Part shown: positions 1 through 32,436 of the stretch, piece by piece
Numbering within the stretch: position 1 is the stretch's first letter
Layout of the letters: every line of letters begins with the position of its first letter
Made by a program: the position numbers and the translations under genes
The notes under the pieces: generated by a model
Seen by the model: only the letters and a program-made list of their open reading frames with translations
Database searches by the model: none
What the model was told of the DNA's origin: nothing
Assembly (NCBI GenBank): GCA_016212215.1
Contig: JACRGV010000084.1
Coordinates: 1 to 32,436 of the forward strand
Direction of reading: 5' to 3'
DNA from: Nitrospirota bacterium
GTDB lineage: Bacteria > Nitrospirota > 9FT-COMBO-42-15 > HDB-SIOI813
DNA: 32,436 nt

Positions 1-305
1 GTTCATCCGAAAATAACCCCCCCATGCCCCCCCTTGAACAAAGGGGGGGATTGCCGTTGGCCATTGAGCACCAAAGGAACTTTCCCCCCCTTAACAAGGG
101 GGGGCTTGGGGGGGTGGTTTTCATCCTCCTTTGTGAAACCTACGTTTCATGACGGTTCATCCGCAAATGCTTTTCTGTCATCCCCGAATGGCTCTATCGG
201 GGATATATTTAAAATCAGTTTCCCGATTAAAAACTTCGGGAATGACAAAAGTTAGGCAACATATTTTCATCTTTGTAGCGCCTCACTCATGACGGTCCCC
301 CCATC
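1..305. repeat. Array of alpha and gamma repeat modules
   Basis: No gene is supported here. The stretch is built from repeat modules seen elsewhere in the window, read on the minus strand. The alpha linker (GTTCATCCGAAAAT at 1-14, again around 121-168 and about 259-295) alternates with C/G-rich gamma palindromes (about 16-52 and 82-118). Open frames across it are translations of low-complexity repeat. Its modular order mirrors the array at 19904-20340. Confidence 0.75.
176..247. repeat. Palindromic element with TGTCAT ends
   Basis: The element starts TGTCATCCCCGAA and ends TTCGGGAATGACA, giving terminal inverted repeats of about 13 bp with one mismatch around an AT-rich centre that holds a second small inverted repeat. 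The size and ends fit a small non-autonomous palindromic element or MITE-like repeat. No transposase is nearby. It is nested within the larger repeat array. Confidence 0.55.
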
Positions 306-397
306 TATTCAATGAATTATCATGGATGTCCCCGGAATGTAATGCCCTTTAGATTAATTTTTATTGCTACCTGTATACAGCTAACTGCTGACTATTA

Positions 398-475
398 TTT
401 AAAAAGGTCTGCCAGCCTTTACAAAATACGACAGGATATTATATACAGATTCGGGATATTTTGTATAGAGGGGAA
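398..475 (-). pseudogene. Fragment of a paralogue of the outer-membrane barrel gene (3' end)
   Basis: Read on the minus strand, this encodes YTKYPESVYNI, then SYFVKAGRPF, then a stop. It matches the last 22 or so codons of the intact beta-barrel gene ending at 1096 (YTKYPESVYNI ... SYFVKASRPF), with only two residue changes. Going 5' from there, the match breaks after a GAATTC shared by both copies: only 5 bases separate it from the TATACA, against 9 in the intact gene, so the frame is lost. The scrap is a decayed duplicate, about 700 bp from its parent and in the same orientation. Confidence 0.7.
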
Positions 476-735
476 TTCTAAAATGTGTATCAGCCCATAG
501 TAAAGCAATTTTGTTGTAGGATCAGAAAAAGGGGTTGTAATTTTACTTATTTTTGTGTTAGTTTTCTTATAGCATTAATAAGTATTTAATAGATACCTGG
601 AGCCTATCGGGTATTATATTTCGAGGTGTGGGGTAGGAGAAAGCCGAAGGGTAACTATACGGTAATGATGGAATTAATATAGTTACAGGCAATCGTCTAA
701 ATTTAGCAAGGAAATACCTTGAAGAGGGTGAATTT
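476..735. other. Gene-free stretch upstream of the 84-aa gene
   Basis: This is AT-rich sequence with no convincing ORF. It holds a perfect 9-bp inverted repeat (GTAACTATA at 651-659, TATAGTTAC at 678-686) with an 18-nt loop, about 50 nt before the start codon at 736. It could be a leader hairpin or an operator. No recognised riboswitch family was seen. Confidence 0.4.
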
Positions 736-990
736 ATGAAGACACCATTAGTGGAACAGGCTGTTCTAACAGAAGCTGTAACCTATTTTATAGAGCGGCT
801 CCATGAACATTTTTCTGGTATACGCATACGCACTATCGCACCTTATGAGGATGAAGAATTTGCATTAGAGATTCTTGTACCAACCGGTATCAATATAGAC
901 GAAGTGGAAGAATTCAGTCTTAGAGAATGTATATATCTTGAAGATCACTATGATGTTTATTTATTAGTCAGAGTCGTATATGCGGGATAG
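736..990 (+). CDS. Small acidic hypothetical protein (84 aa)
   Basis: I do not recognise the family. The start ATG has a good ribosome site (GAGGGTG, about 6 nt upstream). The product is soluble and acidic, with a predicted amphipathic N-terminal helix (residues 5-25) followed by alternating beta-type segments (RIRTIAP, FALEILVP, YDVYLLVRVVYA), so a compact alpha/beta fold is likely. It has no signal peptide or membrane segment. It stands alone between repeats and the convergent outer-membrane gene, so the context does not suggest a job. Confidence 0.6.
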   Translation: MKTPLVEQAVLTEAVTYFIERLHEHFSGIRIRTIAPYEDEEFALEILVPTGINIDEVEEFSLRECIYLEDHYDVYLLVRVVYAG

Positions 991-1095
991 AAAGCGTTAT
1001 AGTAAGTGACTTCTTTTTCAGTTGCTGCCTAAATCATTGCTATTGTAAAATCTCTGGTTTACTGTTCACCATTCACTAATCACTATTCACTGTAT

Positions 1096-2910
1096 TTAAA
1101 ACGGTCTGCTTGCCTTCACGAAATACGACTGGATATTATATACGGATTCGGGATATTTTGTATAGTCCTCACGGAATTCAAGATTAAGGGTGATTTTACC
1201 TATCATGTAATTAAAAGTTGTATTAAGCGTAACCTTGTTTTTTTCCGTGTACCTTAACTCTTCACGTTCTCCGTGTATTATAAGGTTCATACCGAGCCGC
1301 CTTGTAAAATATCTCTGGTGTATTGCTTCTATCATGTACACCTGGGAATCCTGTGAGTTTGTGGCACTTGGGAAGTTGGAGAATTTGTAACCAATGGCTG
1401 TACCTGTACCGGCCCATAAATTATATTCAGCCCTGCTGTCGAATACAAAGGCATCTCCATATTTGAGGACATTTGAGTAATTGGCTGCTGCCTGAAGCTG
1501 AAGATTTCTTGTGTTGGTGCTTCTGACCTCAAAGTGTACTGATTGTTCCTGCCTGTTTTCAGTCTTAATAATCAGGTTATTTCTCAAGAGAAATGTGTAA
1601 GACGTAATAATCTGTGCAGACTCCAGGTTTCTGGATGCAAGCCCCATAGATGCTGTTTGAGTTATAAGGCCGCCATCCGCCCCTGACTGGTTTGAAAAGA
1701 CATAGCTCAAATCAGCGGTATAGTTTGTGTTCATGTTAAATAAATCAAAAAGTTTATAATAATTTATACCTGCTAGTGCACCGACCCTGTCCATCCTGTT
1801 TTCAGTAATACCTGTAACATTGAGTTGGTTAAGTACCAGGTTGCTTGAGATAGACAAACCGTAAAATGGACGGTGATTTATGCCGCCTGTGAGCCGGTAT
1901 TCATTTGTATTGCTTTGCTCGGAATTTGATGATGAATAGGCCACATCTGTCCTATAGTCTGTTTTCCCGATAGGGTTGTAGTTCATATTGTATGTGACTG
2001 CATCTCTTTGTGTTCCGCCGCCTTCGCTCTTACGGAAGACATAGTTGGCTGCTTGTGTAAGTCGTGTTTCGGTCTGATGGAGTAAGCCTATTTCTCCTGT
2101 TGTCTCTGCAGTTGTAGTAACGCCGGGGGTAAAGAAGCTTCCTTTGGGGAAATATGTTGCATTTCCTGATAGGAACAGTGTAGGGGAAAGTCTGGTTTCA
2201 CCTCTAATACTATATGAGTGTACATTGCTGGTAGTATCTTGCCCCAATTTTTTGTCTGTTACAAGGGAATCTGTAAACTGGTAGTTGGTTGTTAAAAAAC
2301 CGCTGCTTAAATTCTGTGTCAAACCTATTGTTGCGATTCTTATCCTTGTGTCTCTTGGATTCTCAGGGTCTTTGTATTCAGATCCTATTTGGAGCAATGT
2401 GAGCCTGATGGATGTTTGTGTCCGCAGTGTTGTGGACCATCCAAGGCTATACGTATCAGAGACTAGGTCTGCGGCACCTTCTGTCCCTATAACATTTCTC
2501 TGTGCAAAAAGGTTGATAGGTGTTAATGTAGGAATCATGCCCATCTGCAGGCTATAAGTCAGGGTATTCCTGCTTACCTTTGTAGATGCTCCTTCATAGG
2601 GATTATTTTTGTAAGTAGAATCTGTAAGGCCAATATTGGCCGAATACGAAGATATTTTCGGAGAAAGGACAACTCCAGAACCGCTTATTGAATATCTTTG
2701 TATTAAACCGGAAGTTTCACCAGTGGCCATTTGGCCAAGTGTTTTATTTGAAGTGACTGTGGAATAATAATCAACAGCAAGCAGGCCGTTGAGGTTTAAT
2801 CCCTGAGGATACCCATTAGCAGGCAAAAGTAATACAACAATGAGAATTGCCAGTAGAACTGCAATGGTGAGATACGATTGTGTAGAGGCGTTTATTTTCC
2901 TGAGGTGCAA
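1096..2910 (-). CDS. Outer-membrane beta-barrel protein of the cytochrome locus
   Basis: This is a 604-residue protein. It starts with TTG (2908-2910) after a GGGAGAGG ribosome site; an in-frame TAG lies just upstream. Residues 13-36 form a hydrophobic signal segment ending near NGYPQG. The rest is short alternating amphipathic strands rich in T, S, N, Y and G, with turns, typical of a large outer-membrane barrel. The last residue is Phe (KASRPF), the usual barrel-assembly signal. There is no CXXCH. It follows two multihaem cytochromes and an NHL lipoprotein on the same strand, so a porin-like or docking role in electron export is a reasonable inference, comparable in logic (not by homology) to porin-cytochrome conduits. 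A separate promoter cannot be excluded, because a hairpin lies at 3092-3120. Confidence 0.7.
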   Translation of the reverse strand: MHLRKINASTQSYLTIAVLLAILIVVLLLPANGYPQGLNLNGLLAVDYYSTVTSNKTLGQMATGETSGLIQRYSISGSGVVLSPKISSYSANIGLTDSTYKNNPYEGASTKVSRNTLTYSLQMGMIPTLTPINLFAQRNVIGTEGAADLVSDTYSLGWSTTLRTQTSIRLTLLQIGSEYKDPENPRDTRIRIATIGLTQNLSSGFLTTNYQFTDSLVTDKKLGQDTTSNVHSYSIRGETRLSPTLFLSGNATYFPKGSFFTPGVTTTAETTGEIGLLHQTETRLTQAANYVFRKSEGGGTQRDAVTYNMNYNPIGKTDYRTDVAYSSSNSEQSNTNEYRLTGGINHRPFYGLSISSNLVLNQLNVTGITENRMDRVGALAGINYYKLFDLFNMNTNYTADLSYVFSNQSGADGGLITQTASMGLASRNLESAQIITSYTFLLRNNLIIKTENRQEQSVHFEVRSTNTRNLQLQAAANYSNVLKYGDAFVFDSRAEYNLWAGTGTAIGYKFSNFPSATNSQDSQVYMIEAIHQRYFTRRLGMNLIIHGEREELRYTEKNKVTLNTTFNYMIGKITLNLEFREDYTKYPESVYNIQSYFVKASRPF

Positions 2911-3091
2911 CCACCCCTCTCCCTTCTAAATATAAGCAATAAATTCTAATGCCTAAATTCTAAACAAATACGAAATTCAAATATTTTAAACAAGTTGTTT
3001 TGGTTTTTGTAGTTTGTCCTTTGGTGCTTATTTAGTATTTCGATATTAGGATTTAGAATTTATTATTATTTAATATTCTACATAGACAAAT

Positions 3092-3120
3092 AGGGTAGGG
3101 GAACTCCTTTCCCCTACCCT
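3092..3120 (-). terminator. Strong hairpin between cytochrome and barrel genes
   Basis: A perfect 12-bp inverted repeat (AGGGTAGGGGAA / TTCCCCTACCCT) with a 5-nt loop lies 42 bp after the tetrahaem cytochrome stop. On the minus strand it is followed by ATTTGTCTATG rather than a clean U-run. It may therefore be a partial terminator or an mRNA-stability element that sets different levels of cytochrome and barrel. Confidence 0.5.
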
Positions 3121-3161
3121 TAATATAAACCATTTACCATTCACTATTTACTGCATTCTAA

Positions 3162-4073
3162 CTACTTTTGGTGACAGCTTAGACAAAGAAGACTGCCCAT
3201 GTTACGATTGAGATTAAGGTCAGCCGCACTCACCCCACTTGGTAAAGGCAGTACGCTTGCATCAGTTGAAGGATATCTCAGAAAACGTGTGCTCGAATTT
3301 TCATGAGGATTATGACATGATGCACACTCGATGTAAGCCTTTCCTGTTACTGTAGGGTATGCCCTTAACCTATCCCTTTTGTCTGGAATATCAGTGTAAT
3401 CACCGCTTCTGCTTAAAAAGGCTACCTTACCATTGCCCAATGCTCCAGTGTCAAGATTAGTCCTGATTTGATTAAACTGGGGGTCTGTGTCTGGTATCTC
3501 CATTGATATAGGGTGGTCATTTCGTAGATCTGTTCCTACATTTGGGAATGGTTCCGCAGCCGCATTAAAGGTGTCATCTGTATCTACAAGAGTACCAGAA
3601 CCTGTCCAATCTGGGTTACTGACTGGGTCTACCCCCTGATAACCGCCTCTTCCCGGTAGGTTTACCAATGCATCAAATGCAACAGTTCCGTCATGACAGC
3701 TAAGACATGCCACAGATACCCCTTTGGGATTGCCTGGACTACTACCGGCAGCATCAAAGTTAGGGCTTGTATACACATCATATACAGCTACTGATGATGC
3801 ACGGTTCCATATCGGGGCAGCATTTCCGGCAACATCAGTCCTGCCGCCGTGTGGTGTATGACAGAACACGCACACCTCTGTAGTGCCAGAGAACTTTACA
3901 TGTCCGTCTGGTCCTCCGTTTACTCCGGTTGTTTCACCTAATGCAGTAATATTTCTGTTTGCAGATAGATTATGTTTGGAATTTCTTACATCCTCTGCAG
4001 CCTGTGAGCTGATATATGTCCCCAATGCTAATCCTGCAGCAACGAAGGTTATTATTAGTTTTGAATACTTCAT
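3162..4073 (-). CDS. Tetrahaem c-type cytochrome, doubled-CXXCH type
   Basis: Four haem sites are visible (numbered from the start at 4073): CVFCH 68-72, CLSCH 123-127, CASCH 250-254 and CLSCH 297-301. The stretches CHTPHGG, YTSPNFD, ACLSCHDGTVA and DHPIS are characteristic of periplasmic or extracytoplasmic doubled-CXXCH proteins. A clear signal peptide (MKYSKLIITF ... SSQAA) begins at this ATG, which has GGAGGTG 7 nt upstream. An alternative in-frame ATG 57 bp upstream (4128-4130) has its own GGAGGTG and overlaps the stop of the NHL gene (ATGA); it would only lengthen the basic n-region. The protein shares its layout with the pentahaem cytochrome two genes upstream, so the two are probably old duplicates. 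Confidence 0.9.
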   Translation of the reverse strand: MKYSKLIITFVAAGLALGTYISSQAAEDVRNSKHNLSANRNITALGETTGVNGGPDGHVKFSGTTEVCVFCHTPHGGRTDVAGNAAPIWNRASSVAVYDVYTSPNFDAAGSSPGNPKGVSVACLSCHDGTVAFDALVNLPGRGGYQGVDPVSNPDWTGSGTLVDTDDTFNAAAEPFPNVGTDLRNDHPISMEIPDTDPQFNQIRTNLDTGALGNGKVAFLSRSGDYTDIPDKRDRLRAYPTVTGKAYIECASCHNPHENSSTRFLRYPSTDASVLPLPSGVSAADLNLNRNMGSLLCLSCHQK

Positions 4074-4126
4074 TCTCTTTTCACCTCCTTTCTTTGTTAA
4101 ATTACGTCTCGATTTAATTGTTATCT

Positions 4127-5224
4127 TCATTGTTCACCTCCTTTGTTTTTTTCCTCCTCTTCTCCGCCTAAGAACTTATAAACATTGATCCTTCTATTGT
4201 ACTGATCTGCAACGTAAATGTTATTTTCTTTATCTATGGCCATGCCTGCCGGAAGCCAGAACTGGCCGGGTTTGCTGCCCATCTCCCCAAAGAAAAGCAG
4301 TAATTGCCCTTCTTTATTGAATATCTGGACATTGTTAAATGCTGCATCCACAATGTATATATGTCCGTTGGTATCTACCGCAATGCCTTTCGGTTTTGAA
4401 AACAGGCCAAGCCCTGTTCCAACCCCTCCAAACCGTTTAAGAAACTTTCCATCTTTATCAAATATCTGAACCCGGAAATTGAAACTGTCCATTACATATA
4501 TGGTACCCTCTTTATCAAGGGTTATATTCGTTGGAAAATTAAATTCCCCATCACCTGTCCCGCGCTGTCCAATGGTTTTTAGTACATTGCCATTCATGTC
4601 AAATACAAGAACAGCGTGTTTTTTAGTATCAACTACAAATACATTTCCAATGGAGTCATTTACAGCTATTCCGATAGGCTGGTCAAGCGTGCCTTCCTTC
4701 CCCATTGCTTTTATAAATTTACCTTCTTTATCATATACAACGACCCTGTTTTGAGCAGAGTCAGTGACATATATGTTATCAGCAGAGTCTGTTGTAACAC
4801 CAAGAGGTTTCATTAGTACCCCGGCGCCGGTTTCGCCGATGACAGTAAATTTATGGTTTTTCTTGTCAAATATCAGAACCTTTCCCCATGAGCTATCAGC
4901 TACAAGTAATCTTCCTTCGTTATCAGCATGTACTGCATAAGGCTTGCCAAGTTCTGATATTGCTTCTCTGCCGATAAAAAATTCTTTTAGTTTTCTTAAA
5001 AAAGTCTGTTCTTTAATATCATCTTCAGATGATATTGTGTATGAATACTTTATCCTTGGCTTTTCAGGAGGCAGCGGCCATATAAGCTCTGTCTCCTTTT
5101 TGGGTGCTGCACATCCGGCCGCTAAGATTACTGCAATAAAGATGAATAATAATTGTTTCCAGCAGCTTAGGATTGTCTGTACCGTACATTGACCTTGTAA
5201 TAACACCCTTTTTGAACCCTCCAT
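4127..5224 (-). CDS. NHL-repeat six-bladed propeller lipoprotein
   Basis: The N-terminal hydrophobic segment (residues 24-37) ends in a lipobox, LAAGC (Cys38), so the protein is an exported lipoprotein. Six blades follow, each of the form P-x-G-[IV]-x-[VL] ... [IV]-Y-V-x-D ... [VI]-x-[VI][FY]D-x-x-G (about residues 92-350), which predicts a closed six-bladed NHL propeller. A low-complexity EEEEKNKGG tail ends the protein. NHL propellers are usually protein-interaction platforms. Between two secreted cytochromes and next to an outer-membrane barrel, this one probably scaffolds the complex. GTG at 5204-5206 with GGAGGG upstream is an alternative start that gives a shorter, more typical lipoprotein n-region. 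The stop overlaps the alternative ATG of the next gene. Confidence 0.88.
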   Translation of the reverse strand: MEGSKRVLLQGQCTVQTILSCWKQLLFIFIAVILAAGCAAPKKETELIWPLPPEKPRIKYSYTISSEDDIKEQTFLRKLKEFFIGREAISELGKPYAVHADNEGRLLVADSSWGKVLIFDKKNHKFTVIGETGAGVLMKPLGVTTDSADNIYVTDSAQNRVVVYDKEGKFIKAMGKEGTLDQPIGIAVNDSIGNVFVVDTKKHAVLVFDMNGNVLKTIGQRGTGDGEFNFPTNITLDKEGTIYVMDSFNFRVQIFDKDGKFLKRFGGVGTGLGLFSKPKGIAVDTNGHIYIVDAAFNNVQIFNKEGQLLLFFGEMGSKPGQFWLPAGMAIDKENNIYVADQYNRRINVYKFLGGEEEEKNKGGEQ

Positions 5225-5234
5225 GGTTTCCGTA

Positions 5235-5351
5235 GCTCACCCTCCCCCTAACCCCCTCCCGTCAAGGGAGGGGGGATACTTTGTGAACCCTTTTCTAAAG
5301 GGGTAGTGAGTTTCTCCGTACTATTTACTATTCACCATTTACTGCTGTTCA
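5235..5351. repeat. Gamma palindrome plus heptamer repeats
   Basis: A gamma module (CCCCCTAACCCCCTCCC .. GGGAGGGGGG, about 5237-5275) is followed by heptamer-family DNA (about 5318-5350, of the type TATTTACTATTCACC). On the minus strand the heptamers begin exactly at the stop codon of the pentahaem cytochrome gene. The module separates two genes that are probably in one operon. Confidence 0.65.
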
Positions 5352-6155
5352 CTATTTCTGATGGCATGTTAAGCATAATGCGCTGTATTTATTTGATGCC
5401 CTTAAAAAAGGGTCTCTTCCTTCTGCATTTCTTTCATCCGGGTCGTGTGGATTATGACACGATGCACACTGTACCTTGTCTCCGCCGAATGTTTTTACAC
5501 CATTTGGAAATTCTCTTCCGCCGTCTTTTGATGGGATAGACGGTTGATTGAAGCCAGGGTCTGTTTCATAAGTTGGAAATGACATGGAGACAGGGTGGTC
5601 GTTTGTAAGGTCGGTCTCAAGATATTTCAATGTTGCATCATGGGCGCCTGACAACCCCCCGTAAGCCCCTGAATTACGGCTGTGACATTTTCCGCATGCA
5701 TCACCGCCTGCTCCTGCTCCGCCAGGTTTCATTTTGTAATGAACCCCTGTATCAATAACCTCTCTTGACCTGGGCTGATTAATAACAGCGTCTACAGCAA
5801 CTGTGCCGTCATGACATGAGAGACATGCAAGTGAAATTCCATCAGGGCCATTGGTCTTAGAATCGAAGTTAGGGCTTGTATAGACCTGATAATTCGAAGG
5901 GTTTGGATTTAACTGTCTGTTCCACAGAGGTGCAGTAGAATCTGCACTGTGAGGGGTGTGACAATAAACGCAAACTTCACCGTAGTCTATAAATGCCGTC
6001 CCTTGCATAGGTCCCTGATCGCTCCCGAAAGCCCTCTGGTTCAGGTATCCAAGGTCGTGTTTGGAACCGACCATTGAATTACCGGTTGCAGAGATTGCCG
6101 CTAATGTAACAATCCCTGCTGTTACCAATGGGATGTATATCCAGCTCTTTTTCAT
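5352..6155 (-). CDS. Pentahaem c-type cytochrome, doubled-CXXCH type; first gene of the locus
   Basis: Haem motifs are CVYCH 62-66, CLSCH 111-115, CGKCH 154-158, CASCH 230-234 and CLTCH 261-265 (267 aa). The signal peptide is MKKSWIYIPL ... AAISATG. I chose the ATG at 6153-6155 over one 21 bp upstream. The sigma-54 promoter at 6191-6205 would start transcription near 6179, leaving no leader for the upstream ATG, and AGTAGG precedes the chosen one. The protein aligns by eye with the tetrahaem cytochrome at 3162 (YTSPNFD, SLACLSCHDGTVA, NDHPVSM, CASCHNPH, CL[ST]CHQK at the end). The extra CGKCH lies in an insertion between haem sites 2 and 3. The TAG stop lies within a heptamer-repeat unit. Confidence 0.9.
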   Translation of the reverse strand: MKKSWIYIPLVTAGIVTLAAISATGNSMVGSKHDLGYLNQRAFGSDQGPMQGTAFIDYGEVCVYCHTPHSADSTAPLWNRQLNPNPSNYQVYTSPNFDSKTNGPDGISLACLSCHDGTVAVDAVINQPRSREVIDTGVHYKMKPGGAGAGGDACGKCHSRNSGAYGGLSGAHDATLKYLETDLTNDHPVSMSFPTYETDPGFNQPSIPSKDGGREFPNGVKTFGGDKVQCASCHNPHDPDERNAEGRDPFLRASNKYSALCLTCHQK

Positions 6156-6190
6156 AGGTTTTAAACCTACTTGCATTAGTTATTTGAATT

Positions 6191-6205
6191 GCAACTATTG
6201 TGCCA
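6191..6205 (-). promoter_or_regulatory. Sigma-54 (-24/-12) promoter for the cytochrome locus
   Basis: The minus strand reads TGGCACAATAGTTGC. It has the invariant GG and GC elements separated by exactly 10 bp and matches the TGGCAC-N5-TTGC consensus. The predicted start of transcription is near 6179, about 24 nt before the chosen ATG. A sigma-54 activator is encoded next door (6738-8279). Confidence 0.85.
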
Positions 6206-6218
6206 TTGCGTACAAAGA

Positions 6219-6395
6219 TAACCCCATCCCCACCCTAACCCTCCCCTTGAAGGGGAGGGAATTATTGAGGCACCCTATCTCTCCAGTTGACGGGGAGGGA
6301 ATTATTGAGGCACCCCCGCCCTGACCCTCCCCCCATCCAAGGGGGAGGGAATCTATGAAATTCCCCCTGACCCCTTAAAAAAAGGGGGCAGGAGG
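6219..6395. repeat. Four consecutive gamma palindromes
   Basis: The units at about 6221-6262, 6270-6302, 6313-6352 and 6360-6400 each contain a C-rich arm of the CCCTCCCC type and a facing GGGGAGGG-type arm. Two are followed by the same AATTATTGAGGCACCC joint, so local duplication is visible. The cluster lies between the sigma-54 promoter and the region where activator sites would be expected. Confidence 0.7.
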
Positions 6396-6432
6396 GGATT
6401 CTCTGTTCTTATTTCTATCTGCTTGCTTCTGC

Positions 6433-6481
6433 TCACTATTCACTATTCACTATTCACTGTTCACTGTTCACTGTTCACTGT
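6433..6481. repeat. Seven perfect tandem heptamers
   Basis: Three TCACTAT units are followed by four TCACTGT units with no interruption (49 bp). A degenerate relative runs at about 6564-6600. On the opposite strand the unit reads ATAGTGA or ACAGTGA. The same heptamer family abuts the stop codons of the genes ending at 1096, 3162 and 5352. Confidence 0.85.
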
Positions 6482-6737
6482 CTTTAATATATCGGATCAT
6501 ATTAATCTGCCGAACCTACATACATGATTTGAATGGTATTTGTCAAGGGATATTTTAAAGGCAGTGAATAGTTAATGGTGAATAGTGGGCAGTGAACTAC
6601 TAAAGTAATCAACTACTTAACCAATAAACAGTGTGTAAATACTATACAGTAAAGAAAAGCTTTTATGAGAGGTATGCTATCTCGTTGATTCTATTGATAT
6701 AATTGCGGGGAGTAATGTATATCTTTACTACAATACT
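6482..6737. other. Gene-free stretch, possible activator-binding region
   Basis: Downstream of the activator gene and upstream of the cytochrome locus, this AT-rich stretch has no supported ORF. It lies about 280-530 bp upstream of the sigma-54 start point, within the range of enhancer-type sites. I could not pick out a convincing palindromic pair. Confidence 0.35.
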
Positions 6738-8279
6738 TTATTTCTTCTTTTCGATCTTCTCAAGGCCGTATTTCATTACTTTTAAAATAAGGTTCTTTCT
6801 GCTTATGCCGAGTTCCCTTGCAAGTTTGCTTTTGTTAAAGTTTGTTCTTTCAAGGCCTTCCCTGATTACGTCCCGCTCTACATTCTCAACAATGGACTTT
6901 AGTGTGCCTGAGGATTTGGGTTTTTTTATGTAGGATTTTTTCTCTACATCTTCAACAATGTTTGTTGAAATGAGCTTTTTGGTAATTAAGGTATCAAAAC
7001 CCGCTAAAAGGGTGGTTCTTTTTATCTCATTCTGAAGTTCCCTGATGTTTCCCGGCCAACTGTAATTCAAGAAATAGTCTACAACTTCATCTGATAACTG
7101 TTTTATAGGGATATGGCGGTCAGTGCAGAACTTTGTAAGGAAGTAGTTTGAAAGGATTGCAATATCCTCTGCCCTTTCTCTGAGAGGAGGGAGGTGTATC
7201 TTTATTTCATTCAACCGGTAATACAGGTCTTCTCTGAATGTGCCTTTTTCCACCATCATTTTCAGGTCTCTGTTTGTGGCAGCGACAACTCTGACATCTA
7301 CATTTATAAACTTTGTCCCGCCCACACGCTTAAAGACCCCGTCCTGCAATACACGGAGCATCTTTGTCTGAAGTGCCGGACTTGTGTCACCTATCTCGTC
7401 CAACAGGAATGTGCCGCCATCTGCAAGTTCGAATAATCCCTTCTTCTGGACAACTGCCCCTGTAAATGCCCCTTTTTCATGGCCGAACAGTTCAGACTCA
7501 AGGAGATTTTCACTGAATGCGCTGCAATTTTCTGCTATGAATGCCTTATCTTTTCTTGGGCTGTTGTAATGTATTATACGTGCAATCAGTTCCTTTCCAG
7601 TGCCGCTTTCTCCAAGAATCAACACGGTACTATCACTCGGAATAATCTTTTCAAGGGTGCCGAAGATCTTTAAAAGGGGAGGACTCTTGCCTACAACACT
7701 TGAGAAATCGAAATTCTTCTGTATCTCAGGATAGTTTATTTGATTAGGTTCATCTTTTGAAATCTCACGTTGATAACTAACCATCTCCTCAACCATTGTC
7801 TCAAGGAGACCTTTAAAAACTTCCAGTTTCTCCTGTGTTATTACAGGGACGTGGCGAAATCTCTCAGCGAACTCATCTTTATCTACATTAAATGAAGATA
7901 AATGTCCTCTTAACTCCTGAATCTCATGTTCAGCAGGTTTATGGTCCAATACACCGACTGCCATGACATACCCGATGCAATCGTCATTGTTGATAATTGG
8001 GACAATCAATGCAATTAATCCGGCAGGGCATTTATTAATTAATGATTGTTTTGAATCTTTTGCCTGCTGTGCGAGCTTTTTTATCCATAAATCACACTCA
8101 TGCTTAGCAAGAGGGGTGTGTTCGATAAGACCGCAGACGGTGTTTTCTGACTTGTAGATGCTCTTTATTTCCTGACCGAGGCTGTTAAAATAACGGATAT
8201 TAAAGCCCCAGTTGTTGCAAACCTCTACAAGTTTTTTGCTTATTCTTAAGGCTAAGACCTTTTCCCAGAAGAGCTCCAT
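6738..8279 (-). CDS. Sigma-54-dependent activator with PocR-type sensor domain
   Basis: This 513-aa protein has three parts. Residues 5-165 resemble the PocR ligand-binding domain, with C49, C62 and the KCPAGL motif (C84), then VPI and an IGYVMAVG strand. Residues 195-430 are the AAA+ domain, with Walker A GESGTGKE (223-230), the sigma-54 contact loop GAFTGA (270-275), Walker B FLLDEIGD (291-298) and [10 protein letters not shown]. Residues 470-510 form a Fis-type helix-turn-helix ([14 protein letters not shown]). There is no receiver domain, so the signal is probably a small ligand or redox state read by the PocR domain. AAGGAG lies upstream of the ATG. The likely target is the sigma-54 promoter at 6191-6205, about 550 bp beyond its stop; the kinase operon on the other side lacks such a promoter. 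Confidence 0.93.
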
Positions 8280-8331
8280 CCGATGGAATGGCTCCTTATA
8301 TATTGATTTTTTAGCAGCCTAAAACTTAGGT

Positions 8332-8360
8332 ATAATACTCTAAGTGTCAGGCATTGTCAA
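8332..8360 (-). promoter_or_regulatory. Sigma-70-type promoter for the activator gene
   Basis: The minus strand carries TTGACA, a 17-bp spacer and TATTAT, close to consensus, giving a leader of about 45 nt. A small palindrome, CCTAA-AAC-TTAGG (8319-8331), overlaps the expected start point and could be an operator. Confidence 0.7.
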
Positions 8361-8419
8361 CAACATGAAAATCGCCATAAAATCGCCCTAATATTGAGGG
8401 AAAAGCCATATTTTTCATA

Positions 8420-8448
8420 TTGACTTTGAATATCTAACTTGCTACTAT
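8420..8448 (+). promoter_or_regulatory. Sigma-70-type promoter for the kinase gene
   Basis: TTGACT, a 17-bp spacer and TACTAT lie on the plus strand, divergent from the activator promoter about 60 bp away. The implied leader of about 220 nt runs through the repeats at 8486-8645. Confidence 0.6.
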
Positions 8449-8485
8449 AGGCAAAAGTGTAGCTTAGATGGTTGTAAGAAACTGC

Positions 8486-8645
8486 ATGAGCCAAAGCTCA
8501 TAACGGGTTATGAAAATGGAAGCATCCTTCGACAAGCTCAGGATGACACAACCCCACCCTCACCCGGACCCTCTCCCTGAGGGAGAGGGTGCTTAGTTTG
8601 TTCCCTCCCCTTCAAGGGGAGGGTTAGGGTGGGGATGGGGTTTGT
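8486..8645. repeat. Alpha-like palindrome and two gamma modules
   Basis: ATGAGCCAAAGCTCAT followed by ATGAAAAT (8488-8517) is a degenerate alpha linker. Two gamma units follow (CCCTCTCCCTGAGGGAGAGGG near 8570, then CCCTCCCCTTCAAGGGGAGGG near 8602). They would be transcribed in the leader of the kinase gene and can each form a stable hairpin. Confidence 0.75.
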
Positions 8646-8677
8646 TTTTGGAAAAACCACTGAGGACATAGATACCT

Positions 8678-10183
8678 ATGGGAAAATATATCCTTGTGCT
8701 GGACCAGGGTGTGTCGGGGTCAAGGGCAACCCTCACAGAAAACAAAGGAAAGGTTATAGCCTGGGCAGAAACTCCACTCAATACAGTTCCTAATAAGTCA
8801 GGATGGATTGAATACAAGCCAGATGATATCCTCAAAAGTATTCTAAGTGCAGTAAAATCGCTTTTCAAGAAGATTGGTCCTAAAAAAAAGCAAATATCTG
8901 CCATAGGTTTAGCAACTCAGCCTTCTACTATAATTGTATGGGATAAGGAGACAGGTAAATCTCTTTATAATGCAATAAGTGTAAATGACACGCGTGGTAT
9001 TGAAATTTGCAGGGAAAAGAGCAACCACCGTGAAAGCATACGTGAACGAACCGGCCTTCCATTATCAGTCACTTTTTCTGCCCCAAAGTTAAGGTGGCTT
9101 CTGAATAATATTAAACAATCCGGCAAACTTATTGATAAGGGCCGTCTTCTGTGCGGGACAGTCAATACATTTCTGATGTGGCACCTTACAAAGGGCGCAG
9201 TTTTCGCCACAGATCATTCTAATGCCTCAAGGACACTTTTGTTTAATATCCTTACAAAGTCATGGGATAAAGAAATGCTCGAGCTATTTTCCATACCTCC
9301 GGATATACTCCCTAATGTTTATCCGACGTCTCACATTTATGGAGATGCTGTTCTGGAAGGGCAGAGGATACCAATATTAGCGAGTATCGTTGACAAACAT
9401 GCCTCTCTGATTGGCAACGGCTGTATGCAGGAGGGGGAGGTAAATATTACTTATGGTAAGGAAGGGACGATTCAAATTACCACAGGTAAGAAGATTTTTA
9501 TTTTGCATGGCCTGTCGGCTGCAATAGGCTGGTCAACAGATGGGAATGGTAATGGAAATACATCATACATACTTGAAGGGAATATGAAATCTGTCGGGGC
9601 AATATTCCAATGGATGCAAACGAATCTTGGGCTTATCAGCACCAAGCCTAAGGAAAATATTGATGATATATGCCGCCGATCTCAGGAGAGAATATTTATG
9701 GTCCCTGCTATAACAGGGCTGGGTTCACCTTATGGGGAAAAGGGCGTAACTGCATGTCTGTTCGGGATGAGGTCATCTACAACACGGAATGATATTGTAC
9801 GTTCTGCAGTTGAGGCTGTTGCATTTATGGTGAAGGATAATCTGGGCCTTGTAGAAAAGGACAACAGGATTCAAATAAAAAGGATCGTCTCAGGCGGTGA
9901 ACTATCGGAAATATCTTATCTGTTACAGTTCCAATCGGACGTACTTAATATGCCGGTATATAAGACAAAAGAAGATTACCCTGTTGCAGCCGGTATTGCA
10001 TTTTTAATAAATCCGGATGCTAAAAGTATGACGAGTATGAATTTTAATCAAAAATCTCCTGGTTCAAAAAAATCTTTTACTCCAAAGGCCGCAAAGTATA
10101 GTGAGGCAGAGGTGAGAAAATTATATGAGCGTTGGAAGCTCACATGTCTTCATTCCAGAGAATGGTCAAAAAACTTTTCCTGA
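8678..10183 (+). CDS. FGGY-family carbohydrate kinase, glycerol-kinase-like, substrate unknown
   Basis: The 501-aa length and order of motifs match glycerol kinase: an N-terminal phosphate loop DQGVSGSRA (9-17; usually DQGTTSSRA), GWIEYKPDDI, TDHSNASRTLLFNI (178-191) and VSGGELSE near the C-terminus. The positions that hold glycerol in Escherichia coli GlpK (Arg83-Glu84, Tyr135, Asp245) align by eye with Pro82-Ser83, Thr132 and Asp239. Only the catalytic Asp is therefore kept. I read it as an ATP-dependent kinase of a different small polyol or sugar, or a diverged regulator. GAGG lies 12 nt before the ATG. The 3' end overlaps the next gene by 40 bp, so the two are probably co-transcribed. Confidence 0.8.
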   Translation: MGKYILVLDQGVSGSRATLTENKGKVIAWAETPLNTVPNKSGWIEYKPDDILKSILSAVKSLFKKIGPKKKQISAIGLATQPSTIIVWDKETGKSLYNAISVNDTRGIEICREKSNHRESIRERTGLPLSVTFSAPKLRWLLNNIKQSGKLIDKGRLLCGTVNTFLMWHLTKGAVFATDHSNASRTLLFNILTKSWDKEMLELFSIPPDILPNVYPTSHIYGDAVLEGQRIPILASIVDKHASLIGNGCMQEGEVNITYGKEGTIQITTGKKIFILHGLSAAIGWSTDGNGNGNTSYILEGNMKSVGAIFQWMQTNLGLISTKPKENIDDICRRSQERIFMVPAITGLGSPYGEKGVTACLFGMRSSTTRNDIVRSAVEAVAFMVKDNLGLVEKDNRIQIKRIVSGGELSEISYLLQFQSDVLNMPVYKTKEDYPVAAGIAFLINPDAKSMTSMNFNQKSPGSKKSFTPKAAKYSEAEVRKLYERWKLTCLHSREWSKNFS

Positions 10184-13041
10184 TTCTTCTTGTCATTCTT
10201 TCATTAAATTCCTCCGGTTGTACATCTGTTTTTAAATCATACGTATCGGATTCAAACCTGAAAAAGGGTAAAAAGCTTATTGAAAAACGTAAGTATGATG
10301 AGGCTGAAACTACTGTTATGAAGGCGATTGCCTATCAACCGGATAATTCTAAGGCTTGGATTACACTTGGCGACATCTTCTTATCAATTGAAGATTATAA
10401 CAGCGCTGAGAATATGTATAAAGAGGGGATAAGGCGGGATAAAAATGCCTATGATGCTTATGCAGGTTTATGGGCATTAGAGCTTGAAGAAACCGGTTAT
10501 ACAGAAGAAGTTAAGGTAAAGGTAAAAAAGGAGATTGAGGGATTTATTGATAATGGTGAGAAAAAGCCTGAGAGATTAATGGCAGCATATAAAGGTTTAA
10601 ACTTTCTTCATGAATATGACAAGTCAGCAGAACTCGCAAGAGACATAGTTGATTCAGGTGCAGATAAAAAGACTGTTGGTCTACTTGCTCTTGATATTTT
10701 TGAAGAGTTATTAAGAGAAAAGGATGCAGTTAAAAGGCTTGCCAAGATAGATGAGTTTATGAAAACATTTTCTATGAGCAGGGAACATGTATATTTAGAA
10801 AATGTTATGCGGCTCAATATCGCTGCAGGTGAACTTAATGATAAAGAACTTTTATACAAATATGGAGAAGACTGGATCAGGAACGACCCTGATAACAGAA
10901 GGGCAAACTTTATTGTCGCTAAAAATTATGTAGACTCAGATATTGCGTTGGACAGGGCAGTTGATTATCTGAAAAAGGCATTAACTTTGATTAAAGAGCC
11001 TGACCCGGCGGACAAACCTGAATTTTATCCTGATGCTGAATGGTATAAGGACCTAAAAAAATCAGAGAGTGTATATTATGACACACTTGGGTGGGCATAC
11101 TATAAGCTTGGAAGATACAGAGATGCTGAGCGGGCATATAATATGGGAGAGAAGTATAATGATTTTAACTCAAGCCTGTATTATCACGCGGGCGTGCTGG
11201 AGGAAAAAGAGGGGAAAATAGAGGATGCACTGTTTTCATACATAAACGCATTAAAGGCCGGAGAAAATGACAATGCATATCAAAACCTCGGTAATATTTT
11301 AGAGACTCATTACAGCATAAAAGAACCGTTCTACAAGGTATTTGCCGGAATGGAGGGGCTTACAACATTTACAGATGTAACTGAAGTGGCAGGGCTGAAA
11401 GGGGTTAACACTCAACGCGTGAGCTGGGGGGATTACAACAATGACGGTTATGATGATCTGCTATTTAACGGATATATGCTGTATAAAAATAACGGTGACG
11501 GGACATTTAAAAATGTTACACAAGAGGCAGGGATTGCTTATGTCACCGGTGCAAACGGCGGGGTGTGGGGCGATTTTGATAATGATGGTAATCTTGATTT
11601 TTACACGTTTGCATCGGGTAAAGATTCTACTGACAGGTTCTGGAGAAACAATGGGGATGGGACATTTACTGATATTACAAAAAACGCCGCACAAACACCT
11701 GATCCATTTCCTTCTGAGGCCGCGGCATGGGGGGATTATGACAAGGATGGGTTTATAGATATATATGTTGCCAATTATGAAAAACCTTTGTTCACGACTA
11801 TAGAAAGGGCTATGGGGACACCTGACCGGCTGTATCATAATAATGGTGACAATACGTTTGAAGAAGTAAGCACTGCCGCTGGGATTGCCCCGCCTGAAAA
11901 TATGTGTGGAAGGGGTGTCAGTTGGGGAGACTATGACAATGATGGAGACCCTGATATTTATGTTTCCAATTACAGGCTTGACTCGAATTTTTTGTGGAGG
12001 AATAACACTTCACCCATCCATCTCCCCTCACCCTTACCCTCTCCCCTTAGGGGAGAGGGAATATTTTCCAATGTTGCTGAAGAGGCAGGGGCAGAGGGAT
12101 ATGAGCAGGAGGGGATGTACGGACATTCAATAGGTGCAGACTGGGGAGATTATAATAATGACGGTAACCTCGACCTTTTTGTCTCTAATCTTGCACACCC
12201 CCGGTACATCGGATTCTCTGATAAGAGTATGTTATTGGAGAATCAGGGGCCTCCTGATTATCGTTTCAAAGATAGGTTCGGGAGTTCCGGTATAAGGTTT
12301 GAAGAAACAACGGCTGACCCTTCTTTTGCAGACTATGATAATGACGGTATGCTTGACCTGTTTTTTACTTCCACTTATGAAGGAAAGAAGAGTTTCCTTT
12401 ATAAAGGTAATGGTGATGGAACGTTTACTGATATTACCTGGCTTGCCGGTGTGAGGGTGGATAATGGCTGGGGGAATGCTTTTGCAGACTTTGATAATGA
12501 CGGTGACCTTGATCTGATAACAGCAAGCGGAACCGGCAATGGTGTACGGCTCTTTAGAAATGATGGTAATGGTAACCACTATCTACAGGTAAAAGTGGTC
12601 GGCAGTAAGTCAAACCGTTCAGGTATCGGGGCAAGGGTGACAGTTATGCGGAAATCGGATTGCGGAAAGGAAATGTCACTGAACGAGCCGCTTACAAAGG
12701 GGCATGAAGAACAGCGGGACAAGAATGTCCCGCCTATCCTCAATTTATTATTCACGGATAGGCAGTCTTCCCCATTTGTGGATGGGGGGTCATCTCTATT
12801 TATGGATAGGCGGGGTTTTCCAACCCCGCCGGAAGAAGGATCTTCGTGTGCAAACGAAACTATGAAACAGATCAGGGAAGTGCAGGGTGGGAAGGGGAGC
12901 GGGTCTCAACATTCGATGATTGCCTCGTTTGGATTCGGCAGGTATGATGGAGTGGTTGATGTAGAGGTAACATTTCCATCAGGCAAGGTTATTCGTAAGT
13001 CTGATGTAAAAACCGGACAGAGGCTCTTGGTAATAGAATAA
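10144..13041 (+). CDS. TPR / VCBS (FG-GAP) / ASPIC-UnbV lipoprotein carrying two in-frame repeat insertions
   Basis: A signal sequence ends in a lipobox (LNSSGC). TPR-like helical pairs follow (encoded at about 10255-10460 and 11050-11300). Next come seven propeller-type repeats, each with a DxDxDG-like calcium site (W-G-D-Y-N-N-D-G-Y-D-D and variants) and usually N-N-G-D-G-T-F, encoded from about 11420 to 12570. An ASPIC/UnbV domain closes the protein (GIGARVTV ... REVQGGKGSGSQ ... VTFPSGKV). Such proteins are extracytoplasmic and often of unknown substrate. Two repeat modules lie in frame: gamma at 12005-12062 splits a repeat between its N-N and G-x-F, and alpha-beta at 12674-12856 splits the UnbV domain. 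The reading frame survives both. The start is taken at ATG 10144 (GGAAG upstream); ATG 10162 is possible. Confidence 0.85.
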   Translation: MSSFQRMVKKLFLILLVILSLNSSGCTSVFKSYVSDSNLKKGKKLIEKRKYDEAETTVMKAIAYQPDNSKAWITLGDIFLSIEDYNSAENMYKEGIRRDKNAYDAYAGLWALELEETGYTEEVKVKVKKEIEGFIDNGEKKPERLMAAYKGLNFLHEYDKSAELARDIVDSGADKKTVGLLALDIFEELLREKDAVKRLAKIDEFMKTFSMSREHVYLENVMRLNIAAGELNDKELLYKYGEDWIRNDPDNRRANFIVAKNYVDSDIALDRAVDYLKKALTLIKEPDPADKPEFYPDAEWYKDLKKSESVYYDTLGWAYYKLGRYRDAERAYNMGEKYNDFNSSLYYHAGVLEEKEGKIEDALFSYINALKAGENDNAYQNLGNILETHYSIKEPFYKVFAGMEGLTTFTDVTEVAGLKGVNTQRVSWGDYNNDGYDDLLFNGYMLYKNNGDGTFKNVTQEAGIAYVTGANGGVWGDFDNDGNLDFYTFASGKDSTDRFWRNNGDGTFTDITKNAAQTPDPFPSEAAAWGDYDKDGFIDIYVANYEKPLFTTIERAMGTPDRLYHNNGDNTFEEVSTAAGIAPPENMCGRGVSWGDYDNDGDPDIYVSNYRLDSNFLWRNNTSPIHLPSPLPSPLRGEGIFSNVAEEAGAEGYEQEGMYGHSIGADWGDYNNDGNLDLFVSNLAHPRYIGFSDKSMLLENQGPPDYRFKDRFGSSGIRFEETTADPSFADYDNDGMLDLFFTSTYEGKKSFLYKGNGDGTFTDITWLAGVRVDNGWGNAFADFDNDGDLDLITASGTGNGVRLFRNDGNGNHYLQVKVVGSKSNRSGIGARVTVMRKSDCGKEMSLNEPLTKGHEEQRDKNVPPILNLLFTDRQSSPFVDGGSSLFMDRRGFPTPPEEGSSCANETMKQIREVQGGKGSGSQHSMIASFGFGRYDGVVDVEVTFPSGKVIRKSDVKTGQRLLVIE
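12005..12062 (+). repeat. Gamma module inserted in frame in a VCBS repeat
   Basis: The nucleotides contain the gamma palindrome CCCTCTCCCC/GGGGAGAGGG and its CACCCTTACC flank. The translation, SPLPSPLRGEG, interrupts the normal N-N-G-D-G-T-F turn of a calcium-binding repeat. The insert is close to 51-54 bp and keeps the frame. Confidence 0.8.
12674..12856 (+). repeat. Alpha-beta module inserted in frame in the UnbV domain
   Basis: The insertion has the full composite order: GAACGAGCCGCTTACAAAGG and ATGAAGA (alpha), GGGACAAGAATGTCCC, GGATAGGCGGGGTTTTCC with ACCCCGCC (beta), then a degenerate alpha end, CTTCGTGTGCAAAC. It is about 180 bp long, adds about 60 residues between the TVMR strand and the REVQGG motif of the UnbV domain, and contains no stop in this frame. 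Confidence 0.82.
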
Positions 13042-13045
13042 CTTC

Positions 13046-13106
13046 ATTCCCTCCCCCTTGAGGGGGGAGGGTTAGGGTGGGGGTGAGCTATGGTGATTTT
13101 CGGGTG
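13046..13106 (+). repeat. Gamma-alpha repeat carrying the PolX start region
   Basis: CCCTCCCCCTTGAGGGGGGAGGG and the usual GTTAGGGTGGGGGTGAG tail lead directly into GATTTTCGGGTG, the end of an alpha linker, and then the PolX ATG. The alpha core normally continues GATTTTCGGATGAAC, so the start codon falls at the place where the repeat has its own ATG. Confidence 0.7.
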
Positions 13107-14825
13107 ATGGATAAAGACACTGTAAGCGGGATATTGGAGGATATAGCTGTACTCCTTGAGTTAAAAGGGGATAATCCTTTTAAGATAAGGGCCTATAGTA
13201 ATGCGGCTAGGGCTGTAGAGTCTCTGGAAGAGGATATTGGGGATGCGATAAAAGATGGGTCATTATTAGAGAAGAAGGGGATAGGTAAGGCAATATTTGA
13301 AAAGATTTCAGAACTATATAAAACAGGACACCTGACCTATTATGAAGAACTAAAAAATGAGATACCTTCCGGACTGCTGGAGATAATAAAGATTCAGGGT
13401 GTTGGGCCAAAGAAGGCGAAGGTATTATATGATTCACTCGGCATAACTACTGTGGGAGAGCTTGAGTACGCATGTAATGAGAACAGGCTTATTGATCTGC
13501 ATGGCTTTGGTAAGGCGACACAGGATAAGATATTAAAGGGGATAGAATATTATAAAAAGGGGGCAGGACATTTTCTCATCAGCATTGCGTTGACAGAGGC
13601 AGAGAAGCTCCTTGACCTGTTAAAAGGGAATAAGTATATCATCAGGTCAGTTATCGCAGGCAGTATCAGGCGCCGGAAGGAGATTATAAAAGATATTGAT
13701 ATTGTGGCAAGTGTTAAAACAGGCCATGAAGTTTCTGTTATGGACTTTTTTGCCGGCCTGCCGTTAGTCGGTTCGATTATTGGAAAGGGTGATACAAAGA
13801 CAAGTGTAGTCCTGAAGACCGGGATTAATGCGGACTTGAGGCTTATTACTGATAAGGAATTCCCATACACACTACATTATTTTACAGGGAGCAAAGATCA
13901 CAATGTCTCTCTCAGAGGCAGGGCAAAAAAGATGGGGATTAAGATGAATGAATACGGCCTGTTCAGGGGAGAAGAATTTATACCCTGCAGGGATGAGGCT
14001 GAGATATACAGCACACTTGGACTCTCATATATTCCGCCGGAACTGAGGGAAGATAAGGGGGAGATCGAGGCAGCAGAAAAGGGTACAATACCTGTACTTA
14101 TTGATACATCGGATATAAAAGGGCTTTTCCATGTGCACACAACGTATAGTGATTCCAGCATGACTATGAGAGAAGCGGTAAATATTGCGAGGGGAATGGG
14201 GTATCAATATATCGGGATAACGGATCATAGCAAATCTGCCCATTATGCCGGCGGTCTGACGGAAGAACGTGTACGCGAACAGCATATAGAGATAGATGCG
14301 ATTAATGAGGAGTTAAGTGACTTTTACATATTTAAAGGGATTGAGTCTGATATACTGCCGGACGGCTCACTTGATTATGATGAAAGAATCCTTTCATGTT
14401 TCGATTTTGTCATTGCCTCAATACACAGTAGATTTAATATGGATGAGGCAGATATGACAAAGAGGATCATTTCAGCATTATCCAATCCGTGCACCACTAT
14501 GCTTGGACATCCGACAGGGCGTCTCCTGTTATCAAGAGAAGGTTACAAGGTAGACATGATGAAGGTCATTGATGCTGCGGCAGAAATGGGGAAAATTATT
14601 GAATTGAACTCACACCCCTTCAGGCTTGATTTAGACTGGCGATATTGCAGATATGCAAAGGACCGTGGGGTGAAGATAAGCATTAATCCCGACGCCCATC
14701 ACACAGGTGATTTGACTAACCTCATTTATGGTGTCGGCATTGCGAGAAAGGGTTGGCTTACCAGGGAGAGTGTGATTAATACAATGACACTTGAAGAAGT
14801 TAAGGCATATTTTAAAAAACATTGA
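13107..14825 (+). CDS. polX: DNA polymerase/3'-5' exonuclease of family X (PolX)
   Basis: From ATG 13107 the protein has 572 aa, the usual size for bacterial PolX. It begins with the polymerase-beta-like 8-kDa helical region (MDKDTVSGILEDIAVLLELK ... FKIRAYSNAAR). Two helix-hairpin-helix stretches follow (GIGKAIFEKI; IQGVGPKKAKVLY), then the nucleotidyltransferase core GSIRRRKEIIKDIDIVA with the paired catalytic aspartates. The C-terminal PHP exonuclease domain shows HVHTTYSDSS, ITDHS, HSRF, LGHPTGRLL, ELNSHP and NPDAHHTGDL. Family members act in base-excision and gap-filling repair. A longer start (GTG 13077) would add ten residues encoded by repeat DNA and is rejected. The ribosome site is weak and comes from the repeat. 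Confidence 0.94.
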   Translation: MDKDTVSGILEDIAVLLELKGDNPFKIRAYSNAARAVESLEEDIGDAIKDGSLLEKKGIGKAIFEKISELYKTGHLTYYEELKNEIPSGLLEIIKIQGVGPKKAKVLYDSLGITTVGELEYACNENRLIDLHGFGKATQDKILKGIEYYKKGAGHFLISIALTEAEKLLDLLKGNKYIIRSVIAGSIRRRKEIIKDIDIVASVKTGHEVSVMDFFAGLPLVGSIIGKGDTKTSVVLKTGINADLRLITDKEFPYTLHYFTGSKDHNVSLRGRAKKMGIKMNEYGLFRGEEFIPCRDEAEIYSTLGLSYIPPELREDKGEIEAAEKGTIPVLIDTSDIKGLFHVHTTYSDSSMTMREAVNIARGMGYQYIGITDHSKSAHYAGGLTEERVREQHIEIDAINEELSDFYIFKGIESDILPDGSLDYDERILSCFDFVIASIHSRFNMDEADMTKRIISALSNPCTTMLGHPTGRLLLSREGYKVDMMKVIDAAAEMGKIIELNSHPFRLDLDWRYCRYAKDRGVKISINPDAHHTGDLTNLIYGVGIARKGWLTRESVINTMTLEEVKAYFKKH

Positions 14826-14841
14826 ATAACACCTAATGACC

Positions 14842-14871
14842 TTGACTTTGAGTTTTTAGCTATGCTATAAA
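14842..14871 (+). promoter_or_regulatory. Promoter upstream of the cold-shock gene
   Basis: TTGACT (14842-14847), an 18-bp spacer and TATAAA (14866-14871) predict a start near 14878, about 115 nt before the cold-shock ATG. A terminator-like hairpin lies inside the leader. Confidence 0.65.
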
Positions 14872-14899
14872 AGAGCATCGAAGTTATTGTCCTTTAGTT

Positions 14900-14935
14900 A
14901 ACCACAAAGTGACGCTTAGCTTTGTGGTTTTTTTT
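14900..14935 (+). terminator. Rho-independent terminator between promoter and cold-shock gene
   Basis: A perfect 10-bp stem (AACCACAAAG / CTTTGTGGTT) with a 10-nt loop is followed by a run of T. It may end PolX transcription, but it also lies about 20 nt downstream of a good promoter. It would therefore act as an attenuator for the cold-shock gene or the end of a roughly 55-nt RNA. Confidence 0.8.
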
Positions 14936-14991
14936 ATTTGTTGTATCAGGACAATTCGAGAATTTACAAAGAGAGGAAGGAGGTAGATGAG

Positions 14992-15192
14992 ATGTCAAAA
15001 GGAACTGTGAAGTGGTTCAATGAATCAAAAGGCTTTGGCTTTATCGCATGTGAAGACGGCAGAGATGTATTTGTTCACTACTCTGCTATCACTGGTGAAG
15101 GTTTTAAGACCCTTAACGAGGGTGATGCCGTCAGCTTTGATGTTGAAAAGGGCGACAAAGGCCCTAAAGCCGTCAATGTTGTAAAAATCTAA
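14992..15192 (+). CDS. csp: Cold-shock protein (CspA family)
   Basis: The 66-aa product starts [18 protein letters not shown] and contains both RNA-binding motifs (KGFGFI and VFVHY), then [18 protein letters not shown] and the ending [10 protein letters not shown], matching the single-domain CspA fold in full. AAGGAGG lies 9 nt before this ATG; upstream in-frame codons are not needed. It binds single-stranded nucleic acid and acts as an RNA chaperone. It is monocistronic, with a clear terminator after it and an unusual leader before it. Confidence 0.96.
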
Positions 15193-15233
15193 CTATAACT
15201 ATAATTGATATATAAATTAATTGATTTATAGCT

Positions 15234-15270
15234 GCCCCCTGTGTGTCATGCGCAGGGGGCTTTTTTATTT
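15234..15270 (+). terminator. Terminator of the cold-shock gene
   Basis: GCCCCCTGTG pairs with CGCAGGGGGC (one G-T pair) around a short loop and is followed by TTTTTT. Confidence 0.9.
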
Positions 15271-15271
15271 C

Positions 15272-15418
15272 TGGGTGAACCCTCATGAGCGGGGCGCTCA
15301 CAAAGGGCAATGAAAATTAGTGGGACAAGAATGTCCCACCTATCCTTTTTATATGTCTGGGTTATATGTCTGGATAGGCGGTGTTTTCTTACCCCGCCGT
15401 AGGGATTTTCGTGTGTAA
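15272..15418. repeat. Alpha-beta-alpha repeat copy
   Basis: GTGAACCCTCATGAGCGGGG ... TCACAAAGG ... ATGAAAAT is followed by GGGACAAGAATGTCCC, CTATCC, GGATAGGCGG .. ACCCCGCC, then GGGATTTTCGTGTG. The CATGAGCGGGGCGCTCA part is itself palindromic. An internal doublet of TATATGTCTGG lies in the loop of the beta arm. Confidence 0.8.
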
Positions 15419-15423
15419 ATCAT

Positions 15424-15500
15424 TGGTGCCCCCGAGCCGAATTGAACGGCTGACAAACGGTTTAGGAAACCGCTGCTCTATCCGACTGAGCTACGGGGGC
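15424..15500 (-). tRNA. tRNA-Arg (anticodon CCT), CCA encoded
   Basis: The minus strand starts GCCCCCGTAGCTCAGTCGGA and ends CTCGGGGGCACCA. The 7-bp acceptor stem GCCCCCG/CGGGGGC is perfect. The anticodon stem-loop is GCGGT-TTCCTAA-ACCGT, giving anticodon CCT. The T-arm reads AGCCG-TTCAATT-CGGCT. The 3' CCA is in the gene. It lies between a repeat copy and the PilZ gene. Confidence 0.96.
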
Positions 15501-15511
15501 TGATTGTGTTA

Positions 15512-15874
15512 TTAATTGCTGTCAAGATATGAGAATATCATAGGGTGGGTTTCCCTGCCGACATCTTTGAATTGGACTCCAATACCGAATATATCTCCGA
15601 TTGGTTTTATCCAGCGTACCATGCCGGTTACCTCTTCGGCCTTTTCCCCGATGTCGAATTTGAAATATATCATTATTTTTAATTCCGTATTTATTTCATA
15701 AGCCTCTTCAGAATAAAGGGCCAAACCTCCTGTGCTGATATTTATAGCATACCCAGGTTTTGAAGTCCCTGAATTAACCGGTACTATTTCTACCTTCCCT
15801 AAAAGAGAAATCCTTGCAAATATCCTGCGGTTATTTGCTGATATAATATCTTTATTTTCAGTTTTGTCCGACAT
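15512..15874 (-). CDS. PilZ-domain protein
   Basis: This 120-aa protein consists of a single PilZ domain. The cyclic-di-GMP loop is RRIFAR (RxxxR, about residues 16-21), and the second element NISTGGLAL corresponds to the usual [DN]xSxxG. Beta strands follow, ending IFGIGVQF. It has no membrane segment or partner domain, so it probably acts as a stand-alone cyclic-di-GMP receptor. Its position between a tRNA and divergent prmC gives no target. The ATG has only a weak ribosome site. Confidence 0.88.
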   Translation of the reverse strand: MSDKTENKDIISANNRRIFARISLLGKVEIVPVNSGTSKPGYAINISTGGLALYSEEAYEINTELKIMIYFKFDIGEKAEEVTGMVRWIKPIGDIFGIGVQFKDVGRETHPMIFSYLDSN

Positions 15875-15966
15875 AAAATTATTTAAAAATAGTGGTTAAT
15901 TGTATCGGACTAATATACTATAAAAAAAAAATACTTACAACACCTTTATTATAGTTAATTTCAATT

Positions 15967-16923
15967 ATGCGAAATAATAAGAAAATATGGACAATTAAAT
16001 TGATACTTAAATGGGCATCAGAGTATCTTTCTTCACAAAAGATTACAGATGCATATATGGAGGCAGAGTATTTATTGACCCATGCGTTGGATTGCAGCAG
16101 GAAGGAGATATTACTTGACCCTGATAAGGTTCTTTCCAATGAAGAGGTTGTGCGGTTCAATGATTTTATATACAGAAGGGGCAGAAGGGAACCGGCCCAT
16201 TACATTATCGGTGAGGTCGAATTTCGCGGCCTCATCTTTAAGGTAAATAAAGATGTCCTTATCCCGAGACCTGAGACAGAGTTACTGGTAGAAGAGGCGG
16301 TTAATATTGTGAATAAATATGAATGTGATGCCCCTTCGCCCCATTTAGAAAATTCCCTCCCTTTCAAGGGGAGGGTCAGGGTGGGGATGGGTTTAACTTT
16401 GAATAATCTCACCATCCTAGACCTCTGCACCGGCAGCGGATGTATAGCAATATCTATTGCAAAAGAAATTCCTGTAAGCAGGGTATACGCTGTTGACATA
16501 TCAGATGGTGCAGTGAAAATTGCACAGGAGAATGCAAAGAGGAATGGTGTTGATGATAAAATAACATTTCTTACCGGTGACCTTTATAAGGCCATTGAAC
16601 CATTAGGCTTGGAAGGAAAGGTTGACTTACTTGTCTCCAATCCCCCTTATGTCTCAAAGTTAGAAATGGCAGAGTTACAGCCTGAGATAAAGAACTACGA
16701 ACCTCTGCTTGCCCTCTATGGAGGCGAAGACGGCCTTGACTTCTACAGAAGGATCATCCGTGAAGCCCCCCGCTACCTATCTTCCGGTGGATTCTTAATT
16801 ATGGAACTCGGATATGGAGAGGCAGAGGGTGTACGGAGTCTGATTGAGAATGAAAAGTTTTTTAGAGGGATTGAAACTATTAAAGACCTTGCAGGGATAG
16901 ACAGGGTGATTAAGGCAGGATAA
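15967..16923 (+). CDS. prmC: Peptide chain release factor N5-glutamine methyltransferase, with an in-frame repeat insertion
   Basis: The N-terminal helical domain carries LIPRPETELLVEEAV. The Rossmann methyltransferase core has motif I LDLCTGSGCIAI, the acidic strand VYAVDIS and the catalytic SNPPYVS, followed by YEPLLALYGGEDGLDFYRRI, all diagnostic of PrmC/HemK. It methylates the GGQ glutamine of release factors. At about residues 122-142, between the N-terminal domain and motif I, a gamma repeat (CCCTCCCTTTCAAGGGGAGGG plus tail, 16351-16391) is translated as NSLPFKGRVRVGMG. The insert keeps the frame and sits in a linker of variable length, so the enzyme is probably active. No strong ribosome site precedes the ATG. 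The stop faces the TonB-like gene three bases away. Confidence 0.94.
   Translation: MRNNKKIWTIKLILKWASEYLSSQKITDAYMEAEYLLTHALDCSRKEILLDPDKVLSNEEVVRFNDFIYRRGRREPAHYIIGEVEFRGLIFKVNKDVLIPRPETELLVEEAVNIVNKYECDAPSPHLENSLPFKGRVRVGMGLTLNNLTILDLCTGSGCIAISIAKEIPVSRVYAVDISDGAVKIAQENAKRNGVDDKITFLTGDLYKAIEPLGLEGKVDLLVSNPPYVSKLEMAELQPEIKNYEPLLALYGGEDGLDFYRRIIREAPRYLSSGGFLIMELGYGEAEGVRSLIENEKFFRGIETIKDLAGIDRVIKAG
16345..16394 (+). repeat. Gamma module inside prmC
   Basis: This has the same palindrome and GGTCAGGGTGGGGATGGG tail as the intergenic copies at 6240, 8602 and 20135. It is in frame and free of stops in the prmC frame. Confidence 0.85.
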
Positions 16924-16926
16924 CCC

Positions 16927-18111
16927 CTACGCCGGTTCAAACTCCAGCGGATACTTTATTACGGTGCTGCCGCTCTCTGGAAATGGGGGGAATTTCCATG
17001 TCTGGATGCGTTTCAAAACTTGCTGTTCAAATGACTGGTCATGCATGGTGCTTGATACGATTCGGGCTAAGGTAATTTCTCCGCTTGGTGCGATTGTAAA
17101 TTCTATTATTACTGTCCCTTTTAATGCCGGGTTGTCTCTCAATGCCTTCCTGTAGATGAAGTCTATGCTTCCTCTGTGTGACGTGAGTACCTCTTTAATT
17201 GACCCCTGACTCCTTGTCTTTGGTGAAGCCTTGCCGCCTCCTCCCATGTCTCCTTTGCCTGCAAGCTTTGTGTCTATACCTCCGTCACCCCTGCGGCCGC
17301 TGAGTCCGCCGGTCTTTGTCATCGGGACAGAGGCAACATCTCCAATGCCTGAACTCCCTTTTAATGTCCTCCCCTGAGCTGGGGGCTGCCCTGTCCCTTT
17401 TGAAGCCCCTCCTTGTGAACGTGCTGAAGATCCTTTAAGCGATGGTGCAGAAACCGCATTGTTCAATTCATTGGAATCAAACACATTATCTGCAAATCTT
17501 CCTCCACCCCCGGATTTCATTGCCTTCAGCAGACCTGTGTTCATTGCAGCGGCCTTGTTCTGTTCTTTTACTGCCTTCTTTTCATCCTCAGCCTTTTTCT
17601 TCTGATCAGTCAGCCGCTTTTCATCATCCCTGCGTCTCTTCTCCTCAGCCTTACGCTGTTCGTCTTCTAATTTTTTTTGCTCTGCGGCCTTCCTTTTTTC
17701 TTCTTCTTTTCGTTTTTTCTCCTCAACCTTTCTGCGTTCTTCTTCTAAACGCCTCTGTTCTTCTGCCTTCTTTTTATCCTGTGCAAGTTTCTCCTGCTCT
17801 TCCTTTTTCCGCTTCTCTTCGGCAAGCCGTTTTTCCTCAAGAAGTTTTTTTTGTTCCTCTTCCCTCTTTTTCTGTTCCTCTGCAAGCCTCTTCTTAATCT
17901 CTTCTGATAACTGTGCGGGTACTGTTTTTTGGAGATGTATCTCAACGGGCTTTGTGGTTATTGCTTTCGGGCTTTTTTGCATCACAGCTTTGAACGGTAT
18001 CAACATTATTCCTGATACAATTACAGCATAAACAATGAGTGCAATGATGAGGATCTTTCTGAACAGGAGTTCACTATTATCGCCACTATCGTTATTGACG
18101 GGATGCTTCAT
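16927..18111 (-). CDS. TonB/TolA-like energy transducer with AgmX-type C-terminus
   Basis: The 394 aa run as follows: a cytoplasmic start, one membrane helix (about 18-43, ILIIALIVYAVIVSGIMLIPF), a long Lys/Glu/Arg coiled stretch (about 70-195), a Gly/Ser-rich linker, then a folded C-terminus of about 95 residues (SIKEVLTSHRGSIDFIYRKAL ... GTVIIEFTIAPSGEI ... VLKRIQTWKFPPF ... YPLEF). The last part fits the TonB-like C-terminal domain found in AgmX/PglI proteins. The architecture spans the periplasm and would transmit proton-driven motion of the ExbB/ExbD pair encoded just upstream. The start overlaps the stop of the second ExbD gene (ATGA). Confidence 0.85.
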   Translation of the reverse strand: MKHPVNNDSGDNSELLFRKILIIALIVYAVIVSGIMLIPFKAVMQKSPKAITTKPVEIHLQKTVPAQLSEEIKKRLAEEQKKREEEQKKLLEEKRLAEEKRKKEEQEKLAQDKKKAEEQRRLEEERRKVEEKKRKEEEKRKAAEQKKLEDEQRKAEEKRRRDDEKRLTDQKKKAEDEKKAVKEQNKAAAMNTGLLKAMKSGGGGRFADNVFDSNELNNAVSAPSLKGSSARSQGGASKGTGQPPAQGRTLKGSSGIGDVASVPMTKTGGLSGRRGDGGIDTKLAGKGDMGGGGKASPKTRSQGSIKEVLTSHRGSIDFIYRKALRDNPALKGTVIIEFTIAPSGEITLARIVSSTMHDQSFEQQVLKRIQTWKFPPFPESGSTVIKYPLEFEPA

Positions 18112-18629
18112 AAGGCATCTTTCTGTAAAACAGCAAGGGTAATCGTGGAGTATCCTGCCCTTGAGCAGGTATTCATTATCTTTTTCAGAAGGGTAAACGG
18201 CAGGTCTTTATCCCCCATTATTGTTATTTTTTTTTCCTTCTTATTATCAGGTTTATTATCTTGCTTATGACCTGTTTTGGAGGTCTGCTTATCATTTTCA
18301 ACCCTTATGAGTAATTCCTTTTCCAGCCCTTCAATGGAAGATTCTCCGGAGCTAAGAACATCCTGTATTCGTGCTATCTTTTTATCTTCTACGAGTATCT
18401 CAGTGGATGTGATAAATACCGTTAAGCCAGGTGTTGGTTTGACAGTTGAGAATGACGCAGGAAGGCTAACATTTCCAGGTACCTGCACCGTCTCAACGTC
18501 GTTTGTTACGTGTATCAGAAGGAAGAAGACCAGCGTAGTTAATATATCCATCAGGGAGATGAGGTTCAGCCCTGTACCGGCAGATACCTTATTTGTATGC
18601 CGCTTGACTCTTGTAGGTACGCGTATCAT
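18108..18629 (-). CDS. exbD: ExbD/TolR-family protein, second copy
   Basis: It has one N-terminal membrane helix with the conserved proton-path aspartate (LNLISLMDILTTLVFFLL) and a periplasmic domain with a charged Lys/Asp-rich insert (KQDNKPDNKKEKK). I took the ATG at 18627-18629, 10 bases after the stop of the first ExbD. A longer frame would overlap that gene by about 47 bp and add a non-membrane, Cys-containing extension. It differs clearly from the first copy, so the pair could form mixed dimers. Confidence 0.86.
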   Translation of the reverse strand: MIRVPTRVKRHTNKVSAGTGLNLISLMDILTTLVFFLLIHVTNDVETVQVPGNVSLPASFSTVKPTPGLTVFITSTEILVEDKKIARIQDVLSSGESSIEGLEKELLIRVENDKQTSKTGHKQDNKPDNKKEKKITIMGDKDLPFTLLKKIMNTCSRAGYSTITLAVLQKDAL

Positions 18630-18639
18630 AGTTCGTTTC

Positions 18640-19116
18640 TCACAACTCTTCGAGGGAAATATCCGGGAATCCCTCACGCACTGCATCTATAGTTGAGACA
18701 AGGATATTATAATGAATTGAGGGATTACTTAGTATTGTAGCGGACTTCTCTTCGGGGTATTCTTTTTTGAGTTCTTTCAGTACGTTTGCAATGCCTGTAA
18801 AATCATAAGACCCTTTTTCATCTTTTTTAAAAGTCCCAAGGGATGTCTTGTCATTAAATATGTCAATCTGGTCCACACTAACTGAAACGATGAGCCTGAA
18901 TCCTGGGGGAGATGGTACACTATTTTCTGTTTTTGTACTTTTGACCGGGCTCTTTGTCTCCTCCGGGAGGGACAGGTCTATGGAAGACATCTTCACAAAG
19001 ACTGCGGTTACGAGCATGAATGAGATAAGGGTAACCATGATGTCAACCAATGCAGTTAATTGAAGCTCATTTTCTCCATGTATCCTGTGTTTTCTTAAAG
19101 AGGGCCTTCGAAGCAT
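18640..19116 (-). CDS. exbD: ExbD/TolR-family protein, first copy
   Basis: This 158-aa protein has a basic N-terminus (LRRPSLRKHR), a single membrane helix with the conserved Asp (LTALVDIMVTLISFMLV), then a periplasmic region (FRLIVSVSVDQIDIFND ... ATILSNPSIHYNILVSTIDAV) typical of ExbD/TolR. It lies 6 bp after the ExbB-like gene and 10 bp before the second ExbD, in a tight operon. Confidence 0.9.
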   Translation of the reverse strand: MLRRPSLRKHRIHGENELQLTALVDIMVTLISFMLVTAVFVKMSSIDLSLPEETKSPVKSTKTENSVPSPPGFRLIVSVSVDQIDIFNDKTSLGTFKKDEKGSYDFTGIANVLKELKKEYPEEKSATILSNPSIHYNILVSTIDAVREGFPDISLEEL

Positions 19117-19122
19117 ATCTAA

Positions 19123-19764
19123 TTACTCAGAGGTAAGTATGTTGATAAGTTTTATTGAAAAGGCATCCAGCATATCCACTATCTTCACTGTGCGTGATTG
19201 TATATATACATGGAAAAGCATGAGCGGAATGGCTGCGATTATTCCAAATGCCGTTGCATTCATGGCCTCTGAGACACCCTGTGCCAGCATGGTTGCCTTC
19301 TGAGAGGGGTCGGAGGATGCTATAGACTGGAAGGCGTGAATAAGCCCGGTGATAGTTCCGAGTAATCCAAAAAGTGTAGAGACATTTGCCAGCGTCGGAA
19401 GATAATGCGTCCTGCTTTCCAATTGTGGCATAATGGTAAGCAGTGCCTCTTCAATATGGTTCTCTAATTCATCCCTGTCATCCTTTGTAGGTTTTATGTG
19501 CTTAGCCTTTTCCAATCCTGCTGTTAAGACCTTTGGAAGTGCTGCCTCTGACCCTTTGCACTGCCGGATTGCATCTTCAAGCCTCCCCGCCCTGATATTG
19601 TCTTCAACACTTTTCCATAGGGCATCACCGTCTATCGAAGCCTTTTTGAGAAACATCAACCTGTCAACAATGATTGCAACCCCTACAGTTAGAACAAGCA
19701 GAACAGGATACATAAAAAAACCGCCATGCTTAAAAAAACTTATCAACCCCCAGAAAAGCCCCAT
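19123..19764 (-). CDS. exbB: MotA/TolQ/ExbB-family proton channel protein
   Basis: The 213 aa contain three membrane spans (about 15-34, 118-140 and 165-187). The long cytoplasmic loop is typical of the family. The signature YLPTLANVSTLFGLLGTITGLIHAF in the second span and MNATAFGIIAAIPLML in the third match ExbB/TolQ. It heads a four-gene operon, ExbB-ExbD-ExbD-TonB-like. AGGGGGAAT precedes the ATG. The set could drive a TonB-type transporter, Tol-type envelope work or an Agl/Glt-type gliding motor; the two ExbD copies and the AgmX-type C-terminus lean to the last, though this is inference. Confidence 0.92.
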   Translation of the reverse strand: MGLFWGLISFFKHGGFFMYPVLLVLTVGVAIIVDRLMFLKKASIDGDALWKSVEDNIRAGRLEDAIRQCKGSEAALPKVLTAGLEKAKHIKPTKDDRDELENHIEEALLTIMPQLESRTHYLPTLANVSTLFGLLGTITGLIHAFQSIASSDPSQKATMLAQGVSEAMNATAFGIIAAIPLMLFHVYIQSRTVKIVDMLDAFSIKLINILTSE

Positions 19765-19903
19765 TTAATTCCCCCTATCCTATTACCTATTCTGTTTCCA
19801 TACGCTATAAATAATTTTAAGTTATATCATATTGCTGGTACAAAATTCTATTTAATTTCTTAGTACGCCCATTTTTCTAAAGGGTGGGATAGGAAGATTT
19901 GAT

Positions 19904-20340
19904 CAGAGATTTTCGGGGGAACTCACATGAACAAGGGTTCACAAAGGGCCATGAAAATCAGCGGGACAGGAAAGTCCCGCCTGTCCGCATAGAAATGGAT
20001 AGGCGGGGTTTTCTTACCCCGCCGGAAGGGATTTTCGGATGAACTTTCATGAGTGGGGGCGCTCACAAAGGGGAATGAAAACCCCACCCTCACCCTAACC
20101 CTCTCCCTGAGGGAGAGGGGGCTATGTTGATTCCCTCCCCTTCAAGGGGAGGGTTAGGGTGGGGATGGGGTTGATTTTCGGATGAACTCACATGAACCAG
20201 GGTTCACAAAGGGACATGAAAATCAGCGGGACAGGAAAGTCCCGCCTATCCGCATAGAAATGGATAGGCGGGGTTTTCTTACCCCGCCGTAGAGGATTTT
20301 CGGATGAACGCTAATGAGCCTTCAGCTCACAGGAGAATGA
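19904..20340. repeat. Alpha-beta-alpha-gamma-gamma-alpha-beta-alpha array
   Basis: The order is easily read. Alpha (GATTTTCGGGGGAACTCACA .. GGTTCACAAAGG .. ATGAAAA) is followed by beta (GGGACAGGAAAGTCCC .. GGATAGGCGGGG .. ACCCCGCC), alpha, and two gamma palindromes (near 20100 and 20137). Then come alpha, a beta nearly identical to the first, and alpha. The alpha linker flanks every other module. This is the clearest view of the system in the window. Confidence 0.88.
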
Positions 20341-20575
20341 AACTTTCACAATGTAGGTTGAGCTTGCTGATGGGATAAAGCTTGGGATACCTCTTGCATA
20401 TTTCCCCCGAACTGTGAAATTCCTTTTTCAATACTTCCGCACATTCCTTAGCCTTCCCCAATGCACGTACATGGCGGCCTTCAAGTTCTGCCTTCTCCTT
20501 AGGGTCTGTCATAAAATAACCTATACATTTATGCATCTCATCTTCCGGCCATCTTTGTGTGCTCCTCAATCGCAA
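20341..20575 (-). pseudogene. Possible gene remnant
   Basis: A minus-strand frame encodes MTDPKEKAELEGRHVRALGK and then AKECAEVLKKEF before turning into unremarkable sequence and running into an alpha repeat. The recognisable part resembles the N-terminal helix that precedes the catalytic strand in small MNT-type nucleotidyltransferases, but the catalytic GS motif is absent. I take it as a fragment cut by repeat DNA. Confidence 0.3.
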
Positions 20576-20871
20576 CCCCTCAGCGTAGATTCAACTACGC
20601 CTTCTGGTTTGCTCAATCGGTCGCACTCAAACCTGACCGAAATCTGAGCGACTAAATGCACAACTTATTTCATGACAGACCCTTATTTAATCTATCTCTC
20701 CATGCATCTACATAAGTATCATATTTACCCATGTCCGGGATGTTAACATAATGTTTAGGTTAAGACAAGATGCAGGAATTGCCATTGAAGCTGAATCGCA
20801 ACAGGCAGGGTTATTGACAATTATGTCGGATTGTTTAAAAATGGTGAGTAAAAATAGAAAGGGGTTTTAAA
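20576..20871. other. Gene-free stretch before mtnA
   Basis: No ORF is supported. GGCGTAGTTGAATCTACGC (minus strand, around 20584-20602) is a short inverted repeat. The last bases supply AAAGGGG for the mtnA start. Confidence 0.4.
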
Positions 20872-21906
20872 TTGGTTCCTACAATTGAATGGAAAGAGGG
20901 TGTTGTGCGGATGCTGGATCAGACGAGGCTGCCGATTGAGGTGACCTTTTTTGACTGCAGGACTTATCAGGAAGTTGCACGAGGAATAAAGGAGCTTATT
21001 ATCCGGGGTGCGCCTGCGATTGGGGTGGCTGCGGCAATGGGTGTTGCACTGGGGGCACAGGAGATTAAGACAGAAGATTTCTCAGCTTTTTATGCAGAAG
21101 TTGAAAAGATATGCAGCCATATTGCCTCTCAAAGACCTACAGCAGTAAACCTCTTCTGGGGTATTGAGAGGATGAAGAAGTTCCTGCTCTCAAATAAAGA
21201 AAAAACTGTTGATGTAATTAAAAAGATGCTGATTGATGAGTCCAACAGGGTACTGCAGGAGGACATTGCGGCGAACATGGCCATGGGAAAACATGGGGCA
21301 CAGTTTATCAAAAGCGGGAATACAATTCTGACTCACTGTAATGCAGGGGCACTTGCAACAGGCGGGTATGGTACGGCACTTGGCGTTATCAGGGCGGCAA
21401 AAGAAGAGGGGAAGGATATTAACGTCTTTGCAGATGAGACAAGGCCTGTTCTTCAGGGGGCAAGGCTCACAGCATGGGAGCTGATGGAGGACAACATACC
21501 TGTTACACTAATTACTGACAACATGGCCGGCTGGTTCATGAAAAAGGGAAAGATTGACCTATGTATTGTAGGTGCAGACCGGATAGCAAGAAACGGGGAT
21601 ACTGCTAATAAGATCGGGACGTACAGTGTGGCAGTACTTGCACAGAAACACAGGATACCATTTTATGTTGCAGCCCCTGTATCTACAATAGATTTTAATA
21701 TACCATCAGGAGAACACATCCCTATTGAGGAGAGAAACCCTGAAGAGGTAACCCATGTGTTTGGGAAGACACAGATAGCCCCTCATAATGTTAAGGTAGC
21801 CAACCCTGCCTTTGATGTAACCCCGGCAGAGTTGATAACTGCTATAATAACTGAGAAGGGGGCGTTTAAGCCGGGGGAAATCGGTAAGCTGAAGACTGTA
21901 GACTGA
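20872..21906 (+). CDS. mtnA: Methylthioribose-1-phosphate isomerase
   Basis: The 344 aa match the family length. The start is TTG with AAAGGGG 8 nt upstream. Diagnostic stretches are [12 protein letters not shown] near 44-55, [19 protein letters not shown] with the catalytic Cys156, [17 protein letters not shown], and [18 protein letters not shown] with the catalytic Asp236. The enzyme converts methylthioribose-1-phosphate to methylthioribulose-1-phosphate in methionine salvage. The final codons (KTVD) are shared with an AAGACTG-type simple repeat that continues past the stop, so the C-terminus may have been altered by repeat growth. Confidence 0.96.
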
Positions 21907-21995
21907 AGACCGAAGACTGAAGGTAAAGGCAAGAAGTTAGAAGCAAGAAGCAAGTAGACATCCCCCTTTAGAAAAGGGGGATTGAGGGGGATTTG
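21907..21995. repeat. GAAG-rich simple repeat and gamma palindrome
   Basis: Directly after the mtnA stop lie AAGACTGAAGG and GAAGTTAGAAGCAAGAAGC units, then CCCCCTTTAGAAAAGGGGG. A sister of the GAAG repeat follows the dnaJ stop at 31383-31432. The palindrome may serve as a terminator. Confidence 0.6.
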
Positions 21996-22018
21996 ACAGT
22001 TTGTTAAGGGGTGTTTCA

Positions 22019-22261
22019 ATGTCTCAACGATTATTCAAAGTAATAATAGCTTTTTCACTCCTTGTAATCCTTATTACAGGCTGTGCCCATAATAAGCGAA
22101 GCCTTATGGAATATGACTATCCGCCTTATCCTCAGGAATATTATACCCCTTTTAACTTCCCATACTATTATCCATCTCCTTATATCCCGTATCAAAACCA
22201 GCCCTACATCTTTTATCCGCCGTATTATTATTTTCAGCCATATCCGTTTATGTATCCGTAG
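22019..22261 (+). CDS. Small Tyr/Pro-rich lipoprotein
   Basis: The product has 80 aa from ATG 22019 (AAGGGGTG 6 nt upstream). A signal segment ends in a lipobox (LITGC). After the cysteine and a short HNKRS linker, nearly half of the residues are Tyr or Pro (YPPYPQEYY, FPYYYPSPY and similar). It has no known fold and is probably an extended surface or periplasmic coat peptide. The family is not recognised. Confidence 0.7.
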   Translation: MSQRLFKVIIAFSLLVILITGCAHNKRSLMEYDYPPYPQEYYTPFNFPYYYPSPYIPYQNQPYIFYPPYYYFQPYPFMYP

Positions 22262-22302
22262 AATACTTGAGTCTTTTTAAACATCAGACCTTAGACTACC
22301 GC

Positions 22303-22379
22303 CTCCATTTTTATGTTTTCTTAGTTTGCATTACAAATTATAAGTGTGTTATATTTTCAGCAACCGTAACATATATTCA
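22303..22379 (+). repeat. 77-bp direct repeat, left copy
   Basis: It matches 24475-24551 at roughly nine of ten positions. It contains TTGCAT, a 17-bp spacer and TTATAT (22326-22354), a plausible promoter reading toward the restriction-modification genes. It flanks the pair on the left. Confidence 0.8.
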
Positions 22380-22475
22380 GCGAGGGTATAATGTCCGTTC
22401 CATGGGAAGTAACGCCTGAAATAGATGTCTGTTATTTTTTCTAAAAATTAATAGTGTCTTACTAAAAAATAAAGA

Positions 22476-23447
22476 ATGAAAATGGGAAAAACATTATTGA
22501 GAAATAAAGAATTGCCAACTTTTTTTGGAGAGTTGCAACTCAAAGGGGAAAAAAAAGGAATTGATTTTGCAAAAAGAGATGGCGACTCCCCCATTTTATT
22601 TTACAAACATCCGAACGGTGAATTATGGCAAGGGAATAGTATTGAATGGCTAAAAAGTATGAGCGATGAAAGTATAGATTTGATTTTTGCTGACCCGCCT
22701 TACAATATTAAAAAAGCCAATTGGGACAGCTTTGAAAGCCATGAAGAATATATAAAATGGTCATTGCAATGGATTGAGCAAGCTGCAAGAATTTTAAAAC
22801 CAACAGGAACACTATATATATGTGGTTTTTCTGAAATACTTGCGGACTTAAAACATCCGGCATCAAAGTATTTTACATCGTGCCGCTGGATTATCTGGCA
22901 TTACAAAAACAAAGCAAATCTTGGTAATGATTGGGGACGAAGCCACGAGAGCATTTTGCATTTTCGAAAAACAAAGAGTTTTGTTTTCAATATTGATGAA
23001 ATTCGTATTCCTTATGGCGAACACACTTTAAAATATCCAAGCCATCCGCAAGCCGAAACAAGCCAATATGGAAAGGGCAGAAATGGCAATCATATTTGGG
23101 AGCCAAATCCGCATGGAGCAAAACCAAAAGATGTGTTAGAAATTCCTACTACTTGCAATGGAATGCACGAAAAAACGCCACACCCTACACAGAAGCCCGA
23201 AGAACTTTTAAGGAAATTTATTCTTACATCTTCAAATGTTGGTGAGGTTGTATTAGACCCTTTTTGTGGTTCAGGAACAACTCCTGTTTGTGCAGAACAA
23301 CTTCAGAGAAAATGGCTTGCCTGCGACCTTTCACCAGAATATCTTGATTGGGCTGCAAACAGGATTGAATTGGTTGAAGATTGGCCGATTGAGCAATGGA
23401 TTAAATACGATTTTGAAAACCTTAAAAGAAGAAACTCTATACGATGA
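22476..23447 (+). CDS. Type II DNA methyltransferase, beta-class (N6-adenine or N4-cytosine)
   Basis: The catalytic DPPY (73-76) comes before the AdoMet loop DPFCGSGTT (261-269), which is the beta-class order. The stretch after DPPY (NIKKANWDSFESHEEYIKW) and TPHPTQKPEEL fit the N6/N4 methylase family that includes MboII- and RsrI-type adenine enzymes. The 323-aa length is normal. It overlaps the next gene by ATGA, typical of a restriction-modification pair. The ribosome site is weak. The AT-rich codon choice differs by eye from the housekeeping genes and suggests transfer. The recognition site cannot be read from the sequence. Confidence 0.92.
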   Translation: MKMGKTLLRNKELPTFFGELQLKGEKKGIDFAKRDGDSPILFYKHPNGELWQGNSIEWLKSMSDESIDLIFADPPYNIKKANWDSFESHEEYIKWSLQWIEQAARILKPTGTLYICGFSEILADLKHPASKYFTSCRWIIWHYKNKANLGNDWGRSHESILHFRKTKSFVFNIDEIRIPYGEHTLKYPSHPQAETSQYGKGRNGNHIWEPNPHGAKPKDVLEIPTTCNGMHEKTPHPTQKPEELLRKFILTSSNVGEVVLDPFCGSGTTPVCAEQLQRKWLACDLSPEYLDWAANRIELVEDWPIEQWIKYDFENLKRRNSIR

Positions 23448-24343
23448 CTCTAAAACAGCTTGTAAAACAAGCCACAAATAAGGATAACTTCAAAGACCTT
23501 AAAGGTTTTATCTCATTTTGTAACGAGTACCTGGCATTTATCAGCAGCAATCTTCAGGCAGTAATTATTTCTCAAAATGAAAACCATTATCGCTTCTACC
23601 AGTATGATAAAACCGGAAATTATCAAATTACCAGACCTATCAACTCAAACCTGATGTATGATGCAAAAGGATTTGCAAAAGCGTCAAAAGAATACATGAA
23701 AATATTGAAAGTAGTAAAAAATGCAGACAAGAAAGATGATTCAATCAGAAAAATCATAAATAACTCTACATACACTATTCAACAATCAATTGGAGCAGCA
23801 TTGGATGGATTACCTGCCGGAAAATCAAATACTGCAAGAAAATTGACTGGAGATTTGTTCGAGCGTTTTATCCGGTTACTCATTCATGAAATCGGAATTG
23901 ATTGTAGAACAGGAGTAATACAGGTTCCTGTAATTGTTGATGGGCAAGCCCAATTCAATATGAGCTATCAGCACGACCTTATCATTGAAAAAGATGATGA
24001 TATAAAAGTAATTGGATCAATCAAAACATCAAGCAAAGACCGAATAGACAAGATTTTCATTGATAAATTCCTATACAATAAATTGACAGAGAAGGATACG
24101 CCGCATATAGCCGTATTCCTTAATGATGTGCAAAGGAAGAATACAAAAAAAGAAAACGAATACGGTATAAATGCAACATTCCTTCCGGGCCACTTCAAGG
24201 GTTATACAGTTAAGTTAAATCCCCTGGACGGTGTTTATTATTGCGACATCAGACCCAATATGAAAACTGAAAATATTTTGAAGGACCAAGTCAAAACCTT
24301 TGACCATTTGCTGATTGAAGATATTTGGAAGTTCATAGAATAA
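23444..24343 (+). CDS. Probable type II restriction endonuclease
   Basis: The 299-aa protein is translationally coupled to the methyltransferase. A conserved-looking core runs GDLFERFIRLLIHEIG (with E140), then QHDLIIEKDDDIKVIGSIKT, which could form a PD-(D/E)XK-type site: Asp178 on one strand and S-I-K (192-194) on the next. The acidic residue of the E-x-K pair would be replaced by Ser, as happens in some restriction enzymes, and E140 may contribute. I know of no close relative by eye, so the assignment rests on the overlap and this motif. Confidence 0.75.
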   Translation: MTLKQLVKQATNKDNFKDLKGFISFCNEYLAFISSNLQAVIISQNENHYRFYQYDKTGNYQITRPINSNLMYDAKGFAKASKEYMKILKVVKNADKKDDSIRKIINNSTYTIQQSIGAALDGLPAGKSNTARKLTGDLFERFIRLLIHEIGIDCRTGVIQVPVIVDGQAQFNMSYQHDLIIEKDDDIKVIGSIKTSSKDRIDKIFIDKFLYNKLTEKDTPHIAVFLNDVQRKNTKKENEYGINATFLPGHFKGYTVKLNPLDGVYYCDIRPNMKTENILKDQVKTFDHLLIEDIWKFIE

Positions 24344-24474
24344 ATGCTTTAAAGCCTTCGATGATCACTCAGTCACCAAGGGAAAACCTCAAAGACCACA
24401 CAATCAGTTGCTCAAGCCGGATTGGGATAACGATTATTAAAGGGGATTATCAGCTAAGTTACTTGATTTATCTG
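24344..24474 (+). other. Possible C-terminal gene scrap between restriction gene and repeat
   Basis: One plus frame ends DDHSVTKGKPQRPH .. LLKPDWDNDY and a TAA (24437-24439), which reads like the tail of a protein, but nothing starts it. It may be left over from the insertion of the restriction-modification unit. Confidence 0.25.
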
Positions 24475-24551
24475 TCTCCATTTTAAGTTTTCTTAGTTTG
24501 CATTGCAAATTATAAGTGTGTTATATTTTCAGCAGCCATAACATATATTCA
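24475..24551 (+). repeat. 77-bp direct repeat, right copy
   Basis: It carries the same promoter-like elements as the left copy (TTGCAT, 17 bp, TTATAT at 24498-24526). It runs into the truncated HEPN gene. Confidence 0.8.
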
Positions 24552-24908
24552 CAGGATGTATTGCCGGTGCAAATCTGTTTTCACGCCCAGCAAGCCGTTG
24601 AAAAGGCGTTCAAAGCCGTCCTGTTGTTTCATAAGATTAACTTTCCATTTACCCATGATCTTGAAGAGCTTATTGATACTTTTGAAACCTCTAAGATTCC
24701 CATTCCTTCTAACCTTTTGGATGTGGGCATATTAACCCCCTATGCAGTAGAAACCAGATATCCGGGATATTGGGGTGAGATAACGGAAACCGATATCTCA
24801 GAAGCCATCAAATTTGCAGAAGACGCAATAAAATGGACAGAAGGGATTGTTCAGGAGAAAGAACAACCGCCCCCTTTAACCTCCCCAGAAAATGAGAGTA
24901 CGGATTGA
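24516..24908 (+). pseudogene. HEPN-domain protein, 5'-truncated
   Basis: From about 24553 the frame encodes DVLPVQICFHAQQAVEKAFK then AVLLFHKINFPFTHDLEEL, the core helices of a HEPN domain. Such proteins are often paired with an MNT nucleotidyltransferase as a toxin-antitoxin module. The first helix of the domain, normally 25-40 residues before QICFHAQQA, is absent; in its place is the direct repeat. No ribosome site precedes the GTG or any internal start, and no MNT partner is present. The gene is probably broken by the event that placed the repeat here, though a short functional version cannot be ruled out. Confidence 0.65.
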
Positions 24909-25099
24909 AAAGGAATATTCTAATAAAAGTATATATTGCTCAGTCCTTCATTATATGAAATAGCAAAAGCTATCACTAAAATAGCGGATGATGTTTATCA
25001 TGTTATATCTGGGTTTTCAAAAATAAGAGCTACTTGATGAAAATCCAAACACTCAGGGAAATAAAAAAGAATAAATTGATAAAGAAATGGGTTAATTAA

Positions 25100-25873
25100 A
25101 TGAATGATCCGCATGTAGAAAGTTTATATTACGCCCTTGCCACCAATGAATCCACGGATTATGCAAAGGCAGAACCTCTTGAAAAAGAGGCCGATGATTT
25201 TCGTGTTATCATAGATAAGAAGGGTGCAACATTCTACATGAAAAAGCATTTCGCAACTGCTGCCGAGGCCCATGCCGTTGTTGATCCTTTTGTTCAGAAA
25301 TGGGAGGTTATTGCAACTCTTGAAAGGAGCATAAATGAGTTTAATCTTGTTTATAAAACTACAAATATTATTGATAGAAATCCTCTACCTGATACAGGTG
25401 CGGTACTTCAACTGGCAGCGACAGATATAATTATTTTGGGCAGTCGGGTAGCCTTCATCGCCTCACGTGGAAAGTTTCCTGAGCCCCCATCTGACTTTAG
25501 TTTATCTCCGGATGCAGAAACTTTATACATCCGATATAAGGGTTACATGCAGGGTCGTGAAACATTAACAGCAATGGCATATTCGTGCCTAACTATTCTT
25601 ACGGCAAGTGCAGGAAACCGAGATGAGAGTGCCGCAAAATATAATATTTCTATGAGGATATTAAATAGACTTGCCAATCTGTGCACTGAAAAGGGTGATA
25701 AATTTGAAGCACGAAAGGCACCAAAGGATGGACAATATATTCCATTGACACATCAGGAAAGAACCTGGATAGAATCAGCGGTTAAAATCTTTATTAGAAG
25801 ACTCGGAGAGTGGGCATATAATCCCAATGCTCAATTAACACAGATTACAATGAAAGACCTTCCATCAATATAA
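25100..25873 (+). CDS. Hypothetical protein (257 aa) in accessory island
   Basis: The family is not recognised. The N-terminal third looks like alternating strands (DDFRVIIDKKGATFYMKKHF, WEVIATLERSINEFNLVYK). The rest is mostly helical (RETLTAMAYSCLTILTASAG ... KYNISMRILNRLANLCTEKG ... LTHQERTWIESAVKIFIRRL). It has no signal peptide or membrane span. The ribosome site is weak. It lies between the truncated HEPN gene and small orphans, so a defence or mobile-element accessory role is possible but unproven. Confidence 0.65.
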   Translation: MNDPHVESLYYALATNESTDYAKAEPLEKEADDFRVIIDKKGATFYMKKHFATAAEAHAVVDPFVQKWEVIATLERSINEFNLVYKTTNIIDRNPLPDTGAVLQLAATDIIILGSRVAFIASRGKFPEPPSDFSLSPDAETLYIRYKGYMQGRETLTAMAYSCLTILTASAGNRDESAAKYNISMRILNRLANLCTEKGDKFEARKAPKDGQYIPLTHQERTWIESAVKIFIRRLGEWAYNPNAQLTQITMKDLPSI

Positions 25874-26135
25874 AAATAAATAGATCAAACGCATTATATG
25901 GACTGTTTAGTTATATCTACAGTTAGGTAAATCTTCAGTTAAAACTCCATTGACAGCAAAGTCTCATCTTGCTATTCTGGTCTCGAAAAAGCCAGATATT
26001 AAAAAAAATTGTATACAGGTATAGATAATAATGATGGGGATAACAGTGATAATGGGCATTTTATTATAGATTTTTATTAAATTGATAATGTATATCTGTG
26101 CAGAAAAATAAATTCTTAATAGAAGGAGGTGTAAG
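25874..26135. other. Gene-free AT-rich stretch
   Basis: No ORF or recognised repeat was found. TATTCTGG .. CCAGATA (about 25973-25998) is a small hairpin. The final bases provide AAGGAGGTG for the next gene. Confidence 0.35.
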
Positions 26136-26390
26136 TTGTCACAAAAAGAATCAAAATGGAGTGGATTTCAATGCACAAAATGTAAGAGTACAATAGACCT
26201 TGAAAGTGACAAAGTAGGTAGTACAATATTTTGCCCTATATGTGGGAGTACAATGAAGCATGTCGAAGGTGAAAAGCCCGTAATTAAGTCTACAAATTTT
26301 GGATGCACCATTATTTTCAGTCTTATAGCATGTGCTTTAAGTTTTTATTTGGGTTATAAATTTTGTGCTTTAGTTAAAGGTTTTTGTTAA
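26136..26390 (+). CDS. Small zinc-ribbon membrane protein
   Basis: The 84 aa start at TTG with a strong AAGGAGGTG 4 nt upstream. Two cysteine pairs (CTKC at about 14-17 and CPIC at about 34-37) form a zinc ribbon, and a single membrane span near the C-terminus (CTIIFSLIACALSFYLGYKF) would anchor it with the ribbon in the cytoplasm. No catalytic part is present. The function is unknown. Confidence 0.65.
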   Translation: MSQKESKWSGFQCTKCKSTIDLESDKVGSTIFCPICGSTMKHVEGEKPVIKSTNFGCTIIFSLIACALSFYLGYKFCALVKGFC

Positions 26391-26413
26391 AATGGATATT
26401 GAATAGAAAGGAA

Positions 26414-26605
26414 GTGAGATCTTCAAAACCAGACATATTCATCACTGATCAGGGTGTGCAGTTTACATGCTTTGAGTCTACAGACTTACTTGATAAAGCA
26501 GTTATCTCTATAAGCATGAACGGACTATGCCATGCATTGGACAATATATTTCTGGAACGTCTCTGGCGGAGCGTTAAATATGAAGAGGTTTACTTTATAA
26601 AATAG
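26414..26605 (+). pseudogene. IS3-family transposase fragment (C-terminal part)
   Basis: The frame encodes ITDQGVQFT, ISISMNGLCHALDNIFLERL and WRSVKYEEVY. These match the second catalytic Asp and the terminal Glu region of the rve integrase of IS3-type transposases (usually TDQGSQFTS ... NAFVERLWRSVKYEEVY). Only about 60 of roughly 280 residues remain, and the first Asp region and the inverted repeats are missing. It marks past insertion-sequence activity in the island. Confidence 0.85.
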
Positions 26606-26683
26606 ACATTTATTACTCATATTTCCAAGAAGAAGAAGTAGTAAAAAAAGATACTGCTACAATTAAAAAAGGAGTCAATTCCT

Positions 26684-26980
26684 ATGGTAATTATCAATCC
26701 TGATCATATTGATGAAGTACTGCAAGGGTTTAGGGGGCAACGATTTACAACAGCGGAATTCAAAAGCTCATTTCAATCCGAATACCCTGACGACTGGGAC
26801 ATGTTAGTATTGAACTACGGGGAAGGCGGTAAGGACTGTGGGCGTAACTACTCTGCAAACGTATACTTAGGGCAGAGATTGAAGGATAGAGTGAGGAGAG
26901 GCGTGATAAGATTGGTAGAATTTGTACCTGCCCCAACAAACTGGGGAAATGATGATATTGCGAGCTGGGAATATTTATAA
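26684..26980 (+). CDS. Hypothetical protein (98 aa), possibly winged-helix
   Basis: AAGGAG lies 8 nt before the ATG. The pattern RFTTAEFKSSFQSEYPDDW ... YLGQRLKDRVRRGVIRLVEF, with a helix, a short helix, a recognition-like helix and a beta hairpin, would suit a small winged-helix domain. No family name can be given. It lies just upstream of the DUF433/DUF5615 pair but is separated by 20 bp and may be independent. Confidence 0.55.
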   Translation: MVIINPDHIDEVLQGFRGQRFTTAEFKSSFQSEYPDDWDMLVLNYGEGGKDCGRNYSANVYLGQRLKDRVRRGVIRLVEFVPAPTNWGNDDIASWEYL

Positions 26981-27000
26981 AAATAAGGAGAAACATAATT

Positions 27001-27225
27001 ATGACATATACAGATAGAATAGTATCAGATCAGAAAATTATGCTTGGTAAACCGGTAATAAAAGGAACAAGAATAACAGTAGAACTTATCCTGAAAAAAC
27101 TTTCAGAAGGAATGTCTTTTGAGGAACTATTACAGGCATATCCTCATCTTACAAAAGAAGACATCCTTGCAGCCCTGTCATACTCTGCAGACGTCATATC
27201 AAGGGAGGAAATAATTGCAGGTTAA
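27001..27225 (+). CDS. DUF433-family antitoxin
   Basis: The 74 aa match the DUF433 helix-turn-helix family along the whole length: RIVSDQKIMLGKPVIKGTRI, then VELILKKLSEGMSFEELL, YPHLTKEDILAALSYSADVI. The C-terminus overlaps the start of the next gene by 11 bp, as expected for a toxin-antitoxin pair. It probably binds its own promoter and neutralises the PIN-like partner. Confidence 0.9.
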   Translation: MTYTDRIVSDQKIMLGKPVIKGTRITVELILKKLSEGMSFEELLQAYPHLTKEDILAALSYSADVISREEIIAG

Positions 27226-27571
27226 GATTCTCGCGGATGAAGATGTTGATTTCCGAATCGTTACTTCCCTTAGAGACAAGGCATTTGATGTAATATCTGT
27301 GCTCAGGGAATATCAGGGTATAAAAGATGAGGAAGTTATTGGTATTGCGAAGCGATTCAATGCCCTTCTGTTGACTGAAGACAGTGATTTTGGTCATTGG
27401 GTATTTGCTAGAAATGAAAAGGGGATAAGCGTAATATTCCTGAGATACAAGAGCAAGGATGTAATTAAGATAACTGATTCTTTAGTAAAAATACTTACGG
27501 AATATAGTTCTTCATTATATGGAAAATTCGTTGTAATAACTGCTAATAAGATACGTATCAGAGAGATATAG
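27215..27571 (+). CDS. DUF5615 PIN-like toxin
   Basis: The 118 aa start at TTG, with a strong AGGGAGG 7 nt upstream within the antitoxin gene. The motifs KILADEDVDFRIVTSLRDKA, LLLTEDSDFGHWVF and GISVIFLRY fit the DUF5615 PIN-like fold; the acidic residues in ADEDVD and TEDSDFG probably form the nuclease site. This is a VapBC-like arrangement with the upstream DUF433 gene. Confidence 0.9.
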   Translation: MQVKILADEDVDFRIVTSLRDKAFDVISVLREYQGIKDEEVIGIAKRFNALLLTEDSDFGHWVFARNEKGISVIFLRYKSKDVIKITDSLVKILTEYSSSLYGKFVVITANKIRIREI

Positions 27572-27588
27572 TGTGTGGCAAAATAATA

Positions 27589-27616
27589 TTGACATAGAGT
27601 TGATGCAAATTATAAC
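27589..27616 (+). promoter_or_regulatory. Promoter of rmuC
   Basis: TTGACA, a 16-bp spacer and TATAAC place a start near 27623, shortly before the AAAGGGTG ribosome site at 27628-27635. Confidence 0.65.
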
Positions 27617-27639
27617 GGTATTCATCAAAGGGTGAAAAT

Positions 27640-29478
27640 ATTTTAGAAACACTCCTAATCATATTGTGTTTTCTGGTAGTAGCTGCTATCGGCATGATAT
27701 TTATTTTCAGGCCAAAGGGTGGAGATAAATATCATGGTTTAGTGAGCAGGATGGATGGTTTGCAAACCAGTTTCAGCAAGATTGAGACAAACCTGAGAGA
27801 AGATTTCCGCATAAGTCGTGAAGAAAATTCCGCTATAGCCACAGGCAACCGTGCAGAGTTAAACCAGTCACTCAAAGACGTTAAAACTGAATTAACAGAT
27901 ACCCTTAAAATAATTACAGAACAGAATCAAAAAGCATTGGAGAAACTTAATGCTACTTTAGAAGAAAAAGTAAATGCACTTATTGAAAAAACTGAGCATA
28001 ACAATAAAATGAATCGGGAAGAACAAACTGTCAATCTGAGGGCGTTTTCAGAAAATAACGTCACCCAATTGGAAAAAATTAATACCCAGATCGAACAAAG
28101 GCTTAAAGGCATTACAGACCAAGCTAAGTTAGATAATGACCGTATGCGTATAGCATTCAAAGACTTTCAGGATGCGTTTGAAAAAAATCTAAAATCATTC
28201 AATGAATTACAGAGGGAGAAATTTGCACAATTGGATGAAAAACAAAATGCCCTCATTGAGAAGACAGAACGGAACAATAAGGCTAATCGGGAAGAACAAA
28301 CTAAAAATTTGAAAGAGTTTTCAGAGAGCAATGTTCTTCAACTGGAAAAGATTAATACACAAGTAGAGCAAAAGCTTAAAGACCTTACAGGGCAGACGAA
28401 GATTGATAATGACCGTATGCGTGAAACCCTTATAAAAGCTGTCAAAGATTTTCAGGATGCTTTTGATAAGAACATGAAATCGTTTAATGAATTGCAGAGG
28501 GAGAAGTTTGGTCAGTTAGAGACGAAGCAGGGGGAGCTGATACAGAATACGGAGAAGAGGCTGGAGCAGATGAGAGAAACGGTTGATGAAAAACTGCAGA
28601 AGACATTGAATGAAAGATTGGGGCAGTCATTTGAATTGGTCAGGAAGCAACTGGAGAGTGTGCAGAAGGGCCTGGGAGATATGCAGACGCTGGCACAGGA
28701 TGTCGGCGGTTTGAAGAAGGTGCTGAGTAATGTAAAGATGAGGGGAGGCATTGGTGAGGTGCAGTTGGCCATGCTGTTGGAGCAGGTATTGGCACCGGAG
28801 CAGTATGAGGCCAATGTAAAAACCAAACATGGCTCATCAGACATGGTAGAGTTTGCAATCAAACTGCCCGGGCGTGATGATGCCAATAGTGTTGTTTATC
28901 TGCCTGTTGATGCCAAGTTTCCCAAAGAGGCTTATGAGCAATTGACCGATGCTTATGAAGCAGCCGACCCTGCATTAATAGATACTGCCTCCAAAAAAAT
29001 GGAGTCAGTCATAAAGAGTATGGCAAAGGACATCCGGGACAAATATATCTCACCGCCTGACACTACTGACTTTGGCATAATGTTTCTGCCGTTTGAGGGC
29101 ATCTATGCTGAGGTGGTCCGCAGGGCGAGTTTGCTGGAACAACTGCAAAGGGAATATAAGGTGATTGTAACTGGGCCTACTACATTGGCGGCTATTTTAA
29201 ACAGCCTGCAGATTGGTTTCCGTACACTCGCATTACAGAAACGGAGCAGTGAGGTCTGGAAGATACTTGGGGCTGTAAAAAAAGAGTTTGAAAACTTCGG
29301 GGGTATGCTTGAAAAGGCACGGAAGAATATTTCCTCCGCCGGAGATACGATTGAAGAGCTGATGGGAAAGAGGACACGCGCCATTAACCGCACACTAAAA
29401 GGGGTTGAGGCATTGCCTGCTGCAGAGAGTCAAAAGATACTGCCTGATATATCTTCTAATGAAGTTGTTGATGATTAA
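27640..29478 (+). CDS. rmuC: DNA recombination protein RmuC, probable ATT start, internal duplication
   Basis: It has an N-terminal membrane anchor, a long coiled coil (about residues 40-330) and the C-terminal RmuC nuclease-like domain with YLPVDAKFPKEAYEQL, DTTDFGIMFLPFEGIYAEV and TGPTTLAAILNSL. RmuC limits genome rearrangements. The coiled coil holds two copies of a segment of about 90 residues (EKTEHNNKMNREEQT ... SFNELQREKF and EKTERNNKANREEQT ... SFNELQREKF), which makes the protein longer than the usual 450-500 aa. The frame is open from 27616 with no ATG, GTG or TTG before TTG 27664. ATT at 27640 sits 5 nt after AAAGGGTG and gives a complete membrane anchor (LETLLIILCFLVVAAIGMIF), so it is the better start; TTG 27664 has no ribosome site. 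Confidence 0.88.
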   Translation: MLETLLIILCFLVVAAIGMIFIFRPKGGDKYHGLVSRMDGLQTSFSKIETNLREDFRISREENSAIATGNRAELNQSLKDVKTELTDTLKIITEQNQKALEKLNATLEEKVNALIEKTEHNNKMNREEQTVNLRAFSENNVTQLEKINTQIEQRLKGITDQAKLDNDRMRIAFKDFQDAFEKNLKSFNELQREKFAQLDEKQNALIEKTERNNKANREEQTKNLKEFSESNVLQLEKINTQVEQKLKDLTGQTKIDNDRMRETLIKAVKDFQDAFDKNMKSFNELQREKFGQLETKQGELIQNTEKRLEQMRETVDEKLQKTLNERLGQSFELVRKQLESVQKGLGDMQTLAQDVGGLKKVLSNVKMRGGIGEVQLAMLLEQVLAPEQYEANVKTKHGSSDMVEFAIKLPGRDDANSVVYLPVDAKFPKEAYEQLTDAYEAADPALIDTASKKMESVIKSMAKDIRDKYISPPDTTDFGIMFLPFEGIYAEVVRRASLLEQLQREYKVIVTGPTTLAAILNSLQIGFRTLALQKRSSEVWKILGAVKKEFENFGGMLEKARKNISSAGDTIEELMGKRTRAINRTLKGVEALPAAESQKILPDISSNEVVDD

Positions 29479-29486
29479 GGACATTC

Positions 29487-29834
29487 CTACAGAGCGAGCG
29501 TAATACGTAGAGCAGAGTCAATGAGCTCCATAGTTGGACAGTGTCCGATAGTCTTATCAATCTCACGGTCAAGTATAGTAGCAAGGTTGTCAGCCATCAC
29601 AATGGAATCAGTCAATAATTCCATTGCCTTACCTTCCTGAGATATCATAGTGAAGGCTACTCTGGTTGGGCCTGTTCTGAAAAGGTTACTGGTTATCATT
29701 GCCACGATCAATTGAGGAAGTCCAGTGTTTATATCTTCTGATTAGATTATCAATGCAGGGCGCTTCTTTGCAGTTTGAAGATCGGTATTGGGATATAAAA
29801 CAAGGACGACATCACCCCGTCTATAGGACATCAT
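29487..29834 (-). pseudogene. MazF/PemK-type toxin with in-frame stop
   Basis: Reading from the ATG that overlaps the antitoxin gene gives SYRRGDVVLVLYPNTDLQ and KKRPALII, then TAA (29742-29744), then SEDINTGLPQLIVAMITSN and GPTRVAFTM ... LLTDSIVMADNLATILDREI. Both sides of the stop fit one MazF/PemK endoribonuclease in one frame, so a single nonsense change has inactivated it. A separate start after the stop (29711) would lack the N-terminal RGDVV strand. Confidence 0.82.
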
Positions 29835-30060
29835 AGGCATCCATCCCGGGGGCATTCCAATCTTCTTCAAAGCTCTTTAACCGTGCCCTTGTTTCATTTG
29901 CCTGTGACTCTGTCCAACCCAGATTCCTGAGCGATACACCTTCTGTCATAGGCTGAATCACAATGACTATTTCTACAGGCCCCTCAGGGATATCATCAGG
30001 AACATCAAATGCTACCTTATGATTGGGGCTAACCACTGTTTTTACTGTCCATGTTTTCAT
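29821..30060 (-). CDS. Antitoxin partner of the MazF-type toxin
   Basis: This 79-aa protein starts MKTWTVKTVVSPNHKVAFDV, a beta-rich part with PEGPVEIVIVIQP resembling the short N-terminal region of several type II antitoxins. The acidic C-terminal tail (ETRARLKSFEEDWNAPGMDA) would contact the toxin. AAGG lies 8 nt upstream of the ATG. Its 3' end overlaps the toxin start by 14 bp. The toxin is broken, so the antitoxin may now be an orphan. Confidence 0.75.
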   Translation of the reverse strand: MKTWTVKTVVSPNHKVAFDVPDDIPEGPVEIVIVIQPMTEGVSLRNLGWTESQANETRARLKSFEEDWNAPGMDAYDVL

Positions 30061-30153
30061 ACTTGTACCTTAAAAAAAATGTTTTACTCTGTGAACAGAT
30101 TAACACAAAAATAAAGATGGTTGCAATCTACTTTTTGATATAGTCATATATTC

Positions 30154-30184
30154 TTGACAATACTTCACTCAATTCTTATATAAT
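30154..30184 (+). promoter_or_regulatory. Promoter of the dnaJ gene
   Basis: TTGACA (30154-30159) is followed after 17 bp by TATATA or after 19 bp by TATAAT. It is a vegetative-type promoter rather than an obvious heat-shock one. The leader is about 35 nt. Confidence 0.65.
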
Positions 30185-30224
30185 GCTTGTTATCAAACCT
30201 CCTAACAGACAGGATGAATAAAAA

Positions 30225-31382
30225 ATGGCAAAGAAAGATTATTATGATTTGCTTGGAGTCAGCAGGGATGCTGATGACAAGACCCTGAAAAAGGCTTACA
30301 GGAAGCTTGCAAGAAAATATCATCCTGACCTCAATCCCAATAACAAGGCGGCTGAACAGAAATTCAAAGAGATTAATGAGGCGTATGAGGTATTGAGTGA
30401 CCCTGATAAAAAGAAGAAATATGACACTTACGGAGAAGCGGCATTTGATCCGAATTTTCAGGGGGCTGAAGGATTCAGGGCATGGCCTGGTAGCGGTGGC
30501 AGCGGTGGAGGTGCAGGGGCCGGCGGGCCGGAGTTTTCTTACACTTATGATAATAAGGGGTATGGCTCTATATTTGAGGACCTGTTTGGAGATGTAACCG
30601 GCAGCAGAAAGACACGAAGGCCGGAACCTGAGTCTGGAGCAGATTTGTCCTATAACATGGAGATTGATCTCAAAGATGCTTATACCGGTACTTCAAGATA
30701 TATAAATGTTCAGAAAGAGTATTCATGCGAACGATGTAATGGTTCGGGTGAAGACCCTGCTTCAACAAAGACGTTATGCCCGAACTGTAAGGGGAAAGGG
30801 AAAGTAGAGAGCGGGATCAGTTTTATGAAGTTTGCTTCTGCCTGCCAGCATTGCGGTGGGAGTGGGAGGCTTTCATCCCCCTGTTCTGTATGCAGGGGAA
30901 AAGGGACTGTCATTAAGTCAGAACAGATTATGGTAAAGATACCCCCCGGTGTTGATAACGGTACTAAGGTAAGGGTTGCAGGAAAAGGCGGGGCAGGGAC
31001 AAGGGGCGGAAAGCCGGGTGATATTTATATCATCACGTCTGTACGTCCGGGCAGGTTTTTTGAAAGAAAGGGAGATGACCTGCATTGTGATATTCCAGTC
31101 ACAGTTAGCGAGGCCGCACTTGGTGCGAAAATAGAAGTCCCTACTATGGACGGGAGTGCAACAATGAATATACCACCCTCTACTCAGGGCGGGAAGTTGT
31201 TCAGGCTGAAGGGCAAGGGGATTCCACATCTTAAAGGCGGCGGCAACGGCGACCAGTATATAAAGATTGTTATTGCCATACCTACAGAGATTGGAGAGGA
31301 AGATGAGGCATTGTTCAGAAAGATCGCCTCATTGTATAAGGAAAATCCGAGAGAACAGTTGCTGAGAAGGAGCAGTGAGTAG
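30225..31382 (+). CDS. dnaJ: Chaperone DnaJ (Hsp40)
   Basis: The 385 aa show the complete class I architecture. The J domain carries [26 protein letters not shown] and [15 protein letters not shown] Gly-rich linker (residues 85-105) follows, then four zinc-binding CxxCxGxG motifs ([32 protein letters not shown]), and substrate-binding beta domains ending with [18 protein letters not shown]. It stimulates the DnaK ATPase and delivers unfolded clients. Neither dnaK nor grpE is adjacent, so it could be the general DnaJ or an extra copy. A GAAG-rich simple repeat starts immediately at the stop. Confidence 0.95.
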
Positions 31383-31516
31383 AAGTTAGAAGTTTGAAGC
31401 AAGAATCAAGAAGTAAGAAGTAAGAAGTAAGACTGTTGATAGTGAATGGTGAATCTTTCGCTATGCGGAAGGGATGACAGCTAAGCTTCCCTCCCCATTG
31501 AGGGGGGATGAGCTAT
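31383..31516. repeat. GAAG-type simple repeat, heptamer scrap and gamma module
   Basis: AGAAGTTAGAAGTTTGAAGC and three AGAAGTA units follow the dnaJ stop. They are followed by a heptamer-type GATAGTGAATGGTGAA and CCCTCCCCATTGAGGGGGG. Confidence 0.65.
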
Positions 31517-31519
31517 GGG

Positions 31520-31784
31520 TATTTTAGGATGAACCGTCATGAGCGGGGCGCTCACAAAGGGAAATGAAAATAGTAAACAGTAAGCAGTGAGCAGTAAACA
31601 GGAAAGGCAGTCTTTATCTGCTAACTGCTTACCGCTTACTGCTTACTTGGGGTGATTTTCGGATGAACCCACATGAACCAGGGTTCACAAAGGACCATGA
31701 AAATCAGCGGGACAAGAAAGTCCCGCCTATCCTCGTAGAAATGGATAGGCGGGGTTTTCTTACCCCGCCGGAGGGGATTTTCGA
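31520..31784. repeat. Alpha-beta repeat with embedded heptamer cruciform
   Basis: Alpha (GGATGAACCGTCATGAGCGG .. TCACAAAGG .. ATGAAAAT) is interrupted by an imperfect 30-bp inverted repeat built of AGTAAGC-type heptamers (31572-31601 against about 31618-31647, roughly 25 of 30 pairing). Then come a second alpha, a full beta (GGGACAAGAAAGTCCC; GGATAGGCGGGG .. ACCCCGCC) and GGAGGGGATTTTCGA, which leads straight into the next gene's start codon. Confidence 0.8.
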
Positions 31785-32063
31785 GTGAAGAACACATGCA
31801 CACGTATCATAGTTGCATTTATGGTAATATTATTTTTCTTTGATTTCTTCCAACTATGTAATCCTGCCTTCGCCGCAGATGAACAGGAACAGGAAGAAAC
31901 GAAGATTGAGATAGAGATTGAAAAACAGGCCATTGTTGTTAAAATAGAGCGTCCCTCAATAGTTTTTCCTGTAAAGTGGAAGAACCCGGATTTCCCAGAG
32001 GAAAGGGAGTATGTGTTAAAACAGGATTTCATGGATGAGATACGGAAGATAACAGGTAAGTAG
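31785..32063 (+). CDS. Small secreted protein (92 aa) whose start region comes from a repeat
   Basis: GTG at 31785 follows GGAGGGG by 8 nt, and both lie in the end of the alpha-beta repeat. The N-terminus is a signal peptide (CTRIIVAFMVILFFFDFFQL ... CNPAFA, cleavage after AFA). The mature part is short and charged (EQEQEETKIEIEIEK) with a beta-type core (AIVVKIERPSIVFPVKW) and the end EYVLKQDFMDEIRKITGK. The family is not recognised. It is probably periplasmic. Confidence 0.65.
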   Translation: MKNTCTRIIVAFMVILFFFDFFQLCNPAFAADEQEQEETKIEIEIEKQAIVVKIERPSIVFPVKWKNPDFPEEREYVLKQDFMDEIRKITGK

Positions 32064-32436
32064 ACGATGAAAAAGGAACAATCCGACTCACCACTTTGAT
32101 AAGGCGGCAGGGGACAGGAGAAGGGTGAGCAACGATGAATCTAAGTGAAAAAAGTGTATACCTTGCGAAGGTGTAGATAGTAAAATAGAATTGCCCCCCT
32201 ATCGTCATATAAATTTGACCCCCCTTAATACTATAATCTCCTCTCAATAGAGAGGAGGGAAAGGGGGATGATAAGTATGTATAAATGGCATAAGGTCAGA
32301 CCTCCTGACCTCGTGGAATTTGTTAAGATACCAGTTCGTAAACCAGTCGCAGATTTGTGCCCGGAAATACTGTTTCTGTTGAATTAAGTTCTTCACACAA
32401 ATATAGTATGGACTCACTGCTCATGTGATTAGCCAA
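32064..32436. other. End of window: repeat traces and a possible short ORF
   Basis: No substantial gene was found. TTGCCCCCCTATCG and TTTGACCCCCCTTA (about 32190-32226) are near-repeats. A gamma-type palindrome (CTCCTCTCAATAGAGAGGAG, 32238-32257) follows. It precedes a 39-codon frame from ATG 32268 to the stop at 32387 (MISMYKWHKVRPPDL ...), with GGAGGG 8 nt upstream supplied by the palindrome. Whether that short frame is a gene is uncertain. Confidence 0.3.

Follow-up and report, generated by a model that had tools for sequence, protein, structure and literature searches.

Palindromic repeats were found in frame within conserved genes of this Nitrospirota bacterium at places where the orthologues lack them, the combination by which protein-coding palindromic repeats are recognized, and these insertions very probably persist as translated, tolerated loops. 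The material was one metagenome assembly (2.99 Mb, 164 contigs); the window, meaning the whole stretch of DNA analysed, is its 32,436-nt contig C84.

Two unrelated elements in an FG-GAP/UnbV_ASPIC gene

The host gene (10132-13041, + strand), delimited by its open reading frame, Pfam matches, and orthologues, encodes 969 amino acids. Its product combines TPR repeats and eight FG-GAP/VCBS stretches with an UnbV_ASPIC domain at the C terminus, and translation may in fact begin at the ATG at 10144. The palindrome CCCTTACCCTCTCCCCTTAGGGGAGAGGG, which the sequence-only reading had placed in frame inside one of the FG-GAP/VCBS repeats, was confirmed at 12031-12059 and reads in frame as TSPIHLPSPLPSPLRGEG. 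Fold computation gave a hairpin of 10 bp and -21.2 kcal/mol with z = -3.2 (CCCTCTCCCC-TTA-GGGGAGAGGG, 12037-12059, + strand). By sequence comparison, the palindrome and the C-rich leader before it make up a copy of element 1, subtype E1c (12018-12060, + strand). This minority subtype is rare in the genome, and the exact 29-mer of the copy had no second occurrence in the window; it was found elsewhere on contigs C2, C124, and C77 (reversed on the last) and in the relative G002.

The site is covered by seven orthologues from the same GTDB family, which were aligned together with one from another family; the insert (insert A) is missing from all seven, the congener included, and from the eighth as well. 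The net added coding stretch was 45 nt (12007-12051, + strand), that is, 15 amino acids (residues 626-640, TSPIHLPSPLPSPLR) and not the 17-18 residues first proposed. The turn at this site reads NN-G-[D/N]-G-[T/S]-F in the orthologues (NN-GNGTF in the congener and NN-GDGTF in most others), and intact N-N-G-D-G-T-F turns were present, as had been stated, in neighbouring repeats of the host protein. The 3' arm of the element encodes G-E-G where the native protein has G-D-G. The initial description of a turn split by the palindrome needs correction: no native G-D-G-T-F was found downstream of the insert, the native G-x-G-T-F being lost and the element's own G-E-G-I-F occupying that place. The calcium-binding DxDxDG motif was unaffected, and the insert sits in the turn joining two propeller strands. 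When the empty site of the relative L061 (AAT AAT GGG GAT GGG ACG TTT) was compared with the end of the element (AGG GGA GAG GGA ATA TTT), site and element arm were found to be alike, and this likeness, seen at one site, may be a trace of microhomology-guided insertion.

Further downstream, the same gene carries element 2, unrelated to element 1 and absent from the earlier reading. This insert (insert B; 12676-12846, + strand, ends approximate) contains several hairpins, belongs to repeat families D2 and D5, and adds about 57 residues in frame (about 849-905) within UnbV_ASPIC; it was missing from the congener and the other orthologues. A genome search with its peptide gave 244 matches (E <= 10), and the fold of 12709-12838 had z = -5.6. 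Different additional residues were seen in this gene in two relatives: L061 has PSEVRSRKSEV in the UnbV loop and PFSSGERKEVRDSTG elsewhere, and L004 has RHPEPGLLSPGEETTK in the UnbV loop.

The frame is kept and remains open to the end of the gene, as the sequence-only reading had maintained. Compared with the congener, dN/dS was 0.17/1.4 before the inserts, 0.10/1.8 between them, and 0.22/1.0 after them, a contrast that mostly records divergence older than the insertions, with dS near saturation. Because the gene is open to its end and dN is much smaller than dS in each of the three segments, it is judged to be alive and no pseudogene. Residues 405-969 were modelled with AlphaFold (mean pLDDT 81.5, pTM 0.83), and the model retained the strands flanking both inserts, which were themselves predicted with lower confidence (pLDDT about 60 for insert A and <50 for insert B); the nearest known fold to this model was that of mouse CRTAC1.

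Distribution of the elements in the window and the genome

The palindrome had been described as intergenic at least seven times in the window. This held: eight intergenic family copies with <=1 mismatch were counted (5246, 6233, 6319, 8563, 8616, 13064, 20093, and 20146). The copy at 16368 is not intergenic and lies in frame inside prmC. Among the intergenic copies are a cluster at 6220-6352 (+ strand), a pair of E1b followed by inverted E1a at 8550-8657 (repeat D10), a copy directly after the host gene at 13049-13086 (- strand), and a composite at 19908-20318, in which an E1b-E1a inverted pair is flanked on both sides by element 2 copies (repeats D1, D4, and D10). The second window gene with an in-frame element, prmC (15967-16923, + strand), was assigned from its PrmC_N and methyltransferase domains and its orthologues. 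Its element 1 copy (E1a, 16352-16394, - strand) is read as NSLPFKGRVRVGMGL and is missing from the orthologues; those of G005 and G008 have different extra residues (SPHPPLSKGGMGERGGL and IPLFPPLLKGERGGL, respectively) slightly further on. The prmC copy just precedes the methyltransferase motif. Elsewhere in the window, two 71-nt direct repeats, 94% identical (22309-22379 and 24481-24551), flank a DNA methylase gene (22476-23447) and the gene that follows it (23444-24343).

Element 1 has a consensus of about 44 nt derived from 137 copies (AACCCCATCCCCACCCTAACCCTCCCCTTGAAGGGGAGGGAATT), with the subtypes E1a, E1b, E1c, and E1d. Its pattern matched the genome 477+403 times (about 880), compared with 3+6 for the reversed control, and its abundance is far beyond chance; the congener gave 22+8 matches (30) and G002 84+82. 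The G-rich strand (GGGGAGGGTTAGGGTGGGGATGGGG) of the consensus and of the copy at 12018-12060 matches the canonical G-quadruplex pattern, and transcripts of antisense copies could therefore form RNA quadruplexes.

Within a 428-kb sample (14% of the genome) consisting of the window and stretches chosen from large contigs, 141 palindromic element 1 copies were found, 23 of them inside mechanically called ORFs of >=150 aa; five of the in-gene copies come from a single MMPL gene. Extrapolated by length from this sample, the genome appears to hold about 160 in-gene copies. Six pattern matches that had no palindrome partner, including those in a CxxCH cytochrome-like ORF (L199) and a GTPase-like ORF (L208), were discarded as chance. 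As ORFs made up 78% of the sampled sequence and held 16% of the copies, either in-gene insertions are mostly purged or insertion avoids genes.

The element 1 hosts were LigA (two copies), MetG, formate-THF ligase, PrmC, CheA, CheB, CheR, a TPP enzyme, an MMPL transporter, a glycosyltransferase, and others. Element 2 was located in an SdhA/FrdA-like flavoprotein, a U32 peptidase, an SLT transglycosylase, MutL, a valyl-type tRNA synthetase, DNA polymerase I, a UvrD-type helicase, a DHODB-like protein, a HypC/radical SAM protein, and a second FG-GAP/UnbV protein. Insertion was judged against relatives for the host gene, LigA, and PrmC, and against Pfam and solved homologues for the other genes. 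LigA (L207:4960-7149) is the clearest case: a 52-residue insert with two element 1 copies interrupts the adenylation domain between RRD and SLDYE, at a site that is contiguous in all aligned relatives and lies between residues 275 and 277 of the solved structure 2owo. In MetG, 62 residues beyond those of its closest solved homologue lie between the catalytic and anticodon-binding domains, and formate-THF ligase has about 36 residues extra relative to its solved homologue.

In an FG-GAP/UnbV paralogue with HEAT repeats on contig C26 (L180:341-3991), a composite insert of about 110 residues, built of elements 1 and 2, was found at the same type of turn as insert A, and for this reason the FG-GAP turn looks permissive to insertion. 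Four similar tandem TPR proteins (L202:7532-16872) have element 2 at a similar place in all four, as would be expected if the element inserted before the genes duplicated or was copied from one to another. Stretches such as RSKKSEVRSQKLEVRYDESEARSKKSE occur in CheR and MMPL proteins (L207:7931-9481 and L201:16880-19999) and are similar to translated tandem repeats of the AAGTTAGAAGCAAGAAG type that are found in spacers (window 21918-21954 and 31388-31431); these repeats are possibly a third family inside genes.

Translation, rival explanations, and mode of spread

In the preferred explanation, short GC-rich palindromic repeats would have multiplied in this Nitrospirota lineage, mostly between genes, and a minority would have landed inside genes with a length and phase that kept the reading frame open, persisting there as translated, mostly unstructured loops. 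In the host gene, element 1 would occupy the strand-connecting propeller turn, with G-E-G-I-F standing in for G-D-G-T-F, and element 2 a loop of UnbV_ASPIC. We infer tolerance of the repeats and not selection for the peptide they encode, because from gene to gene one element is read in several frames.

The reading of the elements as protein was examined with a frame test, which took the sites where both flanks scored as coding, on one strand, and classified them before any ORF was chosen. Under the strict setting, 11 sites were in phase and open and 2 were out of phase (p = 2e-4 against a 1/3 chance), and other settings gave 16:2 and 17:1; at the exceptions, stops lay right at the element and the sites resembled gene ends. 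The kept frame supports translation of the element-encoded residues and, at 16-17 of 18 sites, favours read-through over their removal. We considered whether the elements might be removed or skipped before the finished protein is made, by RNA excision, bypassing like that of mitochondrial byps, or protein splicing, so that a normal product would be kept. The compact hairpins of the elements and the expected essentiality of the genes that bear them would suit such a process, but RNA removal or bypassing needs no kept frame, the inserts vary in length and subtype, and those of the host gene all lie in turns and loops. In addition, an Rfam scan of the window returned a tRNA as its sole match and no known self-splicing RNA family. 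Removal at the RNA level was accordingly disfavoured by the frame test, and removal in any form is highly improbable.

It is just as improbable that selection keeps the inserted residues for some role of their own, such as binding or regulation by a propeller exposed at the surface. The presence of two inserts in one protein, and the long insert of the L180 paralogue at the same turn type, could be taken to suggest it; against it, unrelated genes read one element in different frames, and copies inside genes are far fewer than the share of coding sequence would predict. An assembly artefact in which repeats were stitched into genes, or a set of decaying genes, might be suspected in a metagenome assembly of many contigs with hundreds of repeat copies, yet it is very unlikely, since every insert links both halves of one gene in frame where mis-joins would pair unrelated flanks, the genes are open to their ends with low dN relative to dS, a search of this genome found no second ligA, and separately assembled relatives have their own inserts in the same genes.

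The check proposed in the sequence-only reading, alignment with orthologues, came out in its favour: the congener and the family lack the extra residues, and no repeat-free relative carrying the same residues was found among the aligned orthologues. Its interpretation that the insertion was accepted as protein is therefore supported, with translation deduced from the kept frame; the in-frame copy in prmC, like element 2, had escaped it.

A profile search of the genome for Y1_Tnp (PF01797) gave no match, while the same profile matched in 5 of 14 control genomes. With no such gene detected, a Y1 transposase was rejected as the mover, and the candidates would be an unrecognised transposase or copying by microhomology or template switching. 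Orientation was counted in the L191-L210 sample and the window. Between tandem genes, E1a and E1d were predominantly antisense to the genes (51:5) and E1b predominantly sense (4:19), and inside genes the corresponding counts were 16:0 and 1:4. Peptide selection was rejected as the cause of the in-gene bias, because the intergenic copies are biased alike. A broader proposal is tentative and on balance doubtful: that several unrelated palindrome families spread in this lineage, both into spacers and into genes, by transposase-independent, strand-oriented copying (such as template switching at microhomology, for instance between GGGGATGGGA in the FG-GAP turn and GGGGAGAGGGA in the element) and are a general source of new loops in essential enzymes.

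Relation to known protein-coding palindromes

The best-known protein-coding palindromes are those of the intracellular Rickettsiales, together with scattered REPs inside genes. The palindromic elements of Rickettsia and Wolbachia (RPE and WPE) occur both in spacers and, in frame, inside conserved genes, where they are read as extra residues, and the Gmk of R. conorii, which contains such an element, was reported to be translated and active (PMC2229807, PMC3767692). The palindromes described here are likewise both intergenic and in frame in conserved genes. They differ in that the host is a Nitrospirota and that several unrelated families occur in one gene; as for length, RPE and WPE span 100-150 nt, whereas element 1 is short and GC-rich and element 2 is longer (D1, 146 nt). 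This comparison with the RPE families is one of features.

Some intragenic REPs lie in replication and repair genes, with DNA ligase (Opitutus terrae), UvrA, PolI, and tRNA synthetases among their hosts (PMC3733652). Element 1 resembles REPs as a short, high-copy palindrome that often forms inverted pairs and lies mostly between tandem genes, but the consensus of its 137 copies has no GTAG or CGTC tag at its ends, and the genome has no detected Y1/RAYT transposase, so the classical REP-RAYT pairing was not seen. Bacterial MITEs with coding potential (ERIC/RU-1 and the 107-bp form of Correia) are non-autonomous and form in-frame fusions with ORFs (PMC2229807); in the present elements, neither clear IS-type terminal repeats nor an obvious target-site duplication was seen at the compared sites, where the empty sites of the relatives have diverged.

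In-frame protein-coding palindromes are thus an already known phenomenon, as RPEs and intragenic REPs attest. What sets the present case apart is their occurrence in Nitrospirota, as untagged families, in a genome where no Y1 transposase was detected, with two families in one gene and at a high load; a literature search, conducted mostly outside subscription journals, found no account of these elements in Nitrospirota. A 3-Mb genome that appears to carry many in-gene copies of element 1, and element 2 besides, in ligA, metG, and the genes for ValRS, PolI, and MutL among others, beside a congener with few element 1 copies, offers a natural experiment on the number of random peptide loops that essential enzymes tolerate, and on the spread of palindromes where no Y1 transposase is detected.

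Follow-up and report, generated by a model that had tools for sequence, protein, structure and literature searches.

A gene for a TPR/FG-GAP/UnbV_ASPIC protein of a Nitrospirota bacterium contains, in frame, a short palindromic alpha-beta repeat that is dispersed in the genome, where it reaches an estimated 260 copies and has entered at least 30 predicted genes, some of them essential, which makes the phenomenon much larger than the single gene described in a first-pass annotation of this DNA. Protein-coding repeats as such are known; this case is genuine, unusually extensive and gives a clean signal in frame and direction. In the reading that we consider very probable, the alpha-beta repeat represents a protein-coding palindromic repeat resembling the Rickettsia palindromic elements (RPEs), whose genic copies are tolerated loop inserts that have come through a filter for one direction and frame, for a hydrophilic peptide and for weaker hairpins. 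The familiar examples of such repeats come from intracellular Rickettsiales; here, about 30 insertions are found in another phylum, in hosts as constrained as valyl-tRNA synthetase (ValRS), DNA polymerase I (PolA) and MutL. In such a process, the alpha-beta repeat, which is part of a mosaic family of alpha, beta, gamma and delta units, would spread as non-autonomous and presumably selfish DNA, chiefly between genes. Upon landing in a protein loop in one direction and frame it would encode a hydrophilic, probably disordered peptide, and the gene would then survive with the repeat translated as an extra loop. The peptide itself is probably without function, and the decorated proteins are predicted to be made and functional, including the decorated enzymes, which would retain activity.

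The window, which is the whole stretch of 32,436 nucleotides that was analysed, corresponds to contig C84 of a MAG of 2.99 Mb in 164 contigs (Table 1). The best named match of the 969-residue protein comes from the Nitrospirae MAG nzgw272, whereas its nearest orthologue, from the same genus, is 75% identical, and the gene on its 3' side is the same neighbour in this same-genus genome. The insert is located between the strand ARVTVMR and the motif IREVQGG and is crossed by the open reading frame without a stop codon. In an alignment its net excess over the nearest orthologue amounts to 61 codons, with the latter reading GIGARVTVMRKAQSGKRETSKQIREVQGG at this site, where it contains ten residues (MRK-AQSGKRETSK-QIREVQGG). 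The first 61 nucleotides of the insert share 72-82% identity with the window copies at 15286, 19927, 20192 and 31673, and a profile match covers positions 12680-12855 with 85 bits. The in-frame and stop-free repeat that had been claimed at 12674-12856 of the UnbV domain is thus confirmed, with ends that were right within about 4 nt, an uncertainty that reflects the presence of GAAA at both junctions and only once in the orthologue. This pair might be a target duplication but could equally have arisen by chance. A chance match of the repeat itself is very unlikely, as blastn recovered at least 87 pieces of it across the genome and as none of five relatives carries an alpha-beta repeat in the orthologous position. 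The proposal that the insert has the full module order of the intergenic copies holds insofar as it is an alpha-beta repeat, but the insert departs from the typical intergenic copies by about 50 additional nt in its central loop and by a degenerate left alpha end. The long-loop sub-lineage to which it belongs occurs four times, in each case within a gene. In a structure model of the UnbV domain (mean pLDDT 66.7, ten sequences), the insert is predicted as coil with a pLDDT below 50 between two beta strands, which shows it in a loop position of the model.

Table 1. Positions of the host gene, its inserts and intergenic repeat copies in the window.
Feature	Position	Strand	Basis or remark
Host gene, TPR / FG-GAP / UnbV_ASPIC protein, 969 aa	10132..13041	+	ORF and domain matches, orthologues
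Translated gamma repeat insert (TSPIHLPSPLPSPLRGEG) in FG-GAP repeat of the UnbV gene	12007..12062	+	ends approximate
GAAA, left junction; possible target duplication with 12856-12859	12670..12673	+	sequence; single GAAA in orthologue L032
Translated alpha-beta repeat insert, 183 bp, 61 codons, residues 848-908	12673..12855	+	ends +/- ~4 nt
GAAA, right junction	12856..12859	+	sequence
Intergenic alpha-beta copy, abuts tRNA gene on other strand	15266..15427	+	repeat and profile matches
Intergenic alpha-beta copy, first in alpha-beta-alpha-gamma-alpha-beta mosaic	19908..20053	+	repeat and profile matches
Intergenic alpha-beta copy, second in mosaic	20173..20318	+	repeat and profile matches
Intergenic alpha-beta copy	31654..31799	+	repeat and profile matches

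A gamma repeat, read as WRNNTSPIHLPSPLPSPLRGEGIFSNVAEE in place of the WRNNGDGTFTNVAEE-like sequence of the orthologues, was missing in all seven orthologues read at this site, in line with the view that one gene has taken up two repeat types, which are both lacking in orthologues. Alpha is almost never solitary, and nearly all of its 87 units run straight into beta, gamma, delta or a variant, thus forming the alternating alpha-X-alpha mosaics that are found at 19908-20318 and in the sampled genome stretches. The tRNA gene at 15427-15500 on the opposite strand meets the end of an alpha-beta copy with its 3' end.

Copy numbers were obtained from sampled stretches and whole-genome searches. A profile search of about 0.80 of the 2.99 Mb identified 98 near full-length alpha-beta copies, 73 of them intergenic, and an unbiased subset with 40 copies in 0.46 Mb underlies the estimate for the genome. 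Coding sequence makes up 82% of this subset, yet only 7 of these 40 copies were called genic, implying that genic insertion is either avoided or purged. The predicted host genes comprise 22 from the sampled stretches and 8 that were found when forward- and reverse-frame peptides were searched against the whole genome and large ORFs were re-read, with 150 of 350-480 candidates scored in this forward and reverse check. Searches of Pfam and NCBIfam assign these hosts to ValRS, PolA, MutL, glutamate racemase (MurI) and NadB, and to the type-4 UDG (UDG4), family-B polymerase (PolB), HypC-HydE, CobU, SDR, P-type ATPase, SLT transglycosylase, SNF2-type helicase and FliK families and a second UnbV protein, whereas one of the 30 is short and uncharacterised. 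In-frame insertion has thus affected 30 unrelated, conserved genes, with orthologue alignments available for about 12 of them, in which the sites of the relatives are empty or contain unrelated loop sequence. The exception is glutamate racemase, where the two species of the genus share a beta insert in the same position (L255, G001:C257; G000:C78:14862-15029), which was apparently inherited from their common ancestor. Since it is shared by sister species, at least this insert may be old and perhaps kept for a reason. The same-genus genome contains copies in the same frame in further proteins. In relatives, the corresponding loops of PolA, UDG and the transglycosylase (Slt) hold other peptides (LDSRFHGND, PPLVKGGQGGF and CHPEFISGS..LKQVQND, located in G001, G004 and G007, e.g. 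L244, L239, L234, L235, L250 and L277), whose look suggests an origin from repeats. The presence of unrelated repeat-like peptides in identical loops suggests that these accept insertions repeatedly, and they look like recurrent landing sites.

The direction of the genic copies is uniform. In 30 of 30 host genes the repeat has the orientation of the gene and is read in one single frame, in which the inserted peptide includes ...LTKGHENQRDKNVPPILN..MDRRGFLTPPEG... and reads roughly FSDETHMSGALTKGHENQRDKNVPPILN..MDRRGFLTPPEGFSSE across the hosts. Some of the sampled stretches were chosen by a frame-specific search, and the frame-neutral stretches and the whole-genome forward and reverse check agree with this result. 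In the unbiased stretches, 7 of 7 genic copies are on the same strand; a single one, located at the start of a gene in C8, is in another frame and was set aside as a start-site artefact. An opposite-strand, gamma-like match of 24 bits in C7 was set aside as false, and in two candidates for reverse-frame hosts, stop-to-stop ORFs in C21 (1418 aa) and C29 (409 aa), the repeat is outside of the called gene. Among the sampled stretches and the scored whole-genome candidates, no called gene was found to use a reverse frame. A sense preference is also found between co-directional genes, where 32 intergenic copies are in sense and 8 in antisense orientation (p = 0.0002). Together with the uniformity in genes, this bias would be expected if the repeat inserted into the sense strand in a strand-specific, transcription-linked manner, for example via an RNA or single-strand intermediate, in which case its direction would reflect the mode of insertion instead of a peptide filter. 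Direction alone fails to account for the use of one frame in three, an objection that is softened by the 74-77-nt beta core, whose coding frame is open in 52 of 57 intergenic copies compared to 9 and 0 of 57 for the two other forward frames and which thus usually offers one. Since the intergenic bias amounts to just 80% and may stem from selection acting on transcripts, we regard this explanation as unlikely. As a variant, which we consider quite doubtful, strand-specific and transcription-linked spread might combine with a coding-adapted sub-lineage, devoid of in-frame stops and the long hairpin, that breeds from gene to gene and seeds one peptide module through the proteome, as could be read from the sense orientation of the repeat in all 30 host genes and in 32 of the 40 tandem intergenic gaps.

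Our analysis does not support the suggestion that selection keeps at least one frame of the elements open. Among 51 near-complete intergenic copies translated in six frames, 38 (74.5%) contain an open frame compared to 74% of dinucleotide shuffles, and there is thus no over-representation. On average, 0.76 frames per copy are open, even fewer than the 1.16 of shuffles, and intergenic copies show no depletion of nonsense changes (3 seen compared to 1.8 expected). Just 3 of the 51 complete intergenic copies are open in the frame that genes use, which is usually shut by a TGA in alpha and a second TGA at the right end. A base near this end that brings the TGA into frame is lacking in 19 of 21 genic copies but only in 21 of 71 others. 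The repeat family is thus not kept open, whereas the genic copies are open by necessity, the simplest reason being that closed insertions would have ruined the gene. In typical intergenic copies we observed a complete mini-ORF of 38-40 codons from ATG to TGA (MSGALTKGHENQRDKNVPPILVEMDRRGFLTPPEGIFG) in the same frame as in genes (e.g. G000:C161:25918-26053). If insertion was random and only stop-free copies survived, all genic copies would be open and lack the base that frames the TGA, as is the case. However, for the core such a filter predicts about half of the insertions in the observed frame (52 of 111 open frames) and for the full unit about 1 in 13, whereas the observed share comprises all of them, and the reverse strand offers an open frame in 36 of the 51 copies and one such frame in 43 of the 57 cores that no called gene in the sampled stretches or among the scored candidates was found to use. 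Openness as sole filter is therefore very improbable.

The properties of peptide and hairpin provide further distinctions. In the best 15-residue stretch, the hydropathy of open reverse frames averages 1.64, equivalent to a hydrophobic run, compared to 0.15 in the inserted peptides. The alpha-beta repeat folds with z-scores of -4.3 and -5.4 against shuffles, and in typical intergenic copies AAGAAAGTCCCGCCTATCC can pair with GGATAGGCGGGGTTTTCTT in a stem of 19 bp, as RNA or DNA. The perfect long stem is found in 23 of 57 intergenic but none of 18 genic copies, which differ in their number of stem pairs (p = 1.6e-5) and favour two short hairpins over the long one. These data are best read as the outcome of a filter on genic copies that leaves one direction and frame, hydrophilic peptides and weaker hairpins. 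Shared descent could contribute to the loss of the hairpin, as in case of the long-loop sub-lineage. Monophyly of the genic copies is not supported, since their clustering on the short core is not significant (15 changes compared to 17 in shuffles). The substitutions in genic copies are evenly distributed over the three codon positions (13/13/13) and thus carry no sign of selection on the peptide itself, including purifying selection at this level, and the third-position excess of intergenic copies seems mainly due to one A/T site. Recruitment of a module whose peptide or mRNA hairpins are functional in their hosts and that was spread by selection would be compatible with the same peptide in about 30 genes, the insert common to two species and the confinement of the long-loop sub-lineage to genes. 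It is nevertheless highly improbable in light of unrelated hosts, inserts in disordered loops, relatives without inserts and substitutions without codon-position bias. Finally, although short-read assemblies are prone to break at repeats and the genome is a fragmented MAG, a misjoining of two loci or a decayed host gene is hardly credible, since in every checked case both flanks continue the same protein, with the inserts lacking at these sites in relatives, and since the stop-free frame, the coding score on both sides and the synteny with the sister genome argue against either.

The likeness to Rickettsia palindromic elements that had been proposed is supported by a translated insertion of this kind and by orthologues without the repeat. 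RPEs and the Wolbachia palindromic elements are short palindromic repeats with intergenic copies and with in-frame copies in unrelated genes, where each gives rise to a conserved peptide, in hosts that include tRNA synthetase and DNA polymerase genes, and relatives can bear different repeat types at one site (PMC10969869, PMC2229807, PMC3767692). The Nitrospirota repeat shares the intergenic and in-frame genic copies, the conserved peptide and the tRNA synthetase and polymerase hosts, and as a dispersed palindrome of about 100-150 bp that occurs both intergenically and within genes it shows traits of protein-coding palindromic repeats. It differs by its host phylum, which is not Rickettsiales, by about 260 copies, its mosaics with other repeats, the use of one strand and frame and genic copies without long hairpin. 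In its behaviour, it belongs to the same class as the RPEs. GTAG/CGTC REPs are translated inside genes of the free-living Opitutus terrae, Thauera and Xanthomonas, with many intragenic hosts being related to DNA repair and tRNA and with intergenic copies mostly in transcribed positions (PMC3733652). In these respects the Nitrospirota repeat is similar, including a host that is apparently free-living as judged from its phylum and genome size, but its unit of about 140 bp starts with ATTTTCGGATGAAC and ends in the same sequence, without GTAG or CGTC tag at the end. A Y1_Tnp domain (RAYT, PF01797), which was matched in 5 of 14 genomes as control, was not detected in this genome, and a RAYT transposase was thus rejected as mover, with no transposase identified. 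With neither tag nor Y1_Tnp detected, the repeat is not taken as RAYT-linked REP. With regard to the terminal inverted repeats and target-site duplications of MITEs, GAAAAT/ATTTTC flank beta, and a 4-bp GAAA repeat is found at the window site only, with other sites being too diverged to place the ends. The enterobacterial repeats RU-1 (ERIC), RU-2 and RU-3 are MITE-like, 100-170 bp long and contain open frames fused into genes (PMC2759123), as does the Nitrospirota repeat in a similar size range, although with about 30 hosts, one frame and many inserts deep in conserved housekeeping proteins. A search of the available literature for translated repeats in Nitrospirota found no earlier report.

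With hosts as constrained as those described and with relatives whose corresponding loops carry unrelated repeat-like sequences, the conversion of repeats to protein becomes testable. The adherence to a single frame and direction, despite an open reverse frame that is left unused, separates a filter for the absence of stop codons from a filter for a tolerable peptide or RNA.

An Rfam search of the window matched solely the tRNA and gave no identity for the repeat. The window also contains a 71-bp direct repeat with 94% identity at 22309-22379 and 24481-24551, 2.2 kb apart, whose first copy is located upstream of the gene at 22476 and possibly constitutes a shared regulatory region, and a 31-bp inverted repeat (84%) at 20501-20683 with arms 121 nt apart (AGGGTCTGTCATAAAATAACC), which may be the relic of another small element.

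Follow-up and report, generated by a model that had tools for sequence, protein, structure and literature searches.

A short palindromic repeat carried in frame by prmC in a Nitrospirota bacterium, within a predicted loop of the methyltransferase domain

How does a short repeat come to lie inside the coding sequence of a core translation enzyme, and can the enzyme bear it? The question is raised by the prmC gene of a Nitrospirota bacterium. The window analysed here is the whole stretch of 32,436 nucleotides of contig JACRGV010000084.1 (assembly GCA_016212215.1), and the features discussed are located in Table 1.

In a profile search of the genome, the prmC ORF scores 286.8 bits against TIGR03534, for a cut-off of 199.1. 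The PrmC_N domain (PF17827) covers residues 13–82, the invariant IPRPET motif is kept, and so are N225, P227 and Y228 of NPPY. The best fold matches of the structural model (Foldseek) are the solved PrmC/HemK structures 1nv8, 2b3t and 1t43. Judged by its sequence, which shows all the features that define membership (TIGR03534, PrmC_N, NPPY and IPRPET), the ORF is a true PrmC. It is single-copy: the genome-wide search with TIGR03534 gave no second match above the cut-off, the runner-up reaching 56.7 bits. The first-pass annotation had considered that this gene could be a decaying duplicate of an intact prmC located elsewhere, which the search does not bear out.

The repeat, called P2, has a core of 39 bp which matches the pattern TTCCCTCCCYTTCAAGGGGAGGGTYAGGGTGGGGATGGG. 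In prmC the letters of the core are TTCCCTCCCTTTCAAGGGGAGGGTCAGGGTGGGGATGGG and their translation is (N)SLPFKGRVRVGMG; the repeat lies within the ORF, in frame, as had been noticed from the sequence alone. With its tail the P2 unit measures about 45–57 bp, and RNA fold prediction gives, for a single unit, a hairpin followed by a G-rich tail.

A minimal loop, without P2, occupies this site in the PrmCs of a genome of the same genus (G001) and of two genomes of the same family (G004 and G007). The loop reads PRPETELLVEESVNCVKEREATAFDLCTGSGC in G001 and PRPETELLVEEAVNIVNKYECDAPSPHLENSLPFKGRVRVGMGLTLNNLTILDLCTGSGC in the genome studied here, a net difference of 28 residues, the exact ends of which (about codons 119–146) vary with the alignment. 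A gain relative to relatives had thus been correctly anticipated, but it is larger than the 14–20 residues proposed. About 18 of the 28 residues correspond to the repeat (NSLPFKGRVRVGMG and about four more residues). The remaining codons, about 10 (YECDAPSPHLE), stand just before the repeat and are not accounted for by P2. They do not look like a copy of another repeat: no match of at least 22/33 was found elsewhere in the 711-kb sample described below, in a scan that needed one of two short anchors. It is conceivable that they are the remnant of another palindrome, P1, whose hairpin was deleted (PHPHL-EN), the DNA being only about half identical.

Table 1. Location of prmC, of its insert and of related repeats in the window
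Feature	Positions	Strand	Basis or remark
prmC (peptide chain release factor N5-glutamine methyltransferase), 318 aa	15967..16923	+	TIGR03534, PF17827, motifs, Foldseek
P2 repeat core in prmC; hairpin CCCTCCC..GGGAGGG and G-rich tail; translated NSLPFKGRVRVGMG	16353..16391	+	genome pattern search, predicted fold
Extended similarity of the prmC repeat to the copy at 6213-6263, 92% complementary	16351..16401	+	inverted repeat I4
Net gain of about 84 nt (28 codons) relative to same-genus and same-family prmC	16321..16404 (approx.)	+	alignments with G001, G004, G007
In-frame P4-P3-P5 composite (PLTKGHEEQRDKNVPPIL...MDRRGFPTPP) in ORF 10132-13041	12680..12850	+	other families, same behaviour
Intergenic P2 copy, directly preceded by a P1 palindrome (8561-8591)	8601..8639	+	
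Intergenic P2 copy, paired with P1 (20093-20119)	20131..20169	+	
Intergenic P2 copy	6223..6261	-	

P2 occurs 340 times in the genome when up to 3 mismatches are allowed, and the reversed pattern, used as a control in the same genome, has no match, which excludes chance as the source of the copies. In 117 related genomes, a slightly shorter pattern finds from 0 to 10 copies in each. P2 is therefore a real family, amplified in this lineage. These counts bear on the reading that the insert is ordinary variation in loop length and its match to the repeat incidental. The length of the loop does differ across the phylum, but the core in prmC is at most 2 mismatches away from a consensus common to hundreds of genomic copies, for none in the control, so that this reading, most improbable altogether, is refuted for prmC. 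Several of the variable linkers of other genera are, moreover, themselves repeats of those genomes.

Indeed, several other genera also have a long PrmC loop, with linker DNA that is again repetitive. The loop of G005 and G008 contains the palindrome TTCCGGGGACACCATACTTAATT...AATTAAGTATGGTGTCCCCGGAA, whose half-unit has 24 and 7 matches, respectively, in those genomes. In G005 (L041) the palindrome has arms of 23 bp and is in frame, and the half-unit is present in all six genomes searched. G089 carries CATCCCCCCCTTAGTAAGGGGGGGCAAAGGGGGG (10 matches), and G115 and G103 carry repeats of the AACTCCAARCTCCAAACTC type (20 and 13 matches). These repeats are unrelated to P2 and to each other, apart from the type shared by G115 and G103. 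Three unrelated types in addition to P2 make at least four independent captures at one loop of PrmC.

An AlphaFold2 model of this PrmC was made with five relatives (mean pLDDT 85.9, pTM 0.82). Residues 120–143 are the only stretch with a pLDDT below 50 besides the first four residues, the remainder of the core being modelled with confidence, in keeping with the expectation that structure prediction would place the insert in an exposed loop. They lie between a helix (102–119) and strand beta1 (148–154). The insert had been assigned to the linker between the N-terminal domain and the methyltransferase core. A loop it is, but the N-terminal domain ends near residue 82, ahead of the site, and helix 102–119 is part of the catalytic portion, so that the site belongs to the methyltransferase domain and not to an inter-domain linker. 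According to the model, the insert is a disordered loop within the catalytic domain.

The position of P2 relative to genes was examined in a sample of 710,732 bases of the genome, taken in stretches and including the window. The sample is about 1.5-fold enriched in copies because contigs were partly picked from the hit list, and the frame and depletion figures derive from gene calls made in it with a purpose-written, simple hexamer model. It holds 124 P2 copies (up to 5 mismatches), and P2 is depleted from genes: about 88% of the sequence is called coding, yet only 26 copies (21%) fall wholly within ORFs of 100 aa or more. In 37 of the 124 copies a P1 palindrome stands directly upstream. In the intergenic mosaic at 19900-20340 of the window, P2/P1 and a GGGACAGGAAAGTCCC palindrome take turns with a unit that extends from GATTTTCGGATGAAC to ATGAAAATC; this arrangement suggests a nested or ordered insertion of repeat families.

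Among the internal genic copies of the sample, 18 of 21 share one orientation and one frame, which reads NSLPFKGRVRVGMG. The full consensus unit has three open frames by our reading, IPSPSRGGLGWGWG being one of the alternatives, and the chance of finding 18 of 21 copies in one of three frames is about 3e-6 after correction for the choice of frame. It could be proposed that the insert is removed after transcription (as a mini-intron or by translational bypass) or after translation, leaving the enzyme unaffected. Palindrome-bounded inserts in core genes would then be explained with no call on the tolerance of loops. Yet removal at the RNA level needs neither an open frame nor a single frame, and it would not yield the depletion from genes (21% versus about 88%), which makes this proposal very unlikely.

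Recognisable hosts of such inserts include MetG, GltX, MutS, LigA, Ddl, ArgC, an IspE-type GHMP kinase, an RdgB-type pyrophosphatase, CheB and a CheR-TPR protein; names that lack Pfam support were recognised from the sequence. The insert of LigA is the related P1 palindrome and not P2, and CheB and the CheR-TPR protein carry theirs in a stretch that separates Pfam domains. Alignment with G001, G003, G004 or G007 shows that MetG, GltX, ArgC, Ddl and RdgB each contain an in-frame block unique to this genome, with both flanks conserved. The size of these blocks ranges from 31 residues (ArgC) to more than 50, and the blocks found in hosts are often mosaics of several repeat families. The claim that the element spreads into housekeeping genes is thus supported, by comparison with relatives for metG, gltX, argC, ddl and rdgB, and by the position of the insert in recognisable proteins for mutS, the ispE-like gene and cheB.

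At least six repeat families, P1 to P6, are present in the genome. Of the 485 ORFs in the enriched sample that are 150 aa or longer, 41 have an in-frame internal copy of one of the six. The FG-GAP/TPR-like ORF that holds the P4-P3-P5 composite (Table 1) has a second in-frame insert at 12015-12060, which is P1-like (PSPLPSPLRGEGI). Direct repeats of other kinds are also seen in the window. A 71-nt repeat occurs at 22309-22379 and 24481-24551 (94% identical). Its first copy precedes a DNA methyltransferase-like ORF (22476-23447), after which comes ORF 23444-24343 (restriction-modification-like), and its second copy is near the start of the ORF at 24516; a role as a common promoter or control element is possible. 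The coiled-coil part of an RmuC-like ORF (27664-29478) has internal direct repeats at 27958-28553, of 192 and 117 nt, which are 72–75% identical.

Several core enzymes contain large inserts, of 31 aa up to over 50 aa, and one might take this as a sign that the host genes, prmC among them, are decaying in a genome overrun by repeats. Several observations make such decay quite unlikely. Every host tested is single-copy: when the genome was searched for the conserved regions of metG, gltX, argC, ddl and rdgB, one copy of each was found, and the leftover matches concern only a part of MetG, at 25–39% identity, as with other tRNA synthetases. The coding signal flanks the insert on both sides, motifs are conserved, and the hosts are about 60–85% identical to their relatives. 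Furthermore, the completeness of the genome (2.99 Mb in 164 contigs) is estimated at 100%. From the open frames, the single-copy status and the intact motifs we infer that PrmC tolerates its insert.

The orientation of P2 follows transcription. In the intergenic gaps of the sample that separate co-directional genes, 77 copies are sense and 6 antisense (72 versus 6 in a stricter count). When genic copies are included, the ratio is 50 to 5 and 52 to 3 on the two gene strands, and 22 to 2 where the gene is on the minority strand of its contig. The direction of replication was considered as the cause and rejected, as the copies track the local gene strand on both strands, including that of minority-strand genes. 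The strand able to form a G-quadruplex is unlikely to be the sole cause: the partner P1 is also sense-biased, with its C-rich strand in the transcript. P1, P3, P4, P5 and P6 behave like P2, each with its own sense strand and a favoured frame in genes; the picture for P6 in genes is somewhat blurred by a loose pattern that mixes subfamilies. The next gene often begins a short way downstream of P2 (median distance 38 nt). Many of the 72 intergenic sense copies end 8–12 nt before a predicted start, and their tail offers an ATG (CGGATGAA). The tail may supply start codons to the next gene, or may mislead the gene caller.

The prevalence of one frame and one orientation over many genes could also mean that the insert has acquired a function, with the peptide or the RNA hairpin and its G-rich tail regulating the translation of prmC, the stability of its mRNA or the interaction with release factors. 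The predicted folding of the RNA hairpin and the presence of the four-G-run motif on the oriented strand of all 123 P2 copies tested would agree with such a role. On the other hand, the hosts are functionally unrelated, relatives manage without the insert, and unrelated repeats occupy the same loop in other genera, so that adoption for a function is unlikely, if less so than the decay of the hosts.

Very probably, P2 is a non-autonomous palindromic element akin to REPs or RPEs, whose in-frame insertions survive at permissive loops, where the peptide is tolerated. The element would have multiplied in this lineage, moving non-autonomously, and one copy would have entered the PrmC loop between helix 102–119 and strand beta1, to be translated as a disordered surface loop. 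Most genic insertions would be lost, the survivors being those in sense orientation, in frame and in a tolerant loop. The sense bias could result from insertion into single-stranded DNA exposed by transcription (e.g., the non-template strand) or from the removal of antisense copies. No match to the Y1/RAYT transposase family (PF01797) was found in the 164-contig draft genome, whereas control genomes were positive, and no reverse transcriptase (PF00078) was found in the draft. Among the Rfam families searched in the window, only a tRNA reached the threshold, and none did for the repeat. When the ends of the copies were examined for target-site duplications, matching 5-mers were seen in 11 of 103 P2 copies, for 1.8 expected, a figure confounded by copy lineages. 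A broader reading is possible but rather doubtful: at least six palindromic families would insert or persist only in sense to transcription, with one favoured ORF, and would spread via operons into core enzymes as coding DNA with no known REP transposase or reverse transcriptase, the PrmC loop being a recurrent landing site across the phylum.

In-frame palindromic elements in genes have been known from Rickettsia as RPEs (Ogata et al. 2000, as related in PMC10969869 and PMC3733652). As in these accounts, several palindromic families are found here in frame in unrelated housekeeping genes, with a conserved peptide and apparently compatible with the function of the host; the likeness is that of in-frame palindromes which encode a conserved peptide in unrelated ORFs. 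RPEs measure about 150 bp in the account of PMC10969869, whereas the core here is 39 bp (45–57 bp with the tail), in an unrelated genome. P2 further differs from RPEs, as they are summarised in these sources, by being mostly intergenic, by its company of at least six families and by its strict orientation with transcription.

Di Nocera et al. 2013 (PMC3733652) described intragenic REPs of the GTAG and CGTC types in a number of bacteria; the hosts include repair and tRNA synthetase genes, in which the REPs encode 20–82 aa. The authors argued that intragenic REPs are possibly neutral in loops or linkers, and reported different REPs at about the same site of recB in two Xanthomonas species. P2 resembles the REPs/BIMEs of that study: it is a short, high-copy stem-loop, often in inverted pairs (340 copies, with a hairpin and P1 before 37 of 124), and such dimers and a frequent position between unidirectional genes are features of REPs as well. 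Unlike GTAG/CGTC REPs, it has no constant tag: CGTC is absent, and GTAG occurs at a near-chance rate (31 of 123 windows, each about 73 nt long) and is not part of the consensus. The RAYT (Y1 tyrosine transposase) expected with GTAG REPs was not found in the draft genome, although CGTC REPs lack RAYT too. Moreover, the REPs of PMC3733652 adjoin the 3' end of the upstream gene, whereas P2 is often near the start side of the next gene. Judged by tag and transposase, P2 does not belong to the tagged REP superfamilies.

PARCEL repeats (PMC2996958) are also palindromic DNA that encodes a conserved peptide in many ORFs, but they form tandem amphipathic domains, mainly in membrane proteins, whereas the inserts made by P2 and the other families here are single or composite and lie mostly in soluble enzymes. 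Bacterial MITEs (PMC10969869) share with P2 a short length, non-autonomous nature, high copy number and the possibility of in-frame gene fusion; the single P2 unit differs by having no clear terminal inverted repeats. REPs and RPEs within genes are prior art, and by analogy the present case would work alike. A search of the open-access literature found no report of a coding repeat in this lineage or of one with strict orientation. As far as that literature shows, what is new is the lineage, the single frame and strict sense orientation shared by six or more families, and the recurrent capture of repeats by the PrmC loop.

Non-autonomous repeats would thus be a source of new segments of core enzymes outside Rickettsia, in a genome where they are dense enough for statistics. 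The link between orientation and transcription would make the spread of untagged palindromic repeats directly testable, and the repeated capture at one loop marks a place in PrmC, a conserved enzyme, where inserts are tolerated.
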